Below, one piece after another: positions 1 through 64,000 of a stretch of DNA of 64,000 bases. The position numbers and the translations under genes were made by a program. The DNA is taken from assembly GCA_030524425.1 (NCBI GenBank), contig JAUNGN010000002.1, forward strand, positions 62,001 to 126,000. Direction: 5' to 3'. The DNA comes from Clostridia bacterium. Its GTDB lineage: Bacteria; Bacillota; Clostridia; Lachnospirales; CAG-274. Positions within the stretch are counted from its first letter, which is position 1. Each line of letters opens with the position of its first letter. The notes beneath the pieces are model-generated. The model worked only from the letters and a program-made list of their open reading frames with translations. It did not search any database and was not told where the DNA came from.

Positions 1-258
1 GAAAATACATTGCAGCAGATATATTCTCACAATAAAGGGGATTGTTTCCTTGTTGAGGATACTGACGGATATCATATTTTTGAAATTGCTGATATTGTGA
101 ACAGCTCAATTGAAAGTATTGAACCTCAGATAAGAGAGCAATATACAAATGATAAAAAACAGGCTATATATCAGGCACAAAATGACAGCTGGCAGGGGGA
201 TATAACTGTTGAAAAAAATGACGAGGTGTGGAATAATATAAGTATAGTTAAAGAATAA
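1..258 (+). CDS. C-terminal fragment of a probable PpiC-type peptidyl-prolyl isomerase/foldase (5' end outside window)
   Basis: The reading frame is open from the first base, so this is the tail of a longer gene; the internal TTG at base 10 is unlikely to be a true start. About 85 residues are visible. The segment around GYHIFEIADI followed by an acidic/amphipathic helix rich in E, Q and K resembles the end of a parvulin (PpiC/PrsA/SurA) domain, where a GYHIxxV strand is followed by a C-terminal helix. Such proteins help fold exported proteins outside the membrane. The resemblance is short and the assignment is tentative. A strong hairpin follows the stop codon. Confidence 0.45.
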   Translation, partial: ENTLQQIYSHNKGDCFLVEDTDGYHIFEIADIVNSSIESIEPQIREQYTNDKKQAIYQAQNDSWQGDITVEKNDEVWNNISIVKE

Positions 259-310
259 TTATAGAATAATTCAATTTCGGTCAGTTAAAAATTAGTTTTT
301 TGACTGCCTA

Positions 311-338
311 AAAGGGGTGCTGTATTCAGCACCCCTTT
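311..338. terminator. Bidirectional terminator hairpin
   Basis: A perfect 12-bp stem (AAAGGGGTGCTG paired with CAGCACCCCTTT) with a TATT loop lies between the convergent partial gene and the leftward stalk-domain gene. The A-run on one side and T-run on the other let it work in both directions. It is preceded at 287-304 by an AAAAATTAGTTTTTTGAC segment that recurs at 11,746-11,763. Confidence 0.75.
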
Positions 339-350
339 AATCAGCTTAAT

Positions 351-1421
351 TTAGTTAAATACCGCAGTTTTGGTTTCTCCTATCCAGTTTACTTCTGCAC
401 CAAGCTCTTCTCCCAGTGCTCTGAAAGGCACGAACATTCTGCCGTTACTTATTTCGGCACAAATACCGCCTTCAATTAATTTTTCATCACCGTTTACAAT
501 CATTACATCAGAGCCTGCCTTAAAGGAAATACTTTTACCCCTGTAATTAATAACGGCAGTTTTTGTATCACCGTCCCAGGATATAATATTTACACTGCCA
601 TTACCGCTATAGCCGTCAGCAAGAGCAATACTTACTGCCCTTAAGGGAATAAGTGTTGAGCCTGTACCGGCCTGTATATAGGGAGCTGCGTCAATTATCT
701 GCTTTATTCCGTTTACTGTCATAACCGGACTGCCTATGGAAACCTCCACCTTATTATAAACAAGGGTCTTTTCCTCTGTAGTAATTTCTGTAGTGTTTTC
801 TTTTGTAACAGCTTCGGTTGTTTCTGTGTTTATATTACCTTCATTAAATATGTAATTGCCGTAGCTTAATGAACGGTCGTTTGTCTTGCCTGTTATTTTA
901 AGTCTGACAGGACCGTTTTCCTTTACATAAACAGGTAAAGGAATAGAGTAATAGGGTTCGTCGGCGGAATTGTTAAATTTGGCAAGAGATCTGTCAGCGT
1001 ATTCACTTGGAATATTACACAAGTCAACTCTTATATTATAATTATCAAGCCTTGTGATTTTATAGGGAACCTGTGATATAATTCTGTCTGTCATGGCGTC
1101 ATAAAAGCCGTCTTTTCCATTCCATTTATAATTCTTGTAGCCTTTATACTGATAACCTGTCCCTCTGCCGTTATAGCCGATTTCTTCGGAATTGCCTGTG
1201 CCATTAATAACATTAGCGGAAAATACAGCTGCATTTTCAAATTCAATCTCAATATAGGCACCTGTTGCAACCTCATTGTTAGGTTCTATAATAAGGCTTG
1301 CAGAAACTGCCTGACCTGCAGTCTTTACTGTGCCTGTTTCCTTAATTGTATTTCTGGAGCCTGCATAGACGGCTGTTGACATTGTTAATATAATTGCTAA
1401 GGTTAAAAATAGTCTTTTCAT
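351..1421 (-). CDS. Secreted protein with C-terminal copper-amine-oxidase-N-like (stalk) domain, paralogue 1
   Basis: 356 residues. A signal peptide (about residues 1-20, ending VYA) shows export. Residues about 30-200 form a beta-rich domain I cannot name; it is shared with the next gene upstream. A Thr/Glu linker (about 200-225) leads to a C-terminal domain of the copper amine oxidase N-terminal (stalk) type, with its two repeats marked STLIPLRAVS and RMFVPFRALGEELGAEV. This stalk module is common in secreted Clostridia proteins and has no catalytic role by itself. It is last in a leftward cluster, 33 bp after its paralogue, and ends at the hairpin at 311-338. Function is unknown; a surface adhesin or polymer-binding protein is possible. 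Confidence 0.75.
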   Translation of the reverse strand: MKRLFLTLAIILTMSTAVYAGSRNTIKETGTVKTAGQAVSASLIIEPNNEVATGAYIEIEFENAAVFSANVINGTGNSEEIGYNGRGTGYQYKGYKNYKWNGKDGFYDAMTDRIISQVPYKITRLDNYNIRVDLCNIPSEYADRSLAKFNNSADEPYYSIPLPVYVKENGPVRLKITGKTNDRSLSYGNYIFNEGNINTETTEAVTKENTTEITTEEKTLVYNKVEVSIGSPVMTVNGIKQIIDAAPYIQAGTGSTLIPLRAVSIALADGYSGNGSVNIISWDGDTKTAVINYRGKSISFKAGSDVMIVNGDEKLIEGGICAEISNGRMFVPFRALGEELGAEVNWIGETKTAVFN

Positions 1422-1454
1422 TAAATATACCCTCTTAAAAATATACTGTTTAAA

Positions 1455-2516
1455 TTAATTAAAATATGCAGTTTTGCTTTCGCTGTCCCAGCTCACCTTT
1501 GCACCAAAAGCCTCGCCTAATGCTCTGAAAGGTACAAACATTCTGCTGTTTGTTATTTCAGCCTTTACACCGTTAGCCATATTAAAGGCATTGCCGTTAA
1601 TATAAGCTGTATTGGAGCCTGCAGTAAATTCAATTACATTATTGTTATAGCTTATTACGGCAGTTTTACTTTCAGCGTTCCATTCCACACAATCCTCATT
1701 GCCTATAATTCCCTGGCTTACAGCTCTTAAAGGAATCATAGTTGAGCTTGATTCCTTCTGTATGTAAGCAGGTACATCAATGGCAGCAGCTTTATTGTTT
1801 ACAACAATATTGTTTGCACCGATTTGCACCTGTACCTTGTTGTTAAGCGTATTTTCGGTATTATTGTTTTTATCTTCTTCCGTTGTGGTTTCGGTAGTGG
1901 TTTCGGTTACGTCAGTCGTTGCGGCAGCTGCAAGACTGCTGTTTATTCCTTTGCTTCCCGTACTGCTTATAGAGCTTCCGTTGCCGTCAATTTCAACATC
2001 TATATTGGCATCACCGTCAGCATCTGCATATGCAGTCATAGGTATGCTGTAATATGGAGTTCTTGTTGATCCGTTAACGGTCTTAAGTGAATCACCGGCA
2101 TATATATCGGGCAAATTCATTAAAAATACTTCAATTTGCTTATCATTCATTCTTCTTATGTAATATGGAAGCTTTCCGCTTCCTGTATTGGGTACAACTG
2201 CACTAAAGCTGTCTTTGCCGTTCCATGTTACACCGTTTTCATTGTACTGATACCCTCCTGCCTTATATCCGGGAGCTTTAGTATCTGAGCTTGTGCCGTT
2301 TATTATATCCTGTGAAAACACAGTGGCATTGGTAAATGTAATTATAATTGATGAGCCTGTTTCCACTTCTGAATGAGGTGTGATTTCAAAGGATGCGCCT
2401 GCAAGAGATTCACCGTTTCTAAGGTGCTGCATCTTTGTAATACTGTTGGTTGATTCAGCAAAAACTGAAGTATTTAATGTAAGTGTCATAGCCAAAGCCA
2501 AAATTAATTTTTTCAT
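1455..2516 (-). CDS. Secreted protein with C-terminal copper-amine-oxidase-N-like (stalk) domain, paralogue 2
   Basis: 353 residues with a signal peptide (about 1-20, ending VFA). It repeats the plan of its neighbour: an unnamed beta-rich domain (about 25-185, containing YQYNENGVTWNGKDSF), a Thr/Glu/Asn linker (about 195-220) and a C-terminal stalk domain with STMIPLRAVS and RMFVPFRALGEAFGAKV. A good ribosome binding site (AAAAGGAGAG) precedes the ATG. It lies 14 bp downstream of the YigZ gene and is probably cotranscribed. The pair looks like a tandem duplication that has since diverged. Role unknown; secretion and the linker suggest the cell surface. Confidence 0.75.
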   Translation of the reverse strand: MKKLILALAMTLTLNTSVFAESTNSITKMQHLRNGESLAGASFEITPHSEVETGSSIIITFTNATVFSQDIINGTSSDTKAPGYKAGGYQYNENGVTWNGKDSFSAVVPNTGSGKLPYYIRRMNDKQIEVFLMNLPDIYAGDSLKTVNGSTRTPYYSIPMTAYADADGDANIDVEIDGNGSSISSTGSKGINSSLAAAATTDVTETTTETTTEEDKNNNTENTLNNKVQVQIGANNIVVNNKAAAIDVPAYIQKESSSTMIPLRAVSQGIIGNEDCVEWNAESKTAVISYNNNVIEFTAGSNTAYINGNAFNMANGVKAEITNSRMFVPFRALGEAFGAKVSWDSESKTAYFN

Positions 2517-2530
2517 AAAAATCTCTCCTT

Positions 2531-3169
2531 TTAAAATTCAATATTACTGTTAACAAAAACAGGTGTATCTTCTTTTTTTATTTCCGCCTTGTTTCCCGTC
2601 AAATTAACAATATTTTCCGCCAGACTTTCTCCTTTGCCTGCCTCGCTTAATACAATAAACTCAACCCTGTCGGTATAAACTGTATTTTCCAGTATATGTC
2701 CGCCGTTAAGTATCTCATATTGTACCTTACCTGAAAGCGTATAGTCAACTGTAAAATTATACCTTATATGAGGTATTCTCTCAATAAGACCTGCTGCAGC
2801 AATCCCCTCTCTGGCAGCACTGCCGTACGCTCTGACAAGTCCTCCCGTACCCAGCAGAGTACCGCCGAAATATCTTGTTACAACTATGATTGTGTTTTTA
2901 ATATTTCTGCCTCTCAGTACGTCAAGAATTGGCATGCCTGCAGTACCTCCGGGTTCTCCGTCATCAGAATATCTTTGTATCTGATTTCTGTCCCCAAGCT
3001 GATAGGCGTAGCAATTGTGTCTTGCATCCCAGTATTGCTTTTTTGTTTCTTCTATATATTTTATTGCTTCATCCTCAGAGGTTACAGGCTTTACATGGGC
3101 AATAAAGCGGGATTTTTTTTCCACGATTTCTGCTGTGCCAAAGCCCTTTACCGTAATATATTTTTCCAT
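2531..3169 (-). CDS. YigZ/IMPACT family protein
   Basis: 212 residues, the normal length for the family. The N-terminal half carries the IMPACT signatures DDGEPGGTAGMP and VTRYFGG followed by LGTGGLVRAYG; the C-terminal part matches the DUF1949-type ferredoxin-like fold. IMPACT/YigZ proteins are linked to translation control in eukaryotes, and the bacterial role is not settled. The start lies 5 bp after the CvpA stop codon, with a purine-rich GGGGAT stretch inside the end of that gene, so the two are probably translated from one message. Confidence 0.9.
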   Translation of the reverse strand: MEKYITVKGFGTAEIVEKKSRFIAHVKPVTSEDEAIKYIEETKKQYWDARHNCYAYQLGDRNQIQRYSDDGEPGGTAGMPILDVLRGRNIKNTIIVVTRYFGGTLLGTGGLVRAYGSAAREGIAAAGLIERIPHIRYNFTVDYTLSGKVQYEILNGGHILENTVYTDRVEFIVLSEAGKGESLAENIVNLTGNKAEIKKEDTPVFVNSNIEF

Positions 3170-3174
3170 AATAA

Positions 3175-3876
3175 TTATCCCCAGCCAAACAATTTAGCCA
3201 TAAGCACATTCATAATAAAATTATTGTCATACAAAAGCTTTCCTATTATAGAGCTGTCAATAGCCGTAATAATATCTGCAAAAAAAGGAGCAGCTATAAA
3301 TAATGTGGAAAGGGACATAATCATCCATACAAAAACAACACCCCAAAAAAGTCCCAGTATTCCCCCTCCAAGTCCGTCAATCTGTTTTACAAGAGGAAGA
3401 CTGACAGCTAATTTAAGGGCGGCTGAGGAGGCTTTAATAATAATAATAATAACAACAAAAACCAATATGCTGACAATAATATTGAGAATAATGTTTGCAA
3501 TGTAGCCTGCTATATATTCCTGAAGGCTGTCTGCACCCAAAAGCTCATATATAACTGAATTATTGTTGTCAACAAGCATATTTTTAAGTCCCTCAGGCAA
3601 TGTAAGTGAATCAATTGCCGATATTTGCCCTGCACTGTTTTGTGCAGTCATATTTTCTAAATTCATTATGTTGTATACAGACTCTCTGAGTGATGCAAAT
3701 ATAAATGTTTGTCTTATCAATCCGCTTATAATGGGGTATAGAAAGTATGCTGCCAATAATGAAATAAGCCATGAACAGGATTTCAGAATACTTTCCACAA
3801 GTCCTTTATGTGCAAATACAAATATAAACAGTAAAAGTATTATTAAAATAATAATATCTATAGTGTAGTTAATCAT
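3175..3876 (-). CDS. CvpA family membrane protein
   Basis: About 233 residues with four predicted hydrophobic segments, a typical CvpA (colicin V production) layout. Segment 1 is rich in I and L (about residues 5-22) and is followed by FAHKG; a longer periplasm-facing loop separates segments 2 and 3. I chose the ATG at 3876 because a GGAGG lies just upstream; an in-frame TTG at 3900 has no such support. CvpA proteins are linked to envelope homeostasis, but their mechanism in Firmicutes is unknown. It sits between the DUF5711-like gene and yigZ in the same leftward run. Confidence 0.8.
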   Translation of the reverse strand: MINYTIDIIILIILLLFIFVFAHKGLVESILKSCSWLISLLAAYFLYPIISGLIRQTFIFASLRESVYNIMNLENMTAQNSAGQISAIDSLTLPEGLKNMLVDNNNSVIYELLGADSLQEYIAGYIANIILNIIVSILVFVVIIIIIKASSAALKLAVSLPLVKQIDGLGGGILGLFWGVVFVWMIMSLSTLFIAAPFFADIITAIDSSIIGKLLYDNNFIMNVLMAKLFGWG

Positions 3877-3960
3877 ATAGCCTCCGTTATTTTCAGACAA
3901 TAATAACAGGTAATAGGAACTAAGGGTAATGCCCGGCGGATTATGCCTGTTACTTATTAT

Positions 3961-5484
3961 CTATTCATTATTGCTTGTATTTTCTGTGCTGTTTTCCTCA
4001 TTATTTTTTTCTTCGGTTACGTGTTCTTCTTCTTCCTGCATTGTCACACCCTTTTTTACGTCAAGAAGCTGCATTTTTGTGGGAGTAATAAGTATAACCC
4101 TGTCTTCGGAGTTATAGAACTGCATACCGGTGACATTCTGGAGTGCTGAATATTTCCACAGCTCTCTGCCCCTTGAGGTATATGCTGTAAATTCCTTATC
4201 AACAGTAATTATAGTACCCCTTTTTGAGGATGAAATATCTGTTATTCTGTCCTCAGCCTGTACATAAGCAATTTCTTTGCCGTTTAAGTTGTACCAGTGC
4301 AGAGTGTTTTCGACGGCAACGGATTTTTCGTCTGTAATGTCAATAGCCTCACCGTAAGCAATGGCAATTTCTTTGTTATTTACTATATCAAAGGCAGTAA
4401 CGTAGTTGTCAAATACCTTTTCCCATTTTTTATCAAATGCGTTTTTACTTGAACAGTCAATATTCATCATTGATTTGTCACCGGCAACTATACAGTGATT
4501 ATCGGGTAAAAACCTGACTATGCCTGCAATGGACTCAGGCACTTCAATGGCGCTTACAAGTCCGTCGCTGGATTCTGTAGACTGTGCATCAGCCTTAACG
4601 GTGTAGTAAAAAAGCACGCTTGATTTTATCTTAATATCATTGTAATTTACAAGGGTAATAGATACGATTGTGCCGTCATCAGATACGTCAATTCCCAAAG
4701 GTATGCCGTCTTTTGAGGCTCTTGCACATTCAAACATTGTTTCACCGGTATTTGAGTAAACATCGACTCTGTAATCATCATTGACCTTACATACCACGGC
4801 ACAGCAGCCTATAGGGTTAATTGCAAAGGTGGTTATAGGGCCTGCAGTCGCAATCTGATACAGCCTGCCTGTTTTGTCATATACATTTATTGTTTTGCTG
4901 TTACTGTCTGCAACGGCAGCATAGTCTCCGTCACTAAGCATATAAGGTGCAGACATTGTAAAGGTGTCTGACCATAGTGTTTCTCCTTTTTTGTCAAGGA
5001 AAATCATGCCGTCTTTGGATACATAGAAAATGTTTTCACCCGAAACATAAAAGTCAGCCTTTGAACTCATACTGTATTCCTTGGAAAACATTACCTGCTT
5101 CTCGCCGATTTTTATTACATTGTTTGAGTTAAATATAAAGGCTGATATAAGGAGCACAATTATTGCTATAAGAGCAATTAATGAGGTTTTGTTTGTCTTT
5201 ACAAATTTCCTCATATTTTTCTTTGTGGGTTTAATTGCTTTAAGTTTTTTTATGCCTGATGCCTTTTTGGGGGGCTTTGCCTTTGTCTTTTTTGTTTTTT
5301 GGCTTTTGACCCTGTTACTGCCCTCTACAATCTTTAATTCAGGTTTTTTTTCTTCTGTTTTTTCAGAAGTTTTTTCATTGTCATTGATATTTTTTATTTC
5401 TTCTTTATTTTGGCTTATTTCACTGTTTTCATTTAATTTTTCTGTTTTATTGTCTGTAATATTATTTTTCTTTTCCTCGTCCAT
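3961..5484 (-). CDS. DUF5711-like membrane-anchored beta-propeller protein
   Basis: About 507 residues from the ATG at 5484, chosen because GGAGGT stands 7 bp upstream; the frame stays open further but without a ribosome site. Residues 1-80 are charged and Lys/Glu rich and should be cytoplasmic. One transmembrane helix follows (about 100-120, LIALIAIIVLLISAFIF). The remaining 380 residues outside the membrane are beta-strand repeats with WD/PQQ-like spacing (for example KGETLWSDTF, RGRELWKYS), as in a beta-propeller. The end is Glu/Asn/Thr rich. This plan fits the DUF5711 family of Clostridia, whose function is not known. It is the first gene of the leftward cluster. Confidence 0.7.
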   Translation of the reverse strand: MDEEKKNNITDNKTEKLNENSEISQNKEEIKNINDNEKTSEKTEEKKPELKIVEGSNRVKSQKTKKTKAKPPKKASGIKKLKAIKPTKKNMRKFVKTNKTSLIALIAIIVLLISAFIFNSNNVIKIGEKQVMFSKEYSMSSKADFYVSGENIFYVSKDGMIFLDKKGETLWSDTFTMSAPYMLSDGDYAAVADSNSKTINVYDKTGRLYQIATAGPITTFAINPIGCCAVVCKVNDDYRVDVYSNTGETMFECARASKDGIPLGIDVSDDGTIVSITLVNYNDIKIKSSVLFYYTVKADAQSTESSDGLVSAIEVPESIAGIVRFLPDNHCIVAGDKSMMNIDCSSKNAFDKKWEKVFDNYVTAFDIVNNKEIAIAYGEAIDITDEKSVAVENTLHWYNLNGKEIAYVQAEDRITDISSSKRGTIITVDKEFTAYTSRGRELWKYSALQNVTGMQFYNSEDRVILITPTKMQLLDVKKGVTMQEEEEHVTEEKNNEENSTENTSNNE

Positions 5485-5534
5485 ATTGACCTCCATAATG
5501 CGGACATATTTACACATAATAATTATACATTTTT

Positions 5535-5562
5535 TTGAAGAATATGTAAACCTTTTTATTAT
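5535..5562 (+). promoter_or_regulatory. Candidate sigma-A promoter for murA
   Basis: TTGAAG, a 16-bp spacer, then TATTAT, about 55 bp upstream of the murA start. It lies in the 132-bp divergent gap between murA and the DUF5711-like gene. The match is moderate. Confidence 0.4.
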
Positions 5563-5616
5563 TAACATTTTCTGATTTTACTGCATATGATACATTAACT
5601 ACAGGGAGGGCGAAAT

Positions 5617-6861
5617 ATGAGCTGCTATATTATTGAAGGTGGCAACAGACTAAGCGGCGAGGTACAAATAAGCGGAGCTAAAAATGCAGTACTTCCTATA
5701 CTTGCAGCGGCAGCAACTCAGAGAGAAACTACCATAAAAAATATTCCTTTCCTATCAGACGTATCAAATACACTGCAGATTTTAAAAAAACTTGGCATGC
5801 AAATTAAGTCTGAGGGCAGCACTGTTACTGCAATTAACAGTATTAATACAACTGTTCTTGACAAGGAACTCAGCCAAAGGATGAGGTCCTCTGTTTTATT
5901 TTTAGGTGCTTTGCTGGGGAGGTTCGGAGAGGTAACAATAAGTGAGCCCGGCGGATGTCAGCTTGGCAGCAGGCCTATAGAGCTCCACTTGTGGGCAATG
6001 GAACAGCTTGGAGCAGAAATTGTTAAAAATGATGATAAAATATTTTGTAAGGGTAATCTTAAGGGCAAGGAAATTGAGCTGCCCATAATATCAGTGGGTG
6101 TAACGGAAAATATTATACTTGCGGCAATAAATGCAAAGGGAACCACAATAATTAAAAATGCCGCAAAGGAGCCTGAAATTGATGACCTTATAGCCTATCT
6201 CAATAAGTGCGGCAGTAAAATAAGGCGTGAAAAAAACACTGTTGTAATAGAAGAAAGTAATGTAGAAAGCTATTGTGATTACAGCGTAATGTCAGACAGA
6301 ATAGAAGCGGGAACTTACATTGCCATGGCTGCTTCAACAGGGGGAGAGCTTTTTATAAATAATGTAAATCCTTCAAATATTGGTATAATTATTCCAATTT
6401 TTGAAAAAACAGGGTGTATTATTAAAGCATATAAAGACAAAATATATGTAGATGCTCCCGAAAGACTGTATTCATTGCCAAAAATAATAACAAAGCCTTA
6501 TCCTTATTTTCCTACGGATATGCAGCCTCAGATAATGGCTGTTTTATCAAAGTCAGAGGGAAAATGTGTTGTAAAGGAAACATTGTTTTCGGCAAGGAAT
6601 AAGCATATTCCCGAACTTAATAAAATGGGAGCCGATATTAAAATAATGGATAATACTACCTTTGAAATAAGGGGTGTTGACAGCCTGCAGGGTTCTGAGG
6701 TTTATGCAAAGGACCTAAGGGGAGGAGCTGCCCTTTTGATTGCTGCTTTGGGAGCTGCGGGAGAAAGCCGTATTTACGGAACTGAGCATATTGAAAGAGG
6801 CTATGAAGCGTTGTGTGCAAAGATTGAGTGTGTCGGCGGTAAGATTGGTAAAGCAGTGTAA
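5617..6861 (+). CDS. murA: UDP-N-acetylglucosamine 1-carboxyvinyltransferase (MurA)
   Basis: 414 residues, the usual MurA length. It transfers the enolpyruvyl group of phosphoenolpyruvate to UDP-GlcNAc, the first committed step of peptidoglycan synthesis, in the cytoplasm. The active-site pair Lys22-Asn23 (SGAKNA) and the catalytic Cys114 in PGGCQLGSRPIELH are present; a Cys at this site is the fosfomycin target in typical MurA. The C-terminal RGGAALLIAALGA motif is also intact. A GGGAGGG ribosome site precedes the ATG. It stands alone, divergent from the membrane-protein cluster. Clostridia often have two MurA copies, and sequence alone does not say which this is. Confidence 0.95.
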   Translation: MSCYIIEGGNRLSGEVQISGAKNAVLPILAAAATQRETTIKNIPFLSDVSNTLQILKKLGMQIKSEGSTVTAINSINTTVLDKELSQRMRSSVLFLGALLGRFGEVTISEPGGCQLGSRPIELHLWAMEQLGAEIVKNDDKIFCKGNLKGKEIELPIISVGVTENIILAAINAKGTTIIKNAAKEPEIDDLIAYLNKCGSKIRREKNTVVIEESNVESYCDYSVMSDRIEAGTYIAMAASTGGELFINNVNPSNIGIIIPIFEKTGCIIKAYKDKIYVDAPERLYSLPKIITKPYPYFPTDMQPQIMAVLSKSEGKCVVKETLFSARNKHIPELNKMGADIKIMDNTTFEIRGVDSLQGSEVYAKDLRGGAALLIAALGAAGESRIYGTEHIERGYEALCAKIECVGGKIGKAV

Positions 6862-6900
6862 TATAACAGCTTAAAAATATTTTGTGTTTTAAAAGCCTGT

Positions 6901-6930
6901 ATCAGGCTGCTGAAAATCCGGCAGCCTGAT
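6901..6930 (+). terminator. Hairpin downstream of murA
   Basis: A perfect 10-bp stem (ATCAGGCTGC with GCAGCCTGAT) and a 10-nt loop, about 40 bp after the murA stop. The T-tract is weak, so termination is probable rather than certain. The stem and loop (CAGGCTG, GAAAA, CAGCCTG) resemble the hairpin at 11,524-11,548. Confidence 0.5.
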
Positions 6931-7084
6931 GATTGTTAAGCCTTATTATTTGACAGTCATGTCTTTTAATACAGGTTTACGGCTGTACTTAAGCACATAA
7001 ATTTATTTATTATTATTGTCACATAACTTTACAAAATTAATTTCCGACCATTTTACTATGGGTTAGCTAATGCTAATAACTTTA

Positions 7085-7189
7085 AATAATAATTATTATT
7101 GTCTATTTGCCTTTTCATATTGACAAAATATTAACGTATGTGATATTATTATGCTGTCAAGAGACAAGAAAAAAATACAAGCCTTGACA
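7085..7189 (+). promoter_or_regulatory. Control region of the split pyruvate formate-lyase operon
   Basis: This region sits at the end of a 380-bp non-coding stretch (6862-7242). A 16-bp perfect AT palindrome (AATAATAA with TTATTATT) lies at 7085-7100. A promoter follows: TTGACA at 7120-7125, an 18-bp spacer and TATTAT at 7144-7149. A 7-bp inverted repeat (TGTCAAG at 7155-7161, CTTGACA at 7183-7189) begins near the predicted transcript start. Another short inverted repeat (TTAGC/GCTAA) is at 7063-7076. The palindromes could be sites for a redox or anaerobic regulator; no specific factor can be named. Confidence 0.55.
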
Positions 7190-7242
7190 ATACAATATAT
7201 TTTAATTGGGAACTTTTAGATATAGGATTTGGAGGAGAGAAA

Positions 7243-9294
7243 ATGAACCAAGAATGGAACGGCTTTGTTAAAGGAGTTTGGCAAAGAGAAATCAACGTAA
7301 GGGATTTTATTCAGAAAAATTATACCCCTTATGACGGAGATGATTCCTTCCTTGCAGGCCCCACAAAGGCTACAGAGGAGCTTTGGGCTCAGGTAATGGA
7401 CCTTTCAAAGCAGGAGAGAGAAGCCGGCGGTGTATTGGATATGGATACAAGAATTATTTCAACCATTACATCCCATAATGCAGGTTATTTAGATAAGAGC
7501 AAAGAAAAGATTGTAGGATTCCAGACTGACAAGCCTTTCAAGCGTTCTTTACAGCCTTACGGCGGTATCAGAATGGCAGTTAAGGCATGTAAGGATAACG
7601 GCTATGAGGTTGACCCTGAAATTGTAGAATTTTTTACAACTCACAGGAAAACTCATAACGCAGGTGTATTTGATGCTTATACCGATGAGATGAGAGCCTG
7701 CCGTTCAAGCCATATTATTACAGGTCTTCCCGATGCTTACGGCAGAGGCAGAATTATCGGTGACTACAGAAGAATTGCTCTTTATGGTGTAGACAGACTT
7801 ATTGAGGACAAGATTAATCAGAAGAATTCAACAAGAACAATTATGTATTCCGATGTTATCAGAAACAGAGAGGAGCTTTCAGAACAGATCAGAGCTTTGC
7901 AGGATTTAAAGAAGCTTGGTGAAATTTACGGCTATGATATTTCAAGACCTGCAAATAATGTTCAGGAGGCTATTCAGTGGACTTACTTCGGTTATCTTGC
8001 TGCAGTTAAGGAGCAGAACGGCGCCGCAATGTCTTTAGGCAGAACTTCTACATTTATTGATATTTATGCCGAAAGAGATTTAAAGAATGGTACATTTACT
8101 GAAGATGAAATTCAGGAATTTGTTGACCATTTTATTATGAAGTTAAGACTTGTTAAGTTTGCAAGAACTCCTGAGTACAATGCATTATTCTCAGGTGATC
8201 CTACATGGGTAACAGAGTCTATAGGCGGTGTTGGTATTGACGGCAGACACATGGTTACAAAAATGAGTTTCAGATATCTTCACACTTTACAGAATTTAGG
8301 TACTGCTCCTGAGCCTAACTTAACAGTTCTCTGGTCTGTAAGACTGCCTCAGAACTTTAAGAAATTCTGCGCAAAGACTTCTATTGAGTCATCATCAATT
8401 CAGTACGAAAATGATGACCTTATGAGAGTAACTCATGGTGATGACTATGCAATTGCCTGCTGTGTATCTTCAATGAGAGTAGGCAAGGAGATGCAGTTCT
8501 TCGGCGCAAGAGCTAACCTTGCAAAGTGCCTGCTTTATGCTGTTAACGGCGGTATTGATGAAATCACAAAGAAGCAGGTTGGCCCTAAGTACAGACCTAT
8601 TACATCTGAATATCTTGACTTTGATGAAGTAATGGATAAGTACAGAGATATGATGAAGTGGCTTGCAAGAGTATATGTAAATGCCCTTAACATCATACAT
8701 TATATGCATGATAAGTATTGTTATGAAAAGCTGCAGATGGCTTTGCATGACAAGGAAGTAACACGCTGGTTTGCAACAGGTATTGCAGGTCTTTCCGTAG
8801 TTGCTGACTCACTTTCTGCTATTAAATATGCTAAGGTTAAGACAATAAGAGATGAAAACGGCATTGTTGTGGATTATGAGGTTGAGGGAGATTTCCCTAA
8901 GTATGGCAACGATGATGACAGAGTTGACTCTATTGCTGCCGAGCTTGTTCATGAGTTTATGCAGTATGTAAAGAGTAACCATACTTACAGAGGCGGTATT
9001 CCTACAACATCTATTCTTACCATTACTTCCAACGTAGTTTACGGTAAGAATACAGGTTCAACTCCGGACGGCAGAAAGGGCGGCGAGCCGTTTGCTCCGG
9101 GAGCTAATCCAATGCACAGAAGAGATGCCCATGGTGCAGTAGCCTCACTTGCTTCTGTATCAAAGCTTCCTTTCAGAGATGCACAGGATGGTATTTCAAA
9201 CACATTCTCAATCATTCCTAACGCCCTTGGCAAGGATGCATCTGTGTTTGCGGGAGATTTAGAGGTTGATTTGGAGATTAACGAGGATAAATAA
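7243..9294 (+). CDS. pflB: Pyruvate formate-lyase catalytic subunit lacking the glycyl-radical domain
   Basis: 683 residues, against about 750-760 for standard PflB. The enzyme converts pyruvate and CoA to acetyl-CoA and formate in anaerobic fermentation. The body of the barrel is intact, with the catalytic cysteine pair Cys406-Cys407 (IACCVSSM) and the late motif [17 protein letters not shown]. The protein stops shortly after [10 protein letters not shown], just where the C-terminal glycyl-radical domain would begin in E. coli PflB. That domain is encoded at 9536-9775. The stop overlaps the next start (TAATG), so the two genes are translationally coupled. GGAGGAG precedes the ATG. The split is real rather than a frameshift, because another gene lies between the two halves. 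Confidence 0.95.
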
Positions 9295-9521
9295 TGGATA
9301 ATAAAAAAATTGATGATTTAGTTAATATGATTGACAGCTTTATGCAAAATGACGGAGGTCATATGAATGTAACTGTCAATGACAACGGCGAAATCAAAAC
9401 AGACGAAGAATATGTGGATAAAGACGTAGTTACATTAGGCTGTCTTGATTGTGCCGATAATATGGCCTGTTCCGTGCCGACTCTTTTTGACGGTATGGAC
9501 AGAGATGAAGATGATAAATAA
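9294..9521 (+). CDS. 75-residue paralogue of the glycyl-radical domain without the radical loop, Cys-rich
   Basis: The first 28 residues ([12 protein letters not shown]...GGHMNVTV) align with the start of the 79-residue glycyl-radical protein downstream and with the matching part of E. coli PflB (NLAGLMDGY...GGQHLNVNV). After this the sequence diverges: the RVSGY radical loop is absent. In its place is [11 protein letters not shown] (Cys50, Cys53, Cys59) and an acidic tail (DRDEDDK). It overlaps the pflB stop by one base and is 14 bp from the next gene, so it is made with the enzyme. It cannot carry the radical. It might cap the open site, protect or exchange with the radical subunit, or bind a metal; all three are inference. 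Confidence 0.8.
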
Positions 9522-9535
9522 GGAGGATTTATATT

Positions 9536-9775
9536 ATGGCTAATGAACAGCAGGTTGATAATTTGGTTAATATTCTTGATGGTTATGCTGAAAAGGGTGG
9601 TCATCACTTAAATGTAAATGTATTTACAAAGGAGACTTTACTTGATGCACAGGCTCATCCTGAAAAATATCCCCAGCTTACAGTAAGAGTTTCAGGCTAT
9701 GCCGTAAACTTTAATAAGCTTACCAAGGAACAGCAGGATGAGGTTATTTCAAGAACCTTCCATGACAATATCTGA
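9536..9775 (+). CDS. Stand-alone glycyl-radical subunit of pyruvate formate-lyase (GrcA/YfiD-like)
   Basis: 79 residues matching the C-terminal end of PflB almost completely: [19 protein letters not shown], then [19 protein letters not shown] and a final TFHDNI. Gly54 in RVSGY is the expected radical residue made by the activating enzyme. In E. coli the similar protein YfiD (GrcA) replaces the damaged domain of an oxygen-cleaved PflB; here it looks like the only copy, since the large subunit ends before this domain. An AGGAGG ribosome site precedes the ATG, and a strong terminator follows. It should assemble with the 683-residue subunit. Confidence 0.9.
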
Positions 9776-9798
9776 TTTAAATATTTAAAAAAGGCGGT

Positions 9799-9825
9799 AA
9801 AGGCGGTTTACTAACCGCCTTTTTT
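9799..9825 (+). terminator. Rho-independent terminator of the pfl operon
   Basis: Stem AAAGGCGGTT / AACCGCCTTT, loop TACT, then a T-run. An extra AAGGCGGT copy at 9791-9798 could pair alternatively with the same 3' arm. It separates the pfl subunits from pflA. Confidence 0.85.
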
Positions 9826-9914
9826 GGTTTATAATAAAAATCGGCAAGCCTTTGAATTTTCTTGAGGGTTTTTGTCTCAGGGGCAAAGCTTTCGGGATAT
9901 GTTTGCATAGCTAT

Positions 9915-9923
9915 TGATATAAT
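9915..9923 (+). promoter_or_regulatory. Extended -10 promoter element for pflA-rsmG
   Basis: TGATATAAT, an extended -10 (TGnTATAAT), lies 37 bp upstream of pflA. No clear -35 is visible at the right distance. AAAGGAG precedes the start codon. Confidence 0.45.
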
Positions 9924-9960
9924 AAACGTAAATTATACTCAATAAAGGAGATGGAGTATT

Positions 9961-10701
9961 ATGGTAGGACATATACATTCGGTTGAAAGCTTTGGCAGTG
10001 TAGACGGTCCGGGTATAAGATTCGTGGTATTTTTTAAGGGATGCCCCATGAGATGCAAATACTGTCACAATCCTGACACGTGGGAGCCCGGCGGCGGAAC
10101 TGAAATGACCGTTGATGAAATAATTGAGGATTTTAACAGAAACAAAACCTTTTACAAAAACGGAGGTATAACTGCAACAGGCGGTGAGCCTTTAATGCAG
10201 ATGGATTTTGTTATTGAACTGTTTAAAAGATGCAGAGAAGAAGATATACACACCTGTCTTGATACTTCGGGCATAACTTTTACCCCCGGAAATACTGCTA
10301 AATTTGATGAACTTATTAAATATACAAACCTTGTGATGCTTGATATTAAGCATATTGACTCCGGGGCCCATATTGAGCTTACACAGCAGAAAAATGACAA
10401 TATTCTGGAATTTGCAAAATATCTTGATGAAAACAATATACCTTTGTGGATAAGGCATGTGGCAGTGCCGGGTATAACCGACAATGAGGAATATCTTTTT
10501 AAGCTTGGAGAATTTATCGGTTCTCTTAAAAATGTTAAGGCTCTTGACGTACTTCCATATCACACAATGGGTGTTAAAAAATATGAAGCACTTGGCATGG
10601 AATATCCTCTTAAGGGTGTGGAGGCAATGGATAAGGGTAAGGCTATAGAATGTAAAAAGGTTATATTAAAAGGTGTAAGGAAGGTAAGGCATTTGGACTG
10701 A
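9961..10701 (+). CDS. pflA: Pyruvate formate-lyase activating enzyme (radical SAM)
   Basis: 246 residues, the normal PflA length. It uses S-adenosylmethionine and a 4Fe-4S cluster to place the glycyl radical on formate-lyase. The cluster motif CPMRCKYC gives Cys28, Cys32 and Cys35, and the SAM-binding GGEP motif is near residue 78. HNPDTW after the cluster is typical of PflA rather than of other activases. It has its own promoter after the pfl terminator. Its partner here must be the separate 79-residue subunit. Its TGA overlaps the rsmG ATG by one base. Confidence 0.95.
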   Translation: MVGHIHSVESFGSVDGPGIRFVVFFKGCPMRCKYCHNPDTWEPGGGTEMTVDEIIEDFNRNKTFYKNGGITATGGEPLMQMDFVIELFKRCREEDIHTCLDTSGITFTPGNTAKFDELIKYTNLVMLDIKHIDSGAHIELTQQKNDNILEFAKYLDENNIPLWIRHVAVPGITDNEEYLFKLGEFIGSLKNVKALDVLPYHTMGVKKYEALGMEYPLKGVEAMDKGKAIECKKVILKGVRKVRHLD

Positions 10702-11405
10702 TGGAAAATTGCATTATAAATTACTTTAAGAAACTTAATACAGAAATTGATAACAGACAGGCAAAGGCTTTTGTTACCTATAAAAACTTACTTGTGCAAT
10801 ATAATAAGGTAATGAATCTTACAGGTATTACCGGGGATAAAGAGGTAATGATAAAGCACTTTGCAGACAGTGTAACAGCTTTAAATATTGCGGATTTTAA
10901 AAATAAAAGTGTTATTGATGTAGGAACAGGGGCAGGTTTTCCGGGACTGCCTCTTAAAATTGCGGAGCCTTCCATTAAGCTTACTCTTTTGGATTCCCTT
11001 ACAAAAAGGCTTAACTTTCTTGAAGATGTCTGCCGAAGTATTGGCGTTGATGCTGAATTTGTACATGGCAGAGCAGAGGATTTGGGCAAGGATGAGTATT
11101 TCAGAGAGAAGTTTGATATTGCGGTTTCAAGAGCAGTTGCACCCCTTAATGTACTGGCTGAATTTGACCTTCCATATGTTAAGGCGGGAGGTTTAATGAT
11201 TGCACTTAAGGGCCCTGCCGCCTATGATGAAATTAAGGGTGCTGAAAATGCCGTAACAGAGCTTGGCGGTGAAATTATGAAGGTTGAAGAGGTTGCTTTG
11301 CCTGAAACGGATCTTAAGCATACTTTGGTTGTAATTAAAAAAATTAAAAATACTCCTGAAAAATATCCGAGAAGAGCTAAGAAAATTGAAAGAAATCCTC
11401 TGTAG
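10701..11405 (+). CDS. rsmG: 16S rRNA (guanine-N7)-methyltransferase RsmG
   Basis: 234 residues, typical length. It methylates G527 of 16S rRNA with S-adenosylmethionine, and its loss gives low-level streptomycin resistance in many bacteria. Motif I (VIDVGTGAGFPGLPL) and the downstream DSLTKRLNFLEDV are characteristic, and the end is basic (YPRRAKKIERNPL), as usual. In most Firmicutes rsmG is next to mnmG; here it is coupled to pflA through a TGATG overlap, an unusual partner. Confidence 0.93.
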   Translation: MENCIINYFKKLNTEIDNRQAKAFVTYKNLLVQYNKVMNLTGITGDKEVMIKHFADSVTALNIADFKNKSVIDVGTGAGFPGLPLKIAEPSIKLTLLDSLTKRLNFLEDVCRSIGVDAEFVHGRAEDLGKDEYFREKFDIAVSRAVAPLNVLAEFDLPYVKAGGLMIALKGPAAYDEIKGAENAVTELGGEIMKVEEVALPETDLKHTLVVIKKIKNTPEKYPRRAKKIERNPL

Positions 11406-11483
11406 CAATACTAAACTGAAGTTCTTTCTTCAATGAAAATCGTGTAAATACTTGTATTTACCCCCAAGACTGTGTATATTTAA

Positions 11484-11522
11484 GACAATAATAATGGTGT
11501 GCTGAATTTTCAGCACACCATT
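11484..11522. repeat. 39-bp direct repeat, copy 1 (contains a hairpin)
   Basis: A perfect 39-bp match to 11,761-11,799. It contains the palindrome GGTGTGCTGAA/TTCAGCACACC. Copy 1 lies about 80 bp after rsmG and could terminate it. No transposase is present nearby. Confidence 0.85.
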
Positions 11523-11760
11523 CAGGCTGTCGAAAAAGTCGACAGCCTTGCAAGAAATGCCTGCATTTCTTGCAGAAAGGGTACTACGTACCCGCCAATG
11601 AAGCGACCGGCCGTGTTAATTTTACAGCAATTTTTGCTGTAAAATTAAGTCGCTGTCCTCGGTGGAAGTGAATTCCGCCTGCGGATTAAAGTCTGCGACG
11701 CTTTTTTTGAATTTACAGTATCATAAAAAATTCGTATTTTGGGTAAAAAATTAGTTTTTT
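11523..11760. other. Non-coding region of successive strong hairpins
   Basis: This 238-bp stretch has no convincing reading frame but a row of near-perfect inverted repeats. AGGCTGTCGA/TCGACAGCCT is at 11,524-11,548. GCAAGAAATGC/GCATTTCTTGC is at 11,550-11,573. GGGTAC/GTACCC is at 11,579-11,593. A 13-bp stem AATTTTACAGCAA/TTGCTGTAAAATT is at 11,618-11,646, enclosed by GCGAC/GTCGC at 11,603-11,653. TCCGC/GCGGA is at 11,674-11,685. It is richer in G+C than its surroundings and flanked by the 39-bp direct repeats. It may be a structured RNA or a non-autonomous mobile repeat; neither is proven. Confidence 0.6.
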
Positions 11761-11799
11761 GACAATAATAATGGTGTGCTGAATTTTCAGCACACCATT
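11761..11799. repeat. 39-bp direct repeat, copy 2 (glgA-side hairpin)
   Basis: Identical to 11,484-11,522, 277 bp further on. The hairpin lies 10 bp after the glgA stop and probably terminates glgA on the minus strand. It is preceded by the AAAAATTAGTTTTTTGAC segment also found before the hairpin at 311. Confidence 0.85.
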
Positions 11800-11808
11800 T
11801 ATTATTTA

Positions 11809-13248
11809 TTACTGCTTATTTGAAATTTTTTCATAAACCTTAATATATTCCTCGGCACTGTCTTCCCATGAGAAGCGTGTGTTAATTGCGTTATTAACAA
11901 CCTTTTTCCAAAGCTCCTTATCCTCATAAACCAAAAGAGCCTGATTAACTGCCCACATAAGTCCGCCTGCATCGTAATCCTGGAACTGGAATCCGTTGCC
12001 TTCACCTGTTTCGGCATCAAAGTGCTGAACAGTATCCACAAGTCCGCCTGTAGTTCTTGTAATAGGAACCGTACCATAGCTCATACTAAACAGCTGACCC
12101 AAACCGCATGGTTCAAAAAGACTTGGCATAAGGAACATATCACAGCCTGCATAAATCTTTTGTGCAAGAGTATCATCAAATAATATGTTGGCACTGACCT
12201 TATCAGGATAACGATAAGCTAAGTCCTTAAACATATTTTCATAGTGGTAGTCACCTGTACCTAAAACAACAAGCTGTATGTCCTTGTTAAGAAGGTCATA
12301 GGCTGCCTGAAGCACAAGATTAATGCCCTTCTGGTCAACAAGTCTTGAAATAAGACCTATAACCGGAGTATTTTCTTTTTCGGGAAGTCCAAGTTCCTTT
12401 TGGAGCTTCTGCTTGTTTACATACTTGCCTGTCATATTATCAGGTGAAAAGTTTGCATATATTTTAGTGCTTGTAGCAGGATTATTTACATCATAGTCAA
12501 TACCGTTTACAATACCAAAGAGCTTATTGTTTCTGCACCTTAAGCATCCGTCAAGACCGTATCCGTACTGAGGCGTCTGTATTTCGTCCGCATAGGTTTT
12601 ACTCACTGTTGAAATTGCGTCTGAATACAAAAGACCTGCCTTCATAAAGTTAGCTGCATTGTAATATTCAAGCTTGTCATTGGTAAAGTAGTAGTTTTCA
12701 TCAAGCTCCATCATTGAAAGGGTTTCCTTTGGAAACATTCCCTGATATTGTAAGTTGTGTATTGTAAATAAAGTCTTTATGTTTGAGAAATACTTTATTT
12801 TTGAATATCTGTCTTTAATGTAAAGACAGATTGGAGCAGTCTGCCAGTCGTTACAGTGGATAACATCGGGAATAAAGTCAATGTAGTCCAAAAACTCAAT
12901 AGCTGCCTTACAGAAGAAAGCAAATCTTTCGTTATCATCACCATATCCGTAGTAGCCGGCTCTGCCGAAATAGTAATCATTGCCTATCATATATGTAGGC
13001 ACGTCATTATTGAGCGTAAAAATATCAGCCTTCTGCTTACGCCAGTCAAGTGTTATATCAAAGGAGCTCACATACTGACAGCCTGTAAGATACTGTTCCT
13101 TAATAGTTCTGTACTTAGGAAATACAACTCTTACATCAACCCCCTTTGATTTAAGAGCCTTTGGCAGCGATCCTATAACATCTCCTAAACCGCCGCTTTT
13201 GGCATAAGGTGCAACCTCTGATGATACAATTAATACTTTTAATGCCAT
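11809..13248 (-). CDS. glgA: Glycogen synthase (ADP-glucose type), GT5 family
   Basis: About 479 residues from the ATG at 13,248, chosen for the AAGGAGGG site just upstream; the frame extends further back without support. It transfers glucose from ADP-glucose to glycogen. The N-terminal KSGGLGDVIGSLP motif binds ADP-glucose, and the C-terminal FEPCGLGQL plus TRTTGGLVDTV segment is the GT-B catalytic motif. The length is normal. No other glg gene is beside it, so the glycogen pathway must be encoded elsewhere. It is divergent from pepF. Confidence 0.95.
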   Translation of the reverse strand: MALKVLIVSSEVAPYAKSGGLGDVIGSLPKALKSKGVDVRVVFPKYRTIKEQYLTGCQYVSSFDITLDWRKQKADIFTLNNDVPTYMIGNDYYFGRAGYYGYGDDNERFAFFCKAAIEFLDYIDFIPDVIHCNDWQTAPICLYIKDRYSKIKYFSNIKTLFTIHNLQYQGMFPKETLSMMELDENYYFTNDKLEYYNAANFMKAGLLYSDAISTVSKTYADEIQTPQYGYGLDGCLRCRNNKLFGIVNGIDYDVNNPATSTKIYANFSPDNMTGKYVNKQKLQKELGLPEKENTPVIGLISRLVDQKGINLVLQAAYDLLNKDIQLVVLGTGDYHYENMFKDLAYRYPDKVSANILFDDTLAQKIYAGCDMFLMPSLFEPCGLGQLFSMSYGTVPITRTTGGLVDTVQHFDAETGEGNGFQFQDYDAGGLMWAVNQALLVYEDKELWKKVVNNAINTRFSWEDSAEEYIKVYEKISNKQ

Positions 13249-13418
13249 AAAAATACCCTCCTTTTTAATCCCGATGTGCTGCAGTCCGAAAAACTCTCTT
13301 TGGTTTGTCAAATTTTTGAAAAAAAGCACTGTATATTTTCGGTTTTTTATATTATAATTATACTATGTAAATAAAGATTAATCAATAATAAAATTTATAT
13401 AAAAGGAGATTTTTTGTT

Positions 13419-15200
13419 ATGAATAAGGTTTTAGAGCGCAGTCAGGTTGATGAAAAATATAAGTGGAGTATAACTGACCTGTTTGAAAATGATGATGTAT
13501 GGCAGCAGGCTTACGATAAAGCAGAGAAGGATATTATGAAATTTGATGAATACAGGGACAATTTGACTGTTGATAATCTTTTAAGCTGTCTTAAGCTCAG
13601 GGATGAAATTATGCTTTTAAGCGGAAAGGTTTGTGTTTATGCGGGATTAAGAGCTAATGAGGACAGTACTGATAATTTTTATCAGGGACTTGATTCAAAA
13701 AGTGACAGACTTATTACTCTTTTAGGTGCGGCTGCCGCTTTTATTGAGCCTGCAATTCTTGCTTTGCCTGAGGACAGGCTGAGAGCCGGGCTTGACGGAG
13801 AGCTTAAGGAATATAAGCACTATATTGAGGATATTTTAAGAAGCAGAGAACATATTTTATCTGCTGATAAGGAAGAGCTTTTGGCTCAGGTTTATGAAAT
13901 AGGCGCTGCTCCTTCAAATATTTTTTATATGCTGAATAATGCTGATATAGAGTTTGAAAATGCCGTAAATTCAAAGGGAGAAAAACTGCCTCTGACTCAC
14001 GGCACCTTTGTATCATATCTTGAAAGTGCCGACAGAGAGCTGAGAAAGTCTGCCTTTGACAGTCTTTACAATGCTTATTTTAAGCAGAAAAATACTCTTG
14101 CGGCAATTTATACTGCTTCTGTAAAAAAGGATGTATTTAATGCTAAGGCAAGAAATTACTCTTCATCCCTTGAAGGGGCTCTTTCTGCAAACAATATTCC
14201 CGTTGAGGTATATACCCGCCTTGTGGAAACCGTAAATAAGCATCTGCCTCTTATGCACAGGTATATTAAGCTTAGAAAGAGAATTTTAGGTCTTGATGAC
14301 CTTGATATGTATGATATTTACACTCCTGTTGTTGAGGATATTGATACTCACAAAAGCTATGATGAGGCAGTCAAAACCGTTCTTGAAGCTCTGAAGCCTA
14401 TGGGTAAGGAGTACTGTGATAAGCTTAAGTCTGCTCTTTATGATGAAAAGTGGGTTGACATATACGAAAATAAGGGTAAAAGAAGCGGTGCGTACAGCTG
14501 GGGTGCTTACGGCTGTCATCCTTTTGTTTCACTTAATTATAATGATACTGTAGATTCAATGTTTACTCTTGCTCATGAAATGGGTCATGCCATGCATTCT
14601 CATTATACATGGAGCAATCAGCCCTTTGTTTACGGAGATTACACTATTTTTGTGGCTGAGGTGGCTTCTACCGTTAATGAAGCACTTCTTATGGAGCATC
14701 TTTTAAAGACTACCGATGACGTTAAGGAAAGAAAATATTTATTAAATTATTTTATGGAGCAGTTCAGAGGCACACTTTTCAGACAGACCATGTTTGCTGA
14801 ATTTGAGCTTATAACTCACAGCAAGGCAGAAAAGGGTGAGCCTTTGACTTTTGAAAGCCTGTGTGAAATATACGGCGGACTTAATAAAAAATACTATGGT
14901 GATGAAATTAACAGTTCCAATGAAAAAATAAGCTGGGAATGGTCAAGAATTCCTCATTTTTATACTGCTTTTTATGTGTATCAGTATGCTACAGGCTATA
15001 GTGCCGCCATAACTCTTTCTCAGAAAATACTGAATGAAAACGGTGCTGAAAATTATATTAATTTTTTAAAGGGCGGTTCTTCCGGGTACTCCATTGACCT
15101 GCTTAAGGGTGCAGGTGTGGATATGACGGGAAGTGAAGCTGTTGAAAATGCAATGAAGGTTTTTGAAGGATTGCTTGATGAGTTTGAAAAGCTGGTGTAA
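13419..15200 (+). CDS. pepF: Oligoendopeptidase F (M3 family zinc metallopeptidase)
   Basis: 593 residues, the usual length for PepF. The zinc site AHEMGHAMHSH gives His386, Glu387 and His390, and a downstream glutamate in EVASTVNEALL supplies the third ligand. There is no signal peptide, so it should act in the cytoplasm on short peptides. The C-terminal GGSSGYSIDLLKGAGVDM is a typical PepF ending. AAAGGAG precedes the ATG. It is followed by a hairpin and probably forms a single-gene unit. Confidence 0.95.
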   Translation: MNKVLERSQVDEKYKWSITDLFENDDVWQQAYDKAEKDIMKFDEYRDNLTVDNLLSCLKLRDEIMLLSGKVCVYAGLRANEDSTDNFYQGLDSKSDRLITLLGAAAAFIEPAILALPEDRLRAGLDGELKEYKHYIEDILRSREHILSADKEELLAQVYEIGAAPSNIFYMLNNADIEFENAVNSKGEKLPLTHGTFVSYLESADRELRKSAFDSLYNAYFKQKNTLAAIYTASVKKDVFNAKARNYSSSLEGALSANNIPVEVYTRLVETVNKHLPLMHRYIKLRKRILGLDDLDMYDIYTPVVEDIDTHKSYDEAVKTVLEALKPMGKEYCDKLKSALYDEKWVDIYENKGKRSGAYSWGAYGCHPFVSLNYNDTVDSMFTLAHEMGHAMHSHYTWSNQPFVYGDYTIFVAEVASTVNEALLMEHLLKTTDDVKERKYLLNYFMEQFRGTLFRQTMFAEFELITHSKAEKGEPLTFESLCEIYGGLNKKYYGDEINSSNEKISWEWSRIPHFYTAFYVYQYATGYSAAITLSQKILNENGAENYINFLKGGSSGYSIDLLKGAGVDMTGSEAVENAMKVFEGLLDEFEKLV

Positions 15201-15210
15201 ATTAATTTTT

Positions 15211-15242
15211 TATCCTGCCGCCAATCTGCAGGCTGCAGGATA
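15211..15242 (+). terminator. Hairpin after pepF
   Basis: TATCCTGC pairs with GCAGGATA, with a 16-nt interior that can also fold (CTGCAG). The T-tract on the plus strand is poor, so this is a modest terminator. Confidence 0.45.
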
Positions 15243-15281
15243 AATATTATTATATTTACTCCGTCTGAAAGGAAAATACAT

Positions 15282-16499
15282 ATGAAAACAAAACACATAC
15301 TTTACTTATATCTGAGTCTGCTTTTAGGCTATTGTACAACGGAATTTATAAGCTGTAGTTTCATGCTTGTTTATATTTCGTCTGCTCTGATTTACTGGGG
15401 CATTATATGTGGCATTGATTATATATCGGTAAAGAAGGGACATCCTGTTTTATCTGCGGAAAAAAGAATTCACAGCGGAAAAAGAGAGGCAGGCGGTGAC
15501 ATAGCAAGGACAATTGCCGTTCTTCTTGTTCCTTTTGTGCATTTTTTCGGGCTGACAGGCTATTACAATACGGAATTTACACCCGAAATGATATTTCCTT
15601 CCGCTTTGAGATGGCTGGGTGTGTGTGCAGTACCTATTTTTATGATTATTTCAGGCTGCTTTAAAGTAAATGCCAAAATATGCAAAAAGCATTACTTTGC
15701 AATTATTCCCCTGCTTTTTACTCATATTTTTATTTCACTTATAAGAATATGGGTGGACCGTTATTTTCATGGTGAGAATGTGGACATTACATACATTGCA
15801 GACAGGCTTGTTTATTTTAAATATGGCTGGTACATCAGGCTTTATATTGGCATGCTCCTTTTAATGCCCTTTTTCAACATTGCCTACAAAAATATTGGCG
15901 ATAAATGGAAGAAGGAAGTTTTTATACTTACTCTTGTGGGATTAAACGCTCTTGGCCCTCTTACCTTTGATATAATACCGTCAAGCTGGCTTATATTGTA
16001 TGTATTCGGATATTATATCATTGGATGCTATTTATCCGAATACAGGGTTAAGATTAATGCTTTTATGGGAATTCTGGGAATTTGCGGACTTTTGGCTGTT
16101 GTAAGCACGGCTTCATATTTTCATTGCAAGGGCGGTGTTTTTGACTGGAGTTATATGGGATATCAGGCAAATTCGGGATATTCGTCTATGGTTACGGTAT
16201 TTGTGTCTGTGCTCATTATGGTGTTATGTTTAAATATTGATTTTGATTTAAAGCCGTTAAATTTTATGTTCAAGGCTGTAAGCCTTGTATCTCTTGAAAT
16301 GTACCTTTTCAGTCAGATGTTTGACGGATTTATTTATAAGGATATTATTGAGAATAATGTGCCCTTTAGGGATAGTTTTGGCAGAATTTTTATTCTTGCG
16401 GGGAGCTCTGCTTTGCTGTCTTTTGGGGCAAGCTGGCTTAAGAAGGGAATTTTTATGGCAGGATATTTGTTTAAGAGAGGAACAGGAAATGAACAATGA
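15282..16499 (+). CDS. Acyltransferase-3 family integral membrane protein
   Basis: 405 residues with about ten hydrophobic segments. The core GGDIARTIAVLLVPFVHFF (about residues 70-88) carries the conserved His of the acyltransferase-3 (OafA-like) family, which O-acylates extracellular polysaccharides or other envelope acceptors. An extra N-terminal hydrophobic hairpin (residues 5-50) precedes it. The EamA gene starts inside its last codons (11-bp overlap), so the pair is cotranscribed. The substrate cannot be told from sequence. Confidence 0.8.
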   Translation: MKTKHILYLYLSLLLGYCTTEFISCSFMLVYISSALIYWGIICGIDYISVKKGHPVLSAEKRIHSGKREAGGDIARTIAVLLVPFVHFFGLTGYYNTEFTPEMIFPSALRWLGVCAVPIFMIISGCFKVNAKICKKHYFAIIPLLFTHIFISLIRIWVDRYFHGENVDITYIADRLVYFKYGWYIRLYIGMLLLMPFFNIAYKNIGDKWKKEVFILTLVGLNALGPLTFDIIPSSWLILYVFGYYIIGCYLSEYRVKINAFMGILGICGLLAVVSTASYFHCKGGVFDWSYMGYQANSGYSSMVTVFVSVLIMVLCLNIDFDLKPLNFMFKAVSLVSLEMYLFSQMFDGFIYKDIIENNVPFRDSFGRIFILAGSSALLSFGASWLKKGIFMAGYLFKRGTGNEQ

Positions 16500-17382
16500 T
16501 AAAAAAGGAATAATACTTACAATATCGGGAGGAGTAGCCTGGGGATTATCGGGCGTAAGCGCTCAGTATCTATTTGCCGTAAAGGAATTAAATGCGCAGT
16601 GGCTTGTAACAATGAGACTTATTATGGCAGGTATCATTATGCTTATTGTTTTTTTTAGCGATACAAAAAGCATAAAATCTGTTTTTGGGGTGTTTGGGGA
16701 TAAAAAGGATATTATTCGGATTATAATATTCGGCATTATAGGCATGGCTGTTTGCCAGCTTTCATATTTTGTGACTATTGAAAAATCAAATGCCGGTACT
16801 GCTACGGTTTTGCAGTATACGGCTCCTGTAATTATTATGCTTTATTTGTCCGTTAAAAACAAAACTGTGCCAAGTCCAAGGGAAATTGCGGCTTTGTTTT
16901 TTGTTGTTTTGGGCACCTTTTTTCTTGCTTCCCATGGCAATGTACATAGCCTTGCCATATCAAAGGAAGCTTTGATGTGGGGTCTTTTTTCTGCCGTAAC
17001 CGTTGTATTTTATAATCTTCTTCCTGTTAAATTAATGAATAAGTTCGGAACACTGCCTGTTTTGGGCTGGGGTATGATTACCGGCGGTATATTTATGACA
17101 ATTATGGTGAAGCCCTGGATTGTTCCGGGAATATGGGATATTAAAACCCTGATTGGTTTTGGGGCGGTAATTATTGTGGGTACAGCTATGGCATTTGGCA
17201 TGTATCTTGAAGGAGTAAGGCTTATCGGTGCAAAAAAAGCAAGTATGTTTGCTTCATCGGAGCCTTTGACATCAACTGCAGCTTCGGCTGTTTTTATGAA
17301 TGTTGCTTTTCAGGGAATGGATATTGCCGGACTTATATGTATATTGTTTGGTGTTTCATTACTGACATTTAATAAAAAGTAA
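16489..17382 (+). CDS. EamA/DMT family transporter
   Basis: About 297 residues from the ATG at 16,489, which overlaps the acyltransferase stop; GAGAGG lies about 10 bp upstream. Two EamA repeats give ten transmembrane segments. The N-terminal ISGGVAWGLSGVSAQYL and the repeat-two GTAMAFGMYLEGVRLIGAKKASMFASSEP are typical of drug/metabolite transporters. These carry amino acids, metabolites or drugs out of or into the cell; the substrate here is unknown. Confidence 0.88.
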   Translation: MNNDKKGIILTISGGVAWGLSGVSAQYLFAVKELNAQWLVTMRLIMAGIIMLIVFFSDTKSIKSVFGVFGDKKDIIRIIIFGIIGMAVCQLSYFVTIEKSNAGTATVLQYTAPVIIMLYLSVKNKTVPSPREIAALFFVVLGTFFLASHGNVHSLAISKEALMWGLFSAVTVVFYNLLPVKLMNKFGTLPVLGWGMITGGIFMTIMVKPWIVPGIWDIKTLIGFGAVIIVGTAMAFGMYLEGVRLIGAKKASMFASSEPLTSTAASAVFMNVAFQGMDIAGLICILFGVSLLTFNKK

Positions 17383-17413
17383 ATAAAAATAAAAAAAAAC
17401 CGCTTAAAGTCTA

Positions 17414-17442
17414 TTGACAAAGCAGGTAAATAATGTTACAAT
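17414..17442 (+). promoter_or_regulatory. Sigma-A promoter for rpoBC
   Basis: TTGACA, a 17-bp spacer, TACAAT. A leader of about 175 nt follows before rpoB. It is AT-rich and I see no ribosomal protein L10-binding structure or upstream rplJL genes. Confidence 0.8.
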
Positions 17443-17625
17443 AATATACTGTATCTTTAGATAAAACACACCTTTTAATATATAAGAATTATAGCACGAA
17501 TGAGCATTATCTGTCAAGGGTATAATGTAAATTAATTGTGAATAATTTGAGTAAATGTTAAAAAGATGTGAACAAAAGAATTAATAAATTTAACTTTAAA
17601 ATATAAAGAAGGAGTGAAAGTGCCA

Positions 17626-20600
17626 ATGGAAAAGAACAGATTACGCCCTGTACAGTGCGGTGACACTATGCGTATGAGTTATGCAAGAGTTGATGAAGTG
17701 TTGGAAATGCCTAATCTTCTTGCGTTACAGAAGGACAGCTATCAGTGGTTTCTTAATGAAGGCCTGGCTGAGGTACTTGATGACATTTCGCCAATCAGTG
17801 ATTACAACGGCAATTACATTTTAGAGTTTGTGGACTTTAAGCTGGACAGCGAAACAAAGTACACAATTGCGGAATGCAAGGACAGAGATGCTACCTATGC
17901 TACGCCTCTGAGAGTGAAGGTAAGGCTTCGTACAAACGGAGATGCAACAGAAGTTAAGGAGCAGGAAATTTATATGGGTGAATTTCCTCTTATGACTGAA
18001 ACAGGTACCTTCGTTATTAACGGTGCAGAGAGAGTAATTGTTTCACAGCTGGTACGTTCTCCGGGTATATATTATGATATAGCCAAGGATAAGGATGGCA
18101 AGAATCTTCTTACATCTACCGTTATACCTAACAGAGGTGCATGGCTTGAGTATGAAACGGACAGTAATGATGTCTTTTCCGTAAGAGTGGACAGAAACAG
18201 AAAGGTTCCCGTTACTACTCTTATAAGAGCTTTGGGTATTGGCTCAGATCAGGATATTATTGACCTTTTTGGTGAAGAGCCTAAGATTTTGGCTACTATT
18301 GAAAAGGATGCCACAAAAACCCACGAGGAAGGCCTTATTGAAATATATAAGAAGCTTCGTCCCGGTGAGCCTCCTACAGTAGAGTCTGCTCAGACAATCC
18401 TTCATAATATGTTCTATGATTACAAGAGATATGATCTTGCTCATGTAGGAAGATATAAGTTTAATAAAAAGCTTGCTTTTGCTAACAGAGCGGCAGGCTA
18501 TAAGTTAACTGAAGATGCTGTTGACCCAATGACAGGGGAGATTTTGTGTGAGGCAGGCACCATTCTTACAGAGGAAATGTGTGACAGGCTTCAGGACAGC
18601 GGTATTGCCGCTATTTATGTTGATGTTGAGGGCAGAGGCGTTAAGATTTTATCCAACATGGCTGTTAAGATTGATGACTTTATTGCAGGTCTTGGTCTTA
18701 CAGGTGATGATTTAAAGATTAAGGAGAGGGTTTATTTCCCTGTTCTTATGGATTTATTAGAGGCTAATGATGATGCGGAAAGCTTTAAGGCTGCCGTTAA
18801 GGCTAATATGTTTGAGCTTGTAACAAAGCATATTACCCTTGAGGATATTATGGCTTCTATTAACTATTGTATACATCTTGATTACGGCATTGGCAACAAG
18901 GATGATATTGACCACCTTGGCAACAGACGTATCAGAGCCGTTGGAGAGCTTTTACAAAATCAGTTCAGAATCGGTCTTTCAAGAATGGAAAGAACTGTAA
19001 GAGAGAGAATGACTACTCAGGATACAGACAGCGTTACTCCCCAGGCTCTTATTAATATTAAGCCTGTTACTGCTGCCATTAAGGAATTTTTCGGAAGCTC
19101 CCAGTTATCACAGTTTATGGATCAGAATAATCCTCTTGGTGAGCTTACTCACAAGAGAAGATTGTCTGCTTTGGGTCCCGGCGGTCTTTCAAGAGAAAGA
19201 GCAGGCTTTGAGGTTCGTGACGTTCACAACTCTCACTACGGCAGAATGTGTCCTATTGAGACTCCTGAAGGTCCCAACATCGGTCTTATTAACTCTCTTG
19301 CAACATTTGCACAGATTAATGAATACGGATTTATTGAAGCACCTTACAGAGTTATTGACAAATCAAGCGGTGAGTCAGTGGTAACTGACAAAATTATTTA
19401 TATTGCTGCTGATGAAGAAGAAAAATATACTATTGCTCAGGCAAATGAGGAATTGGATGAAAATAAGCATTTTGTAAACGAAAAGGTTACATGCCGTTTC
19501 AGAGAGGATAATATTCAGGTTTCTCCTGACAGAGTTGATTTAATGGACGTATCTCCAAGACAGCTTGTTTCCATTGCGACTGCACTTATTCCTTTCCTGC
19601 AGAATGATGACGTTACAAGAGCTTTAATGGGTTCCAACATGCAGCGTCAGGCCGTACCTCTTTTAACAACGGATTCTCCTATTGTCGGTACAGGTATGGA
19701 GTATAAGACAGCTAAGGATTCAGGCGTATGTGTTGTTGCTAAAAATGATGGTGTGGTTACCTTTGTTGACGCTTCAAGAATTGTGGTTAAGACTGATTCA
19801 GGGGAAACAGACAGATATGACCTTATTAAGTTTAAGAGATCAAACCAGTCTAACTGTATGAACCAGATTCCTATTGTTGACAAGGGTCAGAAGGTTTATG
19901 CAGGAGATGTTATTGCTGACGGTCCTTCAACTAAGGACGGAGAGCTTGCCCTTGGCAAGAATCCTCTTATCGGATTTATGACATGGGAAGGCTATAACTA
20001 TGAGGATGCCGTTCTTCTTAGTGAAAGACTTGTTATGGATGATGTGTATACTTCTATCCATATTGAGGAATATGAAACAGAAGCAAGAAATACTAAGCTT
20101 GGTGATGAGGAAATCACAAGAGATATTCCCAATATGGGTGCTGAGGCACTTAAGGATCTTGATGAGTTTGGTGTTATAAGAATCGGTGCGGAAGTACAGC
20201 CTAACTCTATTCTTGTAGGCAAGGTTACTCCAAAGGGTGAAACCGAGCTTACTGCCGAGGAAAGACTTTTAAGAGCCATATTCGGTGAAAAGGCAAGAGA
20301 GGTAAGAGATACTTCATTGACAGTGCCTCATGGTACAAGTGGTATTGTAGTTGATGTTAAGGTATTCTCAAGAGAAGACACTGATGATCTTCCGCCGGGA
20401 GTAAATAAATCAGTAAGAGTATATATTGCACAGAAGAGAAAAATTTCTGTGGGTGATAAGATGGCAGGACGTCACGGTAACAAGGGTGTAGTTTCAAGAG
20501 TGCTCCCTGTTGAGGATATGCCTTATCTTCCTAACGGCCGTCCTCTTGATATAGTGCTTAACCCATTGGGCGTACCTTCACGTATGAACATAGGTCAGGT

Positions 20601-21507
20601 CCTTGAAATACATTTGGGTCTTGCAAGCAATGTCCTTGGCTGGAAGGTTGCAACTCCTGTATTTGACGGTGCAAACGAAGAGGATATTATGACTACCCTT
20701 GAAATGGCTAACGATTATGTTAATACATCATGGGAAGAGTTCAGCGGCAAGTGGAAAGATACATTAAGAGATGATGTTTATTCTTATCTTGATGAAAATA
20801 AGGCTCACAGGGCTGAGTGGGCAGGTGTTCCTATTGACAGAACAGGTAAGGTTAAATTAAGAGACGGCAGAACAGGTGAGGAATTTGATAATCCTACCAC
20901 AATCGGCTTTATGCATTATCTTAAGCTCCACCACCTTGTAGACGATAAGATTCATGCACGTTCCACAGGTCCTTATGCTCTTGTAACTCAGCAGCCTTTA
21001 GGCGGTAAGGCGCAGTTTGGCGGTCAGAGATTCGGTGAGATGGAAGTTTGGGCACTTGAAGCATACGGTGCATCTTACACATTACAGGAAATCCTTACTG
21101 TTAAGTCTGATGATATAGTAGGAAGAGTTAACACGTATGAGGCTATTGTTAAGGGTGAGAATATACCTGAGCCGGGTGTACCTGAGTCTTTCAGAGTACT
21201 TCTTAAGGAGCTGCAGGCACTTGCTCTTGATATTGAGGTATTTAACGAAGGTGAGCTTGTTGAAATTGACGAATTTGCCGAAAACAGAGAGCTTACTGTT
21301 AATGTAAACATTGAGGGCAAAGAACCGGAGGAAGATGAGGATATTAATGTTGAGGATAAGCTTGACGACCTTTTAGGCGGTATTTCTCTTGATGATGTTG
21401 ACCTTGATGATGTAGATGATGAAGATTTTGTAATAGATGATGAGCTTGATGACGATGACTTGCTTGATGAGTTTTCTGACCTTGAAAAGCTTATTGATAA
21501 GGAATAA
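17626..21507 (+). CDS. rpoB: DNA-directed RNA polymerase subunit beta
   Basis: About 1,293 residues from the ATG at 17,626 (MEKNRLRPV, the usual family start). An in-frame GTG at 17,620 is better spaced from the AAGGAG site and could be used instead; GTG at 17,614 abuts it. The rifampicin region reads [29 protein letters not shown], wild type in outline, and the [12 protein letters not shown] motif is intact. After the conserved end (about residue 1,235) the protein carries an unusual tail of about 55 residues made mainly of Asp, Glu and Leu. It is followed by rpoC after 15 bp. Confidence 0.98.
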
Positions 21508-21522
21508 GGAGGGAGGATAAAA

Positions 21523-24500
21523 ATGAGTAATGATACTGAAAAGCAGATAGTTTTTGATGCTATTAAAATAGGCTTGGCTTCTCCCGAAAAAATCAGAAAG
21601 TGGTCCTATGGTGAGGTTACTAAGCCTGAGACCATTAACTATAGAACACTTAAGCCTGAGAGAGACGGTCTTTACTGTGAGAGAATTTTCGGACCTACCA
21701 AAGACTGGGAGTGTGCCTGCGGCAAGTATAAGAGAATAAGAAACAAGGGTATGATTTGTGAACGCTGCGGCGTTGAAATTACAAAGAGTAAGGTAAGACG
21801 TGAAAGAATGGGTCACATTGAGCTTGCTGCCCCTGTTTCTCATATATGGTATTTTAAGGGTATTCCTTCAAAAATGGGCACAATTCTCGGCAAAAGTCCT
21901 AAGGAGCTTGAAAAAGTCCTTTACTTTGCCAATTACATTGTACTTGACTCAGGTGAAACCAATCTTGTTTACAAGGATGTTATTACTGAGCAGCAGTACA
22001 GGGAAACTATTGAAAAATACGGCCCTGGTTCATGCAGAGTAGGTATGGGTGCGGAAGCTGTTAAGGAGCTTTTGCAGGCTATTGACCTTGATAAGGAGTC
22101 CGGGGAGCTGCAGGCAGAGCTTGCGGATGCAGCAGGACAGAAGAAAGCCAAGATTATTAAAAAGCTTGAAGTTATTGAATCATTCAGATTAAGCGGAAAT
22201 AAGCCTGAGTGGATGATTCTTGATGTAGTTCCCGTTATTCCGGCTGATTTAAGGCCTATGGTTCAGCTTGACGGCGGAAGATTTGCTACATCTGACCTTA
22301 ATGACCTTTACAGAAGGGTTATTAACAGAAATAACAGATTAAAGAAGTTAATTGAATACGGAACTCCCGATATTATTGTGAGAAATGAAAAGAGAATGCT
22401 CCAGGAGGCAGTTGACTCCCTTATTGATAACGGCAGAAGAGGCAGACCTGTAACAGGTCCGGGCAACAGAGCATTAAAGTCCCTTTCTGACTTATTAAAG
22501 GGTAAGCAGGGAAGATTCAGACAGAATTTACTTGGTAAAAGAGTTGACTATTCAGGACGTTCCGTTATTGTAGTCGGCCCTACTCTTAAGATTTATCAGT
22601 GCGGTTTGCCAAAGGAAATGGCTATTGAGCTTTTCAAGCCTTTTGTTATGAAGAAGCTTGTAAGTGATGAAATAGCTGCCAATATTAAGAGTGCAAAGAG
22701 AATGGTTGAACAGTTAAAGCCGGAGGTTTGGGACGTTTTAGAAAGTGTTATTAAGGAGCATCCCGTTATGCTTAACAGAGCCCCTACTCTTCACAGACTT
22801 GGTATTCAGGCCTTTGAGCCTGTACTTGTTGAAGGAAGAGCCTTAAAGCTTCACCCTCTTGTTTGTACTGCTTATAATGCAGACTTTGACGGTGATCAGA
22901 TGGCTGTTCATGTTCCTCTCAGTGTTGAGGCACAGGCAGAGTGCAGATTTTTACTTCTTTCTCCCAACAATCTTTTAAAGCCGTCTGACGGTGAGCCTGT
23001 TGCCGTACCTTCACAGGATATGGTACTTGGTATTTACTATCTTACACTTGCTAAGGACGATGAGCCGGGAGAAGGCAAGATATTTATGGATGAAAATGAA
23101 GTTTTGCTTGCCTACGATAACAAGGTAATAAGTCTTCACGCAAAAATTAAGGTAAGACGTGAAATTGAGGTAAATGGTGAAATTAAGACAGGTATTGTGG
23201 AAACAACCTGCGGAAGAATTATATTTAATGAGATAATTCCTCAGGATTTGGGCTTTGTTGACAGAAGCAGGGAGGAAAATCTCTTTAAGTATGAAATTGA
23301 CTTCTTAACAGGCAAAAAAGAATTGGGCAAGATTATTAACAGATGTATACACAAGCATCCGGCTACGGAAACCGCAGAAGTACTTGATGACATTAAGAGC
23401 TTAGGCTATAAGTTTTCAACAAGAGCTTCCCTTACTGTTTCCGTATCTGATATGAAGATTCCTGATGCCAAGTATGAATTACTTGCTGAGGGTGATGAAG
23501 AGGTTAATAAGATTACCAAGATGTACAGACGTGGTCTTATGACTGATGAGGAAAGACATAACAAGGTTATTTCCGTTTGGGAAAAGATTGATGATAAGAT
23601 TACTAAGGCACTTATTGACAACCTTGGCCAGTATAATGATATTTATATGATGGCACTTTCAGGTGCGAGAGGTTCTAACAGACAGATTAAGCAGTTAGCC
23701 GGTATGAGAGGCTTGATGGCTTCTCCAAGCGGTGAAACTATTGAGCTTCCTATTAAGGCTAACTTCCGTGAGGGTCTTACTGTTCAGGAATACTTTATTT
23801 CAGCCCATGGTGCACGTAAGGGTCTTACTGATACAGCCCTTAAAACTGCTGACTCAGGTTATCTTACAAGACGTCTTGTTGACGTTGCTCAGGATATTAT
23901 CATCAGAGAATATGACTGTGCTGCTGACCTTGACCAGATTCCATATATGGAGGTTAAGGCATTTATGGACGGTCAGGAAACTATTGAGGGTCTTTTAGAC
24001 AGAATCAGAGGAAGATATTCAGCAGAGGATATTTTAAATCCTGAAACTAATGAGGTTATTGTTCCTTGTGATACACTTATTACTCCTGATATGGCTGATG
24101 CCGTAATTGCAGCAGGTGTTACTAAGGTTAAAATCAGAACCATATTAACCTGTAAGTGTCCTAACGGTGTTTGTTCAAAGTGCTACGGCTCTAATATGGC
24201 AAGCGGCAGACAGGTTAGAATCGGCGAGGCTGTAGGTATTATTGCCGCACAGTCTATCGGTGAGCCGGGTACACAGCTTACAATGAGAACCTTCCATACA
24301 GGCGGTATTTCAGGTAACGACCTTACACAGGGTCTTCCAAGAGTAGAGGAGCTTTTTGAAGCCAGAAATCCAAAGGGACGTTCTATTATTGCTGAGTTTG
24401 GCGGCAAGGTTACCGTTAATGTAAACAAGGTGACTAAGAAAGAGGATGTAACCGTAGTTGCTCCTGACGGTACGGCTAAGGACTATTCTATTCCTTACGG

Positions 24501-25182
24501 TTCAAGAGTTTGTGTTCTCAATGGCGATGTAATTGAGGCAGGTGACCAGATTACGGAAGGTTCTATTTATCCTCAGGATATTTTAAGAATCAATGGTGTA
24601 AGAGGCGTACAGGATTATATTCTTAAAGAGGTACAGAGAGTTTACCGTTTACAGGGTGTTGATATTAACGATAAGCACATTGAGGTTATTGTAAGACAGA
24701 TGCTTAAGAGAGTAAAGGTTGAAACCGCAGGAGATACAGGCTTGCTTCCCGGTTCTCAGATTGACTGGCTTACATTTGAGGCAGCTAATAAAAAGGCGGC
24801 ATCAGAGGCTAAGGAAGAAGCAACAGGTACAAGAACACTTCTTGGTATTACAAAGGCTTCCCTTGCAACTGACAGCTTCCTGTCTGCCGCATCATTCCAG
24901 GAAACCACTAAGGTATTGACTGACGCTGCTGTTAAGGGTAAGGTTGATCCTCTTGTGGGTCTTAAGGAAAATGTTATTATCGGTAAGCTTATTCCTGCAG
25001 GTACAGGTATGAGTCTTTACAGAAAGGTTGATCTTAAGCTTGATAAGCCTGATTATTCCGAGGAGCCTGAAATGTTTGGCGAATCAGAAGCAGATATAAT
25101 TGAAACTGCTGAGGATATCAGCGATGATGTTATTGATGCTGCTTTTGAAAGTGCAGACATTATGGAAAATACAGAGAAATAA
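21523..25182 (+). CDS. rpoC: DNA-directed RNA polymerase subunit beta'
   Basis: 1,219 residues. The N-terminal zinc site (CACGKYK ... CERCGVE), the catalytic [12 protein letters not shown] that holds the active-site magnesium, and the second zinc site ([11 protein letters not shown]) are all present. The C-terminal end carries an acidic extension (roughly the last 40 residues, [19 protein letters not shown]). The start has GGAGGG upstream and lies 15 bp after rpoB. A hairpin terminator follows at once. Confidence 0.98.
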
Positions 25183-25193
25183 TTTAAATTCCC

Positions 25194-25231
25194 AAGGGTT
25201 TGAGTAAATAATTTTGCTCAGACCCTTTTTA
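25194..25231 (+). terminator. Rho-independent terminator of rpoBC
   Basis: Stem AAGGGTTTGAG / CTCAGACCCTT (11 pairs with one G-T), 12-nt loop, T-run. It lies 12 bp after the rpoC stop. Confidence 0.85.
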
Positions 25232-25417
25232 TTGTTAATTTATAGATTTTTTGATAAAATTATTTTTATATGTTTTTTCACAAAACAACCAAAAATTAAC
25301 TTAAAAAAGCCTTTAAAATATAAACACTGTGGTAATAATAGGTATATAATTAAAAATAGTACCTAAATATGGTAAAAAATTAATATAATTTAGGTAAAAT
25401 TTTTTATTCAACAATAT

Positions 25418-25446
25418 TTGACATTGGAGTAAATTAATATTATAAT
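25418..25446 (+). promoter_or_regulatory. Consensus sigma-A promoter for prs
   Basis: TTGACA, exactly 17 bp, TATAAT: a perfect consensus. The leader to the prs start is about 67 nt. The 190 bp between the rpoC terminator and this promoter are very AT-rich with nothing else recognised. Confidence 0.9.
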
Positions 25447-25519
25447 ATAAAATGAATTAAAGGGTATGGGAACCTGTGTAAAGGTTATTAAATGTAGTTA
25501 TAATCAGGAGGAATTATTA

Positions 25520-26479
25520 ATGAATATCAGCGGTGGTGGCATTAAGATTTTTGGTTGCAACGGTAACCATGTCTTAGCCGAAAAAATTGCTTCAGAATTG
25601 GGACTTTCACTTAGCAAGTGTGAGGTAAGTAAGTTCAGTGACGGCGAAATCAGCGTCAGAATTAATGAAACAGTTAGAGGTAACGATATCTTTATTGTAC
25701 AGCCTACAAGTAATCCGGTAAATGATAATTTAATGGAGCTTCTTATTACCATTGATGCTGTTAAGAGAGCATCTGCCGGCAGAATTAATGCGGTCATTCC
25801 TTATTATGGCTATGCCCGTCAGGACAGAAAGGCAAAGGCAAGAGATCCTATTTCAGCCAAGCTTGTTGCTGACCTTATTACAAGTGCAGGTGCTGACAGG
25901 GTTATTACAATGGATTTACATTGTGCCCAGATTCAGGGCTTCTTCAATATCCCTGTTGACCATTTAGTTGGTATGCCATTACTTTCCAAGTATTACGGTG
26001 AAAAGTTTGGATATGGCAATGATGATCTTGTAGCTGTATCTCCGGATTTAGGTTCTGTTACAAGAACAAGATCCTTTGCTGAACAGCTTGATATTCCTAT
26101 TGCTATTGTAGATAAGAGGAGACCAAAGCCGAATGTTTCCGAAATTATGAATATCATTGGTGATTTTAAGGATAAGACGGTTATTCTTTATGATGATATG
26201 ATTGATACGGCAGGCACTATTACTAATGCTGCCAATGCCATTGTTGAAAGAGGCGCAAAAGAAGTTTATGCCTGCTGTACACATGGTGTGCTTTCAGGTG
26301 CAGCCATTGAGAGAATTCAGAACAGCTGTATTAAGGAGCTTCTTGTGCTTGATACAGTTCCTCTTACTGCTGAAAAGGCCATTCCTAAGATTAAGCAGAA
26401 GTCAGTTGCCAAGGTATTTGCCGATGCAATTTACAGAATACATGAGGGATTGCCTGTTTCACGTATTTTTGAATATTAA
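25520..26479 (+). CDS. prs: Ribose-phosphate pyrophosphokinase (PRPP synthetase)
   Basis: About 319 residues from the ATG at 25,520, selected for the AGGAGG 8 bp upstream; the frame extends upstream without support. It makes phosphoribosyl pyrophosphate from ribose 5-phosphate and ATP for nucleotide, His and Trp synthesis. The divalent-metal segment MDLHCAQIQGFF and the PRPP-binding loop VILYDDMIDTAGT are present. It is a single-gene unit between a consensus promoter and a terminator. Confidence 0.97.
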   Translation: MNISGGGIKIFGCNGNHVLAEKIASELGLSLSKCEVSKFSDGEISVRINETVRGNDIFIVQPTSNPVNDNLMELLITIDAVKRASAGRINAVIPYYGYARQDRKAKARDPISAKLVADLITSAGADRVITMDLHCAQIQGFFNIPVDHLVGMPLLSKYYGEKFGYGNDDLVAVSPDLGSVTRTRSFAEQLDIPIAIVDKRRPKPNVSEIMNIIGDFKDKTVILYDDMIDTAGTITNAANAIVERGAKEVYACCTHGVLSGAAIERIQNSCIKELLVLDTVPLTAEKAIPKIKQKSVAKVFADAIYRIHEGLPVSRIFEY

Positions 26480-26486
26480 TTTTTTA

Positions 26487-26515
26487 ATGCCCTGTCCCTA
26501 TGACGGGGCATTTTT
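26487..26515 (+). terminator. Rho-independent terminator of prs
   Basis: ATGCCCTGTC pairs with GACGGGGCAT around a CCTAT loop, followed by five T residues. Confidence 0.88.
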
Positions 26516-26597
26516 CTGCCTTATGAAGCAATTTAATGTGTGCCTGTCCCCTGTTAAAAAATCAGCTCTTTAAATTTTGCCGGCACATAAACACCAT

Positions 26598-27506
26598 TTA
26601 TAAGCACACCTTAGCCAAAGCCTCTGCAATAATCTCAATGCTGTTTCCCGCTTCTTCAACTGTATTGGTTTGAGCGCCCAGTTCAATCAGCATACTTTTA
26701 TCCATCATATGCAGAGAGTATCTGTAGGCATTTATATAAATTTTTCTAAGCACGTCAGTATTAAAGGAAGCAACAGTGTTCTGCATCTGATAGCTTAGGG
26801 CAAGATTGGTTTTTACATAGGGATTTTCTAGACCTTCGACAGGTACAAGTCTGCCGTTATCCCACTTTCTGCATATTCCGTTAAAAAACATAATTTTAGC
26901 ATAGGGTTTACCGTCAATGTCTGCGGCAAGGCGGAGATTTTCGTTTACGCCGTCTCTGTGTAAATCAATAACAAGCTGTATTGAGGGATTTTCCTTAATT
27001 ACCTGTGTTATAACAGGTTCAGCCCTTTCATATGCACCGTCTCTTTGGAGCCTGCCTTCTACCATATCAAATCTGTCTGTAATATGCAGGCATTCCACAC
27101 CGTATTTATCTTCAAGTATGCTTTTAAGCTGTTCTCCCGCACCTATTACACCTTCATTTACATTTTTGCTGTCAGCATACATTTCACTGCCGTGAGTATG
27201 AAAAATAAGTATCTTAGGACCTGCACCCTCTGTATTTATATGTAAATTTTGCGAAGCCATTTCTTCAATATTAAACAGGTCATCAGGCATACCTGTTTTT
27301 TTGTCAATAGCGTAAAAGGATTTTTTGGAATTGTGAATATTTTGTGAATTCAAGCTGATTTGGCTGTTTATATTTTCATTGCCTATTACAACTTCCCCCA
27401 ATTCGTATATGGATACATTGCCTAAGGTTATACAGCTGTGCTGATATAATAGTAATATGGGTATTAATATTGCTGATATTATTAAGAAAAAGCCTGTTTT
27501 ATGCAT
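26598..27506 (-). CDS. spoIIP: Stage II sporulation protein P (SpoIIP)
   Basis: 302 residues. A membrane anchor (about residues 5-21) is followed by an extracytoplasmic catalytic domain. The motif FHTHGSEMY supplies His103 and Glu108, and DLHRDGV the later catalytic region, as in SpoIIP. SpoIIP cleaves peptidoglycan (amidase and lytic transglycosylase activities) with SpoIID and SpoIIM during engulfment of the forespore. It is somewhat shorter than the B. subtilis protein but complete at the active site. In many Clostridia it follows gpr; here no gpr is adjacent. Confidence 0.9.
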   Translation of the reverse strand: MHKTGFFLIISAILIPILLLYQHSCITLGNVSIYELGEVVIGNENINSQISLNSQNIHNSKKSFYAIDKKTGMPDDLFNIEEMASQNLHINTEGAGPKILIFHTHGSEMYADSKNVNEGVIGAGEQLKSILEDKYGVECLHITDRFDMVEGRLQRDGAYERAEPVITQVIKENPSIQLVIDLHRDGVNENLRLAADIDGKPYAKIMFFNGICRKWDNGRLVPVEGLENPYVKTNLALSYQMQNTVASFNTDVLRKIYINAYRYSLHMMDKSMLIELGAQTNTVEEAGNSIEIIAEALAKVCL

Positions 27507-27801
27507 TTAAAATCCCCTTGTTTGTTAATAGTTTAACCAATGAATGGAAATGTCGAAAAAACTCTATTGCAATTTTAACAAAAATACTGTAAAAAATATG
27601 TAAGATTATAACAAAATTAATGCTGTCTTTTTTTGTTTATAAATAATTCACAATTTATTCACATAAAAAGAGTAATATTAATTCGTTAGTATTAAAAAAT
27701 AATGAGAAAATTTCGCTAAATTAGATTTATACATTATTGTTATATTTAAAATTTAGTAAGAATATTCTTGTTATTTTAAAACAAAAAAAGGAGGATATCT
27801 T
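27507..27801. promoter_or_regulatory. AT-rich divergent control region between spoIIP and the first pectate lyase
   Basis: These 295 bp have no gene. A perfect 12-bp palindrome, AAGAATATTCTT, lies at 27,758-27,769, about 20 bp upstream of the AAAGGAGG ribosome site, and could be an operator for the pectate lyase. TTTATACATTATTGTTATAT near 27,726-27,745 is promoter-like but weak. No clear sigma-A match was found. Confidence 0.35.
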
Positions 27802-30726
27802 ATGAAGAAAGGCTTAAAAAGAATTTTAAGCACAGTATTGACTGCAGCCATGTTAGCTTCAAGCTTTGTAGTTACCAACATGGGTGCGGTTGCTGTAAAT
27901 GCAGCTTCCATAACAGCACAAAGCGGCGGATGGCATGAAACTGCATATACAGAGTGGCTTCCCGTTTCGGGAGCAGCTTCATACGAAGCTTATGTAAAGG
28001 CTTCATCAGCAGGCAGTTATACAAAGCTTGATGATGAATTGGTACGTCAGTACGACACTTTCTGCCGTGCTGATGCATTGGGTCTTGCCGCAGGTACTTA
28101 CAATATGAAGATTGTGGCAAAGGACAGCTCAGGTGCAGAGCTTGCGTCATGGGAATCAGGTGCAGTTACTGTTGATAATTACATCCGTGACGGTTTTGCA
28201 TTTTCAGACGGCGGAAGCAGTTCAGGTGCTTACAACGATGACGGTACATTAAAGAGCAATGCAATTGTTTTTTATGTAACAGATGAAAACAAGGACACAA
28301 TTACTTGTGACGTTACAACAAGCACTAAGGGCACAACAACCTGTGTAGGTATGGGTGCAATCATTAAGGCTCTTGAAAAGGGCTATGAAACAAGACCTAT
28401 GAACTTCCGTTTTATAGGTCAGGTAACTGTACCGGCTGATGAGCAGACATTAAATCAGCTCGATATCAAGAAAGCAAAAAATCCTATTACTCTTGAAGGT
28501 GTAGGAAATGATGCTTTTGCACTTTTCGGCTTTAACCTTGTTGGAGCAACTAATCTTGAAGTAAGAAACTTTGGCTTCAAGGATATGACAACAAAGGATG
28601 AGGACGGTGTTACGGTAAAGGATGCCAGTGAGAGAATCTGGGTTCATAACAATGATTTCTTCTACGGCGGTCAGGGCAGTGATAATGACCAGGCTAAGGG
28701 CGACGGTTCCGTTGACCTTAAGGGAACCTCAACTAAAATGACAATTTCCGATAACCATTACTGGGATGCAGGAAAGGTAAACCTTTGTGGCTTAGGTGAA
28801 AGTGCCGATTATGAAATTACATACTCAAGAAACTGGTTTGACCATTCAGACTCAAGACATCCAAGAGTAAGAACAGGTTCAGTACACGTATACAACAACT
28901 ACTATGACGGTGTTGCAAAATACGGTGCAGGTGCTTGTACAGGCGCATCACTTTTTGTTGAAGGCAACTACTTCAGAAATACTAAGAAGCCTGTTATGAG
29001 TTCTATGCAGGGTACAGACGCTCAGGGTACCGGTACATTCTCAAAGGAAGCCGGCGGTATCATAAAGATGTATGACAATATTATGGTAGGTTCCTATACA
29101 TATATTGAAGCAAACAACAGCGACGGAACCTTAAATCAGGATTCTGACGGCTATACTGTAGCAAACAGAAGTGATACGGTACCGTCTTCACTTACAACAG
29201 TTAAGGGCGGCACTTCATACAACAACTTTGATACTGCAAGAGATTTAGGTGTTGATGCATCAGGCGTTTTAGCAGCTAAAGATGTTCCTGCTTATGTAAC
29301 TGCAAATGCAGGACGTATTAACGGCGGTAACTTCAGGTTTACATTTGATGATTCAGTAGATGATGAGGATTATAATGTAAATCTTGAGATGAAGAGTGCT
29401 TTGGGAAGTTATAAATATCAGGCTGACAACTCTTATGTAAGCAGTAAGAGTGCTACAGGCATTGACGGCAGCACATTCTATGCTGACAGAGCAGAAGCTT
29501 ATGAAACAAAGGTTGCATCTCTTGCAACAGAAACCGATCCGTCAGGCAATAAAGCTACAGGCGGAGGAAGCGTATCAAGCTTTGACCTTGTATTGGATGG
29601 CAAGACTGATATTTCTACAGGTTCAATAACATCTAATGTAACAGGTCTTGGTACAAATGGTGCATTCTCAATTCTCGCATCATCATCAGCTTCTGTTACA
29701 ATAAGTTCATCTAAGGGTATTCAGCTTGGCGGTGCAGGTAATTTTGCGGCAGGCACTCGTCTTATAAGTGTTGATGTTGCGGAAGCAGGTACAATTTATG
29801 CAACTTCTTCTTCAACAAGTACAGATGTAAGAACTCTTAATATTGCTGATGCAAGCGGTAATATTATCGGTACAATTTCAACAGGCACATCAGATGGTGT
29901 AGCATTGCCTTCAGCAGGTACATATTATATTTACTCAGCAAGCAAGGGTATTAATGTTACTAAGGTGGCTGTAGCTTACGGAAGTTCCGAGGATTCATCA
30001 CAGACTACTACTAAGGGTGATTCATCACAGACAACAACTAAGACAGAGCCTACTACTCAGGCAACAACAAACAGCGAGAATTCATCACAGACCACTACCA
30101 AGTCTGTTGAAAATTCAACAGAAACAACTACAAATACTGTTATAGATGACGGTTTTGCTGCTGCAGGCAAGTATGTATTAGGTACATCAGCAAGCGGCGG
30201 TGACTTTAATATTACCTCTAAGACTGTTGAAGCAGGTAATGTAAACTTTGCATTGCGTGACATTCAGTCTACAGGCGGAAGAATCAGAAGTGAAGAAGAC
30301 GGCGGTTATATTACCTTCGAGCTTGAAAAGACTGCAAAGATTTCTATAATGGTAAACAGCGGCAGAGATGATGTTAAAATCAGAGATTACGATTCAGCAG
30401 ATACTATTGCTGAATATCCGGCAGGCTCTGAGTCAACACATGAGCTTTCTGCAGGCAGCTACATTATTGAATCAGTAAATGACTCTAACGCTGAAATTGC
30501 TTACATTATAGTCAGCTATGATTCAACTCCGGATCCTTCAGGAGTAATAGGTGATGCAAATAATGACGGCAAGGTTAATGCAGATGATGTAAATATGGTT
30601 CTTGACTATGCGTCAGGCAAGATCTCTGCTGTTACTAATCCTGAGTTAGCTGATGTTTCAGGTGACGGAACAGTTACAGCATACGATGCTTATCTTATAG
30701 GTAAGATTATACTTGGTTTAAAGTAA
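27802..30726 (+). CDS. Secreted pectate lyase (PL1) with C-terminal dockerin
   Basis: 974 residues. Signal peptide about 1-36 (ends NAA). A fibronectin-like module (about 40-130) begins GGWHETAYTEW. The PL1 beta-helix (about 135-450) contains RIWVHNNDFFYGGQG, then GDGSVDLKGTSTKMTISDN, and the active-site RHPRVR (about residues 351-358) before VHVYNNYYDG. PL1 enzymes cleave polygalacturonate by calcium-dependent beta-elimination. A beta-sandwich (about 590-730), a Thr/Ser linker (about 730-780) and another sandwich (about 790-900) follow. The last 62 residues are a type I dockerin with two calcium motifs (GDANNDGKVNADDVNMV and DVSGDGTVTAYDAYLI). The dockerin implies docking onto a cohesin. Confidence 0.93.
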   Translation: MKKGLKRILSTVLTAAMLASSFVVTNMGAVAVNAASITAQSGGWHETAYTEWLPVSGAASYEAYVKASSAGSYTKLDDELVRQYDTFCRADALGLAAGTYNMKIVAKDSSGAELASWESGAVTVDNYIRDGFAFSDGGSSSGAYNDDGTLKSNAIVFYVTDENKDTITCDVTTSTKGTTTCVGMGAIIKALEKGYETRPMNFRFIGQVTVPADEQTLNQLDIKKAKNPITLEGVGNDAFALFGFNLVGATNLEVRNFGFKDMTTKDEDGVTVKDASERIWVHNNDFFYGGQGSDNDQAKGDGSVDLKGTSTKMTISDNHYWDAGKVNLCGLGESADYEITYSRNWFDHSDSRHPRVRTGSVHVYNNYYDGVAKYGAGACTGASLFVEGNYFRNTKKPVMSSMQGTDAQGTGTFSKEAGGIIKMYDNIMVGSYTYIEANNSDGTLNQDSDGYTVANRSDTVPSSLTTVKGGTSYNNFDTARDLGVDASGVLAAKDVPAYVTANAGRINGGNFRFTFDDSVDDEDYNVNLEMKSALGSYKYQADNSYVSSKSATGIDGSTFYADRAEAYETKVASLATETDPSGNKATGGGSVSSFDLVLDGKTDISTGSITSNVTGLGTNGAFSILASSSASVTISSSKGIQLGGAGNFAAGTRLISVDVAEAGTIYATSSSTSTDVRTLNIADASGNIIGTISTGTSDGVALPSAGTYYIYSASKGINVTKVAVAYGSSEDSSQTTTKGDSSQTTTKTEPTTQATTNSENSSQTTTKSVENSTETTTNTVIDDGFAAAGKYVLGTSASGGDFNITSKTVEAGNVNFALRDIQSTGGRIRSEEDGGYITFELEKTAKISIMVNSGRDDVKIRDYDSADTIAEYPAGSESTHELSAGSYIIESVNDSNAEIAYIIVSYDSTPDPSGVIGDANNDGKVNADDVNMVLDYASGKISAVTNPELADVSGDGTVTAYDAYLIGKIILGLK

Positions 30727-30756
30727 GTTAACTGATTAATTAATCGGTTCTTTAAT

Positions 30757-30779
30757 CTCCCTGCTTTTAAAGCAGGGAG
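30757..30779 (+). terminator. Hairpin between the two PL1 genes
   Basis: CTCCCTGC / GCAGGGAG with a 7-nt loop but no T-run; a small TGACC/GGGTCA hairpin follows. It may trim or attenuate the message rather than end it. ACTGATTAATTAATCGGT at 30,731-30,748 is also palindromic. Confidence 0.45.
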
Positions 30780-30823
30780 GTATAATGACCTAAGGGTCAA
30801 ATTTAAAAGGAGGAAATTTAAAC

Positions 30824-33800
30824 ATGAAAAAGTGTTTTAAGAAGACCTTAAGCGGTATTCTTGCAACTGCAATGCTTTTTTCATCAGTAGCAATTGGTCC
30901 CGTTACTGCTCAGGCGGCAGGCTTTTCTGTAGCAGCAGGCTGGAATGAAACTATTTACGCTGAATGGCCAGATTCAAATCCTGACAGTGCAAATGTTACT
31001 GTTGGATACAGACCAAAGGGATCTACTGCTGATTATACATATCTTACAGGCGATGATTTGACTTACCTTGTAAGAGCGGCATCTTCAAGCGGATATGGCC
31101 GTGTTGATATACCGGGTGTTGCAGCAGGTAACTATGAATTAAAGGTTACAGCCTCTGACGGTACAGAGTATATTAATAATAATATTAAGGTATATGCTCA
31201 TGACCGTTCAGGCTATGCTCACTTTAATTATTCACAGGGTGTAGGTGCATATAATAATGACGGTACACCAAAGGACAATGCGGTTATTGTTTATGTAACC
31301 GATGAAAATAAGGATACAGTCGAGCTTCCGGGCTATGAGGGAAAGACATGGAGCTATACTCCTTCAAGCGGTGATCCTTATACAAGAACCGGCGTGGGTA
31401 TAGGTAATATTCTTAACAATAATATGAAGCTTGTTCAGGAAGTTACACTTACTGATAACAGACCTATTATTGTAAGACTTGTGGGTACAGTTACCGTACC
31501 TGAAAACTTAACTCCTTATAATGTTAAGGATCCTATCCTTGGCGGTGCTAAGGGTGATAACGGTAATCTTGCAATTACAAAGTATGCAAGAAATGTTACT
31601 ATTGAGGGTATCGGTGATGATGCTACAGTTGACGGCTGGGGCTTTACATTTTCACAGACAGCTACTTGTCCTGCTGAGGCCGGCGAGAGCTTTGAAATAA
31701 GAAACCTTACATTTAAGAACTATACAGAGGATGCTACTGCATTCCAGGGCGATGATGCCATTACAGCACCAATCAGAAGAATTTGGGTACATAACAATAC
31801 TTATTATCCGGGTTATTGTGCTAACCCTGCTCAGTCTGATAAGGCAGAGGGTGATGGTGCTATTGACTTTAAGAGAGGTCATAACTTTACATTGGCATAC
31901 AATCACTTTGTAAAGTGTCATAAGACAGGTCTTATCGGTTCAAGTGAAAAGATAGTTCAGTATAACAGTACATTACACCATAACTGGTATGAAAGTGTTG
32001 AAGCAAGACAGCCTCTTGCTGCAGGCGGTAATATTCATATTTATAATACCTACTATGATCAGTCATCAAGTGTTACTATTGACCTTAGAGGCGCTGCATC
32101 TTGTTTGGCTGAAAGCAATTACTTTAATACTTGCAGCAGACCATGGAATTTAAGAGATTCAACTTGCAGATTAAAGCTTTACAATAATATAAATGAAAAT
32201 CAGAAAAAAGCCGGTACTATTAACGGTACAGTTGTAGAAGCTTCAGCAAGATCAGAAGAAGGTCTTTCAGATAATGGTCTTACAATGATAGACGGCGGAT
32301 CTATTGCAAACTGGGATTTAAATACTGCATACTTCTACTGCGATGCATCAGGCAATACACAGGTAACAAGATTAGATGATGCTGCTGATGTTCCTGAGGT
32401 TGTTGCAACATATGCAGGTACATTAAAGGCATTCCCTATAACAGAATCAGGTACAGTTAAGGTTACTGTTACAGATGCAAGCGGTAATGCAATAACTGAT
32501 GCAACAGTAACAGCAAGCGGTTTAACATTTACTAATACAGGTAATGGTGTTTACACAGCACAGGCTGCTCTTGGCGGTGAGTATCAGGTTACAGTATCTA
32601 AGGAAGGCTATTCAAATGTTGTTTTCAATGCTGCCGGCTTTGAGAATGACGGTGATATATTTGACAAGACTGTTGCTTTACAGGTTGATTATGACGGCTA
32701 TGCTGTAGTTAAGCTTACAGGCGGTTCAAATAATGAAGCTGTTAAGGGTGCAACTGTTAAATTAGCTGACGGCACTGTATTAGCTGACCAGGGTGACGGT
32801 ACTTATAAGTCAGCAGATCAGATTGCAACAGGCAATTACACAGTTACAATTGCAGATACAGGTGACTATATTGCACCAACAGATGCTCAGGCAATTGTTG
32901 TAAAGACAACAGATGCTGCTACAGAAATTCACCTTGAAAAGTACAAGGGTACAGTTTCTGTTACATTGCAGGCAGAGGCAGACGAAACTCAGCCTCTTGA
33001 CGGAACCAATGCAAAGGTATTTGTAGGTTCAACTCAGCTTACATCAACTGACGGACTTACATTTACAGGCGATGTTGAAGTAGGCACAGCTTATAATGTT
33101 ACAGTTACTCTTGCAGGCTGGGCAACAACATCAGTTACTCCTGCTAAGTTAACTGCTTCAAGGACAGATACAGCTTCTGCTGTTGCTGTATTAAAGTATA
33201 AGGGTGCTCTTTATACTTGGAATTATACAACTGATACAAATACAGATAACTTCTTTACAATATCAGGCGAAAGCAGCTGGTCAAGTGCAGGAAGCAATCC
33301 TCAGATATTTGACGGCGAAGAGCTTACTGCTGCTATTAAGATGAATTCAAGTGCAACTGTTACATTTGAGGCTCCTGCTGACGGTACAATTACATTAGTT
33401 ATGGAGGGTACAGGCTCTGTTGACATTGTTAATGCTACAACAGGAACTACTACTACATGCAATGTTACTACAGGTACTAATACATTTGATGTTCAGGCAG
33501 GTGTTAATACAATAAAGAAAAACAAGACAGAAACACATCTCTATCTTGTACAGTATGCTATTGGTGATTCTGTTTCAGAAAATACTACAGAAACAACTAC
33601 CGGCGGTTCAGAGGTAACTACTACCGGCGGAGACACTCCTGTAGAGACTACAACTTCTGAAGTAGTTCCGCCTTCAGGTGATAATGTTATTAACCAGAGT
33701 ATGACTATTTCAAGAGGCTTAAATGACAGTTATGTAACTGTTAATAACGATAAGAATACAAGCGGTGCTTGGAAGAATGATAAGTACAACTCATCATCAG

Positions 33801-35767
33801 CTCCGGGCTGGATTGAATTTACACTTGGAAAGTCTGCAAATGTAGCAATTACAACAGGCGGTGAAAAGGTTCTTTATATTTCTAAGACTGTTGGTGATAC
33901 AGCAAATGCAGTATTCTCAATTCCTTCAGGAACAACAGAGGGTAATGCAGATTTGGAAGCCGGTACTTATTACATCTTTAATACATCCGGTAATCAGACA
34001 ATAAGTCAGATTGTAGTAACAATGGACAGCTCTTCTGACGATACTACAGAAACAACTACTGTAACAACTACTGTTGAAACAACAGTAACTACGACTCAGA
34101 AGGCAGAAACAACTACTGAAACCACAACAACAGAGCCAACAACTCAGGCTCCTGTATCAGGTGTTCAGATAAGTGTTGAGGGTGTTGCTGCAAAGGCAGG
34201 CACTCAGGTTGTTATCCCTGTAAAGCTTACAGGCGTATCAACTCTTGCATCTTATGATGTAAATATTGCATTTGATTCTTCCAATATTACTGTTGATTCC
34301 GTAACAGCAGGTGATATGATTACAGATTCAAATGCTGCAATGAGCTACACTATCGGTGATGGTATTGTTGGTGTTGCAGGCTCTAACCCTTCTGATACAA
34401 TTGCCGAAGGCAAGGATGTATTATTCAATTTAGTAATTACTCCTAAGACTGCAGGCAGCTATGAATTAACAATAACTGTTGATGAAATGTATGTAGCTGA
34501 AGGAACTGCAGCTGATGTAACTGCTGAGTCAGGTACAGTTACAGTTGAGGAAGATGTTGATCCAACAGGTATACGCGGTGATGTAAATAAGGACGGCAAG
34601 GTTGACGCAATTGATGCAGCTATTGTATTAAAGATTGCTTCAGGTATTATTACTGATACTACTCCTTATGATATGACTGCAGCTGATTGTAACGTAGAAA
34701 ACGGCGACGGCAGTGTAAATGTGCTTGATGCTGTTTGGATTCTTAATAATCAGAGCGGCGGCAGTTCTTCTGATGAAACAACAGAAGCAACTACAGAAGC
34801 TCCTGTATCAGGTGACTTGGTAGAAACAGCCAATGCAGGTGATGTGGCAGCAACAACATATTCAGCTCCATTTGCAATTGGTAACTTTATTGTAACAGCT
34901 GATGAAACAAATACAGTAGCAGTTGATGCAAATTCTAAGACAATTGACGGCTACAGCTTTACACAGAGAATCAAGTTAGGCGGTGCAGGCACTGTTGATT
35001 ACAGATCAATCAAGTTTGAAACAACAGGTGCAGGTAATGTTGTTGTATACGCAGCATCATCAAACGGTACATCTGCAAGAGTAATGCAGATACTTGATGC
35101 AAGCGGAGCACAGGTTGCATCAGCAGATGTTCCGGGCTCAACAGCTACACCTATTGCTAAGTATACATTAGCAGTTCCTTCTGCAGGTACTTATTATCTT
35201 GGAAGTACAACAGGCGGTCTTAATGTTTACTTTGTAGGTACAGACGTGGCTCTTGTGGCTCCTGAGGAAATTCCTACTCAGGCTGAGCAGTCTTCAGAGA
35301 CTACAAGTGAGTCTTTAAGCGAGACTTCAAGCGAGACACCTTCTGAAACAACAACAAGCGGTGCAGCTGCAGGCAATTCATGGACAGCAGGTGACACAGC
35401 TCCTGACTGGATTAATCTTAACGGTGCAGCTGCATCAAGCAACAGTTATACAGCATTTTCAAATACTGCTAACGGCGGTACAGCTTTTGCTAATGCAGTA
35501 AGCCTTGCAGCAGGCAGCACATTTACTGTAACTCCACAGAGTGCAGGAACTGTTAAGGTATATATAGCTGCTAATAATAACAGTGATGGCAAGGGTACTG
35601 TAACTGCTGCTTATGCAGATAGTACAGATGCAGGCACTTATTCATTGCCTAACAGAAAGTCAACAGATGCTACAGCTTTTGAGGTTGCTGTAAGTGACGC
35701 TCAGGTTGGTCAGGCTATTACATTTACAAACAGCTATAATGCTTTCTTGTTTAAGGTAGAGAATTAA
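30824..35767 (+). CDS. Giant secreted PL1-family protein with internal cohesin-like and dockerin modules
   Basis: 1,647 residues, signal peptide about 1-32. The order is: fibronectin-like module (GWNETIYAEW, about 35-130); PL1 beta-helix (about 140-500); two or three CnaB/Ig-like repeats (about 545-800); a sandwich module (about 800-915); Thr/Glu linker; another sandwich (about 955-1,070); Thr linker; cohesin-like domain (about 1,112-1,240); type I dockerin (about 1,249-1,310, GDVNKDGKVDAIDAAIV and GDGSVNVLDAVWIL); linker; sandwich (about 1,330-1,480); Ser/Thr linker; final module to 1,647. In the PL1 core the usual RxPxxR reads RQPLAA (about 393-398): the second arginine is gone. It may therefore have weak, altered or only binding activity. 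Cohesin and dockerin in one chain would let it link other proteins. Confidence 0.88.
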   Translation: MKKCFKKTLSGILATAMLFSSVAIGPVTAQAAGFSVAAGWNETIYAEWPDSNPDSANVTVGYRPKGSTADYTYLTGDDLTYLVRAASSSGYGRVDIPGVAAGNYELKVTASDGTEYINNNIKVYAHDRSGYAHFNYSQGVGAYNNDGTPKDNAVIVYVTDENKDTVELPGYEGKTWSYTPSSGDPYTRTGVGIGNILNNNMKLVQEVTLTDNRPIIVRLVGTVTVPENLTPYNVKDPILGGAKGDNGNLAITKYARNVTIEGIGDDATVDGWGFTFSQTATCPAEAGESFEIRNLTFKNYTEDATAFQGDDAITAPIRRIWVHNNTYYPGYCANPAQSDKAEGDGAIDFKRGHNFTLAYNHFVKCHKTGLIGSSEKIVQYNSTLHHNWYESVEARQPLAAGGNIHIYNTYYDQSSSVTIDLRGAASCLAESNYFNTCSRPWNLRDSTCRLKLYNNINENQKKAGTINGTVVEASARSEEGLSDNGLTMIDGGSIANWDLNTAYFYCDASGNTQVTRLDDAADVPEVVATYAGTLKAFPITESGTVKVTVTDASGNAITDATVTASGLTFTNTGNGVYTAQAALGGEYQVTVSKEGYSNVVFNAAGFENDGDIFDKTVALQVDYDGYAVVKLTGGSNNEAVKGATVKLADGTVLADQGDGTYKSADQIATGNYTVTIADTGDYIAPTDAQAIVVKTTDAATEIHLEKYKGTVSVTLQAEADETQPLDGTNAKVFVGSTQLTSTDGLTFTGDVEVGTAYNVTVTLAGWATTSVTPAKLTASRTDTASAVAVLKYKGALYTWNYTTDTNTDNFFTISGESSWSSAGSNPQIFDGEELTAAIKMNSSATVTFEAPADGTITLVMEGTGSVDIVNATTGTTTTCNVTTGTNTFDVQAGVNTIKKNKTETHLYLVQYAIGDSVSENTTETTTGGSEVTTTGGDTPVETTTSEVVPPSGDNVINQSMTISRGLNDSYVTVNNDKNTSGAWKNDKYNSSSAPGWIEFTLGKSANVAITTGGEKVLYISKTVGDTANAVFSIPSGTTEGNADLEAGTYYIFNTSGNQTISQIVVTMDSSSDDTTETTTVTTTVETTVTTTQKAETTTETTTTEPTTQAPVSGVQISVEGVAAKAGTQVVIPVKLTGVSTLASYDVNIAFDSSNITVDSVTAGDMITDSNAAMSYTIGDGIVGVAGSNPSDTIAEGKDVLFNLVITPKTAGSYELTITVDEMYVAEGTAADVTAESGTVTVEEDVDPTGIRGDVNKDGKVDAIDAAIVLKIASGIITDTTPYDMTAADCNVENGDGSVNVLDAVWILNNQSGGSSSDETTEATTEAPVSGDLVETANAGDVAATTYSAPFAIGNFIVTADETNTVAVDANSKTIDGYSFTQRIKLGGAGTVDYRSIKFETTGAGNVVVYAASSNGTSARVMQILDASGAQVASADVPGSTATPIAKYTLAVPSAGTYYLGSTTGGLNVYFVGTDVALVAPEEIPTQAEQSSETTSESLSETSSETPSETTTSGAAAGNSWTAGDTAPDWINLNGAAASSNSYTAFSNTANGGTAFANAVSLAAGSTFTVTPQSAGTVKVYIAANNNSDGKGTVTAAYADSTDAGTYSLPNRKSTDATAFEVAVSDAQVGQAITFTNSYNAFLFKVEN

Positions 35768-35853
35768 GGTTAAATTTAGGCACATACACTAAGCAATGTG
35801 GGAAATGTAGTAAATTGTAGTAAAATTTGTAACTATTTTGTTGCATTTCCCTA

Positions 35854-35882
35854 TTGCAAAATTTAGAATTATGTTATATAAT
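35854..35882 (+). promoter_or_regulatory. Sigma-A promoter of the cohesin-like operon
   Basis: TTGCAA, 17-bp spacer, TATAAT. Upstream, GGGAAATG (35,800-35,807) and CATTTCCC (35,844-35,851) form an inverted repeat around direct repeats of TAGTAAA, a possible operator. Confidence 0.75.
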
Positions 35883-35915
35883 ATGTATAACATAAAATTG
35901 AATAGGAGGTAAAAT

Positions 35916-36668
35916 ATGAAATTAAGAAGTGTATTTGGTGCACTTGTGGCTTTCGGTGCTATGGCACTTATGGCTGTCGGTGTACAAGCTGCTACATATT
36001 CTGCAGGCGCTTCCAGTCCTGAAGCAGGTGTTGCTTCTATTCCCGTAATAGTTACACCTGATGAAGGCGAATCAGATGTAAAGGTCAGTGGTTATGTTAT
36101 GACTCTTACTTATGATTCTACTAAGGTTACGCCTAAGGTTTCAGCTACTAAGGACGCAACTGATGCTGACTGCTATGCTACAGTTGACCCTGTTTTCGGC
36201 GGCGATAATACAGTTTTGGTATCAGATATAGTTGCAACTGATGGCGATAATAAGACATTGGCTGTTGCATGGGCAAGCTCTGCTCCTGTTTCAGTTTCTG
36301 ATGTTGCTAATATGGCAACTGTTGAGTTTGAAGTTGCTGACACAGCTACAGGAGATGTTCCTATTACTGTTGCTGTAACTGCATTGACTAATGATGGCAC
36401 TACTAATGTAGATGCTAGTACAATAACTACTGCTAATGGTGAAATTAATATAGCGGATGCGTTTAAGTATGGTGATATAAATGAAGATGGTGCTGTTGAC
36501 TCATTTGATGCTAATATGGCATTAAAGCATTATTCAAGTGCATTTTTAACAGCTAGACAGATTACTATTGGGGACGTAGATGGTAATGGAATTGTTGATT
36601 CATTTGATGCTAATTTAATTTTAAAGAAGTATTCAGATTCTACATTTGTATTTCCGGTTGAACAATAA
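35916..36668 (+). CDS. Secreted cohesin-like protein with C-terminal dockerin
   Basis: 250 residues. Signal peptide about 1-25 (ends VQA). Residues about 28-180 have the beta-sandwich pattern of a cohesin (VASIPVIVTP, GYVMTLTYDSTKV), here diverged. The last 65 residues are a dockerin with two strong, nearly identical calcium motifs, GDINEDGAVDSFDANMAL and GDVDGNGIVDSFDANLIL. It is first in a small operon; AGGAGG precedes the ATG. A cohesin-dockerin pair in so small a protein suggests an adaptor or a subunit that can self-chain. Binding partners are not known. Confidence 0.8.
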   Translation: MKLRSVFGALVAFGAMALMAVGVQAATYSAGASSPEAGVASIPVIVTPDEGESDVKVSGYVMTLTYDSTKVTPKVSATKDATDADCYATVDPVFGGDNTVLVSDIVATDGDNKTLAVAWASSAPVSVSDVANMATVEFEVADTATGDVPITVAVTALTNDGTTNVDASTITTANGEINIADAFKYGDINEDGAVDSFDANMALKHYSSAFLTARQITIGDVDGNGIVDSFDANLILKKYSDSTFVFPVEQ

Positions 36669-36689
36669 GAGCGAAGGAAGGTTAAAAAC

Positions 36690-37646
36690 ATGAAAATAAA
36701 AAGCATTTTAAGTTTAGCTGTAATTGCAGGAGTTACACTTTTTGCAAGTTCTGCTTATGCAGCAACAGAAAGCTATTCTGTTGGAACACCTATTGATTTA
36801 TCAACAGGTGCTGCTGTTGAAGAATACAAGGTTGGACAGATTGTTGCACTTCCTGTAGATTTTGAGTCATCAACAGGTTCAATTCAGGCTACAGGTATTT
36901 CTTTAAATTTTGATAATTCAGTTTTATCTTATGGTGCAGATTTAAGTAGTATTACATCTGATTCAGTTATGACATCTAACCTTATGTCTTTAGGTGAAGT
37001 TAAATTTAATTCAGACAGTTCTAAAGTAATGCTTGTTAATGGTTTATTTAGTAAAAATGTGTTAACTGGTGCAATTACTGGTATAGGTACTATGTATGTA
37101 CCAGATGAAGCAACAGATGGAACTAAGGTTAAAATTCCGTGGGCATCAGGTGGTATTTCTATAGCTACAAAGGACACACCTGAACTTTACATTATTTTTA
37201 CAGTAACTGGTACTATTAGTAAGGATTCATTAAATGTAGAATTGGTTACAGTTAATGATAGTGAATGTAATATTGGTGATAATGAAAGTCACTTAAATGT
37301 AAGTGGTACTGTTTTTGACAAGATTAACGCTTGTGATGGTGCATTTAAGATTGTAGTTGACGGTTCTCAGTTACCTTACTGGGTACAGGGTGTTGATGTA
37401 GAAATTGATGGTACAACTTATCCGCTTGATGCTTGTGTTAATGCTGAGGGTGAAACAGAATACAGCTTCCCTGTAAGACTCACTTCTGCTGCTGATGAAG
37501 CTAGTGTTAGTGTAGCTATTAAGGCTCAGGTTTCTGATACAGAAGCCGGTCCGGATACAAGTCTTAGGGATTGGGGTACTGTAACTGTAGACATGAGTGG
37601 TACAGCTACTACATACGCTGCAAATAATATTGATTTAAGTAAGTAA
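36690..37646 (+). CDS. Secreted cohesin-like beta-sandwich protein
   Basis: 318 residues with a signal peptide (about 1-24, ends AYA). The first half (about 40-205) resembles a cohesin or related sandwich: VGQIVALPVDF, then GISLNFDNSVLSY. The second half (about 215-318) is a different beta domain without a recognised family. It lacks a dockerin, sortase motif and SLH domain, so how it stays at the surface is unclear. It starts 22 bp after the cohesin-dockerin gene and is followed 22 bp later by the 43-residue peptide gene. Confidence 0.65.
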   Translation: MKIKSILSLAVIAGVTLFASSAYAATESYSVGTPIDLSTGAAVEEYKVGQIVALPVDFESSTGSIQATGISLNFDNSVLSYGADLSSITSDSVMTSNLMSLGEVKFNSDSSKVMLVNGLFSKNVLTGAITGIGTMYVPDEATDGTKVKIPWASGGISIATKDTPELYIIFTVTGTISKDSLNVELVTVNDSECNIGDNESHLNVSGTVFDKINACDGAFKIVVDGSQLPYWVQGVDVEIDGTTYPLDACVNAEGETEYSFPVRLTSAADEASVSVAIKAQVSDTEAGPDTSLRDWGTVTVDMSGTATTYAANNIDLSK

Positions 37647-37667
37647 TTATTAAGGAGGAGATTTAAA

Positions 37668-37799
37668 ATGAAGAAATATTCAAAGCCAGAAATGGAAATT
37701 GCTGCCCTTAATAATTCTGATAAAATCTTATTAAGTGGCGGCGTTAATGTTGCTCAGTTCAATAAGAACGGTAAAGATTATACAGGAATTAATTTCTAA
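37668..37799 (+). CDS. 43-residue peptide, possible leader-type or secreted small peptide
   Basis: A short gene with an excellent ribosome site (AAGGAGGAG, 7 bp before ATG), in the same unit as the two cohesin-like genes and directly followed by a strong terminator. The peptide begins MKKYSKPEMEIAALNNSDKI and continues LLSGGVNVAQFNKNGKDYTG. The start KKYxKPExE and the SGG in the middle are typical of short peptides widespread in Firmicutes, some of which look like leader peptides ending in a GG-type site. There is no Cys and no modifying enzyme or dedicated peptidase nearby. Function is unknown. Confidence 0.75.
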   Translation: MKKYSKPEMEIAALNNSDKILLSGGVNVAQFNKNGKDYTGINF

Positions 37800-37810
37800 T
37801 AGTTATTTTA

Positions 37811-37844
37811 AAAAGAGGTCGTTTCAGAACGATCTCTTTTTTTT
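37811..37844 (+). terminator. Rho-independent terminator of the cohesin-like operon
   Basis: AAAAGAGGTCGTT / AACGATCTCTTTT, a stem of 13 pairs (one G-T) with a TCAG loop and a long T-run. Confidence 0.92.
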
Positions 37845-37858
37845 ATTTGAAATATGTA

Positions 37859-37899
37859 ATAAAAAAAGGCATTGTATAATTAATAAATTATACAATGCC
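37859..37899 (-). terminator. Rho-independent terminator of the stalk-domain gene
   Basis: A perfect 14-bp stem (GGCATTGTATAATT / AATTATACAATGCC), AATA loop, and seven A residues on the plus strand, which are T on the minus strand. Confidence 0.9.
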
Positions 37900-37921
37900 C
37901 TCTAAACAACATACAGAACAG

Positions 37922-38518
37922 TTACTGTATTTCTATTTCCTTAGTTCCTTCAGGTGCTTCATTAGGGTCAATACCTTCAATTCTTATAAATGGTACATTT
38001 ATCTCGCTTGTTATAGTGGTATTTCCTATTGTCTCAGTTTTCTTTTCAGGAGTAAATTCATTATCATTTGAATTATTTTCTGTTTTTTCAGATGCTTCAT
38101 CTGTGCTGTCAGCATCTATATAAGCAGTTTTGTTTTCATTATCCCAGTTAACCTTTGCATCAACGGCTTCCCCGACTGCTCTTAACGGAAGCATAAATCT
38201 GCCCTCAATTATCTGCTGAGGTACATCAGGAGTAATTACATTATCATTCACAGTAAAACTGCTTTCACCGTTAGTAAGTTTAATGACTGTTTCCTTATCA
38301 CTGTTTGTCAATACGGCAGTCTTTGTGTTTGCATCCCATTCAACATCATAGCCCATATATTCAAATACTCCTCTTACGGGCACCATTGTTCTGCCGTCAA
38401 TAATTATACCCTTGTCTGCAACTAAATTGCCGTTAGAATATACAGTTACGTTTTCATCTGCCATAGCCGGTGTTGTAAGCATAAGAGCTGTCACAGCAGC
38501 AATTATAATTTTTTTCAT
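37922..38518 (-). CDS. Secreted copper-amine-oxidase-N (stalk) domain protein
   Basis: 198 residues, signal peptide about 1-20 (ends AMA). Residues about 22-130 form a classic stalk domain with both repeats: GRTMVPVRGVFEYMGYDVEW and GRFMLPLRAVGEAVDAKVNW. The tail (about 135-198) is Glu/Asn/Thr rich and ends in a short strand-rich segment. Here the stalk is at the N-terminus, unlike the two proteins at 351-2516. It is a single-gene unit with its own terminator. Function unknown; surface location likely. Confidence 0.8.
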   Translation of the reverse strand: MKKIIIAAVTALMLTTPAMADENVTVYSNGNLVADKGIIIDGRTMVPVRGVFEYMGYDVEWDANTKTAVLTNSDKETVIKLTNGESSFTVNDNVITPDVPQQIIEGRFMLPLRAVGEAVDAKVNWDNENKTAYIDADSTDEASEKTENNSNDNEFTPEKKTETIGNTTITSEINVPFIRIEGIDPNEAPEGTKEIEIQ

Positions 38519-38988
38519 ATGTGTAAAACCTCCGTAAATAAAATAATCTAATTATATCATATCAATAATAATATTATTAGTCAATAGTATTAATTCCCTT
38601 TTACTGTTAAAAAATATTTGTCAAATTTTTAAAAAAATTTGGTTATTGTGTATGGGGAAAGTGTAGTGAATAAGAAATTTGTAAATATAAAATTAAATTC
38701 AAGACATGATAAAAGGCAGCGTGGAGAAAGCTGCCTTTTATCTGGAGAGTTGTATATGAATAATAGAGTTTGGCAAAATAAAACAAAAAACACCGTAAAA
38801 AATAATATAAAATTTTTACAAAGTTTTAACTTGTATTTAGTATACAATATTTTCATAAAATTGTAAATAAAAATTAAGAATTTTATTTGTAAATAAATTG
38901 TAAATAAAAAAGTTGCAGTAAAATATAAAAAATTATTGAAATAAATTTCAAAAATGATATAATAAAATGTTGTATAGGAGGTGAGTCT
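38519..38988. promoter_or_regulatory. 470-bp AT-rich intergenic region with hairpin, repeats and kinase-gene promoter
   Basis: No gene is supported here; a long minus-strand frame across it is an AT-rich shadow. A 13-bp hairpin (GATAAAAGGCAGC / GCTGCCTTTTATC) is at 38,708-38,742. TTGTAAATAAA occurs three times (38,861, 38,887, 38,898), the last two in tandem. The promoter TTGAAA, 16 bp, TATAAT with an extended TGA element lies at 38,936-38,963, and AGGAGGTG precedes the start at 38,989. Confidence 0.6.
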
Positions 38989-40275
38989 ATGAATAGATGT
39001 ATGTATTGTATGAGAGAGTTTGACAAGGAGCTTAAAAGCTGTCCTTACTGTGGTACGGAGCATGTTACGGAGCCCGGCAGCAGTAAGCATTTGTATCCTG
39101 AAACAGTACTTAACGGCAGATATATTGTGGGGTATTCCATTGATGTCAACAGTATTTTTGTTACATATGCTGCATGGGATAATGAAGAAGGAAAGAAAGT
39201 TCTTATTAATGAATTTCTGCCCAATAATTTTGTCGGCAGAAATGAGGGAGACCCTCAGATTTTTACCAAGAGCGGTGATGCAGAGGATAAGTATTATGCA
39301 GGTATGAAGGCGTTTGCTGATGAATGCCGTGACCTTATTGATATTGAACAAACTGATGTTATAGCAGGATTTGAGGAAAATAATACATATTATGCCGTCA
39401 GAAAAATTGTTAAGGGCACAAGCCTTGCGGAAATTATTGATGACGACTATGAGATTACAAATGAATATGCAAGGCGTGTTGTTGTGGCTGTTTTAAAGGC
39501 ACTTGCCCCTGTTCATGAGCTTGGTATTATTCATGGTAATATTACTCCCGACACGGTTATTATTGATGAAAACAGCTCAATAGTTCTTACCGATTTCAGC
39601 TTTTGCGGATATATGGCAAGAATAATGCCTGTTTATACCAATGAAGGCTATTCTCCCGCAGAGCAGTATAGGTCAGGAGCAAAACTTACTACAGCAGTGG
39701 ATATTTATTCAATCGGAGCTGTTTTTTATGAGCTTATTACAGGAGAAATTCCCGTTACGGCTACATCAAGAAGTAAACAGGATACTTTAACACCTATTTC
39801 TGAGGTTAAGGGAGTTACTTTAAGACCCGGCGTTTGCAATGCCATTATGAATGCTCTTAACATAAGGGCTGAAAACAGAACACCCGATGTTGAAAAATTC
39901 TATGAGGAACTTAAGGATAAGAATACCAAAAGACATTGGGAAAGATTTGCTTCCTTAGAAAAACCCAAAAATGATTTTTACAAAAAAAGAGGTTTTTGGA
40001 TTAAAACAATTATGTATGTTATGATAGCCATTATGCTTATTTGTGCCGCCGTTATTGCTTTTGAAATACTGTCTATTAAAAGAGATGTTGAAAAACAAAA
40101 GGAATATGAAACCGAAATATCAACAGAGGGACTTCCTGAAGAGGGCAAGAGTATTTTTGATATTTTTGGCAGCAGTGAGGAAGAAAGTGAAACTACAACC
40201 GAAACAATTGAAAGTGTTCCCGATGATGTGGAATCAGGCTCAGGCATACTTGCAGTTTTCAGCCGAGGCAATTAA
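38989..40275 (+). CDS. Membrane-anchored kinase-fold protein with zinc ribbon; probable pseudokinase
   Basis: 428 residues. A zinc ribbon (Cys4, Cys7, Cys18, Cys21) leads into a Ser/Thr-kinase fold (about 40-315) with the family hallmark GYSPAEQY. The catalytic residues are missing: the glycine loop is degenerate (GYSIDVNSIFVTY); the ATP-binding Lys is replaced (VLINEF, Asn74); HRD reads HGN, so the catalytic Asp is Asn184; and the metal-binding Asn is Thr189. Only Asp202 of DFG (DFS) remains. One transmembrane helix (about 338-360) is followed by a Glu/Thr-rich outside tail. It probably binds a ligand or partner inside the cell and does not phosphorylate. It is transcribed alone. Confidence 0.85.
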   Translation: MNRCMYCMREFDKELKSCPYCGTEHVTEPGSSKHLYPETVLNGRYIVGYSIDVNSIFVTYAAWDNEEGKKVLINEFLPNNFVGRNEGDPQIFTKSGDAEDKYYAGMKAFADECRDLIDIEQTDVIAGFEENNTYYAVRKIVKGTSLAEIIDDDYEITNEYARRVVVAVLKALAPVHELGIIHGNITPDTVIIDENSSIVLTDFSFCGYMARIMPVYTNEGYSPAEQYRSGAKLTTAVDIYSIGAVFYELITGEIPVTATSRSKQDTLTPISEVKGVTLRPGVCNAIMNALNIRAENRTPDVEKFYEELKDKNTKRHWERFASLEKPKNDFYKKRGFWIKTIMYVMIAIMLICAAVIAFEILSIKRDVEKQKEYETEISTEGLPEEGKSIFDIFGSSEEESETTTETIESVPDDVESGSGILAVFSRGN

Positions 40276-40290
40276 TATTGATTTAGTATA

Positions 40291-40343
40291 AAAAAGTGCA
40301 AATGTAAAGCATTTCATTATTGCTTTAGCATTTGCACTTTTTT
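40291..40343 (+). terminator. Rho-independent terminator after the kinase-fold gene
   Basis: A long stem, AAAAAGTGCAAATG pairing with CATTTGCACTTTTT, extended inward by TAAAGCA/TGCTTTA, and ending in T residues. Confidence 0.9.
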
Positions 40344-40443
40344 AATTTTTCAGCTTATTTAAAAGGCTTTTGATGTTTATATGAAATGGCTATTTTGTTT
40401 TTCGGGGGAATTCGAAAGAAATTATTAAGATTAAATATATGTG

Positions 40444-40472
40444 TTTACAATATATGTAAATGATGTTATACT
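40444..40472 (+). promoter_or_regulatory. Promoter of the heterodimeric ABC exporter
   Basis: TTTACA, 17-bp spacer, TATACT. The predicted transcript start (about 40,479) lies right at the foot of the following hairpin. Confidence 0.65.
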
Positions 40473-40479
40473 AATAAGC

Positions 40480-40519
40480 AGAGGATTGTTAGGTATAGAA
40501 CAATCTCTTTATTTTTTTT
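40480..40519 (+). promoter_or_regulatory. Candidate transcription attenuator in the ABC exporter leader
   Basis: AGAG(G)ATTGTT pairs with AACAATCTCT around an 8-nt loop and is followed by TTTATTTTTTTT. This is a complete intrinsic terminator placed between promoter and gene, 17 bp before the start codon. No leader peptide with an ATG is visible. The related exporter BmrCD in B. subtilis is known to be controlled by attenuation. Confidence 0.65.
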
Positions 40520-40536
40520 GTAAAGGAGAGATATAT

Positions 40537-42285
40537 ATGATTAAGACACTGTTAAGTCAGATAAAACAATACAGGAAATCTTCCTTATTGGCTCCGCTTT
40601 TTTCTGCTTTAGAGGTAGTTATGGAAATGATGATACCCCTTATTATGGCAAGAATTATTGATAAGGGAATTGAAAGCGGAAATATCGGAAACGTTTATAT
40701 ATATGGTGTAATAATGCTTATTATTGCAATGTTTAGCCTGCTCTTTGGTGCATTGGCGGGGAAATATGCGGCTGAAGCATCAACAGGCTTTGCCTGTAAT
40801 CTGAGGGAGTCAATGTATGAAAACATACAGACTTTTTCATTTTCAAATATAGACAGATTTTCAACATCAGGCCTTGTTACAAGAATGACTACAGATGTTA
40901 CCAATGTGCAGAATTCTTATCAAATGGTACTCAGAATGTGTGTGAGAGCGCCTTTTATGCTTGTTTGTGCTTTGGTTGTATGTTTTTTTATAAATGTTAA
41001 ATTAAGTCTTGTATACGTTGGGGCAATGTGTTTTTTAGGTTTGGCTTTAGGCTTAATTATCAAAAAGGCTATGCCTTTGTTTGATGAGGTATTTAAAAAG
41101 TATGATGATTTAAACGAAAGTGTGCAGGAAAATGTGTCTGCCATAAGAGTTGTTAAGGCTTATGTAAGAGAGGATTATGAAAAAGAGAGGTTTTCAAAGT
41201 CAGTAAATAATCTTTACACCCTTTTTGTTAAGGCATCGTCTATCCTTGCATACAACGGGCCTGTTATGATGACAGCAGTCTATGGATGTATTATTGCCAT
41301 TTCCTGGTTTGGTGCAAAAATGGTGGTGCAAAATACTCTTACCACAGGAGAGCTTACAAGTATGTTCAGCTATATTATGAGTATTCTTATGTCACTTATG
41401 ATGCTGTCAATGATATTTGTAATGCTTACCATGAGTGCCGCAAGTGCAAGAAGAATTTCAGAGGTTTTAAATGAAGTACCTGATATTAAAAACGGTGAAA
41501 ATCCCGTTATGAATGTTGCTGACGGCAGTATTGATTTTGAGGATGCTGCCTTTGCCTATAAAAAGGACAGCTGTGAAAATGTTCTTGAAAATATTAATAT
41601 TCATATTAACTCAGGCGAAACAATCGGTATCATAGGCGGTACGGGAAGCAGTAAGTCAAGTCTTGTAAATCTTATTTCAAGGCTTTATGATGTCAGTAAG
41701 GGCAGTGTAAAGGTTGGCGGTATTAATGTTAAGGATTATGATATTGAGGTTTTGAGAAATCAGGTTTCTGTGGTTTTGCAGAAAAATGTGTTATTCAGCG
41801 GCTCAATTCTTGAAAATCTCCGCTGGGGCAATGAAAATGCTTCCGAAGAGGAATGTATAAATGCCTGCAGGCTGGCTTGTGCCCATGAATTTATTGAAAA
41901 ACTGCCTGATAAGTACAATACACATATTGAACAGGGCGGTACCAATGTATCGGGAGGACAAAGGCAAAGACTGTGTATTGCAAGAGCCCTGCTTAAAAAC
42001 CCTAAGATTTTAATTCTTGATGATTCTACAAGTGCCGTAGATACTGCAACAGACGCAAGAATCAGACACTCCTTTGCCGTTGAAATACCAAATGTCACAA
42101 AGCTTATTATTGCTCAGAGAATAAGCAGTATACAGGATGCCGACAGAATAATTGTACTTGATGACGGCAGAATAAATGCTATAGGAACTCATGAGGAGCT
42201 TATTGAAAATAATTATATTTACAGGGAAGTTTATGAATCACAGATAAATGGCAGCGGTGATTTTGACGGAAAGGGGGATGATTAA
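40537..42285 (+). CDS. ABC exporter half-transporter, degenerate-site subunit
   Basis: About 582 residues from the ATG at 40,537 (AAAGGAGAG 7 bp upstream). Six transmembrane segments (about 15-300) are fused to an ATPase domain. Walker A reads GGTGSSKSS, with Ser where Gly is usual; the signature is VSGGQRQRL; and Walker B is followed by Asp, not Glu (LILDDSTSAVD). A missing catalytic Glu is typical of the degenerate partner in heterodimeric exporters such as LmrC, BmrC or TM287. It should pair with the product of the next gene, 1 bp away, to export lipophilic compounds or drugs. Confidence 0.9.
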   Translation: MIKTLLSQIKQYRKSSLLAPLFSALEVVMEMMIPLIMARIIDKGIESGNIGNVYIYGVIMLIIAMFSLLFGALAGKYAAEASTGFACNLRESMYENIQTFSFSNIDRFSTSGLVTRMTTDVTNVQNSYQMVLRMCVRAPFMLVCALVVCFFINVKLSLVYVGAMCFLGLALGLIIKKAMPLFDEVFKKYDDLNESVQENVSAIRVVKAYVREDYEKERFSKSVNNLYTLFVKASSILAYNGPVMMTAVYGCIIAISWFGAKMVVQNTLTTGELTSMFSYIMSILMSLMMLSMIFVMLTMSAASARRISEVLNEVPDIKNGENPVMNVADGSIDFEDAAFAYKKDSCENVLENINIHINSGETIGIIGGTGSSKSSLVNLISRLYDVSKGSVKVGGINVKDYDIEVLRNQVSVVLQKNVLFSGSILENLRWGNENASEEECINACRLACAHEFIEKLPDKYNTHIEQGGTNVSGGQRQRLCIARALLKNPKILILDDSTSAVDTATDARIRHSFAVEIPNVTKLIIAQRISSIQDADRIIVLDDGRINAIGTHEELIENNYIYREVYESQINGSGDFDGKGDD

Positions 42286-42286
42286 T

Positions 42287-44188
42287 ATGGCAGGAATGAA
42301 AAATTCCAATATCGGCACTAAACATAAGGTTGATAATCCGGGAAAGATATTAGGCAGAATTTTTTCCATAATTTTAAAGAAATACTGGTTTCAGTTTATA
42401 ATTGTACTTATGGGTATTTTGGGTTCGGCTGTTGCAACAGTAAAAGGAACAATTTTTATGCAAAGCCTTATTGATGATTATATTCTTCCCATGACCGGGG
42501 AAATTAATCCTGACTTTTCGCCTCTTGGCAATGCTTTGTTAAAAATTGCATCTGTTTATATAATCGGTATATTGTGTAACCTTATTTATCAGAAGATTAT
42601 GGTATATATATCTCAAGGTACTTTAAGAAACCTGAGAATTGAAATATTTAACAAAATGGAGTCACTTCCCATTAAATATTTTGATACTCATGCTCATGGC
42701 GATATAATGTCTGTTTATACAAATGATGTTGATACTTTAAGACAGCTTATAAGCCAAAGTATACCACAGCTTTTAAATTCTTCCGTATCCGTTGTAAGTG
42801 TGTTTATAAGTATGATCATTCTTGATATTCCTCTTACGGCAGTTACCCTCATTATGATAATACTGATGCTTAATGTTTCCAAAAAGATAGGCAGCAAATC
42901 GGGTAAATATTTTGGAGACCAGCAAAAGGATTTGGGTATCGTTAACGGTTATATTGAGGAAATGATAAGCGGTCAGAAGGTTGTAAAGGTTTTCTGTCAC
43001 GAGGAGCAATGTATTAAGGATTTTAAGAAGCTTAATGACAGCCTGAGGGACAGTGCTTATCATGCAAATAAATTTGCAAATATACTTATGCCAATTAATG
43101 CCAATATTGGAAATATAAGCTATGTTTTGTGTGCTATTATAGGTGCGGTTTTGGCTCTCAGCGGGCTGACGGGAATTACTCTTGGTACTCTTGTTGCTTT
43201 TCTTACATTAAACAAAAGCATTAATCAGCCTATTATTCAGGTAAGCCAGCAGTTAAACAGTATTGTTATGGCGATGGCAGGTGCAGACAGAATATTTAAC
43301 CTCTTAGACGAAACTCCCGAAGCTGATGATGGCCGGGACACTCTTGTAAATGTAACGGAAAACAGCGACGGCACTCTTACTGAATGTGAAAAGAGAACAG
43401 GCATATGGGCATGGAAAAAGCCTCGTGAAAACGGACGTTTTGAGCTTGTAAAGCTTGAGGGCGGTGTTGTGTTTGATGATGTTGACTTTGGGTATGATGA
43501 AAATAAAATAGTTCTTCATAATATTAAGCTTTTTGCAGAGCCGGGACAGAAAATAGCCTTTGTAGGCAGTACCGGTGCAGGCAAGACTACAATAACCAAT
43601 CTTATTAACAGATTTTATGATATACAAGACGGTAAAATAAGATATGACGGAGTAAACATAAATCATATTAAAAAGGCAGATTTAAGACGTTCGTTAGGTA
43701 TAGTTTTGCAGGATACTCACCTGTTTACCGGCACAGTGCTGGAAAATATAAGGTTCGGCAAACTTGATGCCACTGATGGGGAATGTAAGGAAGCGGCAAA
43801 GCTTGCCAATGCTCACAGCTTTATTGTAAGGCTCCCTGACGGATACAATACAATGATTACGGGAGACGGTGCTAATTTAAGCCAGGGTCAAAGACAGCTT
43901 TTAGCTATTGCAAGGGCTGCCGTTGCAGACCCTCCTGTGCTTATTTTGGATGAGGCTACAAGCTCTATTGATACAAGAACTGAAGGCCTTGTACAAAGAG
44001 GTATGGACAGACTGATGAAGGGAAGGACTACCTTTGTTATTGCCCACAGACTTTCTACGGTAAGAAATTCCGATTGTATTATGGTGCTTGAAAACGGAAG
44101 GATTATTGAAAGAGGCAGTCATGATGATTTAATTGAAAAGAAGGGAAAATATTATCAGCTTTATACAGGCAATTTAGCTGAGGAATAA
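42287..44188 (+). CDS. ABC exporter half-transporter, catalytic-site subunit
   Basis: About 634 residues from the ATG at 42,287, 9 bp after an AAGGGGG site; an in-frame ATG at 42,278 abuts that site. Six transmembrane segments (about 25-330) precede the ATPase domain: Walker A GSTGAGKTT, signature LSQGQRQLL, Walker B LILDEATSSID with the catalytic Glu. A 50-residue insertion between the membrane part and the ATPase (about 358-405) is common in LmrD/BmrD-like proteins. It forms the exporter with the preceding gene, and the pair ends in a terminator. Confidence 0.92.
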   Translation: MAGMKNSNIGTKHKVDNPGKILGRIFSIILKKYWFQFIIVLMGILGSAVATVKGTIFMQSLIDDYILPMTGEINPDFSPLGNALLKIASVYIIGILCNLIYQKIMVYISQGTLRNLRIEIFNKMESLPIKYFDTHAHGDIMSVYTNDVDTLRQLISQSIPQLLNSSVSVVSVFISMIILDIPLTAVTLIMIILMLNVSKKIGSKSGKYFGDQQKDLGIVNGYIEEMISGQKVVKVFCHEEQCIKDFKKLNDSLRDSAYHANKFANILMPINANIGNISYVLCAIIGAVLALSGLTGITLGTLVAFLTLNKSINQPIIQVSQQLNSIVMAMAGADRIFNLLDETPEADDGRDTLVNVTENSDGTLTECEKRTGIWAWKKPRENGRFELVKLEGGVVFDDVDFGYDENKIVLHNIKLFAEPGQKIAFVGSTGAGKTTITNLINRFYDIQDGKIRYDGVNINHIKKADLRRSLGIVLQDTHLFTGTVLENIRFGKLDATDGECKEAAKLANAHSFIVRLPDGYNTMITGDGANLSQGQRQLLAIARAAVADPPVLILDEATSSIDTRTEGLVQRGMDRLMKGRTTFVIAHRLSTVRNSDCIMVLENGRIIERGSHDDLIEKKGKYYQLYTGNLAEE

Positions 44189-44199
44189 GGCTTTAAAGA

Positions 44200-44228
44200 G
44201 GGCGTTGAATTTTTCAATGCCCTTTTTT
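44200..44228 (+). terminator. Rho-independent terminator of the ABC exporter operon
   Basis: GGGCGTTGAA / TTCAATGCCC with a 3-nt loop, followed by six T residues. Confidence 0.9.
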
Positions 44229-44257
44229 ATTGTTAAATAAAATTCATAATTTCGGTC

Positions 44258-44286
44258 TTGTTTTTTTATTTAATCTGTTGTAGAAT
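44258..44286 (+). promoter_or_regulatory. Candidate promoter for the MATE gene
   Basis: TTGTTT, 17-bp spacer, TAGAAT; about 38 bp upstream of the start codon. Confidence 0.5.
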
Positions 44287-44324
44287 ATTACGGTATTTAA
44301 AAAATGAATAAAGAGGTAATATAT

Positions 44325-45638
44325 ATGTACAGTAATACAAGCAAAGAGGTCTTTAAAATGAGTGTGCCTATCTTTTTTGAGCTGCTTTTACAGCTTTTGG
44401 TAGGCAATATTGACCAAATTATGGTCAGCCGTTATTCTCAAGGCTCGGTTGCTGCAATTAATAACGGAAATCAGATTATGAACATTATTATCATAGTTCT
44501 TAACTGTATGAGCGTTGCTACAACAATACTTATTACAAGAGCCTTTGGTGCAGGTGACAGAAAGCAGGCAAAGGTGGTTTCAAACGTGTCTGTTTATTTG
44601 CTTGCAGGCTTCAGCATTGTGGTTACTGCAATAATTTTTGTATTCAGCAGGGCAATTTTCAGGGCCTTGTCAATTCCTGATGAGATTTTGGATGAAACAA
44701 GTAAATATACTGTAATTGTAGCAGGCTTTGTCCTTATACAGGCAGTATATATGGTTGTTGCCGCAATATTGAGAAGCTATAATCTTATGAAGGAAATAAC
44801 CGTTGTGGCAATTATTATGAACGGCATAAATATTTTAGGCAATGCAATACTTATTAGGTTTTATGGTATTATAGGTGCGGCAATTTCAACGGATTTTAGT
44901 AAGCTTATCGGTCTTGTTCTTATTGTGATGGTTCTTTTGAAAAAGACTGATATGGATTTAAGCTTTTTAAGGCTTAAATATTTTTCTAAGAATATGGCTA
45001 AAAGACTTATGGTAATTGCTATACCTTCAGGGGGAGAGGCTTTAAGCTATCAGCTTTCACAGATGTACATATTAAGGTTTGTAAATACCTTCGGCGTTGC
45101 CGTAATTGCATCAAGAGGCTATTGTAATATGCTTGCAAATGTAGCTTATGTTTATTCCATGGCAATTGCTCAGGCTACACAGATTTTAGTCGGATATTTA
45201 TACGGCAAAAATGATTATAAGAGTATAGGTATAAGAGTCAGAAATTCATGTCTTATATCAATGGCAGTTTCCGTAAGTGTTACTATACTGCTTCTTATTA
45301 ATTCCGATATTGTTGTTGGTTTGTTTACCAATGAACAATTCATACTTGACCTTTGTCATAAGATTTTGTTTGTTGAGATTGTGCTTGAAATAGGCAGAAG
45401 TATTAATATAACTATGGTTAAATGCCTTGTTGCAACAGGTGATGTAAACGTGCCCGTAGTATTTTGTGTATTCTCGGCGTGGATTGTTGCTGTGGGATTA
45501 AGTTATGTTCTGGGTATAAAAATGGGGTATGGTCTTGCGGGCATATGGTGTGCAATGGCATGTGATGAATGTCTTAGGGGATTTGCTTTTATTCTCAGAT
45601 TTTTGCAGGGAAAATGGAAGCTTGCAAAGGCAAATTAG
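44325..45638 (+). CDS. MATE family efflux transporter
   Basis: About 437 residues with twelve hydrophobic segments in two halves, as in MATE (multidrug and toxic compound extrusion) antiporters. The N-terminal SVPIFFELLLQLLVGNIDQIMVSRYS and the later IPSGGEALSYQLSQM are the matching first-helix motifs of each half. The start at 44,325 is chosen for the AAAGAGG site 8 bp upstream. Such proteins move organic cations or metabolites out using a sodium or proton gradient. Substrate unknown. Confidence 0.9.
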   Translation: MYSNTSKEVFKMSVPIFFELLLQLLVGNIDQIMVSRYSQGSVAAINNGNQIMNIIIIVLNCMSVATTILITRAFGAGDRKQAKVVSNVSVYLLAGFSIVVTAIIFVFSRAIFRALSIPDEILDETSKYTVIVAGFVLIQAVYMVVAAILRSYNLMKEITVVAIIMNGINILGNAILIRFYGIIGAAISTDFSKLIGLVLIVMVLLKKTDMDLSFLRLKYFSKNMAKRLMVIAIPSGGEALSYQLSQMYILRFVNTFGVAVIASRGYCNMLANVAYVYSMAIAQATQILVGYLYGKNDYKSIGIRVRNSCLISMAVSVSVTILLLINSDIVVGLFTNEQFILDLCHKILFVEIVLEIGRSINITMVKCLVATGDVNVPVVFCVFSAWIVAVGLSYVLGIKMGYGLAGIWCAMACDECLRGFAFILRFLQGKWKLAKAN

Positions 45639-45857
45639 ATAAATAATACATCAAAGACAGCAAATACAAACAACAGTTCAGCATCTCTTTCATTTAATGA
45701 TATTTCTGCTAAGGATTATTACTGTCGTTATGTAATGATTGCATTAACCAATTGTATTGAATCAGTTGTTATAAATAATAAATTCAGACCTGATGATTGC
45801 ATAACAAGAGCACAAATGGCTGTTATTATGAATAAGGCTTATGAAACCGTAAATTAA
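45639..45857 (+). pseudogene. Remnant of an S-layer homology (SLH) domain
   Basis: Just after the MATE stop, a frame of about 72 codons without a start codon encodes a recognisable SLH repeat: SFNDISAKDYYCRYVMIAL, then FRPDDCITRAQMAVIMNKAY before a stop. The order (FxDI, hydrophobic helix, FRPDDxITRAQMA) is that of an SLH domain, but there is no ribosome site, no signal peptide and only one repeat. It looks like the end of a larger surface-protein gene whose front was lost, possibly when the MATE region was rearranged. Confidence 0.7.
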
Positions 45858-45870
45858 ATAATATATTGCA

Positions 45871-45924
45871 AAAAACGGATATTACAGAATAACCTGAATG
45901 GGGTTATATGAAATATCCGTTTTT
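45871..45924. terminator. Bidirectional hairpin between the SLH remnant and the Xre gene
   Basis: AAAAACGGATATT pairs with AATATCCGTTTTT, enclosing a second stem (AATAACC/GGGTTAT). The T-runs on both strands allow it to end the minus-strand Xre gene as well. Confidence 0.8.
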
Positions 45925-45931
45925 TATCAAA

Positions 45932-46135
45932 TTACTTATCGGGTATGTATAGGAATATATCATTGACATTACATTCAAGAATAGCACAAAGCTTAATTAC
46001 CAGCAGCAGGGAAACAGGCTTGTTATATCGTAATCTTATAATGTTTCTTCGGCTTATTTTGTGTTTTACTATCAGTGTCTGTGCCGTCATATTTTTTTCT
46101 CTTAACTTTTTCCACAAGGGAGTAAAAACTATCAT
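45932..46135 (-). CDS. Small Xre/Cro-type helix-turn-helix regulator
   Basis: 67 residues, a single Cro/C1-type DNA-binding domain of the YozG-like kind: PLWKKLREKNMTAQTLIVKH at the start, a recognition helix around ISRRNIIRL, and the family ending LECNVNDIFLYIPD. A strong GGAGGTGA ribosome site precedes the ATG, which supports it as a real gene. The target is unknown; it is not placed beside an obvious partner. Confidence 0.8.
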   Translation of the reverse strand: MIVFTPLWKKLREKNMTAQTLIVKHKISRRNIIRLRYNKPVSLLLVIKLCAILECNVNDIFLYIPDK

Positions 46136-46331
46136 ATTGTCACCTCCAATATATTTTATTTAACATAGGAATACAATAATTTTACATCAAATACTGTATA
46201 AAATCAATGGATTATGTTTAAATTGCAGTATTGTTATATAAGGGCATAAGAGAAAGCTTATGGATGATAGCAGTGTTTTGTTAAGATTTTAATTTATATG
46301 AGCCTTTGTACTTACTTTAATTTAAAAAATA

Positions 46332-46360
46332 TTGCTAACTTACCAATTATATGTTAAAAT
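46332..46360 (+). promoter_or_regulatory. Sigma-A promoter for apgM
   Basis: TTGCTA, 17-bp spacer, TAAAAT, about 38 bp before the start. A small hairpin (CATAAG/CTTATG) lies upstream near 46,245. Confidence 0.6.
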
Positions 46361-46397
46361 GTAATAAATCAAAATGAATGAAAGAAGGACAATAAAA

Positions 46398-47603
46398 ATG
46401 AAATATTTAGTACTCTTATGCGACGGTATGGCAGATTATCCTGTACCGGAGCTTGGCAACAGGACACCTATGGGTGCATCAGACACACCTAATATGGATA
46501 AGCTTGCAAAAAAAAGCGTAATAGGTCTTGTTAAAACAGTTGCCGACAATATGAAGCCCGGCAGTGATGTAGCTAATCTTTCAGTGCTGGGATATGACCC
46601 CCAGGTTTACTATACAGGCAGATCTCCCCTTGAAGCAGGCTCAATAGGCATTGATATGAAGGATACAGATGTTTCTTTCAGATGTAATCTTGTTACATTA
46701 TCTTCTGAGGAAAATTATGAGGACAAGATTATTCTTGACTACTGTGCAGATGATATAAGTACGGAAGAGGCAAAGGAGCTTGTGGAATATCTTGAAAGAA
46801 ATTTAGGCAATGAAGAATTTAAGCTTTACAGCGGTGTAAGCTACAGACATTGCTTAATATGGAACAATGGTACTCTTGATGTGGGCACTCTTACTCCTCC
46901 TCATGATATTACCGGTAAGCCTGTCAAGGAATACATACCAAATCATCCCAATGCCCGTAAGCTTTATGATATGATGGTTAAATCCTATGATTTATTAAAG
47001 GATCACCCTGTTAATAAGGACAGAGAAGCAAGGGGCTTAAAGCCTGCTAACAGTATGTGGCTTTGGGGTGAAGGCAAAAGAGCAAGCCTTATGCCTTTTA
47101 CTGAAAAATACGGGTTAAAGGGCTCAATGATTTCTGCTGTTGACCTTTTAAAGGGTATCGGTAAATTTTCAGGTATGAATGTAGTGTATGTTCCGGGAGC
47201 AACAGGCTATATGGATACTAATTTTGAAGGCAAGGCACAGGCTGCAATTAGGGAATTTGCCAACGGACAGGATTTTGTTTATATTCACGTTGAAGCACCT
47301 GATGAATGCGGTCACAGATATGAAATTGAAAACAAGAAGAAATCTCTTGAAATTATAGATCAAAAGATTTTAGGACCTGTTTTGGAGGCGCTTGAGCAGT
47401 ATGATGATTACAAGGTATTAATCATGCCAGACCATGCTACACCATTAAGCCTTAGAACTCATACAAATGATCCGATTCCTTTCCTTATCTATAAAAAGAG
47501 CAGTCCTACTATCGGAGGAGAATTTACTGAGGATGGTGCTGAGGCAAGCGGAATTTTTATTGAAAACGGTCATAAAATCATGGAATATTTTATTAATTTA
47601 TAA
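46398..47603 (+). CDS. apgM: Cofactor-independent phosphoglycerate mutase, archaeal type
   Basis: About 401 residues from the ATG at 46,398, with AAGG upstream. It interconverts 3- and 2-phosphoglycerate using a phosphoserine and two metal ions. LCDGMADYP carries the first metal Asp; GSDVANLSVLGYDP holds the reactive Ser; VEAPDECGH and MPDHATP give the other metal ligands. The sequence is of the ApgM type rather than the longer GpmI type. It is a single-gene unit with its own promoter and terminator. It may be an extra glycolytic mutase beside GpmI or act on a related substrate. Confidence 0.9.
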   Translation: MKYLVLLCDGMADYPVPELGNRTPMGASDTPNMDKLAKKSVIGLVKTVADNMKPGSDVANLSVLGYDPQVYYTGRSPLEAGSIGIDMKDTDVSFRCNLVTLSSEENYEDKIILDYCADDISTEEAKELVEYLERNLGNEEFKLYSGVSYRHCLIWNNGTLDVGTLTPPHDITGKPVKEYIPNHPNARKLYDMMVKSYDLLKDHPVNKDREARGLKPANSMWLWGEGKRASLMPFTEKYGLKGSMISAVDLLKGIGKFSGMNVVYVPGATGYMDTNFEGKAQAAIREFANGQDFVYIHVEAPDECGHRYEIENKKKSLEIIDQKILGPVLEALEQYDDYKVLIMPDHATPLSLRTHTNDPIPFLIYKKSSPTIGGEFTEDGAEASGIFIENGHKIMEYFINL

Positions 47604-47609
47604 AATTCG

Positions 47610-47642
47610 GCATAGGGGGCAGTTTCCCCCTATGCTGTTTTT
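47610..47642 (+). terminator. Rho-independent terminator of apgM
   Basis: A perfect GC-rich stem, GCATAGGGGG / CCCCCTATGC, loop CAGTTT, then TGTTTTT. Confidence 0.92.
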
Positions 47643-47723
47643 GTTATAAAGAAATTTTCCATAAATAAATATTAAATAGTTTTTAAAATATAAGTATTTA
47701 CATTAAATCAGTCTTTATGTATA

Positions 47724-47752
47724 TTGACTTGAAGTAAAATATGTCTTATAAT
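47724..47752 (+). promoter_or_regulatory. Sigma-A promoter for the GNAT gene
   Basis: TTGACT, 17-bp spacer, TATAAT. The transcript start would be only about 10 nt before the start codon. Confidence 0.75.
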
Positions 47753-47769
47753 TATCGAAGGTGATAAAA

Positions 47770-48270
47770 ATGAATAATGCAATTATAAGACAGGCAACAA
47801 AGGATGATGTTCCTGCAATAAATAATATATTAAATTATGCAATTATAAACACAAATTATAATCTTAACGAAAAACCAAGATCTCTTAATATGGCATATGA
47901 ATGGTATGACCGGCACAGAGATGAAAACTATCCCGTTTTTGTTGTTGAAGTTAACGGCAGAGTGGAAGGCTGGGCATCTCTTTCACACTTCAGAGCTTAT
48001 TCAGGCTATGATTCTACTGCTGAGGTTTCGGTTTATGTTTCTAAAAATTTCAGGCATAAGGGCTTGGGTACTCTTTTAGTGACTGAGCTTGAAAGGGCTG
48101 CAAAAAGATTTCATATGCTTATTGCCGTTATTACGGATAATAACACCGCCAGTCTGTCACTTCACAGCCGCTGCGGTTTTGCGCCAATGTGTACTTTCAG
48201 AGAGCTTGCTAAGAAAAATAATGAATATGTCGATATTACTTTTATGACAAAAAGGATAAATAAGAAATAA
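47770..48270 (+). CDS. GNAT family N-acetyltransferase, phosphinothricin acetyltransferase-like
   Basis: About 166 residues from the ATG at 47,770 (AAGGTG upstream). The acetyl-CoA loop FRHKGLGTLL matches the GNAT Q/RxxGxG/A motif, and the start (IRQATKDDVPAINNILNYAI) and ending (LHSRCGFAPMCTFRE) are of the phosphinothricin acetyltransferase (Pat/YwnH) group. Natural substrates of this group include methionine sulfone or sulfoximine-like amines. The exact substrate here cannot be told. It is followed by dfx after 49 bp. Confidence 0.85.
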   Translation: MNNAIIRQATKDDVPAINNILNYAIINTNYNLNEKPRSLNMAYEWYDRHRDENYPVFVVEVNGRVEGWASLSHFRAYSGYDSTAEVSVYVSKNFRHKGLGTLLVTELERAAKRFHMLIAVITDNNTASLSLHSRCGFAPMCTFRELAKKNNEYVDITFMTKRINKK

Positions 48271-48319
48271 TTGCATAAGATAACAAAATAAATTTATTTT
48301 TATTATGGGGGTATGAATT

Positions 48320-48709
48320 ATGAGAACACCGAAGTTTTTATTATGTGAAAGATGTAAAAATTTAGTGGGAGTAATTAATGATGCAGGAGTACCTATTTGG
48401 TGCTGTAATCAGGAAATGAAAGAGCTTGTTCCAAATACAACAGAGGGTGCGGGAGAAAAGCATTTGCCTGTTGTCAGCGTTGAGGGAGATATGGTCAGGG
48501 TTTCTGTAGGCTCTGTTGAACATCCTATGCAGGAAAATCATTATATTCAATGGGTATACTTACTTACTGAAAAGAGCGGACACAGAAAAGCCTTAAGTCC
48601 TGATGACAGTCCTGAGGTAATATTTAATACGGCAGGTGATAAGCCTGTTGCGGTTTATGCTTACTGTAACCTCCACGGCTTATGGAAAACAGATATAAAA
48701 TCAAAATAA
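48320..48709 (+). CDS. dfx: Desulfoferrodoxin (superoxide reductase)
   Basis: 129 residues, the normal two-center form. Center I uses Cys9, Cys12 (LCERC) and the pair Cys28-Cys29 (WCCN). Center II, which reduces superoxide to hydrogen peroxide, uses EKHLP, SVEHPMQENHYIQW and the Cys-His pair of AYCNLHGLW. It protects anaerobes from oxygen and is consistent with the oxygen-sensitive formate-lyase here. A strong hairpin follows. Confidence 0.95.
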   Translation: MRTPKFLLCERCKNLVGVINDAGVPIWCCNQEMKELVPNTTEGAGEKHLPVVSVEGDMVRVSVGSVEHPMQENHYIQWVYLLTEKSGHRKALSPDDSPEVIFNTAGDKPVAVYAYCNLHGLWKTDIKSK

Positions 48710-48721
48710 GTATGTTCATAA

Positions 48722-48759
48722 ACTTAGGAGCGGTTTAATTCCGCTCCTAAGTAATTTTT
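48722..48759. terminator. Terminator hairpin between dfx and ytaF
   Basis: A perfect 12-bp stem ACTTAGGAGCGG / CCGCTCCTAAGT, 7-nt loop, then AATTTTT. It lies between convergent genes and may serve both. Confidence 0.85.
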
Positions 48760-48785
48760 AAGTAATAGACTATAATTTATATTTC

Positions 48786-49337
48786 TTAAATAAGCTGATG
48801 AAATCCCATAACAATAATTATGATGCCTGATATTACAGCAATATATCTGCTGTTAATGTCAGGCTTTATTTTTTTGCCTAAGTTAAGTCCAATTATCATA
48901 AACAAAAGCTGCATAAGCATTATGGCAGCAGGCAGCATCAAGCCTAAATAAGCTGTGCCTATTACAACTGCAGAGGAATCTATTGAAAGGGCAATGCCTA
49001 TTGCCATTGCCTCCCCTGTTTCAATCTTGCCGTTGCAATTAATATCCGTAGTTTTAGGTTCATTAAGCATTGACTTTATTGTATTTTTGTTTTTGCAGTC
49101 TGCCGCCAGAAATATACCCATACCTATAAGTATTAATCCTCCTATAATTTTTGCCTGAGGTAAAAGGGCATACATTATATCTCCCATATATATTGAGCCC
49201 AGTATTATTATAAGTCCTGTAAGGGTAATTACTGCTGCTGATTTAAGGGGCAGTCTGATTTTGTTCAGTCCGAAGCTAAAGCCGAAGGAAAGGGCATCTA
49301 TTGATAATATTATTGAAAGTGAAAGTATTTTTAACAT
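48786..49337 (-). CDS. ytaF: Sporulation membrane protein YtaF, MntP-related
   Basis: 183 residues with six hydrophobic segments. The start SIILSIDALSFGFSFGL and the mid GEAMAIGIALSIDSSAVVIG form the duplicated motif of the YtaF/MntP manganese-exporter superfamily. YtaF is found in spore formers; its precise job is not settled. AAAGAGGTGG precedes the ATG. It is divergent from the P-type ATPase gene, 89 bp away, which is suggestive because both could handle divalent cations. Confidence 0.85.
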   Translation of the reverse strand: MLKILSLSIILSIDALSFGFSFGLNKIRLPLKSAAVITLTGLIIILGSIYMGDIMYALLPQAKIIGGLILIGMGIFLAADCKNKNTIKSMLNEPKTTDINCNGKIETGEAMAIGIALSIDSSAVVIGTAYLGLMLPAAIMLMQLLFMIIGLNLGKKIKPDINSRYIAVISGIIIIVMGFHQLI

Positions 49338-49426
49338 ATTACCACCTCTTTTTAAGCTATGCTCAGGTCATAGTTTTGTGCTTGTACGCATATAGTGAAG
49401 TAAGGAGTTTTATAAGGAGGAAAATT

Positions 49427-51892
49427 ATGAAGTACTATTGTGAAAATATAAGGCAGGTAATAAGATTTTTAAGGACAAGCATTAATGACGGGCTTGATAA
49501 TGAAACTATAGGCTTAAGGCTTAAAACCGAGGGTAAAAATATACTGCAGGCAGAAAAACCTGTCCCTGTTATATTAAAGTTTTTAAATCAGTTCAAGGAT
49601 TTTATGGTTATTGTCCTTATACTGGCGGCGGTAATAAGTGCCTTGGCTGAGATTTATTCAGGGGGAAGAGAGTTTGTCGACAGTATAGTTATAGGTGTTA
49701 TTGTCATTTTTAACGGCATTATCGGTACGGTGCAGGAGTGCAGGGCTGATAATGCTCTTGAAGCCTTAAAGGAAATGACTGTTCCAAAAACAAGAGTAAT
49801 AAGGGAGGGGAAAGAACTTGAAATAAATGCTGAAGATTTGGTAAGGGGAGATATTATAATTCTTGAAGCAGGTGATATTGTACCGGCCGACTGCAGAATT
49901 ATTGAAGGAGTTGCCCTTAAAACCGATGAATCTCTTTTAACCGGAGAGGTTGTGGGAATAGACAAGGAAGATTGCATGCTTAATGAAGAAACGCCTTTGG
50001 CGGAAAGAAAAAATATGCTTTATATGGGTACAAGCGTTGTCCAGGGCAGAGTAAGAGCTGTTGTAACCGATACGGGAAAAAACACTGAAATGGGCAAAAT
50101 ATCAGCTATGCTTCAGAAAGCCGATGAGGAAACACCTTTACAAAAAAAGCTTAATAAGCTTGGAAAAGAGCTTGGAACTGCTGCTATTTTAATATGCATC
50201 ACCATATTTTGTATAGGCGTTTTCAGAGGCTTTTCAACATTTAAAATGTTTATGACTGCAGTCAGCCTTGCTGTGGCAGCCATACCTGAGGGTCTTACTG
50301 CCGTTGTGACTATTGTTCTTGCTATAGGTGTTCAGAAGATGGCAAAGAAGAATGCGATTGTAAAAAGACTTTCGGCTGTTGAGGCTCTTGGCAATGCAAC
50401 TGTTATATGCAGTGATAAAACAGGCACAATTACAGAAAACAAAATGACTCTTTGCTATGCAAGTAATGATGAGACGGTAAAGCTTGCATGCCTTTGCTGT
50501 GACGCTGATGAGGAAAAGGGGGAGGCAACAGAGCTTGGTATTGTAAGGGGTGCAAGGGACAGAGGCATGAAAAAATATGATCTTGAAAATAATATGCCGA
50601 GAGTATATGAAATTCCCTTTTCCTCAGAAAGAAGGCGTATGACCACAGTACATAAGTTAAATAATGACTATCTGGCAATCAGTAAGGGAGCAGTGGAGGA
50701 AATATTAAATATATGCAGGCACGTTAATAAGAATTCCGTTATTAAAGAGGCCGACAGCCTTGCAGTAAGAGGTCTTAGGGTTATGGCTGTTGCAAAAAGA
50801 GTATCCTCTACAATTATAAAGGAAGAAAGAGATTTTTCTTATGTAGGTCTTGTTGCCCTTGCAGACCGTCCGAGAAAAGGTGTCAGAGATTCCGTTGAGG
50901 CTTGCAGGCAGGCGGGAGTAAGGACTATTATGATTACCGGTGACAATGGCATTACTGCTAAGGCTATAGCAGGAGAAATAGGTATAATTTCTGATGTTAT
51001 AACAGGCGGAGAAATTGAAAAAATGGATAATGACAAACTCAGCGAAAGTGTAAAAAGCTGTTCAATATATGCAAGAGTAACACCTGAGCATAAGTACAGA
51101 ATAGTAGATTCATTAAGAAAGCAGGGTGAAACAGTTGCCTTTGCAGGAGACGGAATTAATGATGCCCCTTCAATAAAACTGGCTGATATCGGCTGTGCAA
51201 TGGGAGGAAACGGAACTGAGGTTGCAAGGCAGGCAAGCGATATAGTTTTGGCTGATGATAACTTTAACACTATTGTTGCGGCTATAAAAGAGGGAAGAGG
51301 TATATATGAAAATATTTTAAAGGTTATTCATTTCCTTTTATCTTCAAACATAGGTGAAATACTTGTTATATTTCTTGCAGTAATTATGGGCTTTAGTGTG
51401 CCCTTGCTTCCTGTTCAGCTTTTGTGGGTAAATCTGGTAACTGACAGTCTTCCCGCCGTTGCTTTGGGCGTGGATACTGTTGACAGTAATATTATGAATG
51501 GCAGACGCAGTGAAAAGGGAATGTGGAACAGGATTGTGCTTGAGGGATTTATGATTGGAACACTTGCTCTTCTTGCTTTTGCCATTGGCAAGGTTTGCTG
51601 CGGCGATTTAATTGTTGGAAGGACAATGTGTTTTTGTACACTCAGCATCTCACAGCTTGTTCATGCCTTTAATATGAGGAGCAGAGAAAGCCTTATTAAT
51701 ATAAATCTTCTTGACAATTTGTATCTGGTAGGTGCTTTGATACTTGGTATACTCCTGCAGTGGCTTGTGGTGGAACCTGAGCTTATGAATGGCGTGTTTG
51801 GCACTGTGGGACTTGAGTTTTACCAGTGGCTTACGGTTATGGGGCTTTGTATTGTGCCTGTTGCTGTTTGTGAATTAGAGAAAAGGCTTTGA
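49427..51892 (+). CDS. Cation-translocating P-type ATPase, calcium-pump type
   Basis: About 821 residues from the ATG at 49,427 (AAGGAGG upstream). The P2-type layout is complete: N-terminal cation ATPase domain; the TGE loop (LLTGEVVG); the IPEGL segment of helix 4 (VAAIPEGLTAVVT); phosphorylation site CSDKTGTITENKM; hinge FAGDGINDAPSIKLADIG; and four C-terminal helices. IPEGL and the overall length fit bacterial calcium pumps of the PacL/YloB kind. The nucleotide-binding domain is short. It pumps a divalent cation, probably calcium, out of the cell. Confidence 0.92.
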   Translation: MKYYCENIRQVIRFLRTSINDGLDNETIGLRLKTEGKNILQAEKPVPVILKFLNQFKDFMVIVLILAAVISALAEIYSGGREFVDSIVIGVIVIFNGIIGTVQECRADNALEALKEMTVPKTRVIREGKELEINAEDLVRGDIIILEAGDIVPADCRIIEGVALKTDESLLTGEVVGIDKEDCMLNEETPLAERKNMLYMGTSVVQGRVRAVVTDTGKNTEMGKISAMLQKADEETPLQKKLNKLGKELGTAAILICITIFCIGVFRGFSTFKMFMTAVSLAVAAIPEGLTAVVTIVLAIGVQKMAKKNAIVKRLSAVEALGNATVICSDKTGTITENKMTLCYASNDETVKLACLCCDADEEKGEATELGIVRGARDRGMKKYDLENNMPRVYEIPFSSERRRMTTVHKLNNDYLAISKGAVEEILNICRHVNKNSVIKEADSLAVRGLRVMAVAKRVSSTIIKEERDFSYVGLVALADRPRKGVRDSVEACRQAGVRTIMITGDNGITAKAIAGEIGIISDVITGGEIEKMDNDKLSESVKSCSIYARVTPEHKYRIVDSLRKQGETVAFAGDGINDAPSIKLADIGCAMGGNGTEVARQASDIVLADDNFNTIVAAIKEGRGIYENILKVIHFLLSSNIGEILVIFLAVIMGFSVPLLPVQLLWVNLVTDSLPAVALGVDTVDSNIMNGRRSEKGMWNRIVLEGFMIGTLALLAFAIGKVCCGDLIVGRTMCFCTLSISQLVHAFNMRSRESLININLLDNLYLVGALILGILLQWLVVEPELMNGVFGTVGLEFYQWLTVMGLCIVPVAVCELEKRL

Positions 51893-51983
51893 AAGACTTT
51901 AAATTCTTCTGTAATGTAAGTTATAAAAAAATAAATATCCGCCTCATAGCGGGTGGTCAGATTATCAAAAACTAAATACAATA

Positions 51984-52014
51984 AAAATACCTAAGCAGAC
52001 CGCTTAGGTATTTT
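51984..52014 (-). terminator. Terminator of rpmE
   Basis: A perfect 13-bp stem AAAATACCTAAGC / GCTTAGGTATTTT with an AGACC loop, followed on the minus strand by TTTTATTG. A weaker hairpin (ATCCGC/GCGGGT) near 51,933 may serve the P-ATPase. Confidence 0.88.
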
Positions 52015-52017
52015 AAA

Positions 52018-52221
52018 TTACTTTCTATTATATTTCTTGTTGAACTTATCAACTCTGCCGCCGGCATCAAGAAGAAGCTTCTGGCTGCCTGTATAGAATG
52101 GATGACACTTAGAACAAACTTCTACTCTGATTTCTTCCTTAGTTGAACCGATTACGAATTCATTACCACAGTTACACTTAACCTTAGCCTGGTAATATTC
52201 AGGATGGATACCTTCCTTCAT
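52018..52221 (-). CDS. rpmE: 50S ribosomal protein L31, zinc-binding form
   Basis: 67 residues. Cys16 and Cys18 (KCNCGN) plus the CSKC pair show the zinc-containing (C+) form, which also serves as a zinc reserve. The protein bridges the ribosomal subunits. AAAGAGGTG precedes the ATG. It is transcribed from its own promoter, with a small leader hairpin. Confidence 0.97.
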
Positions 52222-52246
52222 TACTTACACCTCTTTCATATATATT

Positions 52247-52266
52247 GGGATACATTTTGGCATCCC
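52247..52266 (-). promoter_or_regulatory. Hairpin in the rpmE leader, candidate L31 autoregulatory element
   Basis: GGGAT pairs with ATCCC around a 10-nt loop, within the roughly 60-nt leader and upstream of the ribosome site. Leader RNAs that bind L31 are known in several phyla; this short one is only a candidate. Confidence 0.4.
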
Positions 52267-52285
52267 TACGTCAAATAACATTAAA

Positions 52286-52314
52286 ATTATATCACAGCAT
52301 ATTACAAATTGCAA
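52286..52314 (-). promoter_or_regulatory. Sigma-A promoter for rpmE
   Basis: On the minus strand, TTGCAA, 17 bp, TATAAT with an extended TGA before the -10. Confidence 0.8.
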
Positions 52315-52355
52315 GAGTTTTTTATAGCAAATAAATAATTTGTAATAAATTGGTA

Positions 52356-52379
52356 AAGGAGAGGAATTCACCTCTCCTT
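52356..52379 (-). terminator. Hairpin at the end of rho
   Basis: AAGGAGAGG / CCTCTCCTT with a 6-nt loop, 4 bp after the rho stop. The T-tract is short, so this may be a weak intrinsic terminator. Confidence 0.5.
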
Positions 52380-52382
52380 GTT

Positions 52383-53681
52383 TTACTGATTCTTATTAAG
52401 CTTATTAACTGTTTCAACGAATTCCCTGTTATTTTTAGTTTTTGAAAGTATATCTATAATCTGCTCTGTAACTTCACCGCTAGTTAAACTGCCGCTAAAG
52501 CTTTTTCTAAGAAAATAGGCTGCGTCAAGTTCTGTCTTGTTAAGAAGAAGCTCCTCACGTCTTGTGCCTGATTTTGCAATATTAATTGCCGGGAAAATTC
52601 GTTTTTCACTCATTTTTCTGTCCAGTACAAGCTCCATATTACCTGTTCCCTTAAATTCTTCAAATATTACATCGTCCATTTTAGAGCCTGTTTCAACAAG
52701 TGCCGTTGCAAGTATTGTAAGGCTGCCGCCTTCCTCAATATTTCTTGCAGCACCGAAAAATCTTTTAGGCATATATAGGGCTGACGGGTCAAGACCTCCT
52801 GATAATGTTCTTCCGCTTGAAGGCATTGTCAGGTTATATGCTCTTGAAAGCCTTGTAATACTGTCAAGTAAAATAACCACATCTTTTTTCTGCTCCACAA
52901 GCCTTTTGGCTCTTTCAAGTACCATTTCAGCTACCCGCTTGTGGTGCTCAGGCTGTTCATCAAAGGTAGAATAAACCACATCTACATTACCTGATATGCT
53001 TCTTTGCATATCTGTAACCTCTTCGGGTCTTTCGTCAATAAGAAGTACTATTACACTGACTTCGGGATATTTTTGAGTTATGGCATTAGCTACCTTTTTA
53101 AGGAGTACGGTTTTACCTGCCTTTGGGGGAGCTACAATCATACCTCTTTGTCCCTTGCCTATAGGTGCAATCATATCAATGAGTCTTGTTGAAAGCTCCT
53201 TGGAGTGGGTTTCAAGGTAAAGATTCTGAGTTGGAAATACAGGTGTTAAATCCTCAAAGTTGGGACGTTTCTGTGCAATTTCGGGTTTATCTCCGTTTAC
53301 TGCAGTCAGATAAAGAAGGGCTGAAAACTTTTCATTTTCCTTTGGAATTCTTATTTTTCCCGTAACCTTATCACCTGTTTTTAAGTTAAATCGTCTTATC
53401 TGTGACGGAGCAACATAAATGTCCTTTGTTCCCGGCAGATAGTTATCCATTCTTAAAAATCCGTACCCGTCAGTCAGCACCTCAAGTATACCCTCGCCGG
53501 TATTGCCTGAGTCAAGCTCCTCAAGGTAACTTGGCTTCTCTTCTACAACTGGTATACTTTGAGGCTCTACCTTTTCGAGCAGGTCAATAAGCTCTGCTTT
53601 TTTGTATCTTGTCACACTGCCTATACCTTTTTGTTTAGCTATTTCTCTAAGCTCTGTAAGGCCTAATTCCTGATAATTCAT
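52383..53681 (-). CDS. rho: Transcription termination factor Rho
   Basis: About 432 residues from the ATG at 53,681 (GGAGGAAAAT just upstream). Rho is a hexameric RNA helicase that ends transcription. The N-terminal SAP-like domain ([13 protein letters not shown]) is followed by the cold-shock RNA-binding domain (about 55-125) and the ATPase: Walker [14 protein letters not shown], Walker [17 protein letters not shown], and the Q and R loops. It starts 14 bp after the LysM gene and is probably cotranscribed with it. Confidence 0.97.
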
Positions 53682-53695
53682 ATTTTCCTCCATAT

Positions 53696-55186
53696 TTATG
53701 GAATTTGAAGAACATCTCCCGGATGATATACGGTAGATGTTGTCATACCATTGGCAGATAATATTTTCTGCCAAAGCTCTTCTGTGTACTGACCATATAC
53801 AGCAGTGCAGATTTTTGAGCCGGTGTCTCCGGCTTTAATTGTGTAGGTTGAGCCGTTGGCTGCAGTACCGGCATTATCAGCAGGAGCAGTACCGCTTATA
53901 GTAGTGGAATTTGAGCCTGAAGCTGATGCAGTTACAGGTTCGGAATTACTGTCTGTAACAGTACCGCCGTTTTTTAATTTTTCGTTTTCGGCAGTCAGCT
54001 GGTCAACTTTAGCCTTTAACTCATTAATCTGTTCTTCGGAGCTTCCCGCATTGCCGTTATTAAGTTCATTAATTTGAGTATTTGCACTTTCAAGCTTTTT
54101 AATATTGGTATAGTTGCTTGCGGCAAAGAAAGCAGTTGAACAAATTAAAGCAACAATAATTACTACGTTTAAAACTTTTTTAAAGGTAAAGGCACCTTCA
54201 TCATAGTATTCATCGTCATCGTAGTATTCATCATCGTCATCATATTCATCATCAAAGTCATCATCGTCAAAAAGGTCATCTTTCTTTTTACGCTTGAAAA
54301 AACCGCCGAATTTATTTTTCTTTTCGTCATCATCATTAAAGTCGTCATCATATTCATCGTCATCAATGTCATTTACTTCAACATCAATCTTAGGCGCCTT
54401 TTTAACCTCGGCAGCAGATGCTTCGGGGTCAGCCTGCTTACGTCTGCGGCGAGGCACTTCATCTATTTCAATTTCATTATCAAAAAATTCACGTCTCATC
54501 TCTTTGGTATCCTCCTCGGTTGGAGCCGCCTTTTCAATATCCTTAGCCTTAACGGGTGTTATAACTATTGTCGGCTCAGGTTCGGGAGCATTCTCCTTTT
54601 TAATTTCAGGCTCGGGCTCTTTTTCGGCTTCGGCAGTTTCTGCATTATTTTCTGTTATGCTGTTGTCTGTTTCAGCCATTGAGTTATGGGTTTCAGCCTC
54701 ATTATAAATTTCCGTTTCCTGTACAGCTTCAGCACTGCTTTGTACATTATCCGAAGTATCCGGCTTTGACTCTGCAGCCGCAGTCACCTCTGTATCGGCA
54801 GCCGTCTTAGCTGATTCTTTAAATAAATTGCTGTTTTCCTCATGATTATCCGTATTGACTTCCTTATGCTCAGCCTTTGGTATAATTGAGGTCAATTTAT
54901 GTAGTTTATCGGCAACAGAGGTTTTTTCGGTTTTATTTTCTTTTTCCTTTTCCTTTTCCTTTTCTATTTCTCTGATATATTCGTCATCAGCAAAGTATAG
55001 AGTGGTGTCTCTTGTACCGGCACCAAAATAATTTTTGCCGCTTTCATCAACATATTCTTCAAGCAGCTTACTAACAGTTTGCTTTGTCTGCTCAGGTGTA
55101 AAGGCACTGAGAGCTTCTTCAAGTCTTTTGCTTTTTCTTTCAGCAAGAGTCTTGCCATCTAAGCCACTGTTTTTATACTCGGCCAT
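53696..55186 (-). CDS. LysM-domain membrane protein with a long acidic cytoplasmic region
   Basis: 496 residues. No signal peptide; one transmembrane helix (about 338-357, [20 protein letters not shown]). Residues 1-337 should be cytoplasmic: a helical head, a Glu/Ala-rich middle and a tract of Asp/Tyr/Lys just before the membrane (about 265-335). After the helix comes a coiled coil (about 361-406), a Ser/Thr linker and a C-terminal LysM (about 448-496, [12 protein letters not shown]). LysM binds peptidoglycan, so the protein could tie the wall to the cytoplasm, perhaps in division or sporulation. It lies directly upstream of rho. Confidence 0.8.
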
Positions 55187-55216
55187 AATATTCCTCCTTA
55201 GTATACTTGTTCTTTT

Positions 55217-55245
55217 ATTTTAATGGTTAATATATAAAAAGTCAA
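55217..55245 (-). promoter_or_regulatory. Sigma-A promoter for the LysM-rho unit
   Basis: On the minus strand, TTGACT, 17 bp, TAAAAT, about 30 bp upstream of the LysM start (AAGGAGGAAT site). Confidence 0.7.
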
Positions 55246-55394
55246 GAATAAATAAAAATCACAACTTTACATTATAAGTATACAACATTTACAAGGAAAT
55301 TACAACTTATTTTGCGTTTTTAATAAATTTAGTGAATATATACGCCTTTTTGCTGAGTAATTTTTTATTCTCCTTTACTGAAATTACAGGCTTC

Positions 55395-55925
55395 CTATCC
55401 CCATATTTCATAACATATAAAAAGAGCGGATATTACTCCTGCAAAGTTTGCAAAAAGAGCACCTGCAAGGGTGTAGCGGGTTTTTGTTATTTTTACCGAC
55501 ATAAAATATACGCTCATTGTGTAAAATACGGTTTCCGTACAGCTCATCATTACTGATACAAAGCGGCCCACAAAACTGTCAGGGCCATAGCTTTTAAAAA
55601 TGTCAAGCAATATTCCCGTGCTTGCCGAAGAGGATATAAGACGCATAAATGTAATGGGCACAGCTTCTTTTGGAAAGCCTGTTTTTTCCGCAAAAGGCTC
55701 AAACAGTTTTACAAGGAGCTCAAGGGCTCCGCTTCCTCTGAGTATTCCTATTGCCATCATAAGCCCTATTAATGTGGGCAGAATGTCAAGAACTGTTGAA
55801 AAGCCTTCCTTGGCTCCTTCCGTAAAGGCTTCATACACATCAATTTTTCGGCTGTATCCAAAGGCAAGTATGTAAACAATAACAAGGGGCATTATTAAGT
55901 CAGATAATAATATTATAATTTTCAT
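55395..55925 (-). CDS. spmB: Spore maturation protein B
   Basis: 176 residues, the normal SpmB length, with four to five hydrophobic segments of the nucleoside-recognition (Gate) domain. LPTLIGLMMAIGILRGSGALE and PITFMRLISSSASTGILLD are family motifs. SpmA and SpmB are needed for proper dehydration of the spore core. Its start overlaps the spmA stop by 4 bp, so the pair is coupled. Confidence 0.93.
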   Translation of the reverse strand: MKIIILLSDLIMPLVIVYILAFGYSRKIDVYEAFTEGAKEGFSTVLDILPTLIGLMMAIGILRGSGALELLVKLFEPFAEKTGFPKEAVPITFMRLISSSASTGILLDIFKSYGPDSFVGRFVSVMMSCTETVFYTMSVYFMSVKITKTRYTLAGALFANFAGVISALFICYEIWG

Positions 55926-56497
55926 TTTTTCACTTCCATTATTTTAGCAAAAATTATAGCGGCAACAGTCGATATAAGAGTGGTTACTATGCCCGGACCG
56001 ATTATTTCAGACGGGTTTTGTGAATTATACTGACTGCGGTAAGCAATTATGTTTATACTTACAAGCTGCAGAGATGACATATTAAATATCATAAACATAC
56101 ACATGGGTATACTTGCCGTTGTCTTATCCCTGTTTAACTTTTGCAGCTCCTTCATTGCAGATATTCCTGCAGGAGTTGCTGCCCAGCCCAGCCCTAAAAT
56201 ATTGGCTATTACATTTGTGGATATGTATTCCATTGCCTTGTGCTCTTTTGGAACGTCAGGAAAAAGCCAATGGAGAAAGGGCATCATTTTTTTTGACATA
56301 CTTTTTATTAAGCCTGCCTTTTCTCCTATTTTCATTATCCCTGTCCACATGGACATTACACCAAGCATTGTTATTGCAAGGCTGACAGCCTCCTTTGCAG
56401 AGTCAATTGCCCCGTTTGTCACATCTGCCATTCTGCCTGTAAAGGCAGCCACTACTATACCTATAAAAATCATTGCTCCCCATAAATAATTAAGCAT
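55922..56497 (-). CDS. spmA: Spore maturation protein A
   Basis: 191 residues, usual SpmA length, with hydrophobic segments of the Gate domain family (MLGVMSMWTGIMKIGEKAGL; NIMSSLQLVSIN-like end, here MIFNMSSLQLVSIN). It acts with SpmB in the mother-cell or spore membrane during core dehydration. GGAGGA precedes the start. It stands 68 bp after the permease-like gene and may share its message. Confidence 0.93.
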   Translation of the reverse strand: MLNYLWGAMIFIGIVVAAFTGRMADVTNGAIDSAKEAVSLAITMLGVMSMWTGIMKIGEKAGLIKSMSKKMMPFLHWLFPDVPKEHKAMEYISTNVIANILGLGWAATPAGISAMKELQKLNRDKTTASIPMCMFMIFNMSSLQLVSINIIAYRSQYNSQNPSEIIGPGIVTTLISTVAAIIFAKIMEVKK

Positions 56498-56565
56498 AAT
56501 CCTTCCTCCCTTACAGTAATAGGCATTTCCTGTAGTAGTAGCTTATTCGTCTTTATACAAAAGTA

Positions 56566-56964
56566 TTACACTTTGGTTTTGCTGCCTTTATTAAACAAGA
56601 ATTCGTAAAGCAGACCTACAGCAAACCACAAGGGCCCGTAGTCAAGCCTTATTACCCCCTTTATATTGAATGCCGTATTAAAATAGGACCAGGGGCATAT
56701 TTTTAAGCTGTTAAGCAAAAGTCCTGACCAGTACTCGGCAGCAAATATAAGACTCATATATATAATGCCTCTTAGTATAATACTGCTGTTTTTAAGCTGT
56801 TTAAATGCAGGCTCCAGTAATATTGCTCCGCCGTATATGGGAAACATTATTATGGAGCTGTGACCTGTAAGGGCAGCATCTCCCGATGAAAGAGCACCCA
56901 AACCTGTCCATAGAATTTCAAGACTTATTCCTATACTGCCGTAAATAAAAAATCTTTTAAACAT
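56566..56964 (-). CDS. Putative ABC-transporter-type permease (PF06541-like)
   Basis: About 132 residues from the ATG at 56,964; a TTG at 56,988 is an alternative, and neither has a good ribosome site. Four hydrophobic segments and the motifs SSIIMFPIYGGAILLEP, AEYWSGLLLN and PWSYFNTAFNIKGVIRLDYGP (split here into parts) match the family of small membrane proteins named putative ABC transporter permease. Function unknown. It is divergent from cdaA. Confidence 0.75.
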   Translation of the reverse strand: MFKRFFIYGSIGISLEILWTGLGALSSGDAALTGHSSIIMFPIYGGAILLEPAFKQLKNSSIILRGIIYMSLIFAAEYWSGLLLNSLKICPWSYFNTAFNIKGVIRLDYGPLWFAVGLLYEFLFNKGSKTKV

Positions 56965-57084
56965 AAAGGTAGTTTTTCTGATTAACAATGTTTTATACTT
57001 ATTTTAATTAATTTGTAACATTTAATTCAGGCAAATTATGTTATACTTAAAATAAGAAATTATTTTTTTTAAGAGGGTGAACTT

Positions 57085-57975
57085 ATGCAAAATGGAATAA
57101 ACAGTCCATTGAGTGAGTTTTTCAGGCAAATAAATATAACAACTTTGAGAATACCGTCAATAAGAATTACTGATGTTATTGATATAGTTCTGGTGGCGCT
57201 TCTGATTTATATAGTTATACATTGGATTAAAGAAACAAGAGCATGGACTCTTTTCAGGGGGCTTATTATTATAGTTATTGTATCTATGTTAAGTTATTAT
57301 CTTCATTTTTATACTTTAACATGGATAATAGAAAAGACGCTGTCTGTGGGAGTTATTGCTGTAATTATTATTTTTCAGCCGGAGCTTAGAAAGGCACTTG
57401 AGCAGATTGGCACGGGAGCTGTAACAGGTGTATCGGGTATTTTATCAACGCCGGTCACCGGAGGCAAAATAACTGCCGAAACTGCCAATGAAATCTATAA
57501 GGCCTGTGTCAATCTTTCAGCGGAAAGAACAGGTGCTCTTATTGTTATTGAACAGCATGTGCCTATGGGAGATGTTGCAAAAAGTACGGGAGTAAATATT
57601 GACGGTGATGTCAGTGCACAGCTTCTGCAAAATATATTTGTCAACAAAACACCTCTTCACGATGGTGCTGCCATAATCAGAAATAATAAAATTGCCGCAG
57701 CAAGCTGTATTTTGCCTGTTACACAAAAGGAAATAGGGCAGGAGCTTGGCACAAGGCACAGAGCTGCCGTAGGCGGAAGTGAAAATTCCGACGCTTATTT
57801 TATTGTTGTTTCAGAAGAAACGGGTAAAATTTCCATTGCCAAGGAAGGCAGACTGAGAAAGGGTGTTTCAGCTCAGGAATTAAAGGCAACTCTTGAAAAA
57901 ATAGCTGATGGCGGTAAATCACCTGCCATTAACATAAATATGATATGGAAGGGAAAGGGTAAGAATGAAAAATAA
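57085..57975 (+). CDS. cdaA: Diadenylate cyclase CdaA
   Basis: 296 residues. Three N-terminal transmembrane helices (about 25-100) precede the DisA_N cyclase domain. The catalytic DGA (PLHDGAAII) and RHR (LGTRHRAAVG) motifs are present. It makes cyclic di-AMP from two ATP, an essential signal for potassium and osmotic control in many Firmicutes. It overlaps the YbbR gene by 11 bp, the usual cdaA-cdaR pair; glmM is not in view. Confidence 0.96.
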   Translation: MQNGINSPLSEFFRQINITTLRIPSIRITDVIDIVLVALLIYIVIHWIKETRAWTLFRGLIIIVIVSMLSYYLHFYTLTWIIEKTLSVGVIAVIIIFQPELRKALEQIGTGAVTGVSGILSTPVTGGKITAETANEIYKACVNLSAERTGALIVIEQHVPMGDVAKSTGVNIDGDVSAQLLQNIFVNKTPLHDGAAIIRNNKIAAASCILPVTQKEIGQELGTRHRAAVGGSENSDAYFIVVSEETGKISIAKEGRLRKGVSAQELKATLEKIADGGKSPAININMIWKGKGKNEK

Positions 57976-59362
57976 AAATCTAAATACCTCCCACCATTTG
58001 TTAAGAGGTATAAGGAATTTCTTTTCTCAGGAACCTTTGTGGAAGCTTTTTTCTCTGGTAGCCGCTGTTCTGATGTGGTTTATAGTTATGAATACAATTA
58101 ATCCCACAGAGGTTAAGACCTTTACGGCTTCTGTTACATTTGAAAATATGGAGGCTTTAACGGATAAGGGGTATATTGTCAGCAATTTTCCCGATATTGA
58201 GAATTTCAGTGTTTCCATTAAGGTTGAAGGAACAAGACCGGCTCTTGATGAGCTGAGCAAAAGTGAGAACAAAAATAAAATAAAGGCAAAAATAGATTTA
58301 TCAAAGCTGGATATTAATGAAAGCGACAGCTTTCCCAAGACTTATTCAATGGGTATTGTACCGTCACTGCCGGGCAGTCTTTATGTGTATAACTATGATA
58401 TTGCAAGCTATTATCCTGCTGTATGCGATGTTGAAATTGACAAATCCGCAACAAGTACTGTTCCTGTGGAATTTAAAACCTATGGCTCACCGGCATCAGG
58501 CTATACAGCCGGAAGTCCTGTCAGCGATATTAAAGAGGTGCAGGTTACAGGTCCTCAGCAAAGAATATCCTCTGTTGAAAAGGTAGTTGCAACTGTTGAT
58601 ATTTCAGGGGAAAAGAGTAATATGGTTAAAGAATGTACAATGGTTGTTTATGATGGTGATGATTTGCCTTTGGAAGGATTTCTGATTACGCCTGAAAGTA
58701 TACCTGTAAGTGTTGAAATAAGGAAAAACAGCACTGTTAAAATTGAAGAGCCGAGAACCACAGGTGATTTGCCTGACCACCTTGAGCTTTTGTCTTTAGA
58801 CTGGTCGCCCAAGTCAATTAATGTCACAAGCCAGGGAGAAGCACCTCTTGAAAGCATTAGTCTTCCTCCTGTTGATTTAACAAAGATAACAAAGGATACC
58901 ACAAAGGTTGTTGATATAAGCGAAATTCTTGAAAATGCAAATCTTGAAGCCTCAAGCAGTCAGAAGAAGGTTACTGTTACCTTAAAGGTTGGAGTTAAAA
59001 GTGCTGAGGAGTATGTTATCGAGCCTTCTTCAATAGATATAACGGGGCTTGGGTTAAATCTTGATGTAAAGCTCCCCGATAAAATAACGGTTGAAATCGG
59101 AGGACCCGATGATATTGATGTTAACAGTCTTTTGCCCCGTATTGATTTGACGGGTCTTGGGGAAGGCAGGCATAGTGTGCCTCTTAAGCTTAATCTGCCT
59201 CAGGATGCGGTGATAAACGGTGAAGTCATGGTGGATGTTACAATAACCAAGAGGGCTTCTGTGCCTGAAGACAGCACTGAAACGGAAAATGAAAGCTTTT
59301 CGGGTGAAACAAATACTGATGACGAAGTAACGGAAAATACTACTGCAGTTAATGGTGATTAA
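57965..59362 (+). CDS. cdaR: YbbR-domain protein (CdaR), regulator of CdaA
   Basis: 465 residues. One transmembrane helix near the start (about 27-45, LWKLFSLVAAVLMWFIVMN) is followed by four YbbR repeats outside the membrane (about 50-430) with motifs such as VQVTGPQQRISSVEKV. The tail is Glu/Thr/Asn rich. In B. subtilis and L. monocytogenes CdaR modulates CdaA. The 11-bp overlap with cdaA implies coupled translation and a shared role. Confidence 0.92.
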   Translation: MKNKNLNTSHHLLRGIRNFFSQEPLWKLFSLVAAVLMWFIVMNTINPTEVKTFTASVTFENMEALTDKGYIVSNFPDIENFSVSIKVEGTRPALDELSKSENKNKIKAKIDLSKLDINESDSFPKTYSMGIVPSLPGSLYVYNYDIASYYPAVCDVEIDKSATSTVPVEFKTYGSPASGYTAGSPVSDIKEVQVTGPQQRISSVEKVVATVDISGEKSNMVKECTMVVYDGDDLPLEGFLITPESIPVSVEIRKNSTVKIEEPRTTGDLPDHLELLSLDWSPKSINVTSQGEAPLESISLPPVDLTKITKDTTKVVDISEILENANLEASSSQKKVTVTLKVGVKSAEEYVIEPSSIDITGLGLNLDVKLPDKITVEIGGPDDIDVNSLLPRIDLTGLGEGRHSVPLKLNLPQDAVINGEVMVDVTITKRASVPEDSTETENESFSGETNTDDEVTENTTAVNGD

Positions 59363-59368
59363 ATGAAT

Positions 59369-59402
59369 GGACATCCCTATGGCGGATGTCCGTTTGCTTT
59401 TA
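59369..59402 (+). terminator. Terminator of cdaA-cdaR
   Basis: GGACATCC / GGATGTCC with a 7-nt loop, followed by GTTTGCTTTT. Confidence 0.8.
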
Positions 59403-59524
59403 TATTTATTAAGGGCAATGCTATAAAAAGAGTCAAATAAATCTCCGTTAAATAGTTTATATTAAGCATAAAATAGGTATAAAGATTTTTTTGTTATTTA
59501 TGTAAATAAAAAATAAAAAAATAC

Positions 59525-59553
59525 TTGACAAATACCATATTCTACTGTATAAT
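59525..59553 (+). promoter_or_regulatory. Consensus promoter of the tRNA operon
   Basis: TTGACA, exactly 17 bp, TATAAT. The CACTGCAGTG palindrome at 59,568-59,577 sits just before the first tRNA. Confidence 0.9.
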
Positions 59554-59591
59554 AACTTTTGTCGCTGCACTGCAGTGATTGATGGTGCCGT

Positions 59592-59664
<73 letters not shown>

Positions 59665-59676
59665 TCACTTTAAAAT

Positions 59677-59748
59677 GCGGGTGTGGTACAACGGCTAGTA
59701 CATCAGCCTTCCAAGCTGAGGACGAGGGTTCGACTCCCTTCACCCGCT
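59677..59748 (+). tRNA. tRNA-Gly (TCC)
   Basis: A 72-nt cloverleaf: acceptor GCGGGTG/CACCCGC, anticodon stem TCAGC/GCTGA around CTTCCAA, T loop TTCGACT, discriminator T. The anticodon TCC reads GGA and GGG. It is 12 bp after tRNA-Phe. Confidence 0.95.
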
Positions 59749-59790
59749 TGGCTTTATGTAATAATATAATTTTATTATGTTTTCATATGT

Positions 59791-59862
59791 GCGCGAGTGG
59801 CTCAGTGGTAGAGCATCGCCTTGCCAAGGCGAGGGCCGCGGGTTCGAATCCCGTCTCGCGCT
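59791..59862 (+). tRNA. tRNA-Gly (GCC)
   Basis: A 72-nt cloverleaf: acceptor GCGCGAG/CTCGCGC, anticodon stem TCGCC/GGCGA around TTGCCAA, T loop TTCGAAT, discriminator T. The anticodon GCC reads GGC and GGU. It closes the tRNA operon. Confidence 0.95.
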
Positions 59863-59866
59863 TTTT

Positions 59867-59898
59867 AAGACAGTTAAAGGCTGTCTTTTTCTTTTTTT
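59867..59898 (+). terminator. Terminator of the tRNA operon
   Basis: AAGACAG / CTGTCTT with a TTAAAGG loop, then TTTCTTTTTTT. Confidence 0.9.
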
Positions 59899-59900
59899 GG

Positions 59901-59989
59901 AGTATAGTACAAAAAAATACTATATATTTTGTACAAAATTAACAAAATTAAAAAAGGGACTAGTAATTCCCTTTTAAATTTGCTATAAT
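59901..59989 (+). promoter_or_regulatory. Control region of the dockerin-protein gene
   Basis: An extended -10 (TGCTATAAT) lies at 59,981-59,989. Upstream are two inverted repeats: GTACAAAA/TTTTGTAC at 59,907-59,934, and AAAAGGGA/TCCCTTTT at 59,952-59,975, which covers the -35 position. The second may be an operator or a terminator. Confidence 0.5.
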
Positions 59990-60032
59990 AAGAATTAATC
60001 AAATTATGTGTATATATAAGGAGGCTATAATA

Positions 60033-61142
60033 ATGAAAAAGAAATTATTAAGTATAATTGCTTTAGCTATGGCAATGACTATGACTACATCAGCTTTTGC
60101 TGCTCCAAGAGCAAGAGGTACAGGCGATGTTGACGGAGACAGTTTGCTTACTGCCAACGATGTTCTTAAAATTTTAAATGAGGTTAACGGCGGAGAGTCA
60201 GCAGGCTCTGAGGCTAACACTGACGGCAGAAGCGGTATTACGGGTTCTGATGTTAATGTTGCATATAAGACTCTTCTTCAGCCTAAGAATGTTAAGGAAG
60301 ACCTTGTATTTAATGTTTACTCTAATGGTTTAGCAAATGATGTTGATTACAATGTCATGAATGCAAGTGACTTTGGTGTTGGAACTAAGGCTGATGAGAA
60401 GGGTACTGAAAAGGTTGATGAGGGAGTTAGTGTTACTCCTGCAACAACTATTAAGGATGCTATTGATCAGTTAGTTGATTTAGCTGCCAATCAGAAGACT
60501 GCAGGTATTAATGATCAGTTAAATAAGATTTACTTTAACAGTGCTAATAAGGGAGAGGTTTACTTAAGATCAGAAAACGGCTGGTCTATGTTATGTAATG
60601 CTTTAAGATATATTGTTCCTATGGATGCTGCTACTGCTGCCCTTTGTAATAAGGCATCTAATGCTAATTATGATCCTGAAACTGCTACAGAAGAGCAGAA
60701 GGCAAGATATGATGCATTAATGGAGGCCAAGAAGCTTATTGTTGGCAGTGACAAGGCACCTGCTGCCGATATTACTGAGGAAGCTGCTAAAGCACAGTGT
60801 ACAACTGAATTAACTGCTGCTGATATTATTAAAGTTAAGGATGCTTTATGCAAGGCAATTCCTTCAGGTCTCGAAAAGGAAGCGATTGAGAATACTGCTA
60901 AGGAAGTATTAAAGATTACTGATACCAAGTATGCGGTTACTGCTGAATTTAATGGCAGTACAGAAACACTTTCTGAGGCGGGTGTAGATACAAGTGCATT
61001 TATAAGCGCTCTTGTTTCTTTAGCTGATTACGAAAAAAAGAATATGGCTGATTTCAGAGCTGCATTTGGCGATAAGCTTGCAGTTTCTAATGGTAATATT
61101 GATGTTACATTTGAAGTAGCTGTTGTTGCATCTGCTCAGTAA
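60033..61142 (+). CDS. Secreted protein with N-terminal dockerin and unknown C-terminal domain
   Basis: About 369 residues from the ATG at 60,033 (AAGGAGG upstream). Signal peptide about 1-23 (ends AFA). A dockerin follows at once (about 29-83): GDVDGDSLLTANDVLKIL and a second, weaker motif NTDGRSGITGSDVNVAY. Residues about 85-369 are mostly helical and match no family I recognise; they lack catalytic motifs. An N-terminal dockerin is unusual, since most are C-terminal. It could attach a structural or binding protein to a cohesin. It stands alone between its promoter and a terminator. Confidence 0.75.
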   Translation: MKKKLLSIIALAMAMTMTTSAFAAPRARGTGDVDGDSLLTANDVLKILNEVNGGESAGSEANTDGRSGITGSDVNVAYKTLLQPKNVKEDLVFNVYSNGLANDVDYNVMNASDFGVGTKADEKGTEKVDEGVSVTPATTIKDAIDQLVDLAANQKTAGINDQLNKIYFNSANKGEVYLRSENGWSMLCNALRYIVPMDAATAALCNKASNANYDPETATEEQKARYDALMEAKKLIVGSDKAPAADITEEAAKAQCTTELTAADIIKVKDALCKAIPSGLEKEAIENTAKEVLKITDTKYAVTAEFNGSTETLSEAGVDTSAFISALVSLADYEKKNMADFRAAFGDKLAVSNGNIDVTFEVAVVASAQ

Positions 61143-61174
61143 AATATTTTAAAATTATAATTAATTGTAACAAT

Positions 61175-61207
61175 AAAAGAGAGATTGCGTATGTAATCTC
61201 TCTTTTT
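61175..61207 (+). terminator. Terminator after the dockerin-protein gene
   Basis: AAAAGAGAGATT / AATCTCTCTTTT, a perfect 12-bp stem with an 8-nt loop and T-run. Confidence 0.9.
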
Positions 61208-61237
61208 AAATAATGAATTATTTGTGAGGGTGATTAT

Positions 61238-62404
61238 ATGAAATTTAAATGGATGGCGGTTTTAACCTTAGCTGTGAGTGCTTTATTTACTTCTGTGGCT
61301 TTTGCTGATGATGCAGCCTTTAGCGATGTTGATTTTTCAACAGAGCAGGGACAGGCTATTGAAAAGATGTATAATGCAGGCTATTTGGCAGGCTATGCCG
61401 ATGGCAGTTTTAAGCCTGATGCAACCATAACAAGAGCAGAGCTTACAAGAGTTTTTAATCAGGTTTTCGGCTATGAATTAAATGAAGAAAATGCAGACTC
61501 AATGTCTGATTTTTCAGATGTTGAAAAGGGAGTATGGTATTATAATGATGTTAAAATAGCACAAAGCAACGGATATATTAACGGTTTTAATGATGGTACT
61601 TTCAGACCCCGGGATAACTTTACCCGTCAGCAGACTTGTGTTGTTTTATCTCTTGCTGCAGGCTTGGAAAGTACTGATAAGGATATTGTGATTAATGATG
61701 AGGTTGCTCCGTGGGCGGAGGCTTATGTTAAGGCTGCTGTTGCAGACGGTGCTTTTAAGCTTGAAAGCGGTGATAATTTCAGGGCTGCTGCCAATATTAC
61801 AAGAGGTGAGGTTTGTCAGGCTCTTGCGAAGTTTGTAGCTGTTAAGGACGATGCTGTGACTGTTACCAAGTCTGAAGCAGAAACAAAAACAGAAGCAACC
61901 ACTATAAATTCTTCAGAATCCACAACTAAGGCAGAAAGCAGCAAAGGTTCATCAGGAAGCGGTTCATCAGGTTCCGGCAGCAGTTCATCAGGCTCAGGCG
62001 GAACAATTAAATATAATACCACTACAGAAGCGACAACAGAAGCAACTACTAAAGCTCCTGATTCAGCTGTTACAACAGAAACAACTACAGAGCCTGTAAC
62101 GGAAATTGTATTAAGCGCAGATGAAATTAAGGCTCTTGAAAATGTTATTTCTGATACCAAGTATGTTCTTATGTACATGGTAAAGACAGATAATGAAAGA
62201 GAAGTAGCTCAATATATACTTGATGCTATGGAAACATATCTTGCCGATAACAGCTTTGATGTAGAAAGTGCAATTGGTGAAGCCAAGAGTATGTATAATA
62301 ACTTAGAGAGAGAAGAAAAGGATGACTTTAAAGATTGTGTAGGCAAGTCATATAATCTAAGTGATGTTTCAAAACTCCGGGAGGTATTTTCCGCCTTTCT
62401 TTAA
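61238..62404 (+). CDS. S-layer homology (SLH) surface protein
   Basis: 388 residues. Signal peptide about 1-23 (ends AFA). Three SLH repeats: about 25-80 (GYADGSFKPDATITRAEL), 90-140 (GFNDGTFRPRDNFTRQQ) and 148-195 (a weaker third ending NITRGEVCQAL). Three SLH repeats bind pyruvylated wall polymers. A Ser/Gly/Thr linker (about 200-290) leads to a helical C-terminal domain of unknown type (about 290-388). It has no cohesin, so it cannot by itself anchor dockerin enzymes. GAGGGTGAT precedes the ATG. Confidence 0.9.
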   Translation: MKFKWMAVLTLAVSALFTSVAFADDAAFSDVDFSTEQGQAIEKMYNAGYLAGYADGSFKPDATITRAELTRVFNQVFGYELNEENADSMSDFSDVEKGVWYYNDVKIAQSNGYINGFNDGTFRPRDNFTRQQTCVVLSLAAGLESTDKDIVINDEVAPWAEAYVKAAVADGAFKLESGDNFRAAANITRGEVCQALAKFVAVKDDAVTVTKSEAETKTEATTINSSESTTKAESSKGSSGSGSSGSGSSSSGSGGTIKYNTTTEATTEATTKAPDSAVTTETTTEPVTEIVLSADEIKALENVISDTKYVLMYMVKTDNEREVAQYILDAMETYLADNSFDVESAIGEAKSMYNNLEREEKDDFKDCVGKSYNLSDVSKLREVFSAFL

Positions 62405-62424
62405 TGCTTATGGCTGAATAATAA

Positions 62425-62474
62425 AAAAAATAACGGCAAACTGCAGATATTACTGCGGTTTGCTGTTATTTTTA
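62425..62474. terminator. Bidirectional terminator between SLH gene and recX
   Basis: An 18-pair stem from AATAACGGCAAACTGCAG (a few G-T pairs) with a 6-nt loop, flanked by A and T runs, between convergent genes. Confidence 0.9.
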
Positions 62475-62489
62475 ACCATTTTTCCCCGG

Positions 62490-63101
62490 TCAGCAATACT
62501 TATTCAGTACCCTTTTTATATTGTCGGAATTAAATCCCCTTCTTAAAAGAAAATTAAAATGTCTTTGCTTTTCTTTCAGGTCAATGGGTGTATTTTTAAT
62601 CCTTTTTTCAAGCAGTGTTTCTATAATTTCATCAGTATCGCTTATATCAAGTTCTTCAAGTGCCTTATTTGTTTCAGCGGCACTGATTCCCCGCTTATAA
62701 AGCTCTGTTTTTATTCTTTGAGGTCCCCATTTTTTTATATTTTTACAATCCCTGGCATACATAAGGGCATAGGCTTCATCATTAATATATTTATATTTAA
62801 TCATTGAAGCTATTACTCTTTCTATTATATCCTCATTGTAATCTTCCTCCTTAAGCTTATCACGAACCTCCTTTTCGGTTCTCATTTTAAAGCCGATATA
62901 GCGGTCTGCCTTTTGGTATGCTTTTGTATATATTGTGTTATCCATAATATAGTCATACTTTTCCCTGCTTATTTCATTGCCTGTCTTAAGTCCCATAAAA
63001 CTGCAGTCGCTTTTTTCCATACCAAAGGCAAATTTGCCGTCAATAAAAATAGAAACCTTGTTTTCATTTTTAGCCTGAGTTTTTATATCTGTTATTATCA
63101 T
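62490..63101 (-). CDS. recX: Regulatory protein RecX
   Basis: 203 residues, usual length for the long Firmicutes form. Three-helix repeats with RTEKEVRDKLKEEDY, RDCKNIKKWGPQRIKTEL and FNFLLRRGFNSDNIKRVL are diagnostic. RecX limits RecA filament growth in recombination and the SOS response. recA is not in this window. Its ATG overlaps the stop of the MATE gene by 4 bp (ATGA), so the two are translationally coupled. Confidence 0.93.
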   Translation of the reverse strand: MIITDIKTQAKNENKVSIFIDGKFAFGMEKSDCSFMGLKTGNEISREKYDYIMDNTIYTKAYQKADRYIGFKMRTEKEVRDKLKEEDYNEDIIERVIASMIKYKYINDEAYALMYARDCKNIKKWGPQRIKTELYKRGISAAETNKALEELDISDTDEIIETLLEKRIKNTPIDLKEKQRHFNFLLRRGFNSDNIKRVLNKYC

Positions 63102-64000
63102 TTTTTAATCATCCTGTCATTTATAATATCTTTTGGTATTCTCCATTTCCACCAGCCCAGCTTATAGCATATATACATTATTAAGGCTGAAATACCGTTA
63201 CTTGCAACAACTGAGTACCATACACTTTGCTCTGCCATATGGAAAAAGTGACTGAATATAAATAAGGTTGCAAATCTGAATACCCAAAGCCTTGCAGCAT
63301 CTACAATCATTGTTACGATTGTATTGCCCGCACCGTTAAAAAGACCTACAGTAGTGTTATATATACCGTTAGTCCAGCACCAAAGTGCCATTATTGATAA
63401 AAATTCAGCAGCCATAGGTATAACATTCCCGTCGGAGGAAAAAATTTTTACAACAGAGGTTGAAACAAAACTTCTTGAAAGTATAAAGCCTGCCCCAAAC
63501 AAAAAAGCAACGGAAATAATTCTTGACTTTTTGTAGGAATCAACGGCTCTGTCAAGCTGTTTTGCACCTATGTTTTGACCTGCAATTGTGGCGGCTGCCG
63601 AGCCCATTGCGTTTGCGGGCATTGTTATTATACCGTTAATTCTGTTGCCGATGCCATAGGCCGCCATAGCGTTATTGCCGTAGGTAAGTACATTTTTTGT
63701 CATAAGGAGAAAACCAAACTGCATTGTTGAGTTGCCTATTGCCGTCGGCAATCCCACAGATAATATTCTGTAAAGCATTTTGCTGTTAAATTTAAATTTT
63801 TTTAGATTAACTGCAATTTCATTTTTGGAATTAAACAGACTTATGACAGCAATAAGCGCACAGGGCACTTTTGCTATCATTGTGGCAAGGGCGGCACCTG
63901 CAATGCCCCACTTGAATACCATTATAAAAAGGGGGTCAAATATCATATTGAGTATGATGCCCAGCATATTTAATTTCATAGGGCGTATTGTATCTCCCTG
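63098..64000 (-). CDS. MATE family efflux transporter, N-terminus outside window
   Basis: About 300 residues are visible, and the frame is open to the window edge; the Met codon at 63,979 is internal, as FDPLFIMVFKWGIAGAALATMIA corresponds to about helix 5-6 of a MATE protein (shown here only in part). The remaining helices follow, including SVGLPTAIGNSTMQFGFLL at the start of the second half. It extrudes drugs or metabolites by cation antiport. It is coupled to recX. Confidence 0.88.
   Translation of the reverse strand, partial: QGDTIRPMKLNMLGIILNMIFDPLFIMVFKWGIAGAALATMIAKVPCALIAVISLFNSKNEIAVNLKKFKFNSKMLYRILSVGLPTAIGNSTMQFGFLLMTKNVLTYGNNAMAAYGIGNRINGIITMPANAMGSAAATIAGQNIGAKQLDRAVDSYKKSRIISVAFLFGAGFILSRSFVSTSVVKIFSSDGNVIPMAAEFLSIMALWCWTNGIYNTTVGLFNGAGNTIVTMIVDAARLWVFRFATLFIFSHFFHMAEQSVWYSVVASNGISALIMYICYKLGWWKWRIPKDIINDRMIKK

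Follow-up and report, generated by a model that had tools for sequence, protein, structure and literature searches.

Within the 64-kb window, i.e. the whole stretch of DNA that was analysed, three genes on the + strand between positions 7243 and 9775 encode a truncated pyruvate formate-lyase (PFL, PflB), a small middle protein and a stand-alone radical subunit, followed by the gene of the activating enzyme PflA (Table 1). The ATG of the middle gene overlaps the stop codon of pflB (TAATG), and the sequence AAGGAGG lies ahead of the ATG of the 79-aa gene. For promoter-like sites a count of 13 was determined compared to 9.0 +/- 3.3 in shuffled sequences, and for terminator-like hairpins a count of 1 compared to 1.6 +/- 1.3; neither is clearly enriched. 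Since the number of sites is near the shuffle level, the promoter-like site in front of pflB provides no evidence of function.

Table 1. Genes and sequence features of the split pfl locus in the window
Feature	Position	Strand	Evidence
Promoter-like site TTGACA-18-TATTAT, 5' of pflB	7120..7149	+	consensus scan, 11/12 positions
Truncated PflB, predicted catalytic subunit of pyruvate formate-lyase, 683 aa	7243..9294	+	TIGR01255 1118.3 bits, PF02901 E 1.4e-222
Catalytic Cys406-Cys407 pair of PflB, corresponding to E. coli C418/C419	8458..8463	+	conservation across PFLs
C-terminal tail of PflB, 19 residues after NALGK, in place of the radical domain	9235..9291	+	similar tails in relatives
Middle protein, 75 aa	9294..9521	+	hhalign against radical subunits; NF038360 E 5.3e-5 on residues 2-31
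Cysteine motif C50-x2-C53-x5-C59 of the middle protein, then SVPTL	9441..9470	+	motif count in 118 distinct proteins
Predicted radical subunit, GrcA3 type, 79 aa	9536..9775	+	NF038360 170.3 bits; PF01228 positions 50-106
Gly54 codon, predicted radical site, in RVSGY	9695..9697	+	aligned to the radical segment of E. coli PFL (1h16/1cm5), E 1.6e-23
Terminator-like hairpin 3' of the radical-subunit gene	9799..9822	+	10-pair stem and T run
PflA, radical SAM activating enzyme, 246 aa	9961..10701	+	TIGR02493 304.2 bits, cut-off 231.75

The divided glycyl radical domain

The score of PflB against TIGR01255 exceeds the cut-off of 994.2 bits and covers the model positions 2-665 of 744. The radical domain model PF01228 (Gly_radical) was found to be divided between two proteins, with positions 1-49 in PflB (E 4.3e-9) and positions 50-106 in the 79-aa protein (E 2.5e-23); beyond positions 1-49, the glycyl radical domain is absent from the PflB chain. 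This division agrees with a preliminary description of the locus, in which the radical domain was recognised as a separate protein. The statement made there that PflB ends right after NALGKD has to be corrected, since 18 further residues are present. By eye, a similar tail occurs in most of the split PflBs that were compared.

The score of the 79-aa protein against NF038360 (rad_fix_GrcA3) lies above the cut-off of 158 bits, while the 97 bits determined against TIGR04365 (GrcA/YfiD) stay below the cut-off of 170. The curated NCBIfam name GrcA3 had been missed in the preliminary description. The match to the radical domain starts at residue 3, the extension of about 60 residues of the YfiD type is absent, and Gly54 is invariant in the alignment of radical subunits.

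In the host genome (2.6 Mb on 74 contigs, 97.2% complete), the search for a full-length PflB that had been suggested earlier yielded a single PFL-like match, which is truncated, and no full-length PFL. Matches to Gly_radical were limited to PflB and the 79-aa protein. The two catalytic cysteines were kept in 85 and 86 of 86 split PflBs, respectively, and in all 19 full-length PFLs outside the split clade. Taking into account the genome without another PFL, the conserved cysteine pair and the presence of the small gene at each of the 80 loci described below, it is most likely, as had been proposed, that PFL depends on the 79-aa protein as its radical subunit. Such a separate subunit may also, as suggested there, allow a domain damaged by oxygen to be replaced at low cost.

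Distribution of the split pyruvate formate-lyase

The split PFL was found in 7 of the 7 genus genomes searched, including the one of the window. Among the matches listed for a sample of 392 genomes from the order, at least 96 genomes showed the radical subunit as a separate protein (frames of 80-141 aa with at least 154 bits). The middle protein, which was counted as present from a profile match of 32 bits upwards, was detected in 74 of these 96 listed split genomes and in 0 of the remaining 296, so that all 74 occurrences coincide with the split (Fisher p 1.7e-60, calculated over related genomes, which are not independent). Weaker matches of the middle profile in other genomes comprise the first third only, which is the part common to radical domains.

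In a public collection with one genome per species, 415 coding stretches for the middle protein were found, and 80 loci were kept. The gene of the radical subunit lies downstream in all 80. Upstream, 79 loci show a truncated PflB and none a full-length PFL; the 80th locus begins at a contig end. Most of the 79 truncated PflBs (74) comprise at least 640 aa, the other five being cut by contig ends or broken. The loci include Hungatella hathewayi DSM 13479 (L163, a finished chromosome), a metagenome-assembled genome (MAG) of Enterocloster bolteae (L162), Eubacterium ruminantium (L194, L218) and Candidatus Gallispira edinburgensis (L156). The three-gene order, for which a database search had been recommended, recurs in the genus and in public genomes.

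The split is also observable outside the order. A class-wide sample of 383 genomes contained, among the matches listed, at least 13 genomes from outside the order with a stand-alone subunit, each located beside a truncated pfl. Two of these 13 genomes carry the middle protein, seven a PflB tail with at least two cysteines (in one of them, G561, pflB is broken in the assembly) and four neither of the two at the locus. Altogether, the split cannot be put down to an artefact, is not rare, and is more general than stated in the preliminary description. Apparently, hundreds of species (415 stretches) run PFL as two pieces predicted to be exchangeable, and have done so since their common ancestor.

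When the radical subunit was used to search viral contigs, at least 43 loci were obtained. Those listed comprise 13 short stand-alone subunits of the split type (76-79 aa), 29 of the long YfiD type and one full-length PFL. On 3 of the 13 listed contigs with a short subunit a truncated PflB was found as well, 2 of the 3 being readable only with TGA as tryptophan. No relative was obtained when the viral contigs were scanned with the middle protein. Bacterial viruses, like T4 in the case of E. coli, thus carry the exchangeable radical piece.

The middle protein and its cysteine motif

That another gene lies between the two parts of the enzyme had been noticed before and holds true, but its kinship to the radical subunit and its cysteine motif had been missed. 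In a profile comparison with hhalign, the first 34 columns of the middle protein align with radical subunits with a probability of 96.8% (E 2.3e-10). The shared segment (residues ~1-34) corresponds to the helix and the GGHxNV strand that close the barrel in PFL. The glycyl loop is absent, and the second half comprises the cysteine motif, mostly C-x5/6-C-x-x-PTL and mostly followed by L-x-x-G-x-D. The pattern C-x(3-9)-[AP]C-x-x-P[TN] was found in 117 of 118 distinct middle proteins, the single exception originating from a genus with a shortened middle protein. The spacing of the motif cysteines amounts to 6 residues in 102 and to 5 residues in 11 of the 117 sequences. The 118 distinct proteins contain two cysteines in 44 cases, three in 71 (including the one of the window) and four in 3, and two cysteines are invariant in an alignment of 25 rows. 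The set of four cluster-ligating cysteines (CX2CXnCXnC) of the accessory subunits of BSS, HPAD and MASS was not found in the middle protein. As regards the HiPIP-like or rubredoxin-like fold of such subunits, a comparison of the middle protein sequence with the PDB showed no relative below E 0.5, and the cysteine part was disordered in the model described below. For the middle protein of genome G522, whose match contains one TGA, selenocysteine was considered and rejected, because its frame, followed from the start codon to the stop codon, encodes the motif with ordinary cysteines.

In five genomes (G275, G296, G319, G384 and G392; loci L133, L135-L137 and L140) the middle gene is kept although it lies apart from the other genes of the split PFL. 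In four of these five it was observed beside, or one gene away from, a glutamate 5-kinase-like gene, an assignment based on a model match in L136 (TIGR01027, 311 bits) and on similar sequence for the other neighbours. Judged by its sequence, the middle protein derives from a radical domain and is conserved as a cysteine protein; no other part of the locus is as unusual.

The AlphaFold prediction of a chain combining all three genes was poor (pLDDT 58.6). A model of the large and the middle protein reached a pLDDT of 75.7, with a disordered cysteine part below 50, and its positions 1-722 fall on chain positions 3-715 of 2pfl (Z 47.3, rmsd 2.8, 678 aligned). The strand of the middle protein is placed on the docking strand of PFL, i.e. 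the last strand of the barrel; this placement is biased by full-length PFL rows in the alignment and is not independent.

The middle protein is missing in 22 of the 96 listed split genomes of the order, and 21 of these 22 show a PflB tail with at least two cysteines. The tails range from ECGNQACNIPN and EPDCACCEPN to GECCSGGACDGATLFEGLDRE. Outside the order, they include LDCDNGACSSPTLFEGLD, which comes close to the end of a middle protein, and also the plain GCCEGTVE. Where the locus includes a middle gene, the truncated PflB carried tail cysteines in 0 of 122 cases, a number drawn from overlapping collections in which some genomes are counted twice. A tree calculated from 113 catalytic domains requires at least 7 changes of the trait (middle gene, cysteine tail or neither); that middle gene and cysteine tail exclude each other is backed by no more than 3 independent switches with good support (sign test p 0.25). 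Since G016, one of the 96 genomes of the order, and 4 of the 13 genomes outside it have neither form at the locus, the module is dispensable in some lineages. A tailless type of PflB (L412, L413) evidently does without it as well. Additional cysteines of split PflBs (C116, C153 and C429) had been considered as candidate partners; this idea was dropped because the E. coli-like rows L353 and L354 carry cysteines at the first two positions.

In the same tree, 86 of 86 split PflBs fall into one clade of 94 (local support 99), in which 8 full-length PFLs are nested. The simplest reading is one split followed by two fusions. In an AU test with 52 rows, forcing the 36 split rows into a clade of their own was 47 log units worse (p-AU 0.0588). 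Re-fusion of the nested full-length group (L279-L284 and L294) is favoured by the tree, though not proven. A stronger case is L278 (genome G317), because of its scar: this full-length PFL within the split clade has the linker VTCGCEEVTCAVD, after which the beginning of a radical subunit can be read, and apparently represents a cysteine-tail PflB and a radical subunit that were fused again. The occurrence of the motif on the middle protein, on the PflB tail or on the linker of L278 suggests that it does a job for the split enzyme, whichever chain carries it.

Interpretation and comparison with known systems

PFL is a central fermentation enzyme in the gut, and its radical domain is the part that oxygen destroys. 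How the two pieces could work together can be described on the basis of E. coli. According to the available excerpts of PMC8683613, tPFL (residues 1-695) and truncated YfiD form a pair that is able to catalyse the reaction as soon as it has been activated. In the same excerpts, YfiD binds tPFL poorly, and the stub 696-733 is needed for efficient binding and activation of YfiD; tPFL:YfiD shows 32-fold less radical than cPFL:YfiD (PFL cut at 733) and is as active as the wild type once activated. For tPFL with YfiD lacking its N-terminus, 2.7 uM radical compared to 15.9 is given there. Going by these excerpts, an enzyme that is split by nature has to compensate for the missing stub, since tPFL with truncated YfiD is poorly activated. 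Furthermore, GrcA supports formate production by PflB-G734A in E. coli in vivo (PMC12338860, excerpts), so that, on this evidence, radical supply in trans works in the living cell.

By analogy to E. coli PFL and YfiD, we consider it likely that the locus encodes an obligate two-subunit PFL with an accessory cysteine module, probably a docking placeholder. Gene content, conservation and association were computed here; docking and chemistry are deduced from E. coli PFL and YfiD, and the placeholder and redox roles are proposals. The 683-aa PflB would fold as the PFL barrel with its active-site cysteines, minus the last strand and the glycyl loop, which the 79-aa subunit would supply by docking on PflB. 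PflA would charge Gly54 of the 79-aa subunit, the radical would then be passed to Cys407 of PflB, and the cell would have no source of a radical for PFL besides this subunit. A trans-acting placeholder is proposed since the middle protein is homologous to the helix before the stub and to the strand at its start. Probably a copy of the docking helix and strand of the radical subunit fused to a cysteine motif, it would fill the empty docking slot of PflB and act in trans in place of the stub (residues 696-733) on which the E. coli system depends. Its cysteines may gate or protect the placeholder-occupied state; in other lineages cysteines are located on the PflB tail instead.

A more far-reaching reading is put forward tentatively, as a possibility that we rate below even chance. 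The split PFL may be a three-component enzyme, in which the cysteine module, present as middle protein, PflB tail or re-fused linker, would be an element of activation and quality control. The middle protein would mimic the stub of the cleaved PFL and hold the slot, and the oxidation state of the cysteine pair would time the loading of a fresh radical subunit, so that the oxygen-sensitive part could be exchanged routinely.

As with the accessory subunits of BSS, HPAD and MASS, the middle protein could also bind a metal or a cluster and thereby control how the radical domain moves. It is likewise small and cysteine-bearing and co-occurs with a glycyl radical enzyme, and for BSS-beta and MASS-delta a gating of radical-domain motion has been proposed (PMC12358834, excerpts). 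However, with two invariant cysteines, and only two in 44 of the 118 proteins, a single chain offers fewer ligands than a [4Fe-4S] cluster requires; the spacing of the motif and the lack of a PDB relative by sequence below E 0.5 also speak against this reading, which is unlikely. Cysteines of PflB or a homodimer could complete a metal site.

Since the docking segment is common to the middle protein and the radical subunit, the former might alternatively act as a dummy radical subunit in the second protomer of the PFL dimer, resulting in one radical per dimer. The excerpts of PMC12338860 mention a half-site radical content reported in vitro, but argue against half-site reactivity based on E. 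coli in vivo work, and this argument weakens the idea of a dummy. As the lineages with a cysteine tail have no spare docking segment either, we regard a dummy subunit as improbable.

A spare part like E. coli YfiD/GrcA, which repairs oxygen-damaged PFL and is normally dispensable, is suggested for the 79-aa protein by the family name (autonomous glycyl radical cofactor GrcA3) and by the precedent of YfiD (PMC8683613, excerpts). This is very improbable, since no intact PFL was found that could suffer the damage: PflB has no radical glycine, a second PFL-like match is missing in the genome, and every examined pfl adjoining a stand-alone subunit is truncated. Annotating the small protein as a spare part, or the truncated PflB as a fragment, would mislead metabolic reconstruction.

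It is also hardly credible that the middle gene is a functionless, decaying relic of a duplicated radical domain. The loss of the radical motif from the C-terminal half and the shortened form in one genus (G382, G261) would fit such a decay, but the cysteine motif is kept in nearly all distinct sequences, the gene is retained even when unlinked from pfl, and PflB tails show a similar motif again. A sequencing or assembly error, for which nothing speaks beyond the draft status of the window sequence, can practically be dismissed, because the arrangement recurs in 7 of 7 genus genomes and many records, including the finished chromosome CP102274.1, and the earlier exclusion of a frameshift is borne out by the gene in between, the TAATG coupling, the AAGGAGG before the small gene and the same order in relatives.

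Among known systems, YfiD/GrcA (TIGR04365; 6owr) and Y06I of phage T4 are stand-alone radical domains acting in trans on PFL, and the 79-aa protein matches 6owr with E 1e-22. Unlike YfiD/GrcA, it has no disordered N-terminal extension of about 60 residues, and no intact PFL was found for it to rescue. It is a member of NF038360 (GrcA3), a name which implies repair, whereas at this locus it seems to be the one protein from which the radical comes. The accessory subunits of BSS, HPAD and MASS, which bind [4Fe-4S] or Fe (PMC12358834, excerpts), are likewise small cysteine-bearing partners of glycyl radical enzymes; they show no relation to the radical domain, in contrast to the radical-domain-derived N-terminus of the middle protein with its two invariant cysteines.

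Two PDB entries named 'Formate acetyltransferase' look like split PFLs by their chains. The chain of 38LA ends with SLGKED and has no radical domain, and 38LB shows a tail with GECDMCEM after ALGK. No chain of either entry was among the 34 PDB matches of the 79-aa protein. Both are absent among the matches listed from a structure library ending 8 April 2026 and are therefore probably recent entries; since truncated PFLs are present in the PDB, the split is known to at least one group. A literature search in open-access texts, with most subscription journals outside its range, yielded nothing on a split PFL or the middle protein, and the name GrcA3 appears in no paper of the searched open-access literature. 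The split is thus a variant of a known sort, with GrcA3 named and truncated PFLs in the PDB, while neither the middle protein nor its exchange for a cysteine-bearing PflB tail was found in the open-access literature searched.

Compared to E. coli PFL (PflB, TIGR01255; 1h16, 2pfl), the split enzyme shows the same catalytic domain and activase. The PflB of the window scored 995 bits to 1h16, and the chain of H. hathewayi is 57-58% identical to the E. coli PFL structures. The split enzyme differs from E. coli PFL by the radical segment on a separate protein and by the new C-terminal tail. The nearest mimic of the natural pair is the E. coli construct of tPFL and N-terminally truncated YfiD, whose cut at 695 lies near the natural end of PflB. 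The split PFL can accordingly be seen as the natural version of a combination that is poorly activated in E. coli. The comparison of both makes it testable how a glycyl radical is loaded on one protein and used by another, and the cysteine module points to a new component of this loading or use.

Split PFL on viral contigs

In the scan of viral contigs with the radical subunit as query, a stand-alone radical subunit of the split type, comprising 76-79 amino acids and showing an identity of 72-79% to the query, was found on at least 13 contigs (L310-L322). On three of these (L312, L317 and L322), the radical subunit occurs together with a truncated pflB on the same contig. The genetic code required by the pflB frames of L312 and L322 (see table) suggests that these two contigs stem from phages in which a stop codon is reassigned and which would carry the entire split PFL. 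An anaerobic ribonucleotide reductase gene adjoins the radical-subunit gene in L312 and L315.

Outside the order Lachnospirales, one family (L412, L413) comprises a tailless split PFL, lacking the C-terminal tail of PflB, with pflA located upstream. Since its small subunits are similar to those encoded on the viral contigs, with an RTIH ending, members of this family may be hosts of the phages.

Table. Coordinates of pfl genes on viral contigs and in the split clade
Feature	Locus	Positions	Remark
Truncated pflB, viral contig	L312	4240-6264	Open only with TGA as tryptophan
Truncated pflB, viral contig	L322	3793-5817	Open only with TGA as tryptophan
Tailless truncated pflB, viral contig	L317	1932-3971	Standard code; followed by radical subunit
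Full-length PFL	L278	1224-3524	Within split clade; cysteine-rich linker

Variation in gene arrangement

The full-length PFL of L278 is apparently a PflB fused again with its radical subunit. The middle protein also varies: in L138 and L309, which belong to one genus, it ends early after GCTDCAK, where a TAA cuts the cysteine motif short. In five loci (L133, L135, L136, L137 and L140), the middle gene lies apart from pflB and its companions. All of these but L140 have a glutamate 5-kinase-like gene, this likeness being confirmed by model in L136 only, adjacent to the middle gene or one gene away.

Orphan radical subunits

Several split-PFL genomes (L268-L273) comprise a second radical-subunit gene with no pflB within the stretch retrieved. 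These orphan subunits could represent a true spare part.

What the first reader, a model, noticed from the sequence alone, without database searches (positions are those of the whole stretch)
27802..37799. Candidate surface pectin-degrading assembly built from dockerins and cohesin-like domains
Two dockerin-bearing PL1 proteins, a cohesin-like/dockerin protein and another cohesin-like protein are consecutive; a third dockerin protein and an SLH protein lie at 60-62 kb. The parts for a cellulosome-like complex aimed at pectin are present, though no classical multi-cohesin scaffold is in view.
Basis: partly seen in the sequence, partly recalled or inferred. Interest (0 to 1): 0.65.

Follow-up and report, generated by a model that had tools for sequence, protein, structure and literature searches.

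The report
Scaffold-less pectinase chain with swappable connectors
A gut bacterium encodes pectin-cutting enzymes and small linker proteins in one operon, apparently hooked together like a chain of plugs and sockets, and related species swap the last plug and its socket together as one DNA block while leaving the rest of the chain unchanged.

Summary
ORF1 (27802-30726) is PL1-dockerin. ORF3 (35916-36668) is cohesin-dockerin. ORF4 (36690-37646) has no Pfam match, but its model has a cohesin-like fold (Z 10). A 43-aa ORF5 (37668-37799) and a terminator-like hairpin follow.

The genome has about 22 dockerin proteins; no protein with two cohesins was found. One SLH protein carries a divergent cohesin. 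The 60-62 kb genes are not shown to belong.

The operon recurs across the GTDB family, nearly always ordered dockerin, cohesin-dockerin, cohesin. I infer a chain in which each dockerin binds the next gene's cohesin; binding is untested.

New: a swapped cassette. Among three close species ORF3's cohesin is 85-91% identical, its dockerin only 21-36% and ORF4 17-29%. DNA similarity stops at the cohesin/dockerin border and resumes at ORF5. ORF3's cohesin tree follows genera; ORF4's rejects the window's genus (p 6e-9); the dockerin tree shows ORF4's clan split. Dockerin repeats share recognition residues within a protein (0.83), not between species (0.16). A second locus shows the same co-variation.

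Verdict: new variant of the cellulosome-like kind.

The parts
27802..30726 (+). ORF1, 974 aa: secreted PL1 pectate lyase with C-terminal dockerin (dockerin about 30550-30711)
   Evidence: Pfam; conserved as first gene of the operon in relatives
30824..35767 (+). ORF2, 1647 aa: PL1 lyase, CarboxypepD_reg-like, CBM77, cohesin, dockerin, further modules
   Evidence: Pfam; relatives
34163..34546 (+).
   Evidence: Pfam 43 bits; PDB cohesins by phmmer
34577..34741 (+). ORF2 dockerin (residues 1252-1306)
   Evidence: Pfam 34.1 bits
35916..36668 (+). ORF3, 250 aa: secreted cohesin-dockerin protein (adaptor-like)
36030..36446 (+). ORF3 cohesin (residues 39-177), follows the species tree
36468..36629 (+). 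ORF3 dockerin (residues 185-238) with two matched repeats; 5' part of the variable cassette
36690..37646 (+). ORF4, 318 aa: secreted protein with cohesin-like N-domain (residues 22-208) and an unknown C-domain; second part of the variable cassette
   Evidence: model and fold comparison; variability
37668..37799 (+). ORF5, 43 aa conserved small peptide MKKYSKPEMEIAALNNSDKILLSGGVNVAQFNKNGKDYTGINF
37810..37841 (+). terminator-like hairpin with T run, end of the operon
   Evidence: consensus scan, 14-pair stem; sequence

Best explanation
The operon encodes a secreted pectin-degrading complex without a multi-cohesin scaffold. Each protein has at most one cohesin and one dockerin, and I infer that each dockerin binds the cohesin of the next gene: ORF1 Doc to ORF2 Coh, ORF2 Doc to ORF3 Coh, ORF3 Doc to ORF4 Coh. 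This would give a 1:1:1:1 chain of two PL1 lyases, an adaptor and a terminal cohesin protein. The last connection (ORF3 dockerin plus ORF4) lies on one contiguous DNA stretch. Between species it is replaced as a unit by stretches with a different matched recognition code, while the inner connections stay in the closest species. Shown by sequence: domains, gene layout, conservation, internal dockerin symmetry, sharp borders of the divergent block, conflicting trees, co-variation of ORF3 dockerin with ORF4. Inferred: physical binding, the next-gene pairing, surface attachment (perhaps through the SLH-cohesin or CuAO-cohesin proteins), recombination as the cause, and the reason for the swaps.
For: Domains and folds. 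No protein with more than one cohesin found in this genome. Order Doc -> CohDoc -> Coh in 51 of 57 polar neighbour pairs; 5 of the 6 exceptions are one other gene type. G005/G006/G007: ORF2 cohesin 96-98%, ORF2 dockerin 93-98%, ORF3 cohesin 85-91%, but ORF3 dockerin 21-36% and ORF4 17-29%. DNA similarity of about 91% (G005-G006, G006-G007; 81% over a longer stretch for G005-G007) falls away at the cohesin/dockerin border and resumes at ORF5 in the two pairs with G006. Mantel ORF3 dockerin vs ORF4: 9 species rho 0.54 p 0.0016; 17 species 0.37 p 0.0002, partial on ORF3 cohesin 0.33 p 0.002. Trees: ORF3 cohesin follows genera; ORF4 rejects the window's genus as a clade, p-AU 6e-9, and groups G011, G014 and G015 with two species of another genus, 100/100, a group the ORF3 cohesin rejects, p 0.0005; the dockerin tree shows the same two clans. 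Dockerin repeats equal at recognition positions within a protein, 0.83 vs 0.16 between species, p 5e-5. With rpoB controlled, D1-C2, D2-C3 and D3-C4 are each the best Doc-Coh match in row and column. Second locus, LRR-dockerin next to cohesin-stalk: Doc-Coh rho 0.60 p 0.0006, while cohesin vs the stalk of its own protein is 0.12, n.s..
Against: No binding data and no complex prediction. Partial correlations for D1-C2 (p 0.12) and D3-C4 (p 0.07) are not significant one by one after the rpoB control. Over 17 species ORF3 cohesin also correlates with ORF4 (rho 0.37). ORF4's model is modest and its alignment poor. The statistics were chosen after seeing the pattern, with few and related taxa. The 68-column dockerin tree does not by itself reject G005/6/7 as a clade (p 0.42). 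ORF4 has no recognised anchor.
Confidence: 0.6

Rival explanations
1. Cohesin-dockerin proteins bind themselves or copies of themselves (intramolecular lock or homopolymer), as proposed for R. bromii Amy4; the next-gene pairing is not used.
For: ORF2 and ORF3 carry Coh and Doc a few residues apart; self-aggregation of Amy4 was proposed in PMC5814915.
Against: Within ORF3 the cohesin is kept while the dockerin is replaced (85-91% vs 21-36%), which would break self-binding; its dockerin follows ORF4 instead. Within ORF2 D2-C2 (0.27) is weaker than D2-C3 (0.45) with rpoB controlled, though the difference is small.
Confidence: 0.12
2. Classical cellulosome-like system whose multi-cohesin scaffold is missing from the draft genome.
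For: Genome is a 74-contig draft, 97% complete; some relatives have two-cohesin proteins (L068, L069, L070).
Against: Family and profile searches found at most one cohesin per protein here; the operon is complete and chain-like in many relatives.
Confidence: 0.12
3. ORF4 (and perhaps ORF3's N-domain) is a generic beta-sandwich adhesin; the variability is antigenic or phage-driven and unrelated to docking.
For: ORF4 has no Pfam match; Foldseek's first hits for the whole model are pilins and adhesins; the protein is highly variable.
Against: The N-domain ranks cohesins first (Z about 10) and its variability goes with that of the neighbouring dockerin; the LRR locus repeats the pattern with cohesins, the window genome's own being over the Pfam cut-off.
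Confidence: 0.13
4. One reading: a surface assembly including the 60-62 kb dockerin and SLH genes.
For: SLH repeats are real; one good F-hand at 60 kb.
Against: Dockerin match of only 12.7 bits; the SLH protein has no cohesin; they lie 22 kb away; no link found.
Confidence: 0.03

Closest known systems
Ruminococcus bromii amylosome (Amy4/Sca1; PMC5814915)
   Same: An enzyme carrying both cohesin and dockerin; cell-bound complexes for one polysaccharide
   Different: Starch, not pectin; sortase anchors; its dockerin enzymes are described as remarkably conserved between strains, whereas here the last connector is replaced between species
Monovalent adaptor scaffoldin (class in PMC11557425; e.g. 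R. flavefaciens ScaC)
   Same: ORF3: one cohesin plus one dockerin and no enzyme
   Different: No primary scaffold for it to join; its dockerin is exchanged together with the next gene
Clostridium perfringens pairwise cohesin-dockerin glycosidases (discussed in PMC12997984)
   Same: Scaffold-free, enzyme-to-enzyme linkage
   Different: Here an ordered operon with chain-extending cohesin-dockerin proteins
Limousia mucinolysome (PMC12997984)
   Same: Cellulosome-like complex for another substrate in gut bacteria
   Different: It has tandem-cohesin scaffoldins; none was found here

Membership tests
Cellulosome (classical) | scaffoldin with tandem cohesins | tested here: not met
   at most one cohesin per protein genome-wide; draft genome, 97% complete
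Cellulosome (classical) | dockerin-bearing polysaccharide-degrading enzymes | tested here: met
   PL1, pectinesterase and GH88 with dockerins
Cellulosome (classical) | cell-surface anchoring cohesin protein | tested here: inconclusive
   C49:46439-47824 has 3 SLH plus a cohesin-like domain, 21 bits with an HMM not built on it; orthologue L106 Cohesin E 0.003; the 80 bits are circular
Cellulosome-like complex | calcium-dependent high-affinity Coh-Doc binding | not testable with these tools
   needs ITC, ELISA or complex prediction
Type I dockerin (PF00404) | two F-hand calcium repeats | tested here: met
   ORF1-3 over the cut-off; both repeats read out for ORF1 and ORF3, ORF2's second carries a 3-residue insertion
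Cohesin (PF00963), ORF2 | profile match over the cut-off | tested here: met
   43 bits vs 24.1
Cohesin (PF00963), ORF3 | profile match over the cut-off | tested here: not met
   20.2 bits vs 24.1
Cohesin fold, ORF3 | cohesin beta-sandwich in a model | tested here: met
   Foldseek top hits are cohesins, Z about 11
Cohesin fold, ORF4 | cohesin beta-sandwich in a model | tested here: inconclusive
   Z 10.1 to cohesins, but pLDDT 66 and no sequence match
Monovalent adaptor scaffoldin | one cohesin and one dockerin, no enzyme | tested here: met
   ORF3

The most novel reading that the evidence does not exclude
Matched cohesin-dockerin pairs are exchanged between gut bacteria as single DNA cassettes, giving each species a private connector that keeps its own enzymes on its own complex and shuts out those of relatives: a lock-and-key that privatises a public good.
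Probability: 0.3. Interest if true: 0.87.

Novelty: new variant of a known kind. Interest (0 to 1): 0.68.

Why it matters
It would show an ordered cohesin-dockerin chain without a scaffold, written in gene order, and natural replacement of matched plug-and-socket pairs. That makes the evolution of cohesin-dockerin specificity directly testable in near-identical species, supplies many natural, probably orthogonal pairs for synthetic assembly, and offers a possible mechanism by which gut bacteria keep secreted enzymes private.

Tried and rejected
Multi-cohesin scaffold in the genome: searched with Pfam and with a family profile, none found. Literature for Monoglobus with dockerins, 'pectinosome', pectin with cellulosome-like systems, and cohesin-dockerin exchange: no description found in the held library; most subscription journals are not held. 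ORF4 against PDB sequences: nothing. A second ORF4-type cassette in the same genomes as a donor store: the ORF4 profile found about one full copy per genome, the other hits being weak matches to ORF3 and other cohesins. A terminator as the 3' border of the cassette: wrong, similarity resumes at the start of ORF5. ORF5 against Pfam and NCBIfam: nothing convincing. An SLH protein on C24 with a weak cohesin-profile hit: not confirmed by Pfam or hmmsearch. The weak cohesin-like hits in C67 and C11:75719 were not pursued.

Full report
Setting. The window is positions 62001-126000 of a 178.6-kb contig in a 2.62-Mb, 74-contig draft genome, 97.2% complete. Named relatives with the same genes are Candidatus Gallispira edinburgensis and uncultured Clostridia genomes labelled Lapin. 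Relatives are given below as G handles.

What is in the sequence. ORF1 is a PL1 with a C-terminal dockerin. ORF2 is PL1, CBM77, cohesin, dockerin and further modules. ORF3 is cohesin plus dockerin. ORF4 has no profile match. AlphaFold models built from nine orthologues give ORF3 a cohesin sandwich followed by a dockerin (dockerin Z 12.3, cohesin Z about 11). ORF4 residues 22-208 get a cohesin-like sandwich (Z 10.1), with modest confidence. A 43-codon gene with a strong ribosome site follows 21 bases after ORF4, and then a terminator-like hairpin. Gaps between genes are 97, 148, 21 and 21 bases, so ORF1-5 look like one operon; transcription was not tested.

Genome inventory. There are 23 or more dockerin matches over the cut-off. 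Dockerins sit on four PL1 proteins, two pectinesterases, a GH88, two beta-helix proteins, LRR proteins, a lectin and others. No protein with more than one cohesin was found. Cohesin carriers include a Cu-amine-oxidase-domain protein beside three LRR-dockerin genes, a 3-SLH protein with a divergent cohesin (C49:46439-47824), and a free cohesin beside a 3-SLH protein with several dockerins (4 Pfam stretches) and 7 Big_3 domains (C29).

Conservation. In the GTDB family, 38 of 48 genomes have cohesins over the cut-off. The operon recurs in several genera, shortened in some (no cohesin on the enzyme) and with an extra cohesin-dockerin protein in one. It is patchy: ORF4 was not found in G012, the nearest species by rpoB but only 77% complete, nor in G013, 99% complete. 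Neighbouring genes run dockerin -> cohesin-dockerin -> cohesin in 51 of 57 polar pairs. Many of these are orthologues, so the count is not 57 independent cases; five of the six exceptions are the C29 type.

The variable cassette. G005, G006 and G007 have rpoB identities of 92-96%. Their ORF2 cohesin and dockerin and ORF3 cohesin are 85-98% identical. ORF3 dockerin is 21-36% identical and ORF4 17-29%. At DNA level about 91% identity (G005-G006, G006-G007) ends near ORF3 base 540-600, the cohesin/dockerin border. Similarity resumes for 52-66 bases at the start of ORF5 in the two pairs with G006; for G005-G007 the alignment, 81% over a longer stretch, simply ends at the border. Reading frames, most calcium-ligand positions and internal symmetry are kept, so this is not decay.

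Pairing. ORF3 dockerin identity tracks ORF4 identity. For nine species Mantel rho is 0.54, p 0.0016, unchanged when ORF3 cohesin is controlled. For 17 species it is 0.37, p 0.0002, partial 0.33, p 0.002; in that wider set ORF3 cohesin also correlates with ORF4 (0.37). The ORF3 cohesin tree groups species by genus. The ORF4 tree rejects the window's genus as a clade (p-AU 6e-9) and G005/6/7 (p 0.009), and unites G011, G014 and G015 with G021 and G019 of another genus (100/100), which the ORF3 cohesin rejects (p 0.0005). The dockerin tree shows the same split (91/94) and rejects window plus G011 (p 0.001), although these two have 94% identical rpoB and 63% identical ORF3 cohesins. It does not reject G005/6/7 as a clade (p 0.42). 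The clades tested after the trees were seen make these p-values optimistic; the genus groups were defined beforehand.

Dockerin code. At eight recognition or helix positions the two repeats of one ORF3 dockerin agree at 0.83, while repeats of different species agree at 0.16 (permutation p 5e-5). Loop positions show little such excess (0.34 vs 0.27). This is the signature expected for a dual-binding dockerin whose two faces stay matched to one partner. The choice of recognition positions follows published type I dockerins as I remember them.

Chain model. With rpoB distances controlled, the best cohesin for ORF1's dockerin is ORF2's (0.30), for ORF2's dockerin ORF3's (0.45, p 0.011), and for ORF3's dockerin ORF4's (0.29). 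Each is the maximum of its row and column, but two of the three are not significant alone. Window versus G011 shows the mosaic: D1 48%, C2 33%; D2 65%, C3 63%; D3 27%, C4 21%.

Second locus. Eleven LRR-dockerin / cohesin-stalk neighbours give dockerin-cohesin rho 0.60 (p 0.0006; partial on stalk 0.59). The cohesin does not follow the stalk of its own protein (0.12). In two paralogous copies of G014, DNA similarity stops near the dockerin start and resumes in the linker after the cohesin domain. In both loci the dockerin ends one gene and the cohesin begins the next, so one stretch of DNA holds both partners.

Judgement. The parts, the chain-like order and the replacement of matched modules are shown by sequence. 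Binding, the exact pairing, anchoring, recombination as the cause and the selective reason are inferred. The closest known cases are the R. bromii Amy4 enzyme with both modules (PMC5814915), the adaptor and anchoring classes of PMC11557425, and scaffold-free pairs discussed in PMC12997984. I found no report of exchange of matched cohesin-dockerin cassettes in the held literature, which lacks most subscription journals.

Noticed in passing
window 37668-37799; also L170-L172: ORF5 belongs to a family of about 42-52 aa peptides (MKKYxKPE..I......SGG + variable tail), up to about 20 matches per genome in this family and none in some genera. In the own-genome copies checked they sit next to large, mostly secreted-looking protein genes. 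Possibly a leader plus variable core; function unknown.
   Followed up: partly
L036 2714-7866 (C29); L095, L096, L097, L099: A cell-surface protein with 3 SLH repeats, Big_3 domains and several dockerins next to a free single-cohesin gene, conserved in several species: an anchor that carries the dockerins, the reverse of usual cellulosome anchors.
   Followed up: partly
L043 9940-11325 (C49:46439-47824); L106 3708-5129: Single cohesin-like domain plus 3 SLH repeats, candidate surface anchor; orthologue in G016.
   Followed up: partly
L068, L069, L070: Relatives have two-cohesin proteins, so somewhat larger scaffolds exist in the family though none was found in this genome.
   Followed up: no
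window 60006-61142: Secreted 378-aa protein with one good F-hand and a degenerate second one; a dockerin remnant or relative.
   Followed up: no
window 37922-38518 (-): Small secreted protein (VYSNGNLVADKGI...GRT) convergent to the operon end and kept at this place in G011, G014, G015 and G016.
   Followed up: no
L038 3203-6547, L039 2720-3715: Proteins with a weak cohesin-like match near their C-terminus, each followed by another large gene with a signal-peptide-like start.
   Followed up: no
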